32,771 nt of DNA from a virus. The notes under the pieces are model-generated. The model ran no database searches. It was given only the letters and a program-made list of their open reading frames with translations, and was not told the origin of the DNA. Within the stretch, counting starts at the first letter, position 1, and each line of letters starts with the position of its first letter. The DNA lies in the IMG/VR virus record IMGVR_UViG_3300044522_000086, positions 1 to 32,771 of that record. The stretch is one strand, 5' to 3'. This document shows, in pieces, positions 1 to 32,771 of this stretch. Position numbers and translations under genes: made by a program.

Positions 1-72
1 AAACACTCATTTTGGGCTTTAAGAGCATCACGCAACACTCAAGAATTTCTTAAAATTAACGGTTTTATGTAA
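1..72 (+). CDS. C-terminal fragment of a rightward gene, unknown
   Basis: Frame 1 is open from the first base and ends at TAA (70-72), giving 23 residues that end in EFLKINGFM; the other two forward frames close within 51 bases. The direction agrees with the four small + genes that follow. The fragment is too short to assign to a family and an open frame of this length can occur by chance, so this is a tentative call of a gene that starts outside the window. Confidence 0.35.
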   Translation, partial: KHSFWALRASRNTQEFLKINGFM

Positions 73-129
73 TACAAGTGCAAAAACTAAACCAACGGGG
101 TGCAAGCCCCATTTCTTAGGATGAACAAG
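73..129. other. Short intergenic segment with a small hairpin
   Basis: This is the gap between the fragment ending at 72 and the next start at 130. It contains GGGG-TGCAAG-CCCC at 97-110, a 4-bp GC stem with a 6-base loop followed by a modest T-rich run (ATTTCTT). It could be a weak terminator or an mRNA 5' structure. The sequence TTAGGA at 116-121 is a plausible ribosome site for the start at 130. No convincing -35/-10 pair was found. Confidence 0.3.
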
Positions 130-366
130 ATGAAAATTAAACTTACAAACTCATTTCACAAAACCGATGTATTGATTACCTTGCGTAGTCCTTTCATGTC
201 GGAAGGTCAGCGTCAAAAGTCTTGGAAACAACTTTGCGGCTATCGTGGTTGCCAATGTTCGCCTATGACAGGTATGCACGGTGAGCAACCACTTGGCACG
301 ACCGTCCTTGGTCAAGAATATGATGCGCTTGGACGTTTAATGCCACGTTTTTTATTTAAAGGATGA
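130..366 (+). CDS. Hypothetical small protein, 78 aa
   Basis: The product is a 78-aa, basic, soluble protein beginning MKIKLTNSFHKTDVLITLRS and ending in FLFKG. I do not recognise a family. It contains a Cys pair in YRGCQC (around residue 40) and no membrane segment. Two in-frame ATGs lie at 121 and 130. I chose 130 because TTAGGA lies at a normal Shine-Dalgarno distance from it, while the ATG at 121 is too close. The next gene begins with the same arrangement (AAAGGATGAACACGATG), and its first possible ATG overlaps this stop codon, so the two are probably co-translated. The length and phage context fit a small early accessory protein; the function is unknown. Confidence 0.6.
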   Translation: MKIKLTNSFHKTDVLITLRSPFMSEGQRQKSWKQLCGYRGCQCSPMTGMHGEQPLGTTVLGQEYDALGRLMPRFLFKG

Positions 367-371
367 ACACG

Positions 372-617
372 ATGAAACATGACATTAACGAACTCACAAA
401 CGATGGCAAGCGTACTTTGCTGCGTATGTTGTGTGACGAACTAACAACTGAGGAAATTAACCGTTTAGTTGAGCCGTATGCAAGACGCTTAGAGCTAGAC
501 GAAATGGGTGAGCCATTTATATTTATCTATGCAGATCAAAGCGAAATTGGACGTACACAAAAGTTATGGATTGACGTTAACGATGTTGTTACACACACAA
601 TTGATACGGATGATTAA
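372..617 (+). CDS. Hypothetical small acidic protein, 81 aa
   Basis: An 81-aa acidic protein (MKHDINELTNDG at the N-terminus, ending VTHTIDTDD). The first half is predicted helical, with a stretch resembling a short helical bundle (LLRMLCDELTTEEINRL). The second half contains beta-like hydrophobic residues (EPFIFIYADQ). No catalytic motif or membrane segment is visible and I do not recognise a family. The alternative start at 363 overlaps the previous stop codon as ATGA. I prefer 372 because AAAGGA then lies at a normal spacing. It lies between two other small + genes and probably shares their transcript. Confidence 0.6.
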   Translation: MKHDINELTNDGKRTLLRMLCDELTTEEINRLVEPYARRLELDEMGEPFIFIYADQSEIGRTQKLWIDVNDVVTHTIDTDD

Positions 618-618
618 A

Positions 619-846
619 ATGAAAAATACTAATTTCTTTGTAAGCGAAAACAACAACCTTAACCGTGACAATTACGGTTATTTGCCTAATCACTCGCATT
701 CAAACTGGACGTTGCGGACTAATCGTGTTGGCAGTTGGAGTGTGGCTTGCGGTAGTTATGAACCGGACAGCGACAAGATACCGCTGTCGGCTTGGTTTGG
801 CGCAGCTCTTGTTGTCGGATGTATCTTCCTAGCCCTTTTCCTGTGA
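619..846 (+). CDS. Small protein with a C-terminal membrane anchor, 75 aa
   Basis: A 75-aa protein starting MKNTNFFVSENNN. The first 50 residues are polar and Asn/Ser-rich. The last 20 or so form one hydrophobic segment (AWFGAALVVGCIFLALFL), so it is probably a tail-anchored inner-membrane protein. The start at 619 lies one base after the preceding TAA and has GGATGATTAAA upstream. The reading frame is open further upstream, but that part overlaps the preceding gene and I consider it spurious. The function is unknown; small membrane proteins in early phage regions can interfere with host or superinfection functions, but nothing here proves that. Confidence 0.55.
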   Translation: MKNTNFFVSENNNLNRDNYGYLPNHSHSNWTLRTNRVGSWSVACGSYEPDSDKIPLSAWFGAALVVGCIFLALFL

Positions 847-852
847 GCCAAC

Positions 853-1044
853 ATGAATAAAACAGAAGCAGTATTAGCTCACCTCAAGAAACGCCCTATA
901 ACGTCTTGGGAAGCGATAACAGCTTACAAGGCTACTAGGCTAGCAGACATCATCTTTAAACTGCGTGGGCGTGGTTTAAACATCTCTACTGAGCTTGTTG
1001 AGAATGGCTCTGTCAGATACGCACGTTATCGGCTCTCAAAGTAA
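853..1044 (+). CDS. Small helix-turn-helix protein, 63 aa
   Basis: A 63-aa basic protein (MNKTEAVLAHLKKRPITSWE...) that resembles the short winged-helix/HTH proteins common in tailed phages. Helix one is near residues 3-12. The pair SWEAITAYKATRLADIIFKL (residues 18-37) looks like the turn and recognition helix. The C-terminus, after RGRGLNISTE, could be a wing (VRYARYRLSK). It probably binds DNA as a local regulator, although its target is unknown. It is the last + gene, and its final 19 bases overlap tail-to-tail with the end of the endolysin gene on the opposite strand. Confidence 0.7.
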   Translation: MNKTEAVLAHLKKRPITSWEAITAYKATRLADIIFKLRGRGLNISTELVENGSVRYARYRLSK

Positions 1045-1643
1045 CTTATAATCTTTGAATACTTCATTTGTCGGTCATCCAAGCCGTGCAAGCCTCCGTT
1101 GATTCTACGGCACATACCTTGTACGTCTTGGGCATCCGCTAGAGTATTTAGCTTATTGACTGACCAGAACCATCCCGCACTTTCGGCTGCATACTTTGGT
1201 TGTTCGACAATCTCAGGCTTAGTTAGGGCTTCGTTATCGCAAGCCATACTGTAAGCAACGTAATTATTTTTACCTGTAAGCTGAATCAGACCTCTGCCAA
1301 TGTACCTAGCACCGTCACCAGACGCTTCGTTACCGTTGCCCATACGATCACAGTAGGCACGGTTGGCAATCTTCTCAGGGTTCATAGCGTACTGGTTAGC
1401 AATCTCTAACGTAGGGAAGCGACTAGACCATACCCGCATAAGACTTGCTGCGGAGTAATGCAGATTCTCTTTAACAAACTTAAAGCCACCAGATTCGTGC
1501 GCTGTGTTACTTAAAAACCCTGCAATGCGAAACGGGCTATCAATAGCAAACCGTTCGCACGTTTCATTTAATGATTCTGCCCATTTAGCGGCTAACTCAG
1601 GTGTTGTGATAGTGCAAAGCATTGACTCGGTAACTAAGCTCAT
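1026..1643 (-). CDS. Endolysin, glycoside hydrolase family 19-type lysozyme
   Basis: A 205-aa muralytic enzyme that should cut the glycan strands of peptidoglycan at the end of infection. It has the GH19/chitinase-like pattern: HESGGF near residues 49-54, where the Glu is the likely catalytic acid, and the substrate-cleft block YIGRGLIQLTGKNNY near 114-128. The domain then runs to the C-terminus without a cell-wall-binding module. No signal peptide is visible, so export should depend on a holin. The start ATG overlaps the spanin stop as ATGA. It is the last gene of the leftward late operon, placed after the holin candidates and spanins. Its 3' end overlaps the convergent HTH gene by 19 bp. 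Confidence 0.9.
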   Translation of the reverse strand: MSLVTESMLCTITTPELAAKWAESLNETCERFAIDSPFRIAGFLSNTAHESGGFKFVKENLHYSAASLMRVWSSRFPTLEIANQYAMNPEKIANRAYCDRMGNGNEASGDGARYIGRGLIQLTGKNNYVAYSMACDNEALTKPEIVEQPKYAAESAGWFWSVNKLNTLADAQDVQGMCRRINGGLHGLDDRQMKYSKIISYFESR

Positions 1644-2047
1644 TTAGAACGCTCCTGTTGTTTAATAATCCATTGTTGTAAAGATATTAATTGCTGCGTT
1701 GTTTCAGCGCAAAGTCCAGCAAGTCGGCTGTCGGAGGCAAGGTCATCAGCTCTGGTGGTGGTATTGGATGCGCCGGACACTTTACCGCTACTGGGACTAC
1801 ATTGGCGCACCCGACCAGAGTACTGACTACGCAAATTAGCAATGCGAGCTTCATATTCATTTTTAACCCCTTCCGTTATAACTTCAGCAATCTCAACTGC
1901 GCTTTTATTTGCCGCCTCTTGTGCTTCGCCAATAGACTTGACCTCTGCAACGAATAACAAATGCTTGTCACGCATCGTATCGTAGCCCTTCCAGTATGCT
2001 AGACCTAGCACAATCACAATAACGGCAATCTTGGCGTAGAGAATCAT
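1640..2047 (-). CDS. Rz: Inner-membrane spanin (Rz-like)
   Basis: A 135-aa protein with one N-terminal membrane segment (residues 3-20, AKIAVIVIVLGLAYW), followed by a long periplasmic alpha-helical region rich in Ala and Glu (about residues 25-75), the usual plan of an i-spanin. With Rz1 it should span the periplasm and fuse inner and outer membranes after the endolysin has acted. The start overlaps the previous stop as ATGA, and its stop overlaps the endolysin start. A second gene, the o-spanin, is wholly embedded in another frame of this one, which strongly supports the assignment despite low expected sequence conservation. Confidence 0.85.
   Translation of the reverse strand: MILYAKIAVIVIVLGLAYWKGYDTMRDKHLLFVAEVKSIGEAQEAANKSAVEIAEVITEGVKNEYEARIANLRSQYSGRVRQCSPSSGKVSGASNTTTRADDLASDSRLAGLCAETTQQLISLQQWIIKQQERSK
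1687..1860 (-). CDS. Rz1: Outer-membrane spanin lipoprotein (Rz1-like), embedded in Rz
   Basis: A 57-aa ORF fully inside the Rz gene in another frame. It starts MNMKLALLICVVSTLVGCAN, a basic n-region, hydrophobic core and LVGC lipobox with the acylated Cys at residue 18. The mature part is short and proline-rich (HPIPPPELMTLPPT), as in lambda Rz1. A clear ribosome site (AAGGGG, about 7 bases upstream) precedes the ATG at 1860; the ATG at residue 3 is an alternative start. The product should be a lipoprotein of the inner leaflet of the outer membrane that binds the Rz C-terminus. The embedded architecture, lipobox and proline content together make this call strong. Confidence 0.88.
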   Translation of the reverse strand: MNMKLALLICVVSTLVGCANVVPVAVKCPAHPIPPPELMTLPPTADLLDFALKQRSN

Positions 2048-2655
2048 TTTGTACTCGCTAACATTCGTGCGGCAATTGTTAACATAGCTCTAGCCCTATC
2101 CAGATCAAGCGGAGCATCTTTGTACATCACGGTAATCTGTCCAATGAAAGATGTATAGTCCGGCGGTATGCTTATTCGGCATCCAAACGTACCGCCTTGG
2201 TCTAGATACCAGATACCTGCCTCAGACTGAGGCGTTGAGTAGAACCCGCAAGGTGTCTGCCCTGCCATCAAATCTACAACATCGGCGTTGTTTGCGTGGT
2301 TAGATGTAAACAGACCAATGTTCTCGCTTTCAAGATTCTTAGCTCTTTTCCCGTCACGGTTCTCAGCACGAACAATTACACGCTTATTGAAAATAGTATC
2401 TACAGACATAATTGCTACAGCGACTACGTTCGGGTCTTTCATTAGTAGCTGAATCGCATCGTCAAAGCGGCTGGAGTTCAGTTTTGGCAATGCGTTACTT
2501 TTCTCGTATACGCCAAGTAGAAATGTTTTATTGTCGTAAATAAAATACCCAACGTATCCAAGCACACCGAGCAATAAGACTACAAACAACTTAAAAGGTG
2601 AATCAATATATGACAACACACCCATTAAAGTGTCTTTGGTGTCTTTATTTTCCAT
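2044..2655 (-). CDS. Membrane-anchored lysis-region protein with a soluble C-terminal domain
   Basis: A 203-aa protein with a short polar N-terminus, one membrane segment near residues 21-40 (FKLFVVLLLGVLGYVGYFIY), and a soluble domain of about 150 residues. That domain contains alternating beta-like and helical segments (VVAVAIMSVDTIFNKRVIVR; GFYSTPQSEAGIWYLD; FIGQITVMYK). The fold resembles a small alpha/beta sensor-type domain, possibly GAF/PAS-like, but I do not recognise a named family. I chose the ATG at 2655 (MENKDTKD); in-frame starts at 2664 and further upstream are possible, and none has a strong ribosome site. It lies between a holin-like gene and Rz. It may regulate or assist lysis (antiholin-like), which is an inference from position. 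Confidence 0.6.
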   Translation of the reverse strand: MENKDTKDTLMGVLSYIDSPFKLFVVLLLGVLGYVGYFIYDNKTFLLGVYEKSNALPKLNSSRFDDAIQLLMKDPNVVAVAIMSVDTIFNKRVIVRAENRDGKRAKNLESENIGLFTSNHANNADVVDLMAGQTPCGFYSTPQSEAGIWYLDQGGTFGCRISIPPDYTSFIGQITVMYKDAPLDLDRARAMLTIAARMLASTK

Positions 2656-2848
2656 GAGTGTCATCGTAGGTGGCAAATCCAAAGTAAGACGCTACAACAG
2701 CCCCTATAAACCCGTAGAAGGGCAATGCTATATCGCCGAGTGTTGGTGACTCTGAGGCAAGGATAAGCAAGGGAAACAGCAAACCAGACAGCATAGACAA
2801 CCATGCCATCTTGCGTCTGTTCTTCCAACGGTCTACGGGCGTTTCCAA
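2645..2848 (-). CDS. Holin-like small membrane protein, 67 aa
   Basis: A 67-aa protein with a basic N-terminus (DRWKNRRKMAW) and two hydrophobic segments (MLSGLLFPLLILA, residues 18-32; IALPFYGFIGAVVASYFGFA, residues 40-59), then a short polar tail. The size, positive-inside N-terminus and hairpin topology fit a class II type holin that permeabilises the inner membrane. The proposed start is TTG at 2848, overlapping the upstream gene by 16 bp. The later ATG at 2809 would remove the charged RWKNRR segment, which I think belongs to the protein. The neighbouring 76-aa coiled-coil/membrane protein is an alternative or partner holin. Confidence 0.65.
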   Translation of the reverse strand: METPVDRWKNRRKMAWLSMLSGLLFPLLILASESPTLGDIALPFYGFIGAVVASYFGFATYDDTHGK

Positions 2849-3063
2849 AACTCAGTCCACAAGATAGCCACCGCTGAACCAAAACCAATGAGCCAGAGTA
2901 CAGGTTTGATTAGTTTGCCAATAAAATCTAGGACAACAAACGCACCACGTGCAGATTCAAATGCCGACACAACGTCCTTAGTGTCCTCGCCAATTTTGTC
3001 TACCTTAGTTTCCACAGCAACAAGACGATCGTAAATCTCTCGGTGCGATATTTCTTTTTCCAT
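2833..3063 (-). CDS. Coiled-coil membrane protein of the lysis cassette (XhlA/holin-like), 76 aa
   Basis: A 76-aa protein. Residues 1-45 form an amphipathic, charged helix with heptad-like spacing (YDRLVAVETKVDKIGEDTKD). It is followed by a hydrophobic segment near residues 52-70 (LIKPVLWLIGFGSAVAILW) and a basic end (WKRP). This coiled coil followed by one membrane segment is the plan of XhlA/hemolysin-type lysis proteins. It probably acts with the following 67-aa holin-like protein, whose gene it overlaps. The ribosome site before the ATG at 3063 is weak. The membrane topology is clear; the exact lysis role is inferred from context. Confidence 0.6.
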   Translation of the reverse strand: MEKEISHREIYDRLVAVETKVDKIGEDTKDVVSAFESARGAFVVLDFIGKLIKPVLWLIGFGSAVAILWTEFWKRP

Positions 3064-3065
3064 GA

Positions 3066-3380
3066 TTAAGCCCAGATACGCATTGGATACGGCTGTGGAT
3101 CAATACTAAACGGCATTAGCGGCTCTGCGTTCTCGCCTTCTACTACTCTGACGTTAACGAACCAACCATCGTAAGGCACAGGCTCAGGTGGCGGCTCTGG
3201 TAGTGGGTCAGGCTGTGGCTCGTAGATTACGCCGATTGTGTCGATGTTCTGATAGTTAGGCGTGGTGTAAGCCTCAACGATTATTACGCCTTCCTCGTCT
3301 ACTTCTTCAGGATGCACGGTGTAAAGGATCGAATCGGCTTCGGCTTGGTCTGCGAATTTTAAATATAAATCTGTGTACAT
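3066..3380 (-). CDS. Hypothetical proline-rich small protein, 104 aa
   Basis: A 104-aa acidic protein without membrane segments. It has an N-terminal domain (MYTDLYLKFADQAEADSILY), then a proline-rich linker (PDPLPEPPPEPVPY, about residues 57-70), and a C-terminal beta-like stretch (GWFVNVRVVEGE) ending DPQPYPMRIWA. Similar Pro-rich proteins occur near tail-fibre and lysis genes of marine and freshwater phages, and a structural or fibre-associated role is possible. The ribosome site AAGGACTAATT precedes the ATG. I do not assign a function. Confidence 0.6.
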   Translation of the reverse strand: MYTDLYLKFADQAEADSILYTVHPEEVDEEGVIIVEAYTTPNYQNIDTIGVIYEPQPDPLPEPPPEPVPYDGWFVNVRVVEGENAEPLMPFSIDPQPYPMRIWA

Positions 3381-3389
3381 AATTAGTCC

Positions 3390-3611
3390 TTAAGCAGTTA
3401 CTAAATCACCAGACGCAATCCAAGAGGGTGCGTCATCAGGGTAGCTTGGGTCTACAGCCATCATTGCTGTTTCGCCGACATAGATACTTGTGTCATCTTC
3501 AGTCAGTTCGTGCATTGGAACAAACTTAAACACCTTGCCGTTAAGCTGTAAGGCTTCTGGCTTAATCTTCCAGTCATTACGGAGTTGCACTTTCATTTGT
3601 TGGGTGTTCAC
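3390..3611 (-). CDS. Hypothetical small protein, 73 aa
   Basis: A 73-aa acidic soluble protein (core FKFVPMHELTEDDTSIYVGETAM, written here as two parts: FKFVPMHELTEDD and TSIYVGETAM). The proposed start is GTG at 3611, two bases after the preceding stop, because AAGGGC lies at good Shine-Dalgarno spacing from it. The ATG five codons later has no ribosome site. No recognised family or catalytic motif. It belongs to a run of small genes between the fibre block and the lysis genes. Confidence 0.55.
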   Translation of the reverse strand: MNTQQMKVQLRNDWKIKPEALQLNGKVFKFVPMHELTEDDTSIYVGETAMMAVDPSYPDDAPSWIASGDLVTA

Positions 3612-3613
3612 GC

Positions 3614-3838
3614 TTAGCCCTTAATCCATTCGTTGTCACCAAAGTGCTTGGTCATATATTCAGTTTTATCATCTTCAGTAAACCATTCGACCGTGGCTAC
3701 GCTTCTGCCCATGTCGTACTTTACCATCGCCGCTTCTGCAAAGGCTTTTGCTTTATCAAGCGTATCTGCTTGCCCTTCAGCAGCGGTGTTCTGAGAAGCG
3801 TTACAGAACACATTCCAAGTAATTATGTCGACATTCAT
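3614..3838 (-). CDS. Hypothetical small protein, 74 aa
   Basis: A 74-aa soluble protein starting MNVDIITWNVFCNASQ and ending HFGDNEWIKG. It has a beta strand followed by an Ala-rich helix (DTLDKAKAFAEAAMVKYDMG). The family is unknown. The start at 3838 is well supported by AAAGGAACAAAA just upstream and by a 4-base ATGA overlap with the stop of the ribbon-helix-helix gene. The open frame continues upstream to 3970, but that part overlaps the RHH gene in another frame and is not translated in my view. The coupling suggests it is expressed from the RHH promoter. Confidence 0.65.
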   Translation of the reverse strand: MNVDIITWNVFCNASQNTAAEGQADTLDKAKAFAEAAMVKYDMGRSVATVEWFTEDDKTEYMTKHFGDNEWIKG

Positions 3839-3966
3839 TTTTGTTCCTTTAGATAAGTGTCTATTGCTCTGCGTATGATTTCCGCTACAGACAAACCCGT
3901 TCGCTTGGACTCCGCTTGAAGTTTGGCTAGGGCTTGTTCTGGTAAATGATAGTTGACTCGTTTCAT
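3835..3966 (-). CDS. Ribbon-helix-helix (CopG/Arc-type) regulator, 43 aa
   Basis: A 43-aa protein that reads MKRVNYHLPEQALAKLQAES followed by KRTGLSVAEIIRRAIDTYLK and EQK. It has the complete minimal RHH plan: a short beta strand (KRVNYHL, residues 2-8) that would pair in the dimer and insert into the major groove, helix one (PEQALAKLQAESKRT), the turn G-LS, and helix two (VAEIIRRAIDTYLKEQ). Such proteins bind operators as dimers of dimers and usually autoregulate. There is no ribosome site directly upstream, but a TATAAT box ends six bases before the ATG, suggesting a leaderless mRNA. The stop overlaps the next gene as ATGA. The gene is bounded by direct and inverted repeats. No toxin partner is evident. 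Confidence 0.85.
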   Translation of the reverse strand: MKRVNYHLPEQALAKLQAESKRTGLSVAEIIRRAIDTYLKEQK

Positions 3967-4004
3967 ACACACATTATACACACTTATCTATGTCTGTTCC
4001 TTTA
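3842..4004. repeat. Repeat-bounded 153-bp unit containing the RHH gene
   Basis: A 10-bp direct repeat TGTTCCTTTA occurs at 3842-3851 and 3995-4004. Just inside it is a 15-bp inverted repeat with one mismatch, TAGATAAGTGTCTAT at 3850-3864 against ATACACACTTATCTA at 3976-3990. Between the arms lies the RHH gene and its -10 box. The direct repeat includes the ribosome site of the 74-aa gene on one side and the fibre gene stop on the other, as if the unit had been inserted between the fibre gene and its former neighbour. The inverted-repeat arms may also be paired operators. Confidence 0.55.
3973..3978 (-). promoter_or_regulatory. -10 box (TATAAT) for the RHH gene, probably leaderless
   Basis: On the minus strand the sequence GTGTGTATAATGTGTGTATG contains a perfect TATAAT whose last base lies six bases before the RHH start codon, so transcription should begin at or next to the A of the ATG. 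No good -35 hexamer is visible at 16-18 bp upstream, which suggests that the promoter is weak or activator-dependent. The box lies against an inverted-repeat arm (3976-3990), a likely operator. This promoter would drive the RHH gene and possibly the lysis genes beyond it. Confidence 0.6.
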
Positions 4005-5807
4005 ACCTGTAAGAGCTTGAAGATTGGTGTTGCTTAGGCGGATGGGGTAGTAGGCTATCTTTTTGATTGTGCCGTTTAGAAGTAAAGTATTATTAAATTC
4101 CGATCCAATATTTATTTGGCTAACAATTGGAATTAAACCATCTATATCGGTAACAACAGCATTGCCGTTTGCAGAGGCAGAAAAATCGTTTGTTTTATAT
4201 GCCCCAATTATTTTGCCGAATATTCCTGTCGCAAATTTTGGCGAAGCAGTAATAGTTGCTTGAATAACGGTATTTGTACGAACAAAAAACTTTTCACCTA
4301 CAGCGCCTTCCCCATATAGAGCAATTTGATTTTGATTTGTGTTTGCATTGATAGATAATGCGAGTGGATTGTTTGTCGCTGTGGAGGCATGATTATATTC
4401 ACTATAAATAGTCCCTTCAGCTTGGTTATACCACTGGCTGAAATTCGTCCCTGTCATGATCGCACTATCAGCGGCACGGGTGACTTGACTGGCTACTGTT
4501 GGGATGTAGGACGTTGGGAAGGCTAAAGATTCAACTTGAGCGCCCCAAATGTAAGCGCCGCCAAATCCATCTCCAGCAAAAGAAGTAGTTCCGTTTGCGT
4601 TAGTGCTCCAAACAACCATTTGATTTGAAGCACTTGTCATAACAATTGAACAACGATACCAGCCATTACCCACTGCCGTAATAGTTCCAGTACAGCTTGT
4701 CTGTGTTCCTACTGTCCCGTTTAGTACATCAAACCATGCAAAACCAGTTCCTTGAACAATAATCCAATTATAACCCGCAGCTTTTGCATAAACAGTTATA
4801 GCGTTATTTGCCGCTGATGCGGTAAAGGTTTGTAGAGCTTTATGCTCTCCACTTGTTGTGTTTGCAATTAATTTATCGCCAGTCAAAGTACCGTCTGGAG
4901 CGATAATAGTGTTTGCTGTTACGGTTACATTTGTTTTAGTCCAAGCCGCATTATCAAACTGCTCCGAGTACGTCACCAAATTCGTACTCTGCTGCTCAAT
5001 CAACAGACCCAAGCTCTCGAAAGTCGTGGGGTTGTGATCGAACCGTGCCACGCCTGATGCGGCTGTCTCTAAGACGGGGATGTAGTTAGTGACGGGTTGG
5101 GTTGTCGTGGGTGTGTAGGCGGTGATTGTGGAGCGTTGTTCTAGCTGTGCGCCCCAAATGTAATTTTGTAAACTTGTCCCTGTGTAAGTAACAAGACCAG
5201 AAGATCCTGCTAAAGGAGCTGTTGCTGTATTAGAATTACCAATAATTAGTGATGCTGAAGCAGTGCTTCCAGAAGTAAACACGAGAACGCATCTAAACCA
5301 GTTATTTCCAACAGATGCAATTGATGTTGAAACAACACCCCAACCAGACCCCACGGCAGATGATGACGCAACTGTTCCCGCTGATACGTCAAAAATAGCT
5401 GATGCAAATAAAGAACCACCATTATTTACCGACAAAGTAACATATTGTCCCGTATCTACTTTAGCAAAAACACTTAATGAGTAGCTAGTTCCAGTTACCA
5501 ATGCAATTGTTCTAAAAATCGCATGAAAAGAAGTGCTAGTTCCTTCATTTATTGTATCGGCAGTAGTTGTGCCATCTGGAGCAATAGTGCTATTTGCTGT
5601 TACAACCACGCTGTTCTTTGACCAAATACTGACGTCAAACTCTTGACTATATGTAAACAAATTCTGCTCCGCCAACGCTGTGCGTGTGCCGTAGTATGTA
5701 CCTGTGGTTGCACGGGCGAAGGTGATGCGTGGATCAAGTGCTTGGACGTTTGCGAAGTCAAGCAGCAGCGAGGGCGAGATGGCTGGGAAGTTCTGTGCGA
5801 TGCTCAT
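4002..5807 (-). CDS. Tail fibre/receptor-binding protein with duplicated carbohydrate-binding-like modules and a LamG-like end
   Basis: A 601-aa protein. The N-terminus (MSIAQNFPAISPSLLLDFAN) is followed by two related beta-sandwich modules. Module one starts with NLFTYSQEFDVSIWSK near residue 49 and module two with NLVTYSEQFDNAAWTK near 277; both have T-V-TAN-TIAPDG and end with YIWGAQ(L/V)E. Each resembles a jelly-roll carbohydrate-binding domain. The last 150 residues resemble a concanavalin/LamG-type domain and end with GTIKKIAYYPIRLSNTNLQA, a common ending of phage fibre proteins. It probably binds host surface glycans at the tail end. The start at 5807 follows GGATAACCC. The module duplication suggests growth by internal recombination. 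Confidence 0.75.
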   Translation of the reverse strand: MSIAQNFPAISPSLLLDFANVQALDPRITFARATTGTYYGTRTALAEQNLFTYSQEFDVSIWSKNSVVVTANSTIAPDGTTTADTINEGTSTSFHAIFRTIALVTGTSYSLSVFAKVDTGQYVTLSVNNGGSLFASAIFDVSAGTVASSSAVGSGWGVVSTSIASVGNNWFRCVLVFTSGSTASASLIIGNSNTATAPLAGSSGLVTYTGTSLQNYIWGAQLEQRSTITAYTPTTTQPVTNYIPVLETAASGVARFDHNPTTFESLGLLIEQQSTNLVTYSEQFDNAAWTKTNVTVTANTIIAPDGTLTGDKLIANTTSGEHKALQTFTASAANNAITVYAKAAGYNWIIVQGTGFAWFDVLNGTVGTQTSCTGTITAVGNGWYRCSIVMTSASNQMVVWSTNANGTTSFAGDGFGGAYIWGAQVESLAFPTSYIPTVASQVTRAADSAIMTGTNFSQWYNQAEGTIYSEYNHASTATNNPLALSINANTNQNQIALYGEGAVGEKFFVRTNTVIQATITASPKFATGIFGKIIGAYKTNDFSASANGNAVVTDIDGLIPIVSQINIGSEFNNTLLLNGTIKKIAYYPIRLSNTNLQALTG

Positions 5808-5815
5808 GGGTTATC

Positions 5816-8302
5816 CTAGACCAATTTAATGGTGTACTGTGTGCCGGGGGTGCTGGAGCGCATAGACACCAAATTGCCTGAGCTGCCAGCAATGCTTAAA
5901 GCCCTAACCGATGTAATGGTGCTTGCAGGTAAAGTAATCTGTGATGCGGTTGCGTTGGTATTAGTCATGTCAGCAAACGTGTTTGCACCAGTAATCGTAA
6001 GCGTTCCTGCACCACCTTGGTTAAGCGCAAATGGGTAAACACCACCGCCACCAGCAAAGGTCTTAGCTGTTGCCAAATCCATGCTGATCGTGCCTGTTCC
6101 GCTAAAGGTCAAACCTGTAGTCGTTGCTGTATAGCCGCCGCCGTTAACCGCAAGCCTACCGTTCGTTCCTAAGTTTAAAGTGCGGGTATTAGAGTTAGAG
6201 GAACTAAATATTCCCGTAGTAAATACCTTACCGTTGACATTAAGCACCCCATTGGTCAGCGTAAATTGACGAGTAGAACCCATCGTCAGGTTGTCTTGTA
6301 ACTGGACAGTACCGCCTACTCCATTTTGGGTAATGGGAAAGTCTAGTGTTTTGCCGTTGGTTGTGACTAATTGAGTGCCTGATGTGGCTGCAAAAGTAAT
6401 TGAGCCTGCTCCAGCATTTAATGTCATACCTGTGCTTAAAGTATAGTTACCAAAAACAGATTTAGCAGTACCCGCTATTGTTCCAGAAAAACCTGTGTAA
6501 TTTACAGACCTGTAAACACAATTAGTGCTATCAATTAAGGTGTAAGTTCCAATAGTGTAGTTAAAGTTTAACGCTTGCAACTCAGTCAGTAGCCCTGTAT
6601 TAATGGTGGTGGAAGTAGCTGAGTTGTTGGAAATGTTTACGGTTGGTGTTCCTGTATAACTAAAGTTTGTAGGTGTGGCAGTAGTCCAAGCAATTCCACT
6701 TCCAGTCGTTGTAATGTTCCCTGTACCAAACGCTATGACTCTTGTGTTTGTATTGGTCGAGCTAAATGTAAGACACGTTAATGTCCTGTTGCCGCTAGAT
6801 AAGTCTAGTGTCCCGCTAGTCAACGTAACCGTAGCCGAGCAAGTTGCATTCTCTGCTAACTGTAGTGTTCCGGTTGGGGATTCTATAGTAAATGGAGGTG
6901 TAAACGTAGCGGTGTTGGTATCTAAAATCTGCGTAGTGCCTTGACCGTTAAATACCCAAGCGGCTGTACCAGTCATTGTGACAGCAGAAGATAGCGTTAC
7001 GTTTTTATAAATGCTTGCTTGAAAAGAACCGCTGGCAAATGTCATTGGTAGAGTTCTAGTAGAAATATCTAGTTCTCCAAACCAATAGACAGCAAGTGAA
7101 ACAGAAATTGAAGCGGCTGAGTCAAGACCTGTGTTTTCAATAATTACTTTGTCTTGCGCTAGTGGAAAGTTATTTGCATCAACAGCACCACCAGACGATA
7201 ATGCCCAAGCGGTAGCCGTCCAAACACCACCCGCAGCAAGATTCCAATAAACGTCTTTAGCTGCGTCAAATGTAATGTTGCTATTGTTTAATCCATTACC
7301 AAGCCGAGTACCTGTCCAAGTGCCAACAGAACCAGCAGTTGCAATATCTCTAAAGTCACAATCAGCTAAAGTAGCAAGCGTTCCATTAAGAGTAATGGTG
7401 CGCTGCGTTCCAATGACGCTGGACTGTACCTGTATTCTGCGAATAGAAGTATTTGCTGCGCCTAGAGTTAGCGTTCCAGATACAGTTTGATTGTCACCTA
7501 AAGAAACAACTCTTGTTCCAGTAGCACTTCTGCTTGTTTGGGTTAAGTCATTAAAGGTATTTGCGCCAGTAATAGTTGTTGTTCCAGAAGCGGCAGATGT
7601 AAACGATACATTATAGAAAGTCTGTCCACCGCCAGTAAATGCCGAGGATGCGCTAGAACAAACAATAGATGATGTGCCAGCGTTAAATGTAAGCCCTGCT
7701 GTTTGTGAAAAGGTAATAGGTGCGGAACTAGATAATGTTACGGTAGAAGAACCTAAGTTAATTACTTGTGTTCCTACTGTAGTAACCCTAAAAATTCCGC
7801 CAGTTATATTAAAATTACCAGTATTAAATGTTCCATTAGCAATTTCAAACGCATTATTTCCACCATAAGTCAACGCCGAACCTAAAGTCCATGCGCCGCC
7901 AACACCATTTAATAATGTGTTTGTAGAACCTAATGAAACGCCATTAGTAGTAATGGTTTTGCCCGTAGTGGTTGATCTAAAAGCTAACGTACCGTTAGCG
8001 CTTGTCCAAGTACAGTTAGCGGCTGGCAACGTCATTGAGCCATAGCAATCTATTCTTGCCGTAGCAGCCAAAGAAAATGTGACAGCCCCCGTAAGCGGAG
8101 CAGCAACCGTTAAGTCCTCACAGACAGCGTTCGTTCCTACGGTGACTGTGTATAGTGTTGCGTTAGACAGCGAATCAAAGATGACATTATCAACAGACGT
8201 AGGCGCAGAAGCACCACCAGCACCGCCAGTAGAGGCAGACCAGTTTGTAGTTGTGGTCGCATCCCAAGTACCTGTGCCGCCTACCCAATAGCGATCAGCC
8301 AT
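5816..8302 (-). CDS. Large repetitive beta-rich adhesin/tail fibre
   Basis: An 828-aa protein made almost wholly of short Ser/Thr/Gly/Asn-rich beta repeats, consistent with a parallel beta-helix shaft. It starts MADRYWVGGTGTWDATTTTN, and this Trp-containing module recurs near residue 345 as DVYWNLAAGGVWTATAW. Other recurring units include TFSSTNTNTRVIAFGTGNIT and IFSSSNSNTRTLNLGTNGRL, and TITGANTF(N/A)D occurs twice. No enzymatic motif was seen. It ends in TPGTQYTIKLV. It probably forms a surface-exposed tail appendage for host recognition. A good ribosome site (AAGGGAGAA) precedes the ATG. The exact fold is inferred from composition. Confidence 0.7.
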   Translation of the reverse strand: MADRYWVGGTGTWDATTTTNWSASTGGAGGASAPTSVDNVIFDSLSNATLYTVTVGTNAVCEDLTVAAPLTGAVTFSLAATARIDCYGSMTLPAANCTWTSANGTLAFRSTTTGKTITTNGVSLGSTNTLLNGVGGAWTLGSALTYGGNNAFEIANGTFNTGNFNITGGIFRVTTVGTQVINLGSSTVTLSSSAPITFSQTAGLTFNAGTSSIVCSSASSAFTGGGQTFYNVSFTSAASGTTTITGANTFNDLTQTSRSATGTRVVSLGDNQTVSGTLTLGAANTSIRRIQVQSSVIGTQRTITLNGTLATLADCDFRDIATAGSVGTWTGTRLGNGLNNSNITFDAAKDVYWNLAAGGVWTATAWALSSGGAVDANNFPLAQDKVIIENTGLDSAASISVSLAVYWFGELDISTRTLPMTFASGSFQASIYKNVTLSSAVTMTGTAAWVFNGQGTTQILDTNTATFTPPFTIESPTGTLQLAENATCSATVTLTSGTLDLSSGNRTLTCLTFSSTNTNTRVIAFGTGNITTTGSGIAWTTATPTNFSYTGTPTVNISNNSATSTTINTGLLTELQALNFNYTIGTYTLIDSTNCVYRSVNYTGFSGTIAGTAKSVFGNYTLSTGMTLNAGAGSITFAATSGTQLVTTNGKTLDFPITQNGVGGTVQLQDNLTMGSTRQFTLTNGVLNVNGKVFTTGIFSSSNSNTRTLNLGTNGRLAVNGGGYTATTTGLTFSGTGTISMDLATAKTFAGGGGVYPFALNQGGAGTLTITGANTFADMTNTNATASQITLPASTITSVRALSIAGSSGNLVSMRSSTPGTQYTIKLV

Positions 8303-8318
8303 TATTCTTCTCCCTTAA

Positions 8319-9584
8319 TCATACAAAAGTCCATCCGGTGTTATTGCCGCTGTTGGTGCTGTTTACCGCAACGCCAATCGGCTGTTTTGCAGTCCCTTCA
8401 AACGAACAATCTTGCAAACTTACAAAGTTGACACTTACTGGCAGTAAACCAAAAACAGCGGCATAAAGAGCATTGATTTGATTCTGAAGATAGACTATTA
8501 CTTCATTACCCTGATACGCCAATGCGCCAAGATATTGATTAAGCGGAACTTCATTGGGTGCTGTACCGATGTCGTTTTGGACTACAACAGGAGAACCGTT
8601 TTCTTGTAACGTAGTTGGATTAAATGTACCGCCTGTAATAATTGGTGCTGTAAGGGTTGGAGATGTGCCAAACACTAACGCACCTGTGCCTGTTTCATCC
8701 GTTACGGCTGCGGCTAGGTTGGCTGATGTTGGCGTACCTAAAAAGGTTGCTACGCCTGTCCCAAGTGCTGTGATGCCTGTACCGCCGTTTGCAGGTGGAA
8801 GCGTTCCAGTTACCTGAGTGGCTAAGTTAACGCCCGACAATGCGCCACCTAGCGTAATGTTGCCGCTTGTGGTGACTGTTCCCGTTAAGGTAATACCGTT
8901 AACCGTTCCCGTGCCGCCTACGCTTGTAACCGTTCCTGTGTTGCTTGTTTTGTTGTTAAATGTATTCCAATCGGTGCTAGTCAAGTATCCATTGACCGCT
9001 GTGGTAGCCGCTGCCATTGAGATTGCAGGTGTTGTACCGCCACTAGATACTACTGGTGCTGTGCCTGTAACGCTTGTAACCGTGCCTACGTTGACCGAGC
9101 CACCAAGGGCTGTAGAGCTTCCGTTAATGGTAATTGCAGAGTTAACTAATTTAGAGTTAGCGATAGAGCCTGCAAGCATTGTATTGGTAACAGTTCCGGT
9201 GTCTGTTGTGTAGACTCCGTTGGTAACTGTCCCTGCGTTACCGTTGACACTTATAGACCATGTACCGCTTGCGCCTGTTCCTGTCGGTGTTGGTGGTGTG
9301 TAGCCTAACGCTGTGGTTACGTCTGCCGATGTTAATGTAACTACACCGATTCGAGTATTAAACGACACCACTCCGCTTGCAATAGCAGGCAGTTCTACTA
9401 ACTCCGTTGTTCCGTCTGTGTAAGTAAACTCAAGAAAATAATTAGGAGCAATAAAAACAATGCCTACGCTTTCAATGCCGACACCTGATACGCCACGATC
9501 AATCGTTATTGTTTGTTGAGCAGTTGGAGTAACTTCAACATTGATATTATTGCCGTCTTGAACGGTTACATTTAAATTTGCCAT
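8319..9584 (-). CDS. Tail fibre protein with GT-V-S-V repeats
   Basis: A 421-aa protein. The N-terminus (MANLNVTVQDGNNINVEVTP) looks like an attachment domain. The middle is Gly/Thr-rich with recurrent units GTVTSVTGTAPVVSSGGTTP, GTVTSVGGTGTVNGITLTGT and the fibre motif LPPANGGTGITALGTG, which is close to the GGTGATT-type repeat of many phage fibres. The C-terminal 100 residues (from NEVPLNQYLGALAYQGNEV) contain a helix and a beta end and may trimerise. The repeat content and position among fibre genes support a side or tip fibre role. No intramolecular chaperone signature was recognised. Confidence 0.75.
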   Translation of the reverse strand: MANLNVTVQDGNNINVEVTPTAQQTITIDRGVSGVGIESVGIVFIAPNYFLEFTYTDGTTELVELPAIASGVVSFNTRIGVVTLTSADVTTALGYTPPTPTGTGASGTWSISVNGNAGTVTNGVYTTDTGTVTNTMLAGSIANSKLVNSAITINGSSTALGGSVNVGTVTSVTGTAPVVSSGGTTPAISMAAATTAVNGYLTSTDWNTFNNKTSNTGTVTSVGGTGTVNGITLTGTVTTSGNITLGGALSGVNLATQVTGTLPPANGGTGITALGTGVATFLGTPTSANLAAAVTDETGTGALVFGTSPTLTAPIITGGTFNPTTLQENGSPVVVQNDIGTAPNEVPLNQYLGALAYQGNEVIVYLQNQINALYAAVFGLLPVSVNFVSLQDCSFEGTAKQPIGVAVNSTNSGNNTGWTFV

Positions 9585-9592
9585 GACTAACC

Positions 9593-10072
9593 TCAGTTCA
9601 CAATTGCGTCAGAACGGACAAGAAACAACAAAAATATAATGTTGTCCTCTGCCGGAGTTGTTCCAGCCGCAGGAAAGCTGATCTTAATTCGACCACTAAA
9701 TCCTGCGCCGTTAATTGAGGCAATGTCTAATTCTGGGTCGTTGGCAACTAATGCCCAAGCATCCGCATCAATGACTAATGTAAATGTTCCGTTTGCGTCT
9801 ACTCGATTGGTAATCGTCAACGGTACTGCTACTGGTGGTGGGCTGTAGTCTGAGATGTCAAAGGTCAAACCGTAACGGCTATCTTTAACATTAGTTAAAA
9901 GCCTGCGGATGATCTGTGCATTGATGGTTGCGCCTGTCAGGTTAACCGGAGTAGCCCCGTTAGTAAATGACAGATTCCAAAATGTACGCTGTTGGTAGAC
10001 AAGCTCACCCGCAATAATGGGGTTGTCAAAACCACTCACTTGTGTGAGGGTTGCTTTATTAAATACTGGCAT
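9593..10072 (-). CDS. Baseplate/fibre-associated structural protein (BppU N-domain-like)
   Basis: A 159-aa protein with a mostly beta composition. Residues 30-60 (RTFWNLSFTNGATPVNLTGA then TINAQIIRR) match the general pattern of BppU-type N-terminal domains in receptor-binding assemblies (a fixed -F- -DG- -LTG-T- -A-I pattern). Towards the end there is a beta strand pair (GFSGRIKISFPAAGTTPAED). It probably forms an adaptor between the tail tip and the fibres encoded next to it. The ribosome site AAAGGATAAATC precedes the ATG. The family assignment is by pattern only. Confidence 0.55.
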   Translation of the reverse strand: MPVFNKATLTQVSGFDNPIIAGELVYQQRTFWNLSFTNGATPVNLTGATINAQIIRRLLTNVKDSRYGLTFDISDYSPPPVAVPLTITNRVDANGTFTLVIDADAWALVANDPELDIASINGAGFSGRIKISFPAAGTTPAEDNIIFLLFLVRSDAIVN

Positions 10073-10094
10073 GATTTATCCTTTACTTGGCATT

Positions 10095-10117
10095 CCCGTC
10101 TATGTACTCACAGCGGG
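10095..10117 (-). other. Intergenic RNA hairpin downstream of the collar-fibre gene
   Basis: On the minus strand CCCGCTGTG-AGTA-CATAGACGGG folds into a 9-bp stem (one G-U pair and one bulged A) with a 4-base loop. It lies in the 72-bp gap between the collar-fibre gene and the BppU-like gene. It has no T tract on the minus-strand side (AATGCC follows), so it is not a standard terminator. It could be a partial attenuator or an mRNA 3' stabiliser. The rest of the gap contains only the ribosome site of the next gene. Confidence 0.45.
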
Positions 10118-10144
10118 TTTATCATGTCTTGTCTGTTTATTTTA

Positions 10145-10852
10145 TTAGGATTTCATAATATAAGCTAGTGCGTAATAGGGTGGAAGGTTAGCATTTGTGC
10201 CTGATGAACCTTGGGTTGCAACAGTAATAGCGTGGTTATGGTCTGCGCTTACTCCTGCGGTAGAGCCGTTTACAGCGTGAACGTGGTCACCACCTGCATC
10301 AGCCGTTGGTGCAAAATTTGTTGCACTAGCCGATCCTGCGGTATTAAAAACTTGAATGGCATCAAATACATCCCTTTGTGTTCCACTAAGGCTATCATAA
10401 TTTTGAATGCCGTGATTGTGGTTTACGCTAGCTGTACTCGTATTAAAGTTCATTGTATGAACGTGGTTTACTGACTGATTACCCGCCGTAGCCGTGTGTG
10501 TATGACTAACCACAATAGCGTCAGCCGAGCCACCAGAAGCACCCACCGCATACGCACCGCCTGCCATTACAACAAAGCGGTTAGTCAGGTTTGGAGTGCC
10601 GTTTGTCCCATCACAAATAAACCAACCCGCAGGAATGGAGGCTATAGAGCCTGACCACATAATGATACCGCCAGTTGGGACGCTAAACGCCGAAGCAGCA
10701 ACGCCAAGGTTAGTCCTTGCACCTGACTGTGTGGTCGCTCCTGTGCCGCCGTTTGCAATAGGAACAGCATTCACCAAACCGTCTGAAGCGTCAAGCAATC
10801 CTGCGCTTGTTAGGTTATTGGCAAGCTGCGATAAGTTATATGCTTGTGTCAT
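10145..10852 (-). CDS. Tail collar-domain fibre with HxH metal-binding motifs
   Basis: A 235-aa fibre. Residues 1-45 are a helical attachment segment that includes ANGGTGATTQSGARTNLG, a fibre motif. A phage tail collar domain follows (GGIIMWSGSIASIPAGWFIC then DGTNGTPNL-RF). The C-terminal part has evenly spaced His-x-His motifs: HTH, HVH, HNH, then HVH and HNH after a spacer. In T4-type fibre tips such pairs from three chains hold iron ions in a row, so this tip is probably a metal-stiffened trimer. The start overlaps the J stop as TAATG. Confidence 0.85.
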   Translation of the reverse strand: MTQAYNLSQLANNLTSAGLLDASDGLVNAVPIANGGTGATTQSGARTNLGVAASAFSVPTGGIIMWSGSIASIPAGWFICDGTNGTPNLTNRFVVMAGGAYAVGASGGSADAIVVSHTHTATAGNQSVNHVHTMNFNTSTASVNHNHGIQNYDSLSGTQRDVFDAIQVFNTAGSASATNFAPTADAGGDHVHAVNGSTAGVSADHNHAITVATQGSSGTNANLPPYYALAYIMKS

Positions 10853-13800
10853 TATGCTGCTCCGATTCGTGCAAATGTTTGCTGATTAAGCAAGGTAACG
10901 TCATTTTGGTAAGCAACCGCTAGAGTGTAGCCAGTTGAATAAGGCGTGTAGTCGTAACCTGCGCCTTTGGGAAGCAATGCGCCATTTGCGTAGATTTGCA
11001 TTGCTAATGGATTGTTTGGAAAATTGTAAGGTAATAAACCAATAATTGTATAAGCAACCGTGTTTGTAATGTTGCTACAAGGTATGCCTAAGTTGTTAGG
11101 TGCAAACAAAATTAACTCAACCTTACCTGTGACTGGTGCAGGAAAGCCGCTAAACGTATTAGTTGCTAGGTCATAATCAACTTCGTTAAATTGTGCGCCA
11201 TTAACGTAAATTTGCTCAAAGCCGCTTTGCACTCCGATAAGTGTCGGTGTAAGGCTGTTTATAGCAGTTACATCAAATTCATATCTAACAAAAGGTTTGT
11301 ACTCTGCGCCTGTTGCGGTAAAGATATATATTGAATCGCCTACAGTAGCCTCAGTTGGCGTTGCTGTAAACGTGATAACTTTAGTAGACATGTTTACTGT
11401 TGCAATTGTGTAGACCGTTGGTGCGCCTGTATTGGCAAACGTCAATTGATCTCCGGCTGATAACGCTTGGAATGGCAATCCGGTGTACGTAACACTTGCT
11501 CCGCCTGATGCAACCGTGATACCCAACGCATCGTATGTATCCAATGCACTAACTACTCGCATTGCTATAACCTCGACTACCTCACCAACAACGCAAGCGG
11601 TATCCAAAACAATTGTTGACGTTGTTTCCGTGTAGTCAGAAGTCGGCAATAAAACACCGTTCTGGAATACTAAAGCCTGTCCGAGAACGTGCGTGACTGA
11701 AAATGAAGTCTGTCCTGCCGTAGCCGTAAAGACGTAATCAGAATAGAAAAAATCATCCTCTGCCGAGAATCCGATAACCCTGCCGTACACATCGATGGTC
11801 AATGTGCTTGGTGATAAACTTTGAGAATATACGCCGTTACCAAAGTTTAGGAATTTTTGAAGCGACACAACCATCGTGCCTTGTGTGTTGTTAGTTACGC
11901 TTAGTAGCCCGTCAGCACTAGAAATGGATGACGTACCTACCTTGGTAAGCTGTCCTGTGCGAGCATCTAAGTCAATGACGTTTGTTCCGTCTGGCAATCC
12001 TGACCACAAGGTAGGGTCATATACGCTTGTTTCGGTTGGAACGAAAGCACCACCAATACCCGCTGTCGCTGCGTTATCAACAGCAAAAGTAAACTTTCTA
12101 TTATTACGGTTTGCAAAGATAACAAAGTTGTCTGTTCCAAACGCTTCTGGCACGGCTAGATACCATGTGTAATCAGCAGCGACTAGACTTGGGTTTGCTG
12201 AATTGCTGTTTGCCAATCCGTAGTAAGTCTTTGTCCGTGGGTTTAAGCTAAATCCTGCGCCCACATTACTTGTTCCATAAGCAACCAAAACGTACCTATC
12301 TACATATTGAAAAGTCTGTGGTGTCCATCTTAGTAATGTGCTTGCAGGGCTATAGTTAGACTTGCCTAAACTGTTGACCATGCGTGAAAAGAAATACCAG
12401 TTACCCGCAGGAATGTTTACAATGAACGCCGTTGGGATGACTGCACCCGCAGGGTAGGGGTTGCCGCTTGATTGAACTTGTGTAGTCCCTGCAAATACTC
12501 GTTGATCTTCGTTTGGAAATTGAAACGCTGAATACCAGATTTCAGAGTATTGAACAATGCCAGATGTCGGTGTAGTTATATCAACCGAGATATAAGGCTC
12601 TGCCGCAAACCGTCCTGCATCCGTTGCTATTGGCGTTGGGATTGTGCCAAAGAATAAAGGGCTGCCAATACCTGTGTTAACCGATGGAGTAAATTGGGTA
12701 ATGTTTACATCGTCAAAAACCGCAGGGTTAAACTCACTCATAGCCAATTTGACAATAATTGCGCCATCATCTGTAAATGTTTGGTTAACTTTGTTTAGTC
12801 TAAATAGTTTATCCGTCCAACCGTAGCTAGTGTTAGTAACCGTTACGATGTCACCTGCATCAAGCTGTATCCCAATGTAGTTAGTGTCTGCCTGAACAAT
12901 CAAATCTTCTCTTGCAGACTTTAAAACTCGGTTGGCAATGTACTGCGCTTGGACGTTGTTATTCACAAACGGCAATGATAAAGATATTTTATTAACTGGC
13001 TCGTTAGGATATAAAAGGTTTGGAGCAATCTGCGCTAAGTCAAAATTGGACGCATTAAAAGCATCCTGATTTGAACTATCTGGAAACTTACATTCTATAA
13101 AGTTATACGATGCCGCTATGTCTGTCGGGCTAACACTTATTGCACTTACAATATTGCTATCATTCAATGCCATTGCAACCGTGTAAGTAGGACTCTGAAC
13201 AATCACTCCCCATTGTGCGGTTACTTCGTTGTACTTAATAAGTGCATCGCAACATGAGGACATATCCTGTAGGTTATCCATCACCGTGCGGTTAGTGTCT
13301 ACCGTACCGTTAAACTTAAACCTCGGCTGCGTTGTCGTGCTGCCTGTGTAGGTTGTATAAGTAAAGTTCTGGTTTGAGTAGACATTAAGTGCGGTTAGGC
13401 TTGTTGTGTTGATTTGCGCTAAAGGTAACGCTGCGCCATATCGGGTATTGATTAAGTAATCTTGTATACAATCACCCGCAGAATTACGGCTGTTGATGAC
13501 TTGGAATTTAGTTTGCTCAATGCCTCGAATGTTAGCGGTTTGGCTGTAAGTTATTTGAACGATAGCAAACGCACAATTAGTAAATAGCTTACTGTTTGCC
13601 CAAGTGTAAGTTAACCCTGCACTATTCATTAGGCTGATGGCTGATTGGCTGCTATTAGTTGGGCTGTTAGAACCGTTAGAGTAAAGATAAATATTAATCT
13701 TACCCGCAATACTTGTGTCCACAATGCCTGTCGAATCGTCTACTAATTCAATAACTTTAAACTGTTCTGTCGGGTCAAAGACAACTCGTTTGCCACCGTA

Positions 13801-14238
13801 ATAAATTGTGCCAAATGTGATTGTGTCTGCTGTCTGACCTTGATTAGTGTTGGTGACTTCGCTAAGTGCCAAGCAGTAATAAAGTTTTTGATTGTCGCTA
13901 GTAATACTTAGATCAACAATCGCACCGCCAACCCATGCAGTACCGTACACAACGGGTATTTTATTGTCGGTAGCAGGTGGTATCTGTTGACGATTGCCAG
14001 GATTCGGTGAGCCGCCAGAGATAGCGTCCGTTCCGCCTGCACTAGATGGTTGAGTTGGCGAAAAAAATGCTTTTGAAATAACTGCGGCTACAACCATGTT
14101 AATTGCCATTGCCGCTACCGCAGCAAGTGTTGCGCTATATGCGGCTAAACCAATTGCTGTGACAATTGTTACGCCAATAGCAAAAGACTCAACCGAGTAG
14201 GTCAATGCAAATAGTATTAAAGCTAATTTAAACATCAT
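10852..14238 (-). CDS. Tail tip attachment protein (lambda gpJ-like)
   Basis: A 1128-aa tail tip protein. Residues 1-60 are strongly hydrophobic (SFAIGVTIVTAIGLAAYSAT, then AAVAAMAINMVVAAVI), a feature of gpI/gpJ-type assembly segments. Next is a Ser/Gly/Pro linker and the hub-like part starting DNKIPVVYGTAWVGGAIVDL. A long central domain (from about residue 230 to 520, with DAGDIVTVTNTSYGW) resembles the gpJ phage-tail_3 hub. The C-terminal 600 residues contain several beta domains with FN3-like strands. It should close the tail tip and take part in receptor contact. The start overlaps the GNAT stop as ATGA. Size and position after the tape measure and distal-tail genes match lambda J. Confidence 0.85.
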   Translation of the reverse strand: MMFKLALILFALTYSVESFAIGVTIVTAIGLAAYSATLAAVAAMAINMVVAAVISKAFFSPTQPSSAGGTDAISGGSPNPGNRQQIPPATDNKIPVVYGTAWVGGAIVDLSITSDNQKLYYCLALSEVTNTNQGQTADTITFGTIYYGGKRVVFDPTEQFKVIELVDDSTGIVDTSIAGKINIYLYSNGSNSPTNSSQSAISLMNSAGLTYTWANSKLFTNCAFAIVQITYSQTANIRGIEQTKFQVINSRNSAGDCIQDYLINTRYGAALPLAQINTTSLTALNVYSNQNFTYTTYTGSTTTQPRFKFNGTVDTNRTVMDNLQDMSSCCDALIKYNEVTAQWGVIVQSPTYTVAMALNDSNIVSAISVSPTDIAASYNFIECKFPDSSNQDAFNASNFDLAQIAPNLLYPNEPVNKISLSLPFVNNNVQAQYIANRVLKSAREDLIVQADTNYIGIQLDAGDIVTVTNTSYGWTDKLFRLNKVNQTFTDDGAIIVKLAMSEFNPAVFDDVNITQFTPSVNTGIGSPLFFGTIPTPIATDAGRFAAEPYISVDITTPTSGIVQYSEIWYSAFQFPNEDQRVFAGTTQVQSSGNPYPAGAVIPTAFIVNIPAGNWYFFSRMVNSLGKSNYSPASTLLRWTPQTFQYVDRYVLVAYGTSNVGAGFSLNPRTKTYYGLANSNSANPSLVAADYTWYLAVPEAFGTDNFVIFANRNNRKFTFAVDNAATAGIGGAFVPTETSVYDPTLWSGLPDGTNVIDLDARTGQLTKVGTSSISSADGLLSVTNNTQGTMVVSLQKFLNFGNGVYSQSLSPSTLTIDVYGRVIGFSAEDDFFYSDYVFTATAGQTSFSVTHVLGQALVFQNGVLLPTSDYTETTSTIVLDTACVVGEVVEVIAMRVVSALDTYDALGITVASGGASVTYTGLPFQALSAGDQLTFANTGAPTVYTIATVNMSTKVITFTATPTEATVGDSIYIFTATGAEYKPFVRYEFDVTAINSLTPTLIGVQSGFEQIYVNGAQFNEVDYDLATNTFSGFPAPVTGKVELILFAPNNLGIPCSNITNTVAYTIIGLLPYNFPNNPLAMQIYANGALLPKGAGYDYTPYSTGYTLAVAYQNDVTLLNQQTFARIGAA

Positions 14239-14669
14239 TGAATCCAGTTTTCGTCTAACTTGGCAAACCCGAATTTATTGTATTTCACATCGGGGCTTGT
14301 CACCATCTTGGCTATGGAAAATAACTTAATGCGTCCACTTTCTTTAAGTTGCTTTCCATAATCAACATACGTCTTTAATAATCTATAACCTACTGTAGTG
14401 TTTCTACACTCTGGCTTTACATACCACGCTAGTTCATACATCTGGTAAGTCTTATCGCACCATGCCGTGTGACTAATTAACGCCATGATTAAGCCTTTGC
14501 CTTCTTCAATAAACACCACACCCGCACCCGCTAGGATGTTGTCTAACAGTCTATTCCAATACGGCTCATTATCTATGTCTTCAAATTGCTCAATGTTGCT
14601 TTCTGCTCTAAACAATTTCATCATTTCGATAATCTGTATCTTGTCGTATTTTGTCGCTTTTCTAATCAT
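14235..14669 (-). CDS. GNAT-family N-acetyltransferase in the tail module
   Basis: A 144-aa GNAT protein. The N-terminus MIRKATKYDKIQIIEMMKLF is the usual beta1-alpha1 start. The acetyl-CoA-binding segment is near residues 78-103 (MYELAWYVKPECRN then TTVGYRLLKTYVDYG), where the R/Q-x-x-G-x-G/A loop is degenerate (NTTVGYRLL). The end YNKFGFAKLDENWIQ matches the C-terminal beta strands. It should transfer an acetyl group to an amine, but the substrate is unknown. Starts and stops are fused to both neighbours (ATGA overlaps), so it is made with the tail tip proteins and stands where lambda has K and I. It may modify a tail protein or a host target. Confidence 0.8.
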   Translation of the reverse strand: MIRKATKYDKIQIIEMMKLFRAESNIEQFEDIDNEPYWNRLLDNILAGAGVVFIEEGKGLIMALISHTAWCDKTYQMYELAWYVKPECRNTTVGYRLLKTYVDYGKQLKESGRIKLFSIAKMVTSPDVKYNKFGFAKLDENWIQ

Positions 14670-15271
14670 GTTTCTGGTGGTGCATCTTTGCCAAAGGCAT
14701 AATTGATCGTAGAGATAAAAGCCACTCTGTCCATAGACGTATCGCCGTTAGCAAAGAACTGCCAACTATTATTGTTGGTGTAGCGTCCTGCAATTCTGTT
14801 CTTTAAAATAAGTTGAATGGATGATGCGGAAACCGTCACAATGCCGACAAACTGCCGCAATTCTTCCATCCATTCTTCATTAATAGCAAACGATGAAATG
14901 TAGCCATTAAAAAATTGATACAAGCCACCAGTACCGCCCGTGGTTATAAGTGCGCCGCTAGTATCAAAAAAACCATGCCATGCTTCTATCTGTGAACCTT
15001 TGATCTGTTGACTAAGCACCCAACCTAAAACCGCTGTATCAATGCCTACCAATGTAAATACAGTTTCATTAGCAGTTGACTTAATATCTTGCTGTGCGTC
15101 ACCAACACGGATAAGAGAGCCTAACGCATCAAACGGTAAAGCATCTACCGCAGGGACAGTTAGCGCAGACGGTGTAGTAGCAAAGCGGTAAGTTGCTGAT
15201 GGTGTTGTGACACGCACAAAGTCAGCGTATCTAATATTGTTTGTGTTCTGTACTGGAACTATGTTGTTCAT
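14666..15271 (-). CDS. Minor tail/distal tail protein (gpL position)
   Basis: A 201-aa protein, mostly beta. Its core VFTLVGIDTAVLGWVLSQQI, followed by GSQIEAWHGFFDTSGALITT and a final NRIAGRYTNNNSWQFFANGD, fits small tail-tip hub proteins of the DUF2163/gpL type, which end in a conserved Arg-Gly/Arg and Gly-Asp pattern. I see none of the Cys ligands of the lambda gpL iron-sulphur region. It probably joins the tube end to the tip protein. The ATGA overlap with the upstream gene supports joint translation. The family link is tentative. Confidence 0.6.
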   Translation of the reverse strand: MNNIVPVQNTNNIRYADFVRVTTPSATYRFATTPSALTVPAVDALPFDALGSLIRVGDAQQDIKSTANETVFTLVGIDTAVLGWVLSQQIKGSQIEAWHGFFDTSGALITTGGTGGLYQFFNGYISSFAINEEWMEELRQFVGIVTVSASSIQLILKNRIAGRYTNNNSWQFFANGDTSMDRVAFISTINYAFGKDAPPET

Positions 15272-15948
15272 AAAACCGCCTCAAATGCTTTAAAGCTGCC
15301 GTTCCAATTTATAAAACTGTCGTTAGTCATTGGCACTAGGGTATAGGTTGGATACTCTCGCAAGATCACGGGAAAGGTTACGCCTGTAAATGACGAACCG
15401 CCAAGAGCTATGGTTGTGCCAAACTGTCCAATGACCGCTGCAATGTTTGTGGTTACGGGAGTTATTAAGTTACGGTGTACAGGGATAGAAACCGTTGAGC
15501 CTGAACCACGCAATACGTCAGCGGTTGCAATGTATGCGTATCGTCCAACCTGACAAAAATCACCCGCTTTAACGATAAAAGCCGTTGAAGCAATCGATGG
15601 TAATGTGCCAAGCGTTAAGTTCTTGTTTGCGCTGCCAGAAGTAAAGACACAAGCCGCTATCTGTACACTCGTCATATCGCCTTGGTAACGAATGTAATTA
15701 GTCCATCCGGTTGTACTAAAGTTTAAGTATTGCTCAAGTGCTTTATCAGGTATTCGCAAAGTGTTAAGCAATCCACGACTCTGACTATACAAAAGGTAAT
15801 TCATCGGAGTTAGCTCAAACGCAAACGGTACAACAGTCAGGATTTCTGACGTTGAGATACGTTGGTTTCTACTCACCAATTGACCGACAAATCTTTGATC
15901 GTTTATACCAACCGACTCGCTATTTGCTAGGATAGTTGTAAGACTCAT
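15268..15948 (-). CDS. Distal tail protein (gpM position)
   Basis: A 226-aa beta-rich protein (MSLTTILANSESVGINDQRF at the start; ending NWNGSFKAFEAVL). It lies immediately after the tape measure gene, the place of lambda gpM and other distal tail (Dit-like) proteins that cap the tail tube and start the tip. No recognised catalytic motif. It has several turns rich in Gly/Ser (RGSGSTVSIP, LGGSSFTGV). A ribosome site AGTAGGTAATT precedes the ATG at 15948. The function is inferred from position. Confidence 0.6.
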   Translation of the reverse strand: MSLTTILANSESVGINDQRFVGQLVSRNQRISTSEILTVVPFAFELTPMNYLLYSQSRGLLNTLRIPDKALEQYLNFSTTGWTNYIRYQGDMTSVQIAACVFTSGSANKNLTLGTLPSIASTAFIVKAGDFCQVGRYAYIATADVLRGSGSTVSIPVHRNLITPVTTNIAAVIGQFGTTIALGGSSFTGVTFPVILREYPTYTLVPMTNDSFINWNGSFKAFEAVL

Positions 15949-15950
15949 AA

Positions 15951-17924
15951 TTACCTACTTGTGGGCATAGAACGCCCTGCCGATTGGTTAAGTGCGTAGA
16001 TGTTCATCTTGTTCTTGGCAAGAAATTGTAGACCAGACTGCGTGTCTATAGCTTGCATGTTTTGAATGACCGTGCCGTTATAGGTTACACCGCCACCGCC
16101 CATTACGTCAGACAACCGATTGTTTGGAATAATCGTGCCAGAGCGTCCGGGCATGAAGATTTCCGCACCTCGTTCACCAACTAACGTAGGGCTATTAATC
16201 ACGCCACCGTTTGCTGCACCGGGCATATTTCGTGCCATTACTCCCATAATATCGCCTGATAATGGATTGCCACCCGACAACGGGTTGCCGCCACCAAATG
16301 AACCCATAACAAGTTTTAAACCTGCGTTGAACAATGCAGTTGCTTGCGCCTGTAATTGGATTCTAATTAAGTCCTTAATAACGCTGCTTGCAAAGTCTTT
16401 AAATGAAAACTTGCCATTCTCTACGAACTGGTTAATAGCACTAGACATCGCACCCGTGACCGCTGAGAACATATCTTTGCCAACCTTAGCGTAGTTCTCT
16501 GCGTCCTCTGCGTATTGTTGGAACGCTTGATTCCAACCGTAAGAAAAAGTCTGTTGTGCCTCAATAGAGGATTCCTCTTGCTTGCGAGCTAAGTCAACAT
16601 AAGAATCACCAAGCATTTGAACGGCTGCGGCTTGTGCATCGTACTCAGCTAATATCTCGGCACTAGCATCACGCCCTGCGGCTGTTTCACGCTTGTCTGC
16701 AATCTCTTGTAGTTTCTTACTGGTTGCGTCCAAGACTTCGTTAACTGCTTCCTGAACCCTTCGTTCATTAGTTGTTAAACCCTCCATTTGAGTTCTAATT
16801 TTAAGCATTTGCAAAGAGTGCTCACGTTCTCGCTCGTACTCTGATGCTAGCTTTTTTGCTTCAGCTAGCATATTTTTCATTTTGTCGTTAGGCTTGTCTA
16901 TGCTTGTGAGCTTTGGTGCGTCTGGTTTTGTTGGTGGCGTATATCCTAACAACTCTTTTGGAAATGCTGCGTTTAGTTCATCATTAACTTGAGTTTGCAA
17001 GGTTGCAATTCTTGCCTTTGAATAAGCTAAACTTTTATCCCATACCGCCCGTGATAACGCACTACCCTCTGGATAGACTTTATTTATATCGTTTATTTCT
17101 TTTTGCAGCCTTTCTATTTCTTTAACTGCATTGGATGACTTGCCAAATACCGCACGTTCCGCCGTAGCTGCTAGGCTGCCAAAAAAACTGCCAGATTGTT
17201 TAGTTGCGTTGATAAATCCTTCGGTCAGGTTGTTAAGCGTTGGCAACCATGATTCAGCAATTTGAATAAACAAACCTTTGCCTACCGCTTGTATTCTTGT
17301 CAGATTGTCGTTGAATCGTTCGCTTGCTTGTGCTGTATCTGTGCCGACAATAATTCCAAATTGCCTAGCTTCATCGGTTAATTGTTTAATTCCATCCTTA
17401 CCCGCATTTAGGAAAGGAATTAACTGTGCGCCACTTCTGCCAAATATAGATATAGCAATAGCGGTTTTTTCAGCACCGTCTTTAAATTGTGAAAGTCTTT
17501 CAGCGATTTGAATTAATGCATCATCCGTACCTTTAAATGTAGCGGAATCAAGATTCAATGCTTGGAAGCCTTTTAGTGCTTCACCTGTACCCTGTGCGGC
17601 TTCGCCCATGCCTTTAGCCAAGCGTCCCATGCTTGTTGTCAATTGCTCTTGGCTAACACCTGCTAAGTCTGCCGCATACGCTAGACCAGATAGACTCTCA
17701 ACAGTTACACCTGCCATTTGCGCTTGCTTAAATAGTGCGTCCATGTTGTCAATAACTGACTTAGTGTAAGTCGCTATACCAACGGCTGCTGCACCTACTG
17801 CTGCACCTGCGGCAACTACTCCGGTCTTTAGTTTGTCTAGTCCCTTCATTGCTCCCGCAAGTCCCGTCTGGAACTCTGCGGTATTTAATCCAAGGACTAC
17901 ACCTAGTCGTGCAATGTTTGCCAT
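15951..17924 (-). CDS. Tail tape measure protein
   Basis: A 657-aa tape measure protein. The N-terminus (MANIARLGVVLGLNTAEFQT) is typical. It has a hydrophobic Ala/Gly-rich segment (VVAAGAAVGAAAVGIATYTK, residues 35-54) and a TP901/lambda-type region (SLSGLAYAADLAGVSQEQLT). A long helical, coiled-coil middle runs from about residue 250 to 480. The C-terminus has the lambda gpH-like block KFSFKDFASSVIKDLIRIQL and GGVINSPTLVGERGAEIFMP. It sets tail length: at about 1.5 angstroms per residue the tail would be near 100 nm. It follows the tail assembly chaperone gene, as expected. Confidence 0.92.
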   Translation of the reverse strand: MANIARLGVVLGLNTAEFQTGLAGAMKGLDKLKTGVVAAGAAVGAAAVGIATYTKSVIDNMDALFKQAQMAGVTVESLSGLAYAADLAGVSQEQLTTSMGRLAKGMGEAAQGTGEALKGFQALNLDSATFKGTDDALIQIAERLSQFKDGAEKTAIAISIFGRSGAQLIPFLNAGKDGIKQLTDEARQFGIIVGTDTAQASERFNDNLTRIQAVGKGLFIQIAESWLPTLNNLTEGFINATKQSGSFFGSLAATAERAVFGKSSNAVKEIERLQKEINDINKVYPEGSALSRAVWDKSLAYSKARIATLQTQVNDELNAAFPKELLGYTPPTKPDAPKLTSIDKPNDKMKNMLAEAKKLASEYEREREHSLQMLKIRTQMEGLTTNERRVQEAVNEVLDATSKKLQEIADKRETAAGRDASAEILAEYDAQAAAVQMLGDSYVDLARKQEESSIEAQQTFSYGWNQAFQQYAEDAENYAKVGKDMFSAVTGAMSSAINQFVENGKFSFKDFASSVIKDLIRIQLQAQATALFNAGLKLVMGSFGGGNPLSGGNPLSGDIMGVMARNMPGAANGGVINSPTLVGERGAEIFMPGRSGTIIPNNRLSDVMGGGGVTYNGTVIQNMQAIDTQSGLQFLAKNKMNIYALNQSAGRSMPTSR

Positions 17925-17929
17925 CTTAT

Positions 17930-18277
17930 TTACCTTTTAAACAAATGAGCCGGAGCGTTTGGACTCATCATTGCAAATGCCAATAGGCTTTGACTTGCTT
18001 GCTCCTTCTTATCTTGTTCTGTCTGTGGCGGATACAAATAATCGTAGGCGTTCGGGATAATGTCTTTTAGTTTAAAAGGTGATTTACCTTTCGGCAACAT
18101 CTTATTAAATTGCCCTGCGGTCAGCGTTCCTAAAACCTCAAGCAATCCAAGATTGCCTATTAATCCTGCGTGAAACATCACCGCAATATCTGAAAAGGTT
18201 TCCTCGTCTACCGTTGCTGGGTCTGTCCCGTGGGCTGTCAGGTACGCTTTAACTTGCCTACGTACAGACCGGATTAC
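17930..18277 (-). CDS. T-like extension of the tail assembly chaperone, made by -1 frameshift
   Basis: This is the downstream frame of the chaperone. Reading after the slip from GTA at 18277 it gives 115 residues: VIRSVRRQVKAYLTAHGTDP, then ATVDEETFSDIAVMFHAGLI and GNLGLLEVLGTLTAGQFNKM, ending PNAPAHLFKR. The frame has no good start of its own (a GTG at 18181 would lose the conserved first third). An in-frame TAA lies just upstream of the slip site, so access by frameshift is the best explanation. The fused product is about 269 aa, close to lambda gpGT (279 aa). It should load tail tube subunits onto the tape measure, whose gene follows at once. Confidence 0.85.
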   Translation of the reverse strand, partial: VIRSVRRQVKAYLTAHGTDPATVDEETFSDIAVMFHAGLIGNLGLLEVLGTLTAGQFNKMLPKGKSPFKLKDIIPNAYDYLYPPQTEQDKKEQASQSLLAFAMMSPNAPAHLFKR

Positions 18278-18738
18278 TTTCCCTTAGTAGCAGTATAAGA
18301 CGGGCTTACGGTTTCTCCAATCAATTCCATTAGTTGCAGTTGAATGGCAAACGGAAATAGCTCATCTACCATTTCATATGTAACGGTAGACATATTAAAA
18401 CCTTCTTCTTCCGGCACTAACAAGCGGATCATTTCTGTAACCCGTGCCTGAATAAGAACTTTACTTTTAGCTGCCTCACGCAATGAGCGACCTTCAATAA
18501 TTACGTCATCTTCAGTAATCTGTACGGTGTCGCTTGCTTCGGTAAAGTCTTTAGATAATTCTTTGTAGAACTTTTCAACCGCCGCTTCGTCTGGTGTCTT
18601 TAGGCGTTCAAACATAGCGTCTGATTCTGCCGTTAAAGGAACTTTAACTTTAAACGTATGTCCGTTAAATTCAAACGTGCGGATTCGCAATGCGTCTTTA
18701 TTAAACTTACTTCCTAGTGCTTGTGAAAATGTGTTCAT
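18274..18738 (-). CDS. Tail assembly chaperone (lambda gpG-like)
   Basis: A 154-aa protein placed just before the tape measure gene. It starts MNTFSQALGSKFNKDALRIR and contains a beta domain (TFEFNGHTFKVKVPLTAESD) and a helical C-terminal half (FPFAIQLQLMELIGE). The last codons, ACT AAG GGA AAG TAA, carry the slippery heptamer, so most ribosomes should stop here while some make the longer G-T fusion. This pair guides tail tube assembly around the tape measure and is absent from finished virions in lambda. The start overlaps the previous stop as ATGA. Confidence 0.88.
   Translation of the reverse strand: MNTFSQALGSKFNKDALRIRTFEFNGHTFKVKVPLTAESDAMFERLKTPDEAAVEKFYKELSKDFTEASDTVQITEDDVIIEGRSLREAAKSKVLIQARVTEMIRLLVPEEEGFNMSTVTYEMVDELFPFAIQLQLMELIGETVSPSYTATKGK
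18277..18283 (-). promoter_or_regulatory. Programmed -1 ribosomal frameshift site, GGGAAAG
   Basis: The heptamer GGGAAAG, read in frame zero as G-GGA-AAG, is immediately before the TAA of the G-like frame. It is the same slippery sequence used in lambda G-GT. After slipping to GGG-AAA, translation continues into the 115-codon T-like frame. A short inverted repeat, GTACG (18265-18261) and CGTAC (18246-18242), follows 11 bases downstream and could form a weak stimulatory stem. Confidence 0.85.
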
Positions 18739-19301
18739 ACTATCCCTTTCTTGGCTTGTTTTGCTTTGTATTTTTCTAAGCTGAATTTTAAAGATTCAGC
18801 CAAACTATCTACGACTACACCTGAGCTCATCTCTAAAGCAGGACGCAAAAAAGGTCTTGATGCTGTGCGTGAATTGCCAAACTCCATTGCCGAAACCCTT
18901 TGATCTGTACTGTATGTTTCTTTGCCATAGCTTTGTTTCGTCACTACATCAAAAGATTCTTTTTCGCCTGTTTTTAAATTCTTAAATTTTCTTTTAGCTA
19001 ACTTTTTGCCAGATGCCGTAGTTACTAAACTAATAACAGCATCGCCTCTTTCAACATACTTTGAGCGTAAATCTTTTTTGCTTGGGATTCTTGTTTCTAC
19101 TTGAAGGCTTGCCGCCAATGCTCCAGTATCTTTTGGTGCTAAGTTTTTCGCTGCGTTTAATACTGGCTTCATAGATTTACGCACGGCATTACGCATAATA
19201 TTTTGTGCGTCTTTTGCGCCGTAATCTTTTTGTATTTGACGAAACAACGCATCTGTTTCAACAAAACCTATGTATTCAAACTTAAACGATGTTGTTGCCA
19301 T
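18735..19301 (-). CDS. HK97 gp10-like neck/tail-component protein
   Basis: A 188-aa protein with the HK97-gp10_like pattern: NIMRNAVRKSMKPVLNAAKN followed by LAPKDTGALAASLQVETRIP near residues 35-70, and SAMEFGNSRTASRPFLRPAL near 135-155. The middle is basic. This family sits at the head-tail junction or assists tail completion. I chose the ATG at 19301 because AAGGGTGA lies at the right distance; a GTG three codons earlier is possible. It overlaps the upstream 82-aa gene by 20 bp. Its place after the tail tube genes, not before the tail terminator, is unusual. Confidence 0.82.
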   Translation of the reverse strand: MATTSFKFEYIGFVETDALFRQIQKDYGAKDAQNIMRNAVRKSMKPVLNAAKNLAPKDTGALAASLQVETRIPSKKDLRSKYVERGDAVISLVTTASGKKLAKRKFKNLKTGEKESFDVVTKQSYGKETYSTDQRVSAMEFGNSRTASRPFLRPALEMSSGVVVDSLAESLKFSLEKYKAKQAKKGIV

Positions 19302-19530
19302 TACCGTCACCCTTGATGAGCTTGTGATAAATGGAATTATTAAGACTGATAACGTAGTCGGTTATCTCGTCCGGTGTCATCTTGTCTGCGTGTCGAGCAG
19401 CAATTTCGTGAGCAAGATTAATTCCAGTAATACGCTGTTGCGTAAACCCGAACCAATTTTTCATGCCGCTATTTGATTGCTGAAGCAAGTACGCCAGTAA
19501 TTCATTGCTGTTTTGTATTGTCGTTGTCAT
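19282..19530 (-). CDS. Hypothetical small protein, 82 aa
   Basis: An 82-aa protein (MTTTIQNSNELLAYLLQQSN at the N-terminus), mostly helical with polar residues (LAHEIAARHADKMTPDEITD), without membrane segments. It lies between the tail tube genes and the gp10-like gene in tight packing: the upstream gene stops three bases before its start and its end overlaps the gp10-like start. This place between tube and chaperone genes suggests a tail assembly role, but I do not recognise a family. Confidence 0.6.
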   Translation of the reverse strand: MTTTIQNSNELLAYLLQQSNSGMKNWFGFTQQRITGINLAHEIAARHADKMTPDEITDYVISLNNSIYHKLIKGDGNGNNIV

Positions 19531-19533
19531 GTT

Positions 19534-19728
19534 TTATTTTGTCTTTGGTTGCGGAACAAACGGATTATGTTTTGCTAAAACTTGCAAACAAACCGCCTCT
19601 ACGGTATCTGGCTCTGCTGCCTTTAGCGCAGCATCCACCTCAGCGGCATCCACAACACAACCTTGAGCCACAATGTCCAACGATTGATATGTAGATGACA
19701 ATAGTTTAATTGCGGCTGCTAGGGTCAT
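19534..19728 (-). CDS. Hypothetical small protein, 64 aa
   Basis: A 64-aa protein starting MTLAAAIKLLSSTYQSLDIV. It is helical with an Ala/Val/Asp-rich centre (GCVVDAAEVDAALKAAEPDT) and ends in PFVPQPKTK. The start overlaps the second tail tube gene's stop as ATGA, so it should be translated with it. No recognised family; a minor assembly role is plausible from position only. Confidence 0.6.
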   Translation of the reverse strand: MTLAAAIKLLSSTYQSLDIVAQGCVVDAAEVDAALKAAEPDTVEAVCLQVLAKHNPFVPQPKTK

Positions 19729-20246
19729 GTGTTGTTACTCCAACCGTACTGATTACCCCGTGGGTGTACAGTAAAGACACATTTGGATTCAGCACCGGGC
19801 TGTGCGTCAATCTGGAATTGACTTACTCGACCATTGAAAGCGTAAGCAATAGTGTTAACGCCCTCAACCGCAGCAATAACGAATGTACGATCAATCACGC
19901 CTGAGTAAGCATCGCCACGAATCAAGAGTAAACCTGCATCCGATGGATTCCATGCCGCTGTAATTGTCAAACTTGTTGGTGCTGATTGCGTAGGAATTTT
20001 ATCCGACTGCCGACTTCCGGCAATTGAAAAGTTAGCCATTGCGTCATCTTGCCCAAACGCAGGGACAGCTTCTACGCTAACTGGTACACCAGAAGCACCT
20101 GTGCCGTTCGCTACAGTACCCACAAGCGTTGCGACTTGTGCAGTCCATACCGATAGGTTAGCAGTTGAAAAGGGCGTTGGTGTTGCGCCTGACTGCATCC
20201 ACATTGACGCAGCAAAGCCGGGTAGTATTTTATTTGGGATAGCCAT
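19725..20246 (-). CDS. Tail tube protein, second copy
   Basis: A 173-aa major-tail-protein-like paralogue of the gene just upstream. From VEAVPAFGQDDAMANFSIAG to the end (GNQYGWSNNT) the two align without gaps over 116 residues with 17 differences, about 85% identity by my count. The first 50 or so residues are diverged and this copy is 9 residues longer there (VANGTGASGVP). The conserved part should be the beta-barrel that stacks in the tube. The nucleotide changes in the conserved part are largely silent, showing an old duplication under selection. Both copies have good ribosome sites (here AAGGTG), so both are probably made. Confidence 0.85.
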   Translation of the reverse strand: MAIPNKILPGFAASMWMQSGATPTPFSTANLSVWTAQVATLVGTVANGTGASGVPVSVEAVPAFGQDDAMANFSIAGSRQSDKIPTQSAPTSLTITAAWNPSDAGLLLIRGDAYSGVIDRTFVIAAVEGVNTIAYAFNGRVSQFQIDAQPGAESKCVFTVHPRGNQYGWSNNT

Positions 20247-20255
20247 AATTACACC

Positions 20256-20750
20256 TTAAGCGTTGTTAGACCAACCGTACTGGTTGCCACGGGGATGAAT
20301 GGTAAACACAGCCTTGGCTTCTGCGCCGGGTTGTGCATCGATTTGGAATTGACTAACACGCCCGTTAAAAGCGTAGTAAACAATGTTTGTACCTTCAGTC
20401 GCACTAATAATAAACGTGCGGTCTACAACACCGGAGTATGCATCACCACGGAGAATCAACAATTGTGAATCGCTTGGATTCCACGGTGCTGTGATTGTTA
20501 ATGATGTAGGTGCAGACTGTGTTGGGATTTTGTCCGACTGTCGGCTACCTGCAATACTAAAGTTAGCCATCGCATCATCTTGACCAAATGCAGGAACAGC
20601 CTCTACGTTAACAAGGTTTCCAGCAATAGCTAGTGGTGCAACGCTTGCGACCAATGATAGTTGCGTTACGGTCAACGGTGTGGGCGTAGCTGTTGGTTGT
20701 GCATATAGTGCTGCACTAAAGCCGGGTAACACTTTGTTTGGGAGAGCCAT
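20256..20750 (-). CDS. Tail tube (major tail) protein, first copy
   Basis: A 164-aa protein starting MALPNKVLPGFSAALYAQPT. It is beta-rich, with the strands RTFIISATEGTNIVYYAFNG and RVSQFQIDAQPGAEAKAVFT, and it lies right after the tail terminator gene, where the major tail protein is expected. It should form the hexameric rings of the tail tube. The family cannot be named with certainty from sequence alone, but the position, size and presence of the chaperone pair downstream fit. The ribosome site TTAAGGAAC is strong. The next gene is a close paralogue. Confidence 0.85.
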   Translation of the reverse strand: MALPNKVLPGFSAALYAQPTATPTPLTVTQLSLVASVAPLAIAGNLVNVEAVPAFGQDDAMANFSIAGSRQSDKIPTQSAPTSLTITAPWNPSDSQLLILRGDAYSGVVDRTFIISATEGTNIVYYAFNGRVSQFQIDAQPGAEAKAVFTIHPRGNQYGWSNNA

Positions 20751-20785
20751 GATCGTTCCTTAATAAAATTTAAATGAGTTCTGTC

Positions 20786-21199
20786 TTATGTTGGAATGTC
20801 CAAGGTGCAATCCAGTATTACTTGCTGCAACCCGATTTCGTTGTCGTAGGTGTTATATAACCAATCAACATCAGCCTTGCTTATATAAAAACCTGATGCT
20901 CCGCCGAATTGACCGCTGTAGCCATGTAGCGATTGTAATATCGTATTGCTAATTGTCATAGCATCAACAAAGGATTGTGTGAAAACCGAGATTTGGAATA
21001 TTGGTCTATCAATGCCTTTGTTGTTTTGATTTGTTCCTGTAAACACAGGCTGATGTACGTTACGCAGATTCCAAGTTAAAAACTTTGCTTGTGTTGCATA
21101 GTTGCGATTAAAGTTTGCATAGACAGGAACGGGCGTAACAATAGCCGCCAGTTGTGCTTGTATTGCTTGAGCATATACCGCAGGATTATTCTGGCTCAT
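20786..21199 (-). CDS. Tail terminator/tail completion protein
   Basis: A 137-aa protein (MSQNNPAVYAQAIQAQLAAI) with a helix, then strands (GIDRPIFQISVFTQSFVDAM) and an end containing IGLQQVILDCTLDIP. Length, composition and position between the head closure protein and the tail tube fit tail-terminator proteins (lambda gpU/gp17 type) that cap the tube and join it to the head. The start overlaps the previous stop as ATGA. Residue-level family evidence is weak, so the call rests largely on synteny. Confidence 0.65.
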   Translation of the reverse strand: MSQNNPAVYAQAIQAQLAAIVTPVPVYANFNRNYATQAKFLTWNLRNVHQPVFTGTNQNNKGIDRPIFQISVFTQSFVDAMTISNTILQSLHGYSGQFGGASGFYISKADVDWLYNTYDNEIGLQQVILDCTLDIPT

Positions 21200-21540
21200 A
21201 CTGGCGTGTCCGGATCGTTACGGTAGCAAACAAAAGTCACGCTCATGCGGTTGTTAGATTCCCTAGAGTCAATGATGCGCCAATCGTAGTCACGCCATGT
21301 AATAGAAAACAAGTTCTGTTCATCAACCATCAGCTTAGTGTTTGGTGTGTAGTTTAAAGTCAAATTAACTAAGTCAGAATAAACACGATAACGCTCACTA
21401 ATTCTTACGCTGTTACTTACATCAGCAACTACTGCCCGTGTTGCAAACCATAATGCAATCGTTGTAGTCTGCTCACCGTAAGCATTAATGCTGTTGGTGA
21501 CGTTGTTTACATCGATGTTTTCGTAACGGGCAATTGCCAT
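21196..21540 (-). CDS. Head closure/head-tail adaptor protein
   Basis: A 114-aa protein that fits the phage head-tail joining family (H_T_join). It has ENIDVNNVTNSINAYGEQTT at the N-terminus, a middle with ISERYRVYSDLVNLTLNYTP, and DWRIIDSRESNNRMSVTFVC at the end, the usual beta-barrel with an R-I-I strand. It should bind the connector ring and close the channel to keep packaged DNA in. It follows the connector gene with no gap and overlaps the tail-terminator start by four bases. Confidence 0.78.
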   Translation of the reverse strand: MAIARYENIDVNNVTNSINAYGEQTTTIALWFATRAVVADVSNSVRISERYRVYSDLVNLTLNYTPNTKLMVDEQNLFSITWRDYDWRIIDSRESNNRMSVTFVCYRNDPDTPV

Positions 21541-22206
21541 CTACATCACCAACGGCTTATACGGACGCAACAATTGCGCTACGCCGAAAGGAATGTCATT
21601 TAACTTGGCTTCCGTTGTGTTGCTGCGATTGTTGTAAATGTGCGTTAAAAGCATTAATCCCGCTTGCTTAATAACAGGATATTGACCGACAGGGTTAGCG
21701 TTACAAGTGTAAGTAACCATAATCGGGTTCGTTACAAAGTTGCTAACCGTGTTTGGCAAGCCGTTAACGACAACCTTGTTACCAGTTGGGTCGTAGTAAT
21801 AGGTTGATGCTGCCATCGTAATTAGTACGGGCGCAGTATCGCCATTAAAGTATTGAACCGAATTAATGGTTACGCCTGCCTGCCCTTGAAAGGCTTGTGA
21901 CACCTCTGGCAAGTCTAGGCTTACCTGACTGCCACCCATGCCGTTAAACGTGCCGTAGTAGGTCTTATATTGGACGGCAAAGATACTCATTCCCAAATAG
22001 TCCTCAATAGCCATTCTTGTGGCAAGTTCGATGCTGCTTAGGTATGAATCTTGGCTTTCGTCTTGAAATAGATTTAACTGTTGAGTAATTTCCTCGAGCG
22101 TCAACCACTCCGTAACAATGTCACGGGTAACCTGCTCAACTTTTTCATAGTTAAACGGGTTGCGGTTAGTGCCTAGATAAGGATTTCCTGCCAATGTGTC
22201 AGACAT
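21541..22206 (-). CDS. Head-tail connector (gp6-like adaptor)
   Basis: A 221-aa connector protein. The region LTLEEITQQLNLFQDESQDS, followed by YLSSIELATRMAIEDYLGMS (about residues 36-75), matches the helical core of HK97 gp6-like adaptor proteins, and the C-terminal helix (KQAGLMLLTHIYNNRSNTTE) also fits. Between them lies a beta-rich insert of about 90 residues (SLDLPEVSQAFQGQAGVTIN), as seen in larger members. It should form the ring under the portal. It follows the second capsid gene. Confidence 0.82.
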   Translation of the reverse strand: MSDTLAGNPYLGTNRNPFNYEKVEQVTRDIVTEWLTLEEITQQLNLFQDESQDSYLSSIELATRMAIEDYLGMSIFAVQYKTYYGTFNGMGGSQVSLDLPEVSQAFQGQAGVTINSVQYFNGDTAPVLITMAASTYYYDPTGNKVVVNGLPNTVSNFVTNPIMVTYTCNANPVGQYPVIKQAGLMLLTHIYNNRSNTTEAKLNDIPFGVAQLLRPYKPLVM

Positions 22207-22209
22207 AAT

Positions 22210-23244
22210 TTAAACACCTACCAGACGCACACCTGCAAACACATCACGAATAGTTGAGCAAACACGCTTCTCTGCAAACAGGTAAATAAAGCCCGGTTGC
22301 GTCTGGTCAAAGCGTTTAATGCTCATTAATTCGTTGTCAGCAATCGTAAAGAATTGTGACCATTCGGCAAGGTAGACGGGATATTTTCCGACACCGCTAA
22401 TGTCCATGTACGGATTAGGAATAACACGATGTCCAAAGATAAATACGACTGCGCCACCATCTTCACTACCGACTTCAATAAAATGGTTTAGACTTCCTGA
22501 CTGTTTAAGTTTACGCAATACACCAATCGTTGTCGGATGCATCATCCAAGCGGTTGTGTCTTTGTATAAATATTGTGATGGCAATGCTGCTTGTAGGTTT
22601 GCTAAATCATCATAAGCAACAGCTTGATGCGCTGCTTGTGCAACCTGTAAAACCGTGTGTACGCCGTTAGTAATTGCAGAACCGCTAGTACCAAAGGCTG
22701 CTGCTGTTGTGCTGCCTAGATAGCTGTTAAGCCCACGCAAACCACTTGTTGCGCCAAACTGAACTGATGTGCTTCCAGCTTGGTCATTGTTGAGCATCAT
22801 TGAGAGGGATTCTTGCTCTGCGAATTCGAGCATTAAATCATCAACGATAGCTTCTTCTAGTGCGTTAATGTCAGACATCACCGCTGTTCTAATTGGTACA
22901 CCTGCGTTAATTGAACGCACGGGAAGTTGCCAGAACGATGTAGCAATGTTTGGAGAACCCGTATTGTTGTTTACAGGATAGCCCCAAGGGTTGTTGCTGC
23001 CGTTTTGAATCAACGTAGCGTTACCAGTTTTTACAACGAACGCTTGGTCTGAACCAATCGTTTCAATAATTCTTGATCCATCACGCAGCGGATTGTGTTC
23101 ACGCCTAGACGCAAAAGCATCATCATAAATTACTTGACCGCCAACACCCGAACCAGACCCAGTTAATGCGGATGCTTCTTTCAAGTTAACGGTTGCGCTG
23201 CCTTCAAGCAGAGCGGTCTTAATGGATTCGAGAATTAGGCTCAT
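22210..23244 (-). CDS. Second HK97-fold capsid protein (paralogue of the major capsid protein)
   Basis: A 344-aa protein homologous over its whole length to the capsid protein encoded just upstream. Shared blocks include KEASALTG-G-G-GG, NP-R--SR, WGY, WQL, PIRTA, NNDQA, GLRGL--Y and AFGTSG, and the near-terminal DQT-PGFI and EKR. The identity is about a third or more by eye. It lacks the 80-residue coiled-coil N-terminal domain of the other copy: only about 22 residues precede KEASALTG. The HK97 fold parts (E-loop, spine helix region, A-domain) appear intact. It could form pentons, as T4 gp24 does beside gp23, or mix in the shell. The ribosome site is weak (TGGAATAAAT), suggesting lower synthesis. 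Confidence 0.85.
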   Translation of the reverse strand: MSLILESIKTALLEGSATVNLKEASALTGSGSGVGGQVIYDDAFASRREHNPLRDGSRIIETIGSDQAFVVKTGNATLIQNGSNNPWGYPVNNNTGSPNIATSFWQLPVRSINAGVPIRTAVMSDINALEEAIVDDLMLEFAEQESLSMMLNNDQAGSTSVQFGATSGLRGLNSYLGSTTAAAFGTSGSAITNGVHTVLQVAQAAHQAVAYDDLANLQAALPSQYLYKDTTAWMMHPTTIGVLRKLKQSGSLNHFIEVGSEDGGAVVFIFGHRVIPNPYMDISGVGKYPVYLAEWSQFFTIADNELMSIKRFDQTQPGFIYLFAEKRVCSTIRDVFAGVRLVGV

Positions 23245-23269
23245 ATTTATTCCAGTATTTATTAGTAAT

Positions 23270-23294
23270 CGGGGTGAGTTTTGAGCCCACCCCG
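23270..23294 (-). other. GC-rich hairpin between the two capsid genes
   Basis: In the 58-bp gap the minus strand reads CGGGGTG, an 11-base loop (GGCTCAAAACT), then CACCCCG, a perfect 7-bp stem. No run of T follows on the minus strand (ATTACTAATAA), so full termination is unlikely. It may cut expression of the second capsid gene or protect the 3' end of the major capsid message. On the + strand the hairpin is followed by GTTTCTT and could act on antisense transcripts. Confidence 0.6.
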
Positions 23295-23302
23295 TTTCTT
23301 AC

Positions 23303-24646
23303 TTAGTTTGCTGTGCCTGTTGAGCGATAGCGAATGATTGAGAAAGGATCGACCACGGATGTGGCTAATCTCTTTTCTCCGTAAAAAGTTATAAATCCGG
23401 GCAACGTCTGATCGTATCTACGCAGAATCATGTTTAAACGATCAACGATAGTATGACCTTTCTGGAAGTCACCGAAGTACATTGGATACAAGCTAGTTGT
23501 ACCGACTGCACCAACGGTTGCTTGTGAAGGATTCTCACAATACTTGTTAACGACCACATCAAAGCCAAGCAATTGACCAACAATGCCATCAGCACGAGCA
23601 AGACCGTCAACGTAAATTGGGCGTCCTTGCAAGTCTGTCAAACCACGAATTGCTTGGAGCAACACGGGATTAATCACGAAACATGCTGTAGTTGTCCAAT
23701 ACTGTTGTGGCAAGCTGTAGATGAAGTTGATAACGTCTTTGTATGTAATGTTGTTTGCGCCAACGGTATTGGCGTTTGTGGTCAATTGGTCATAAGTTGC
23801 AAGGCTATGCAAACCGGAAGTTGAACCTGTGCCGCTTGTGCCAAAGGCTGCGGTACTGATTGTTCCACCTGTGTATGTAGCGTTGTTACCTGCGTATTGG
23901 TCAAGACCACGCAGACCGTTAGTGCCGCCGTATGGATTGGATGCAGACTGTGCGGCTTGGTCATTGTTGCCGATCATCGATTGCGCCTCAGCCTGACTGA
24001 ATTCTGCCATCATGTCTGATACGACATTAGCTTCCAGACCATCGATGTCATCAAGTGCGGCTGTACGGATTGGGAACTGGACGTTCAAATCTTGCAAAGT
24101 CAATTGCCAGATATTTGTGTTTTCAGTCGTTGCTGCACCGTTGTTTTGAATGGCATAACCCCATGCTGCACCTGCATCACCAACCTTGGCACGGAACTGG
24201 TATGTTGCTCCGTCAGTAGCAACAGAACGGGAAACGCCACGCATAGGATTAAGCAAACGCAAAGGTGCGAATACTGGATCATAAGCTGTACGTCCACCGA
24301 TACCTGCACCGCCGCCTGTCAATGCTGAGGCTTCTTTCATGTAAGCATCATACTGACCTGCATCAGCAAACATTTTTAGTTCTTTTTCAACCTTAGCACC
24401 AGACTTGTAAAAGTCACGGATTTGCTCTTTAATAGTACGGTTGACTTCTTGAGCGATTGTTTTGTAAGTCTTAATAACTGGCACGGCTGAAACAGAAGAT
24501 ACCTTCGCTTCTAGTGCTGCGACTTTTTCCTCGAACGATGCTTTCGCTTCTTCAATTGCGGCTACTGCTTGTGCTTTAACTTCGTCAATCTTAGCTGCAT
24601 TTGATGCTTCGATTGCGTCAAGTTTTTCAATGATTTTTTCTGACAT
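23303..24646 (-). CDS. Major capsid protein, HK97 fold
   Basis: A 447-aa major capsid protein. Residues 1-50 are a strongly predicted coiled coil (MSEKIIEKLDAIEASNAAKI; AKASFEEKVAALEAKVSSV), the delta-like scaffolding domain. The mature region begins near residue 105 with KEASALTGGGAGIGGRTAYD, the expected place of prohead protease cleavage. The rest has HK97 shell features, for example GLEANVVSDMMAEFSQAEAQ, NNDQA, GLRGLDQYAG and DQTLPGFITFYGEKR. It follows the protease gene and has a good ribosome site (TAAGGACTTATC). A diverged paralogue lies directly downstream, separated by a hairpin. Two capsid genes of this type in tandem are unusual. Confidence 0.92.
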   Translation of the reverse strand: MSEKIIEKLDAIEASNAAKIDEVKAQAVAAIEEAKASFEEKVAALEAKVSSVSAVPVIKTYKTIAQEVNRTIKEQIRDFYKSGAKVEKELKMFADAGQYDAYMKEASALTGGGAGIGGRTAYDPVFAPLRLLNPMRGVSRSVATDGATYQFRAKVGDAGAAWGYAIQNNGAATTENTNIWQLTLQDLNVQFPIRTAALDDIDGLEANVVSDMMAEFSQAEAQSMIGNNDQAAQSASNPYGGTNGLRGLDQYAGNNATYTGGTISTAAFGTSGTGSTSGLHSLATYDQLTTNANTVGANNITYKDVINFIYSLPQQYWTTTACFVINPVLLQAIRGLTDLQGRPIYVDGLARADGIVGQLLGFDVVVNKYCENPSQATVGAVGTTSLYPMYFGDFQKGHTIVDRLNMILRRYDQTLPGFITFYGEKRLATSVVDPFSIIRYRSTGTAN

Positions 24647-24655
24647 GATAAGTCC

Positions 24656-25447
24656 TTAAATACGTTTGGATAATGCCGCTAACAATTCTCTTTCCTCTAA
24701 GGCTTTTAGAATGTTATCGGCTTCATTGACCACCGCATCAGGCTCACCCTGCTTTGGGGCTTCCTCAATAGTCTTAGTAGCGTCACGCTGTTCTAATACT
24801 TTCTTGAGGATAGAAGATGCGGTGGTCGCATCTTTTCGTGATAGTCCTGCATCACGCAAGACTTTCTCAACTGCTCTAGGGTTTGCGTTTCCTTCAGCGT
24901 CAAAATATTCCAATTGTTGGATATTCGCCTCTGGATTATTCGGGTACATAACCACCGAAATTTCACGCAAGCCACCTTTAGTGATTTGGAAATATGCCTC
25001 GCTATCGTCTGCACCAGACACAAGGGCGTTGCCTTCAGCGTCAACCATACAGGCTTCATCAGCATAAGCACCGACAGAAACGCCGCCAAACATTTTGGGC
25101 GATTCTTTCAATACTGAATATGCGTCTGCACCTGCCATAGTGTTTAGGAATAAACGACCTTTTGCGCTCATGCCTTCATCGTCAAACATCACTTCGTCCC
25201 ATTGACCGATAGGCATACCAATATCGTTATGGTTTAAAAACATTGGCATTGGTTTTTCAGACTTGGCAAACTCATCAGCCCAATCCATAAAACCTTCTGG
25301 CTGATAGTTAAACCTGCGTCCGTCTGCACCTTCTCGTGCGCCCCATGTAGTTACACGGGCTTCAATTGCACCAGTTGGGTTCGCTGCCTCGTCTGCGGAT
25401 TTACCAAGATCAAGTTTTGCTTCGCAGATTAGAGTGATATTTTTCAT
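24656..25447 (-). CDS. Prohead maturation protease
   Basis: A 263-aa HK97-type prohead protease. The domain spans about residues 10-165: VTTWGAREGADGRRFNYQPE, then MPMFLNHNDIGMPIGQWDEV with His in the FLNH motif as likely catalytic residue, and GGLREISVVMYPNNPEANIQ, whose Ser in EIS is the likely nucleophile. The last 90 residues are helical and charged and may bind the scaffold domain. It should remove the capsid delta domain and itself. I chose the ATG at 25447 (MKNITLICEAKL) with GGGG upstream, not the TTG four codons earlier. The first 38 bp overlap a small ORF. Confidence 0.9.
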   Translation of the reverse strand: MKNITLICEAKLDLGKSADEAANPTGAIEARVTTWGAREGADGRRFNYQPEGFMDWADEFAKSEKPMPMFLNHNDIGMPIGQWDEVMFDDEGMSAKGRLFLNTMAGADAYSVLKESPKMFGGVSVGAYADEACMVDAEGNALVSGADDSEAYFQITKGGLREISVVMYPNNPEANIQQLEYFDAEGNANPRAVEKVLRDAGLSRKDATTASSILKKVLEQRDATKTIEEAPKQGEPDAVVNEADNILKALEERELLAALSKRI

Positions 25448-25577
25448 TAATTGCCCCAAGTTTTATGGATTGGTCATTATCTTGTATTTTGGGCAACACT
25501 ACTTTTTTTGGTAGTTTAGCATTAGGACGCTTAATTTGTGTAGTTAATAACGCACAAAGTTGTTTTATGCCCATCAT
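25410..25577 (-). CDS. Possible 55-aa basic protein between portal and protease
   Basis: An open frame of 55 codons fills the 126-bp gap between the portal stop and the protease start. It starts with ATGATGGGCATAAAACAAC, the first ATG overlapping the portal stop as ATGA, with GGAACGAC upstream as a possible ribosome site. The product begins MMGIKQLCALLTTQIKRPNA and continues KLPKKVVLPKIQDND. It is basic, without a membrane segment or recognised family. It overlaps the protease start by 38 bp. The coupling and exact fill of an otherwise odd gap support it. Its short length and lack of homology evidence argue caution. Confidence 0.45.
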   Translation of the reverse strand: MMGIKQLCALLTTQIKRPNAKLPKKVVLPKIQDNDQSIKLGAINEKYHSNLRSKT

Positions 25578-26971
25578 GTCGTTCCAATTGCGGCTCTGCG
25601 CTTTTGGTTTCCACCGCCGCCACCAGTATCTTGTGGGCTATTTCCCGTCATTGGCTCTGGTGCTTTGCCTTGAATAAGCTCATCATGTCCGTCCATTTTG
25701 GGCATATTGAGATATTCACGGGCTTCGTTTTGCGTGATGATTCCTGCGCTTACACCTTGAACAGCAAAGTTCATCTGGTCTAAAGCTGCGCCTTTTAGGA
25801 AGTCTTTAGTATCAAACCTCACGCACAAATTAGGATAGCCTTTAAACAAGTGATAGTTTAATTTCTGCTCAATATTAATAATCATCGGGTACATGGTGGC
25901 TTTATAAAACTCATCCATCATTGTCTGGGTGTTGTTGTACTTCTGGTCGGCTATGCCAATCATTGCGGGTGGAACGCCAAACAATCCGCAGATACGCTTC
26001 ATTGTTTGATTCTTTAATTCTTTGGTTTCCGTGTCTTGCAAGGTCAGCATATCTAAGGGCTGATACTTCATACCTTGGTCTAGTAGCATACCTTGACCGG
26101 GCTTACTTAGGTCAGTCTGTCGGCTGCCTGTCATAGATGACCAAGCCTCTTTAAGTCTGCTTGCAATTTCTTTGTATTTAGCGTCTGGGATGACTTGTTC
26201 TGTTACAAACATTCCGCTTGGCTTTGCGCCGTTCTGCATAACAAAGTTAGCATACAGGTCAATGTCTTGATCTAATGCGACCAGTTCGGTAGCTAGGATA
26301 CCTTTGTTAAATCCGCTGCTGCCTTGCCAAGCCGCTTCCTTAATGTGGCAAACTTGATGCGCTGATAGCGGCTCATCTTTGTTAAACCCGTAACTTGGCG
26401 TACTAAGTGAGTATGCAGGGTAGCGGGTTTCTGTGAGCCGTGCAGTAATCAATGTGCTATCAAGGTTGTACATCTCGATTGGTGTTTGCATTGATTCCTC
26501 TTGTTTGGCTCGCCACCAAAGCGTAAAGGTTTCTCCTGCTAAGTCTTGCCACATTGACCATTGATACCAAAATTCATATTGGCTTTGGAAGTTGTTAGGA
26601 TTGCGTAGCAGGTTTAGCACTTGCTTGGCTTTTGCTTTATCCCTTGCGCCAATTTTAGGTGACTGCAAAGCGTCAACAAATGTACCGTCATCGCTTTTGC
26701 TCATAATACTAATTGGCAATTGTGCTAATGCTCTAGCCTTAACACCCACCGCTGCCATAACTGTAGAGTTACGAGTCAGCATCGACATATCTACTGTGCG
26801 ACCTGCCGTAGTGGTGCTGCTAGTCGTTACATATAAAAGCTGTTGGCTAACGGTTTGCCGCCCACCTTGCCCCTGATATATGACATTGTTACCTAATTGG
26901 GTTTGTCCAAATAGCGTATTTGACTCTTTTTGAGCCGTTTTTTTGCTCTTAAATATGTCAAACATACCCAT
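25574..26971 (-). CDS. Portal protein, HK97 family
   Basis: A 465-aa portal protein. It begins MGMFDIFKSKKTAQKES and has typical HK97 portal blocks: VDMSMLTRNSTVMAAVGVKA, LLRNPNNFQSQYEFWYQWSM, GETFTLWWRAKQEE, and the wing/clip region PDAKYKEIASRLKEAWSSMT. FGVPPAMIGIADQKYNNTQT and TMMDEFYKATMYPMIINIEQ are the conserved alpha-helical stem and crown segments. The C-terminus is Gly-rich and basic (GGGGGNQKRRAAIGTT). It should form the dodecamer at one vertex through which DNA enters. I chose the ATG at 26971 with GGTGA just upstream. It lies between terminase and protease, the standard place. Confidence 0.93.
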   Translation of the reverse strand: MGMFDIFKSKKTAQKESNTLFGQTQLGNNVIYQGQGGRQTVSQQLLYVTTSSTTTAGRTVDMSMLTRNSTVMAAVGVKARALAQLPISIMSKSDDGTFVDALQSPKIGARDKAKAKQVLNLLRNPNNFQSQYEFWYQWSMWQDLAGETFTLWWRAKQEESMQTPIEMYNLDSTLITARLTETRYPAYSLSTPSYGFNKDEPLSAHQVCHIKEAAWQGSSGFNKGILATELVALDQDIDLYANFVMQNGAKPSGMFVTEQVIPDAKYKEIASRLKEAWSSMTGSRQTDLSKPGQGMLLDQGMKYQPLDMLTLQDTETKELKNQTMKRICGLFGVPPAMIGIADQKYNNTQTMMDEFYKATMYPMIINIEQKLNYHLFKGYPNLCVRFDTKDFLKGAALDQMNFAVQGVSAGIITQNEAREYLNMPKMDGHDELIQGKAPEPMTGNSPQDTGGGGGNQKRRAAIGTT

Positions 26972-27012
26972 GTTTTCACCCAATAAATAAACGATTGTTT
27001 ATCAATTTTAAA

Positions 27013-28680
27013 CTAAAAGCTACGAAAACCAAAACTATTGGATACATAAGGGTTATCTAATGAACAATGCGAGGCAATTATTAAAGCAATAATTCCGTCC
27101 ACCTTAGCTGATTTGTCAGCTTCGTTTTTTCTAACTTTAATATTTCCGTTTACATCCTCGTAAACCTCGCAGTTACCAAGCTGCCAACCGACAAAAGGGT
27201 TGCCGTCATGCTTGATTTGATAGTTAAGGATTAACTTTTCTATATATTTTGATGGGTTAGACAATGTAGCCATGCCCTGCCCGACTTTCTTAACTGGTAT
27301 CCCATCATCATGCAGACGGGCAACAAGTGACGCAGCATTGTAGGCATCATAACCAACCTCTTTAGCGTCATACAGGCTGCATTGTTGCTTAATGTATTCG
27401 CTAATCTCTCGGTCATCCATTACATTTCCTTCAGTTAGTTTTAATATGCCGGATGCAATAGCTACTCTAAAGATGTCCATGTAATGCTTGGGAACGTGTG
27501 TAAGCCCTTCTTCTGGCAGAAAGAATTGCCAATGGGCTTCGTAGTCCAATTCGCCAAAGCGTTTTAGCGTACAGACAGCATTTAAATCCCGTGTAGCAGC
27601 TAAGTCAAAGCCAATAAATACGGCTTCAGGTTTGCGGTCTTGCTCAACAATAAGGGCTTTTTTATCGTCCCAGTACGCACGGTCTAGCCATGCTGTATTA
27701 GCAGATACAAAGATATTTAACGTCTTACAAAGAAACTCGTTAAGAGCTGCGGGTTTAAATTTGGCTTCCTCTGCTCGTTGTGCAATAGCTTCTTCAAATA
27801 CGCTGATGCCGTGCATTGGGTTAGCCTTTTGCCAGTTCACAGGGTCACGCCAATCGTCCTGTGGGTCTAGTCCGTACAACAAGCCAAACCATTTCGGGTT
27901 GTCTGTAGCCTCGCCATAAAGCATGGATTGATACATAGACATATCTTCATAAAACTTGGTTTCTTTAGTAAACGATGCGGTAGTGATGTAAATACGCAAC
28001 GGATTCTGCCTAGCCACCATGCCAGAATGCAGAACCTCTATTGAATTTCGGTCAACAATCTGAGCTGCTTCGTCAATAATTACGCATGATGGGTTCTTAC
28101 CGTCACCCGTTTTCTTGGTGTCTCTGCTTAATGCTTTAAACATAGATTGAGCGTCACCAACCTTTTTAATCTCGTATTTAGATTGATTAAATAGGTTGCT
28201 AAACTCTTTGGGCATATTGTCTATAAAGCCCTTAGCGGCATCGAATACGATAGTCGCTTGTTCTCTATTGGTTGCCAGAGTAAAGACCTCAGAACCTGCC
28301 TCACCACAGGCTAACTCGTATAAGGCTATTACCGCTGTCAGCGTAGACTTTCCCGCTTTGCGTGGGATGTACACAATGACATCCGACACCATGCGCTTAT
28401 TGCGGTCTTTCTTATTGCGAAAGCCGTAGATAGCAACAATCAGGAATATTTGAAAAGGCTCAAGCTCTATAGGTTGCCCTGCCTGATGTCCCTTAGTGTG
28501 GCGTAGTTGTGACGCAAACTCTAAAACGTGTTGCGGGTAATCTTCGTCAAATACCCATTGCCAATCTTGATTCTCGTACTGGTTAAGAAACCGTTGGCAA
28601 GCTAGGCGAACGTCACGGCATACATTTATGTTACCAACCGCAACTTGTTTTGCATATACAACACCGTCCGTCCAGTTCAC
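27013..28680 (-). CDS. terL: Terminase large subunit
   Basis: A 555-aa DNA packaging motor. The ATPase domain has a Walker A motif PRKAGKST near residues 106-113, Walker B CVIIDEA near 199-205 and a coupling motif (YITTASF, near 231). The C-terminal nuclease begins FIGFDLAATRDLNAV, with Asp near residue 359 as the first metal ligand, and continues with GYDAYNA and DGIIALI. This is the Terminase_1 family, found in HK97-like phages. The start is GTG, overlapping the small-subunit stop as GTGA, so the two are co-translated. It works with the portal encoded next. Confidence 0.95.
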   Translation of the reverse strand: MNWTDGVVYAKQVAVGNINVCRDVRLACQRFLNQYENQDWQWVFDEDYPQHVLEFASQLRHTKGHQAGQPIELEPFQIFLIVAIYGFRNKKDRNKRMVSDVIVYIPRKAGKSTLTAVIALYELACGEAGSEVFTLATNREQATIVFDAAKGFIDNMPKEFSNLFNQSKYEIKKVGDAQSMFKALSRDTKKTGDGKNPSCVIIDEAAQIVDRNSIEVLHSGMVARQNPLRIYITTASFTKETKFYEDMSMYQSMLYGEATDNPKWFGLLYGLDPQDDWRDPVNWQKANPMHGISVFEEAIAQRAEEAKFKPAALNEFLCKTLNIFVSANTAWLDRAYWDDKKALIVEQDRKPEAVFIGFDLAATRDLNAVCTLKRFGELDYEAHWQFFLPEEGLTHVPKHYMDIFRVAIASGILKLTEGNVMDDREISEYIKQQCSLYDAKEVGYDAYNAASLVARLHDDGIPVKKVGQGMATLSNPSKYIEKLILNYQIKHDGNPFVGWQLGNCEVYEDVNGNIKVRKNEADKSAKVDGIIALIIASHCSLDNPYVSNSFGFRSF

Positions 28681-29153
28681 CCCTTCGCACCTCGTAGAAA
28701 CTTGCTAATGCTTGAATCGTCATCAGGCTTTTTAACGCTTAATCTACCTCTAGGCGTTAACCCTAATTCGTTCATTAATTGAATAATTAGCGTTGCTGCT
28801 TTGTTCTTAATGCCAACATAAGGTGATGCGCCTGTAGTCTTGCCATCGTTGTAATCAACAACTAATCCCGTCTGTGCTATTCCTGCTACACAAGTTACAT
28901 ATGTTTCTACTTGGTCAGCCAACATTGATAGCGTGGTTTTTTCCTGTTCGCTTCCAATCCCGTAAACCTCAAAAAGATAATTAGATGTTTCGGCAATAAA
29001 GGTTTTTCTATTCCATGCGCTTGGGTTGTCTAACCATTCGGCTTCTGGAATTCTTTTTTTAATTGAGTCAGGAACAACCGCAGTATTCTGCGTAGACTTG
29101 CCTTTTGGCTTTGTCCCGTCAATTAAGTGAAGTTCTGGAGGTTTTTTGTTCAT
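28677..29153 (-). CDS. terS: Terminase small subunit, P27-type
   Basis: A 158-aa protein that recognises phage DNA for packaging. It has the P27-family layout: an N-terminal basic, Pro/Lys-rich arm (ELHLIDGTKPKGKSTQNTAV), then P-W..N-KTFIAETSNYLF, the helical centre (EQEKTTLSMLADQVETYVTC) and the ending NELGLTPRGRLSVKKP. The start ATG has no ribosome site, and a promoter -10 box ends six bases before it, so the mRNA may be leaderless. It stands directly before terL. The DNA-binding region is expected in the first third. Confidence 0.78.
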   Translation of the reverse strand: MNKKPPELHLIDGTKPKGKSTQNTAVVPDSIKKRIPEAEWLDNPSAWNRKTFIAETSNYLFEVYGIGSEQEKTTLSMLADQVETYVTCVAGIAQTGLVVDYNDGKTTGASPYVGIKNKAATLIIQLMNELGLTPRGRLSVKKPDDDSSISKFLRGAKG

Positions 29154-29159
29154 GGTTTT

Positions 29160-29189
29160 ATTTTACTTAATAAACCCCTCCCTCGTCAA
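29160..29189 (-). promoter_or_regulatory. Sigma70-like promoter for the terminase/late operon
   Basis: On the minus strand TTGACG (29189-29184) and TAAAAT (29165-29160) are separated by 18 bp; each matches the consensus at five of six positions. Transcription should start about seven bases after the -10 box, which is the A of the terS start codon at 29153. With no ribosome site seen, a leaderless transcript is likely. It probably drives the structural genes in addition to read-through from upstream. Confidence 0.65.
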
Positions 29190-29237
29190 TTTGATTTGCA
29201 GCTAATTGTGTGCCGAGCTTGCTGTAGGATAAACCCC
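29170..29237. repeat. Direct repeats ATAAACCCC upstream of terS (possible packaging site)
   Basis: ATAAACCCC occurs at 29170-29178 and 29229-29237, 59 bp apart, in the 105-bp non-coding gap between the HNH gene and terS. A GC-rich run (CCCCTCCCTCGTC) lies beside the first copy. Non-coding DNA before terS is the usual place of cos or pac sites, and short repeats there are often small-subunit binding sites. No cohesive-end sequence can be identified by eye. The rest of this gap is AT-rich and without a gene. Confidence 0.35.
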
Positions 29238-29258
29238 ATTTATTTTAGTTTCTAACTT

Positions 29259-29702
29259 TTATTTAGGGTTTGCGACTGCGATACGATAGTCTTGGGCTAT
29301 GTAATCCCTGTCACCATACGCTCTAAAGATGCCTTGCTGCTCTAGTTGCGTCTTTGATGAGTGACACGATGGGCATAGGCTTTGGTAGATGTTGTGTGTG
29401 AATGCGTGTTCACCTATCTGTTGCCAAGGGAATATGTGGTCAACGTGTTCGGCTGATCTAATGATACCGTCTGCCTTACATCCTGCACATATAGGGTACT
29501 GGCTTAGTTGTATCTGTCTGAGTGTGCGCCATTGCTTAGTGTTGTACTTGTCTGACGCATCCCTGCGCTTGTCTGTCTGGTTGTATCGTGCGTGATTAAA
29601 TGTATCCCGTCCTCCATGCTCAGTACATAGGCTGCTAAACTTAGCTTTAGTGTTCTTGCATCCTAATGTGCTGCACTTAGTATTGCTTGGGACTGTAGGC
29701 AT
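29259..29702 (-). CDS. HNH endonuclease
   Basis: A 147-aa HNH nuclease. It has an N-terminal Cys-rich zinc site (CSTLGCKN, then FSSLCTEHGG), the middle CAGC pair (YPICAGCKADG near residues 69-79), the HNH core EHVDHIFPWQQ with catalytic His, and NIYQSLCPSCHSSKTQLEQQ, with paired Cys and the final His. An HNH gene before the terminase often takes part in cutting at the packaging site in HK97-type phages (such as HK97 gp74). Its start overlaps the previous stop as TAATG. The promoter and repeats follow its end. Confidence 0.88.
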   Translation of the reverse strand: MPTVPSNTKCSTLGCKNTKAKFSSLCTEHGGRDTFNHARYNQTDKRRDASDKYNTKQWRTLRQIQLSQYPICAGCKADGIIRSAEHVDHIFPWQQIGEHAFTHNIYQSLCPSCHSSKTQLEQQGIFRAYGDRDYIAQDYRIAVANPK

Positions 29703-30094
29703 TAGGCTAAGAATCTTAGCTTATAGATAGTCTGGGCAATGAGTGCTGCCATCTCGTCTAGGATGTTGAGTAGTTCACTATCTTGGGGTAGGGATGGACG
29801 GGCTTGCGTAAGGTAATCAGACAAACCAATCATGTATTCAAGCGGCTTAGTGGGTGCGGTATAGGTTGTGGGGTAGTTATCCACAATGCCGTAGATGCCT
29901 TGGTATGCCTCTACATAATCATCCAGTATGCCGTCTATGCCCTCATAGTATCCTTGCAATGCCTTATGTTCGCTGTATGAGCGTGACTGTAAGTGCAGGA
30001 TATGAGCGTTAGTCTGGCTATGCAGCATCGTCATAATGAAGTTTTGAATAGATAATGATGCTTTGGCTTCTTGCTTATAGTACGGGTTTACCAT
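29702..30094 (-). CDS. DUF5856-like helical protein, 130 aa
   Basis: A 130-aa all-helical protein. LHSQTNAHILHLQSRSYSEH, followed by KALQGYYEGIDGILDDYVEA (about residues 25-64), fits the DUF5856 family, which is related in pattern to ferritin/Dps-like helix bundles (H, E and D residues spaced along helices: HLQ, HKAL, YYEG, D-Y-EAY). In phages the function is unknown. I chose the ATG at 30094 with AAAGGAATAATC in front; the frame is open further upstream but that part overlaps the RusA gene. It might bind metal, but that is inferred from spacing only. Confidence 0.7.
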   Translation of the reverse strand: MVNPYYKQEAKASLSIQNFIMTMLHSQTNAHILHLQSRSYSEHKALQGYYEGIDGILDDYVEAYQGIYGIVDNYPTTYTAPTKPLEYMIGLSDYLTQARPSLPQDSELLNILDEMAALIAQTIYKLRFLA

Positions 30095-30096
30095 GA

Positions 30097-30453
30097 TTAT
30101 TCCTTTATGGTGCTTATGGTTATTGTACAACCGCCGCCTTTTTTAATCATCCCTCGACATATGTATATTCTGTCGAACTGGCTGTCATCATCAAATAGTC
30201 CTGCATCTTCTAAACTATCGAATAGAGCCTTTAGGCGGTTATCTAGGTCAATAGCCCGTTTATCCCTTGGGAAGATAGTTATCGATGCTCCTAAGCGTTC
30301 CTGACCAAATTTAGGTAGGTTGTTAACGGAAACGTATTCTTGTACCGCTATCTTGTAATCCCTGCCGCCCTTGCTTAATACCGTGCGACCTCGGAAGTTG
30401 CGCCAGTAAGTGTTGACGCTTGGTGGTAAAGGTAGCTGCAAGGTTATGGACAT
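30097..30453 (-). CDS. rusA: RusA-family Holliday junction resolvase
   Basis: A 118-aa resolvase that cuts four-way DNA junctions, probably to clear branched DNA before packaging. It matches RusA in size and in the sequence: the N-terminal LPLPPSVNTYWR, the basic KGGRDYK, and the catalytic block AIDLDNRLKALFDSLEDAGL followed by FDDDSQ. Asp69, Asp71 and Asp90 correspond to the RusA metal ligands (70, 72 and 91). The start overlaps the previous gene by 10 bp. It sits with YbcO- and HNH-type nuclease genes, a set reminiscent of the lambda nin region. Confidence 0.92.
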   Translation of the reverse strand: MSITLQLPLPPSVNTYWRNFRGRTVLSKGGRDYKIAVQEYVSVNNLPKFGQERLGASITIFPRDKRAIDLDNRLKALFDSLEDAGLFDDDSQFDRIYICRGMIKKGGGCTITISTIKE

Positions 30454-30731
30454 ACGATTAAGCCACGTTCAAACAGTTCGCCAATAGTAAGCCTGTGTGC
30501 CATTTCCCAGAATTCCCGTCTTTGTTCTTTAGATAGCTTATTACCTTGGTCTAAGTCCATATGACAGCTAAAGCATAGTGCGGCTATTCTATAGTCTGAT
30601 GCCTTGATGCCTTTACCCTTACCGTCTAATAACTGGTTACTGTGTGCCGCTATTACTGTTCCGTCCTCTATATGACATAGTTGGCAGGGTAGTTGGCGGC
30701 AAGCCTCTAAGAGCTTTTTATTTCTGTACAT
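30444..30731 (-). CDS. YbcO-like (DUF1364) nuclease
   Basis: A 95-aa protein with the pattern of YbcO nucleases of lambdoid prophages. CQLCH (near residues 16-20), the catalytic-like AHSNQLLDGKGKGIKASDY (near 28-46), and ALCFSCHMDLDQGNKLSKEQ (near 51-70) together give a zinc-bound HNH-like fold. It should cut DNA, possibly branched recombination intermediates, together with RusA. I chose the ATG at 30731 (MYRNKKLL), which has GGCGGA close upstream; an in-frame ATG lies four codons earlier. It overlaps both neighbours. Confidence 0.82.
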   Translation of the reverse strand: MYRNKKLLEACRQLPCQLCHIEDGTVIAAHSNQLLDGKGKGIKASDYRIAALCFSCHMDLDQGNKLSKEQRREFWEMAHRLTIGELFERGLIVCP

Positions 30732-30880
30732 TGTTCCGCCCATTGTTGTAAATCACAGCTTAATATTTGAATGTCTACAGCAATGTCTGCGGCTTCCTCA
30801 TAGTTATGCTTATTTACTGCGGATTCGTAATGGTTAAGCAGGGCTTTAATCGTAATAAATGATAGTGCGTAATCTTTCAC
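30707..30880 (-). CDS. Hypothetical small helical protein, 57 aa
   Basis: A 57-aa acidic, helical protein (VKDYALSFITIKALLNHYES, then AVNKHNYEEAADIAVDIQIL). Start GTG at 30880 is supported by AGAGG seven bases upstream and by a GTGA overlap with the IbrA-like stop. A longer form starting at 30907 is less likely. Proteins of this kind occur as small accessory ORFs in phage recombination regions, with no known function. Translational coupling to IbrA suggests joint expression. Confidence 0.6.
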   Translation of the reverse strand: MKDYALSFITIKALLNHYESAVNKHNYEEAADIAVDIQILSCDLQQWAEQCTEIKSS

Positions 30881-32100
30881 TTTGCGACCTCTGGAAAAAT
30901 GTTCCACTCTTTTCTGCGTTTTTTTGATAGCTCAATGTACTTTTGATATGCGGCACTTTTAGTAGGTGAAAACCCTAAACCCTTGCACCAATAATCATTA
31001 CGCAAAAAAGTTTTGCATATTTTGCGCCATGTAGGTACTTTCCCTGCGCTTTCTAGTCTAACTTCAGCTAAATCAGGTATACCTTGCTCATACCCACGCT
31101 TAGACCACCATTTAATGTAAACAGCTAACTTATTTTTGTAATGTTCGGCTGTTTTCGGAGGCATTGTGTTTAACAAGTGCTTTGCAAAACTTTCGTATGT
31201 ATGTCCTTTAGGCAATGAAATATGATGATTACCTAATACTGCGCCTTTTTCTGTTGAATACAATGCGCCTGTATTTGCACCCGCTACTCGAAGGCACACT
31301 TTAGCCCACATTGACGGCTCTACAACTTGATAAAGCCATAAACCTTTTCTTGCTTCGTCGCCAAATGGCTCACAAATCCTCATTTGACTAATCTTTATGC
31401 CTGCTTGGTGCATACGGTCATAAAGTTTGTTATATGGCTTATTGGCTTTTGCAAAATACGTCCAAATATCTTCAGTACGCCAATCATAAATTGGATAAAT
31501 ATTCCAAACATCAGCGATGGCGTTAGTAGTCCATGCTTTCCCGTCATACTTTGGCTTATCGCTTCTGGCAACAGTTCTAAAGCGATTTAAACTTTCGTCT
31601 GCTCGTATCCCTACAAAACAAGCACACGATTGACCTTGTGCGTACCATTCGCCAAATTTAGGAACAAATTCTTCAAATGGCATACCTTCGTAATAAAACG
31701 GAAAATAAGCCATGTCAGTAATGCTTTCAGGTTCAGGTTGTCTAACCCATAATTCTTTTTTCTCGTTGTCCCATGCTGTCCACTCAGGTTCAATTTGACT
31801 GCAAGCGTTCCATGTCTTAATCGGTAACGCAACCCAATACGGCTCAATGTTGTCAGCATATTCAGCGTACATCTTTTTGGCAAAATCAATAGTTAAACCA
31901 ATTTGACATTCCCAATCAATAAAAAAACAACCTACTTTGCGATTGCGTTTTTTTGCCTCATCCATTACTAAATGCAACATTACCGCAGAATCTTTACCTG
32001 CACTAAACGACAAATATATTTTTTCAAACGTGTCAAATGTCCATTCAATTCGCTGTTTAGCGGCTGTTAGTACATCAATACCTATCTTATGTTTTGGCAC
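30877..32100 (-). CDS. ibrA: IbrA-like PAPS-reductase family protein (DUF3440)
   Basis: A 407-aa protein. Its PP-loop motif SFSAGKDS lies near residues 31-38 and binds and splits ATP in PAPS-reductase/adenylyl-transfer enzymes; GCFFIDWECQIGLTIDFAKK follows. The C-terminal half is DUF3440, ending with TWRKICKTFLRNDYWCKGLG and FSPTKSAAYQKYIELSKKRR, the tail of IbrA. IbrA and IbrB were described as co-activators of prophage genes in E. coli; the chemistry is not settled. The family relation to DndC suggests nucleic-acid modification, which is inference. I chose GTG at 32100, with GGAAAGGA seven bases upstream, over the ATG eight codons earlier. It overlaps the 126-aa gene by 14 bp. Confidence 0.85.
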   Translation of the reverse strand: MPKHKIGIDVLTAAKQRIEWTFDTFEKIYLSFSAGKDSAVMLHLVMDEAKKRNRKVGCFFIDWECQIGLTIDFAKKMYAEYADNIEPYWVALPIKTWNACSQIEPEWTAWDNEKKELWVRQPEPESITDMAYFPFYYEGMPFEEFVPKFGEWYAQGQSCACFVGIRADESLNRFRTVARSDKPKYDGKAWTTNAIADVWNIYPIYDWRTEDIWTYFAKANKPYNKLYDRMHQAGIKISQMRICEPFGDEARKGLWLYQVVEPSMWAKVCLRVAGANTGALYSTEKGAVLGNHHISLPKGHTYESFAKHLLNTMPPKTAEHYKNKLAVYIKWWSKRGYEQGIPDLAEVRLESAGKVPTWRKICKTFLRNDYWCKGLGFSPTKSAAYQKYIELSKKRRKEWNIFPEVAK

Positions 32101-32467
32101 AATATTTTCCTTTCCAATATGCAATAGCGTTATCTGCCGCTTGGTTTGCCAAGTCTTGTTGCTCTTGTGTCAGCGTTCGCCATGCTAGTCTTGTTATGTC
32201 TTCTGGTGCGTTATGGTTTATTGCACATCCTGCGTGACCAATCCATGCTTGATGATTAATTGACGATGCAGTTAAGCTAGCTTCACACGAATACTTCCAT
32301 TCGTCAACGACTTTTTTCATTGCTGTTTCAAATTTGTTGCAATCCAACATAAGTGCCGCCGATTGATCTTGATAAAATTGTCGGTCTTGTACTGGCACTT
32401 GTTTCCACATATTGGTGTTGTATTCTTCGCACAACTTATAGTGGTGAAATACTCTTTTAATCTTCAT
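32087..32467 (-). CDS. Hypothetical protein between the IbrB- and IbrA-like genes, 126 aa
   Basis: A 126-aa protein that starts MKIKRVFHHYKLCEEYNTNM and ends YWKGKYCAKT. It is mostly helical, with a Cys/His-containing middle (ASSINHQAWIGHAGCAINHN) that could hold a metal ion, and a final region WRTLTQEQQDLANQAADNAI. I recognise it as a type of small protein seen near ParB/PAPS-reductase gene pairs in phages, without a known function. It overlaps the IbrB-like gene by 11 bp and the IbrA-like gene by 14 bp, so all three should be co-translated. I chose the ATG at 32467 over TTG at 32470. Confidence 0.7.
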   Translation of the reverse strand: MKIKRVFHHYKLCEEYNTNMWKQVPVQDRQFYQDQSAALMLDCNKFETAMKKVVDEWKYSCEASLTASSINHQAWIGHAGCAINHNAPEDITRLAWRTLTQEQQDLANQAADNAIAYWKGKYCAKT

Positions 32468-32771
32468 CAATCAGCTCTTGTTCTTGTTCGCCAGTAAACG
32501 ATTCGGCTTCCCATGCTTCGGAAAATTCACGGTCTGCAAATAGTCCTGCTAAACCCGTAATCTGTTGCAGTCGTAACACTTCGTCCGATTCCATGCCAAG
32601 CTCTTTAGCAATCTTTTCATCACTCCAAAATCTGCGTTTTAATTCAACAACAATTTCAGACATAGCCTCAACCTTATGCTTTCCTCTTGCTCTGTTATGT
32701 CGAATAGTTGCCGCCATACGGTCGTTTTTATCTTTTTGGCTTGATCTAATTTGGACTAATGGAAGGTAGCC
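32457..32771 (-). CDS. ibrB: IbrB-like ParB-domain protein, partial (5' end outside window)
   Basis: The reading frame is open to the window edge, giving 104 residues of the C-terminal part; the internal ATG at 32717 is not the start, because the preceding GYLPLVQIRSSQKDKNDR belongs to the same domain. The block MAATIRHNRARGKH matches the conserved end of ParB/Srx-type nuclease domains in IbrB. It is followed by a helix-turn-helix segment (FWSDEKIAKELGMESDEVLR) and the ending DREFSEAWEAES. It should bind DNA and work with the IbrA-like protein two genes on. The N-terminal half, including the first part of the ParB domain, is missing from this window. Confidence 0.82.
   Translation of the reverse strand, partial: GYLPLVQIRSSQKDKNDRMAATIRHNRARGKHKVEAMSEIVVELKRRFWSDEKIAKELGMESDEVLRLQQITGLAGLFADREFSEAWEAESFTGEQEQELIDED

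Follow-up and report, generated by a model that had tools for sequence, protein, structure and literature searches.

Two tandem genes on the minus strand of a viral DNA stretch from IMG/VR encode paralogous HK97-type capsid proteins, called cap1 and cap2 here, which arose by one old duplication and are fixed as a pair throughout a large group of small tailed phages that has received little study. Tailed phages normally use one protein for both the pentamers and the hexamers of the head. On balance, the favoured reading is that cap1 and cap2 are subunits of one head, in which cap1 builds the hexamers and cap2, as a minor component, builds the pentamers of the vertices.

Gene order, homology and fold of the two capsid proteins

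The window, which means the whole stretch that was analysed (record IMGVR_UViG_3300044522_000086, a linear viral record of 32,771 nt), carries a head and tail module of siphovirus type on its minus strand, in the order terminase small subunit (TerS), terminase large subunit (TerL), portal, S78 protease, cap1, cap2, adaptor, tail genes and a lambda-type tape measure. TerS (28677..29153, minus strand) belongs to PF05119 and is followed by TerL (27013..28680, minus strand), by the portal protein (25574..26983, minus strand), which matches PF04860 with 205.8 bits, and by the prohead maturation protease (24656..25459, minus strand), which matches Peptidase_S78 with 38.7 bits. The two tandem capsid open reading frames described by the first-pass annotation are both present on this strand. 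The cap1 gene (23303..24646) encodes the major capsid protein of 447 aa and the cap2 gene (22210..23244) encodes a paralogous capsid protein of 344 aa, while the head-tail adaptor gene (21541..22206, minus strand) starts 3 nt past the cap2 stop codon. A gene with a PAPS-reductase and a DUF3440 domain (30877-32124, minus strand) adjoins the packaging module, and a glycoside hydrolase family 19 protein, likely the endolysin, is encoded at 1026-1643 on the minus strand.

In a BLASTP comparison cap1 and cap2 share 36% identity and 54% positives over 345 columns (E=1e-55), and profile-profile alignment relates them with 100% probability (E=3e-81) over 321 columns with 37% identity. PF05065 (Phage_capsid) is the only Pfam family that either protein matches above any cut-off, with 109.9 bits for cap1 and 63.9 bits for cap2 against a gathering score of 24.2. 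These E-values, together with the recurrence of the pair at every related locus, exclude chance homology. The shell domain is shared as had been claimed from the motifs, each of which occurs in both proteins and in identical order. Residues conserved in both paralogues are spread across the whole shell domain, and the paralogue-specific sites, each with one fixed state in cap1 and another in cap2, are few (11), scattered and outline no clear single interface.

The N-terminal shortfall of cap2, previously put at about 80 residues, is 82, being the difference between the 103 residues that precede the KEASALTG motif in cap1 and the 21 that precede it in cap2. Residues 1-102 of cap1 (24341..24646, minus strand) form a helical delta- or scaffold-like region, absent from cap2, and helices are predicted at 2-52, 64-81 and 96-106 in a low-confidence model (mean pLDDT 51). 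Residues 1-20 of cap2 (23185..23244, minus strand) form an N-terminal peptide that is conserved in cap2 proteins, with the consensus SLILEAIKxALxEGxATVN and a helix predicted at 3-14.

The AF2 model of cap2, which was made from an alignment of 46 relatives (pLDDT 65, pTM 0.70), has the HK97-like fold on which the proposal of two capsid proteins depended: it matches 281 PDB chains at E<=0.001, the best being the RcGTA capsid (E=1.8e-14), and HK97 prohead and head chains are among its top matches. Its fold matches also include 9bix, a family 2B encapsulin. For cap1 the model is of low quality (mean pLDDT 51, pTM 0.44), probably because the alignment is shallow, and its top matches are HK97-fold capsids (6tb9, E=9e-10); both models are too coarse for a preference for pentamers or hexamers to be read out of their fold matches. 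When the PDB is searched by sequence with the cap1 and cap2 profiles, RcGTA is the best match of both.

Recurrence, age and variation of the pair

A cap2 search of IMG/VR gives 81 related stretches, of which 80 were kept, and independent cap1 searches bring hundreds more stretches and five bacterial or archaeal MAG contigs. Both capsid genes are present at 353 of the 379 loci from the IMG/VR scans and the genome scan; these loci are not all independent, some contigs having been fetched by more than one scan, and the number of distinct complete pairs is 230. Most of the remaining loci (21) end less than 400 nt past cap1, another three have their start within cap2 or 83 nt ahead of it, a single fragment contains no capsid open reading frame at all, and the lone apparent exception, L083, was rejected as a case of cap1 without cap2, its HNH endonuclease gene lying between cap1 and an intact start of cap2. 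At these 379 loci no cap1 gene without cap2 was found where the locus is sufficiently long, and no third capsid open reading frame was found at any of them. A search for single-copy relatives in genomes across the whole class yielded no genome other than the one it started from.

The group is abundant in aquatic metagenome contigs and nearly all of its members are known from environmental DNA alone. The MAG contigs (L087-L091) are binned under labels as diverse as Nitrosotalea, Alpha-, Beta- and Gammaproteobacteria and Rhodocyclaceae, which is probably mis-binning, so that hosts other than Methylophilaceae are unsure. At two loci a free-standing homing endonuclease gene separates cap1 from cap2, of GIY-YIG type in one (L021:5307-5986) and of HNH type in the other (L083:3629-3990), both judged by eye from the translation.

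A maximum-likelihood tree that takes seven single-capsid phages as outgroup places all cap1 proteins in one clade (96/89), all cap2 proteins in another (98/98) and the two together in a third (100/100), which indicates a single duplication before the group radiated. Because of the long outgroup branches, the position of the root is less certain than the grouping of cap1 and cap2. In the seven outgroup phages no second HK97-type capsid gene of the cap2 kind was found after the first. The stem branch of cap2 (0.91) is about twice as long as that of cap1 (0.41), as is expected if the new role was taken by cap2.

Both proteins are under equal and strong purifying selection, with a median dN/dS of 0.080 for cap1 and 0.083 for cap2 in 102 comparisons, and neither copy is decaying. 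Mean identity of the shell is 75% among cap1 and 61% among cap2 proteins, cap2 being the more diverged, and the pairwise divergences of the two are moderately correlated (r=0.48). Isolated breaks of a single reading frame occur at the 3' end of cap2 in L021 and near 838-872 in cap1 of L051; these are probably sequencing or assembly errors.

The description of cap2 as a protein without scaffold is right for the window and for most relatives and fails for 13 of the 230 distinct cap2 proteins, in which a different domain of about 100 residues occupies the N-terminus. This domain, phrog_2859, is present on two distinct branches within the cap2 clade and at the N-terminus of no cap1 among the 230 distinct pairs. 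It is found also at the start of protease-capsid polyproteins in Roseobacter phage CRP-406 and Synechococcus phage S-CBS1, which makes it a head-associated module. In three of the 230 cap2 proteins a repeat-like insert of about 70 residues, of the phrog_21413 type, lies in the region of the E-loop, as at L074:6169-6378 and L077:4146-4355, and the tail fibre family phrog_38233 is similar in sequence to this insert. The cap1 shells keep to a narrow range of lengths (332-353 residues), and additions are tolerated more by cap2 than by cap1. In the eleven long forms of cap2 that were inspected, which come from both branches (L062, L065, L067, L071, L072, L073, L023, L024, L025, L027 and L078), the motif GAAAAGGAA stands ahead of an internal ATG at the point where short cap2 proteins start, so that two lengths of cap2 may be made.

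Expression signals and the role of cap2 in the head

The gap between cap1 and cap2 is 58 nt long in the window and contains a G/C hairpin with a stem of 9 bp (CGGGGTGGG-CTCAAAA-CTCACCCCG; 23270..23294, minus strand). Across 108 distinct gaps the hairpin has 73 different 5' arms and a stem of at least 6 bp in every case; it is conserved in shape and not in sequence. In 60-nt control regions the median stem score is 9 upstream of cap1 and 11 after cap2, against 22 for the gap. Shuffling gives a median z of -2.9, and for just 46 of the 108 hairpins was there no equally stable shuffle; this test is weak when taken alone because runs of G and C survive shuffling, and the diversity of the arms and the comparison with neighbouring regions are the better evidence. 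A T-rich tail follows the hairpin in 66 of 108 relatives, where it resembles an intrinsic terminator; the hairpin of the window has no T-run and is not called by terminator prediction, which leaves it unsupported as a canonical terminator.

Three single-capsid phages that were checked have the same hairpin after their capsid gene. The element is thus ruled out as proof of a regulator specific to cap2. It did not evolve for cap2 and marks where a highly expressed capsid gene ends, and the best reading of it is a general end-of-capsid-gene element, with cap2 and the adaptor gene both lying behind it. Ahead of cap1 the longest match to a Shine-Dalgarno sequence spans 4-7 nt, ahead of cap2 mostly 3-4 nt. 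The position behind the hairpin and the weaker ribosome site suggest that cap2 is a minor product, made in smaller amounts than cap1.

For the favoured division into cap1 hexamers and cap2 vertex pentamers, we infer unequal amounts, co-assembly, a T number and cleavage, and the vertex position would rest mainly on analogy with T4. Abundant cap1, with its delta-like N-terminal region, would nucleate assembly and make the hexamers, while the scarcer cap2 would join the growing cap1 shell and form the pentamers at the eleven vertices that are not occupied by the portal. A T=7 head would then contain about 360 copies of cap1 and about 55 of cap2; T=7 is assumed because the genome is of about 38 kb, a size taken from Methylophilaceae phage P19250A (38.7 kb), the window itself being of 32.8 kb. 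JBD30, a siphophage of similar genome size (36.9 kb), has a T=7 head with 415 subunits (PMC11445458). Ahead of DNA packaging, the S78 protease would cut off the N-terminal part of cap1 and possibly a short peptide of cap2.

The main rival to a vertex role, which is unlikely but deserves the most weight among the alternatives, keeps both proteins in the shell and places cap2 beyond the vertices, in mixed hexamers or in a special belt or ring, for example near the portal. Two-component shells of HK97-fold proteins with mixed and irregular tiling are known from family 2B encapsulins (PMC12407261), one of which, as noted, is matched by the cap2 model, and the adjacency of cap2 to the adaptor gene and the 36-37% identity of two proteins with common core motifs would also fit such an arrangement; the hairpin and the weak ribosome site point instead to a minor cap2, and the one well-described precedent in tailed phages is a vertex protein (PMC9958956; PMC13185644). 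It is rather improbable that the pair forms an obligate two-subunit shell with mixed capsomers, a belt or a portal-proximal ring, a lattice so far unseen in tailed phages, in which cap2 would not be simply a vertex protein and in which some cap2 proteins would bring an internal N-terminal domain of their own and possibly be made in two lengths from the conserved internal start.

Somewhat less probable still is a role of cap2 as an assembly factor (a nucleator, a size determinant or a trigger of the protease) that is lost or degraded in maturation. The missing delta-like region and the presence, in 13 of 230 cap2 proteins, of a domain that is N-terminal in protease-capsid polyproteins elsewhere would agree with it, and binding of T4 gp24 has been proposed as the trigger of the protease (PMC9958956), but the whole shell domain of cap2, including the C-terminal PGFI and EKR motifs, is conserved under purifying selection, a degree of constraint that a transient factor would not require. 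Very improbable is a cap2 that sits outside the icosahedral shell, for example in the neck or as decoration, with its HK97 fold retained: the adaptor gene lies 1-14 nt downstream in most relatives and inserts are tolerated, as such a role would allow, whereas the searches gave no neck or decoration protein with the HK97 fold and the positions conserved in both paralogues span the entire shell domain. The notion of a redundant or decaying copy, or of an assembly artefact, to which the single-frame breaks at two loci might point, is ruled out by the dN/dS of cap2, by the isolated and error-like nature of those breaks and by the recurrence of the pair as 230 distinct complete pairs from many samples and in an isolate genome.

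Comparison with known capsid systems

The window phage is P19250A-like, with a common packaging and head module and a close TerL. In Methylophilaceae phage P19250A (KX815270) the genes follow the order TerS-TerL-portal-[protease]-cap1-cap2-adaptor, as in the window, and identity between the two is 71% for TerL, 69% for the portal, 67% for cap1 and 56% for cap2, while the next best matches after P19250A reach 35% for TerL and 24% for the portal. Among isolates, P19250A alone has a cap2 match in the phage collection that was searched. Its cap2 is annotated as 'hypothetical protein', and the analysis offers a likely function for this conserved protein of freshwater methylotroph phages. The phrog_2859 domain of some cap2 proteins is shared with Synechococcus phages S-CBS1 and S-CBS3 and with Roseobacter phage CRP-406; it precedes the protease-capsid polyprotein in CRP-406 and S-CBS1, whereas in cap2 it is joined straight to the capsid domain.

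The major capsid protein of RcGTA (6tb9, 6tsu), which is the best match of cap1 and cap2 both by fold and by PDB sequence search, is a single protein that forms both pentamers and hexamers (PMC7296036). In family 2B encapsulins two different HK97-fold shell proteins co-assemble, and these are cellular nanocompartments with irregular mixed tiling (PMC12407261); a two-component encapsulin is ruled out for cap1 and cap2, which are flanked by portal, TerL, TerS, protease and tail genes.

A 2026 review describes the use of distinct penton and hexon proteins as rare, names T4 as the phage example and ties the T4 case to its large genome (PMC13185644). No other siphophage with two capsid paralogues was found in the openly licensed papers that were searched, nor did virion proteomics or a structure come up for any member of the group. 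The comparison with T4 gp23 and gp24 drawn by the first-pass annotation is apt as an analogy, the T4 vertex protein too having a much shorter propeptide (PMC9958956). T4 gp24 probably arose from gp23 by duplication and forms 11 pentamers, while gp23 forms the hexamers, and on cleavage gp24 loses 10 residues against 65 for gp23 (PMC9958956). Both systems thus have a paralogous HK97-fold pair from a duplication, a second member with a shorter N-terminal pro-region and a gene for a prohead protease. They differ in identity, which is about 20% between gp23 and gp24 (PMC9958956) and 36% between cap1 and cap2, and in scale, T4 being a far larger myovirus with a prolate head (PMC9958956) and the cap1/cap2 genomes being of about 38 kb. 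Unlike the T4 proteins, cap1 and cap2 belong to PF05065 and were duplicated within their own lineage: neither matches the T4-type capsid families in Pfam and the two are each other's closest kin in the tree, so by these two tests the pair is not of T4 descent. The pair bears on whether every subunit of a shell needs a delta-like region, and it provides a second natural experiment in how one capsid protein splits into two specialists. It is apparently an independent case of a hexamer/vertex-type duplication, in genomes of about 38 kb, and a vertex role of cap2, the most likely one, would be convergent with that of T4 gp24.
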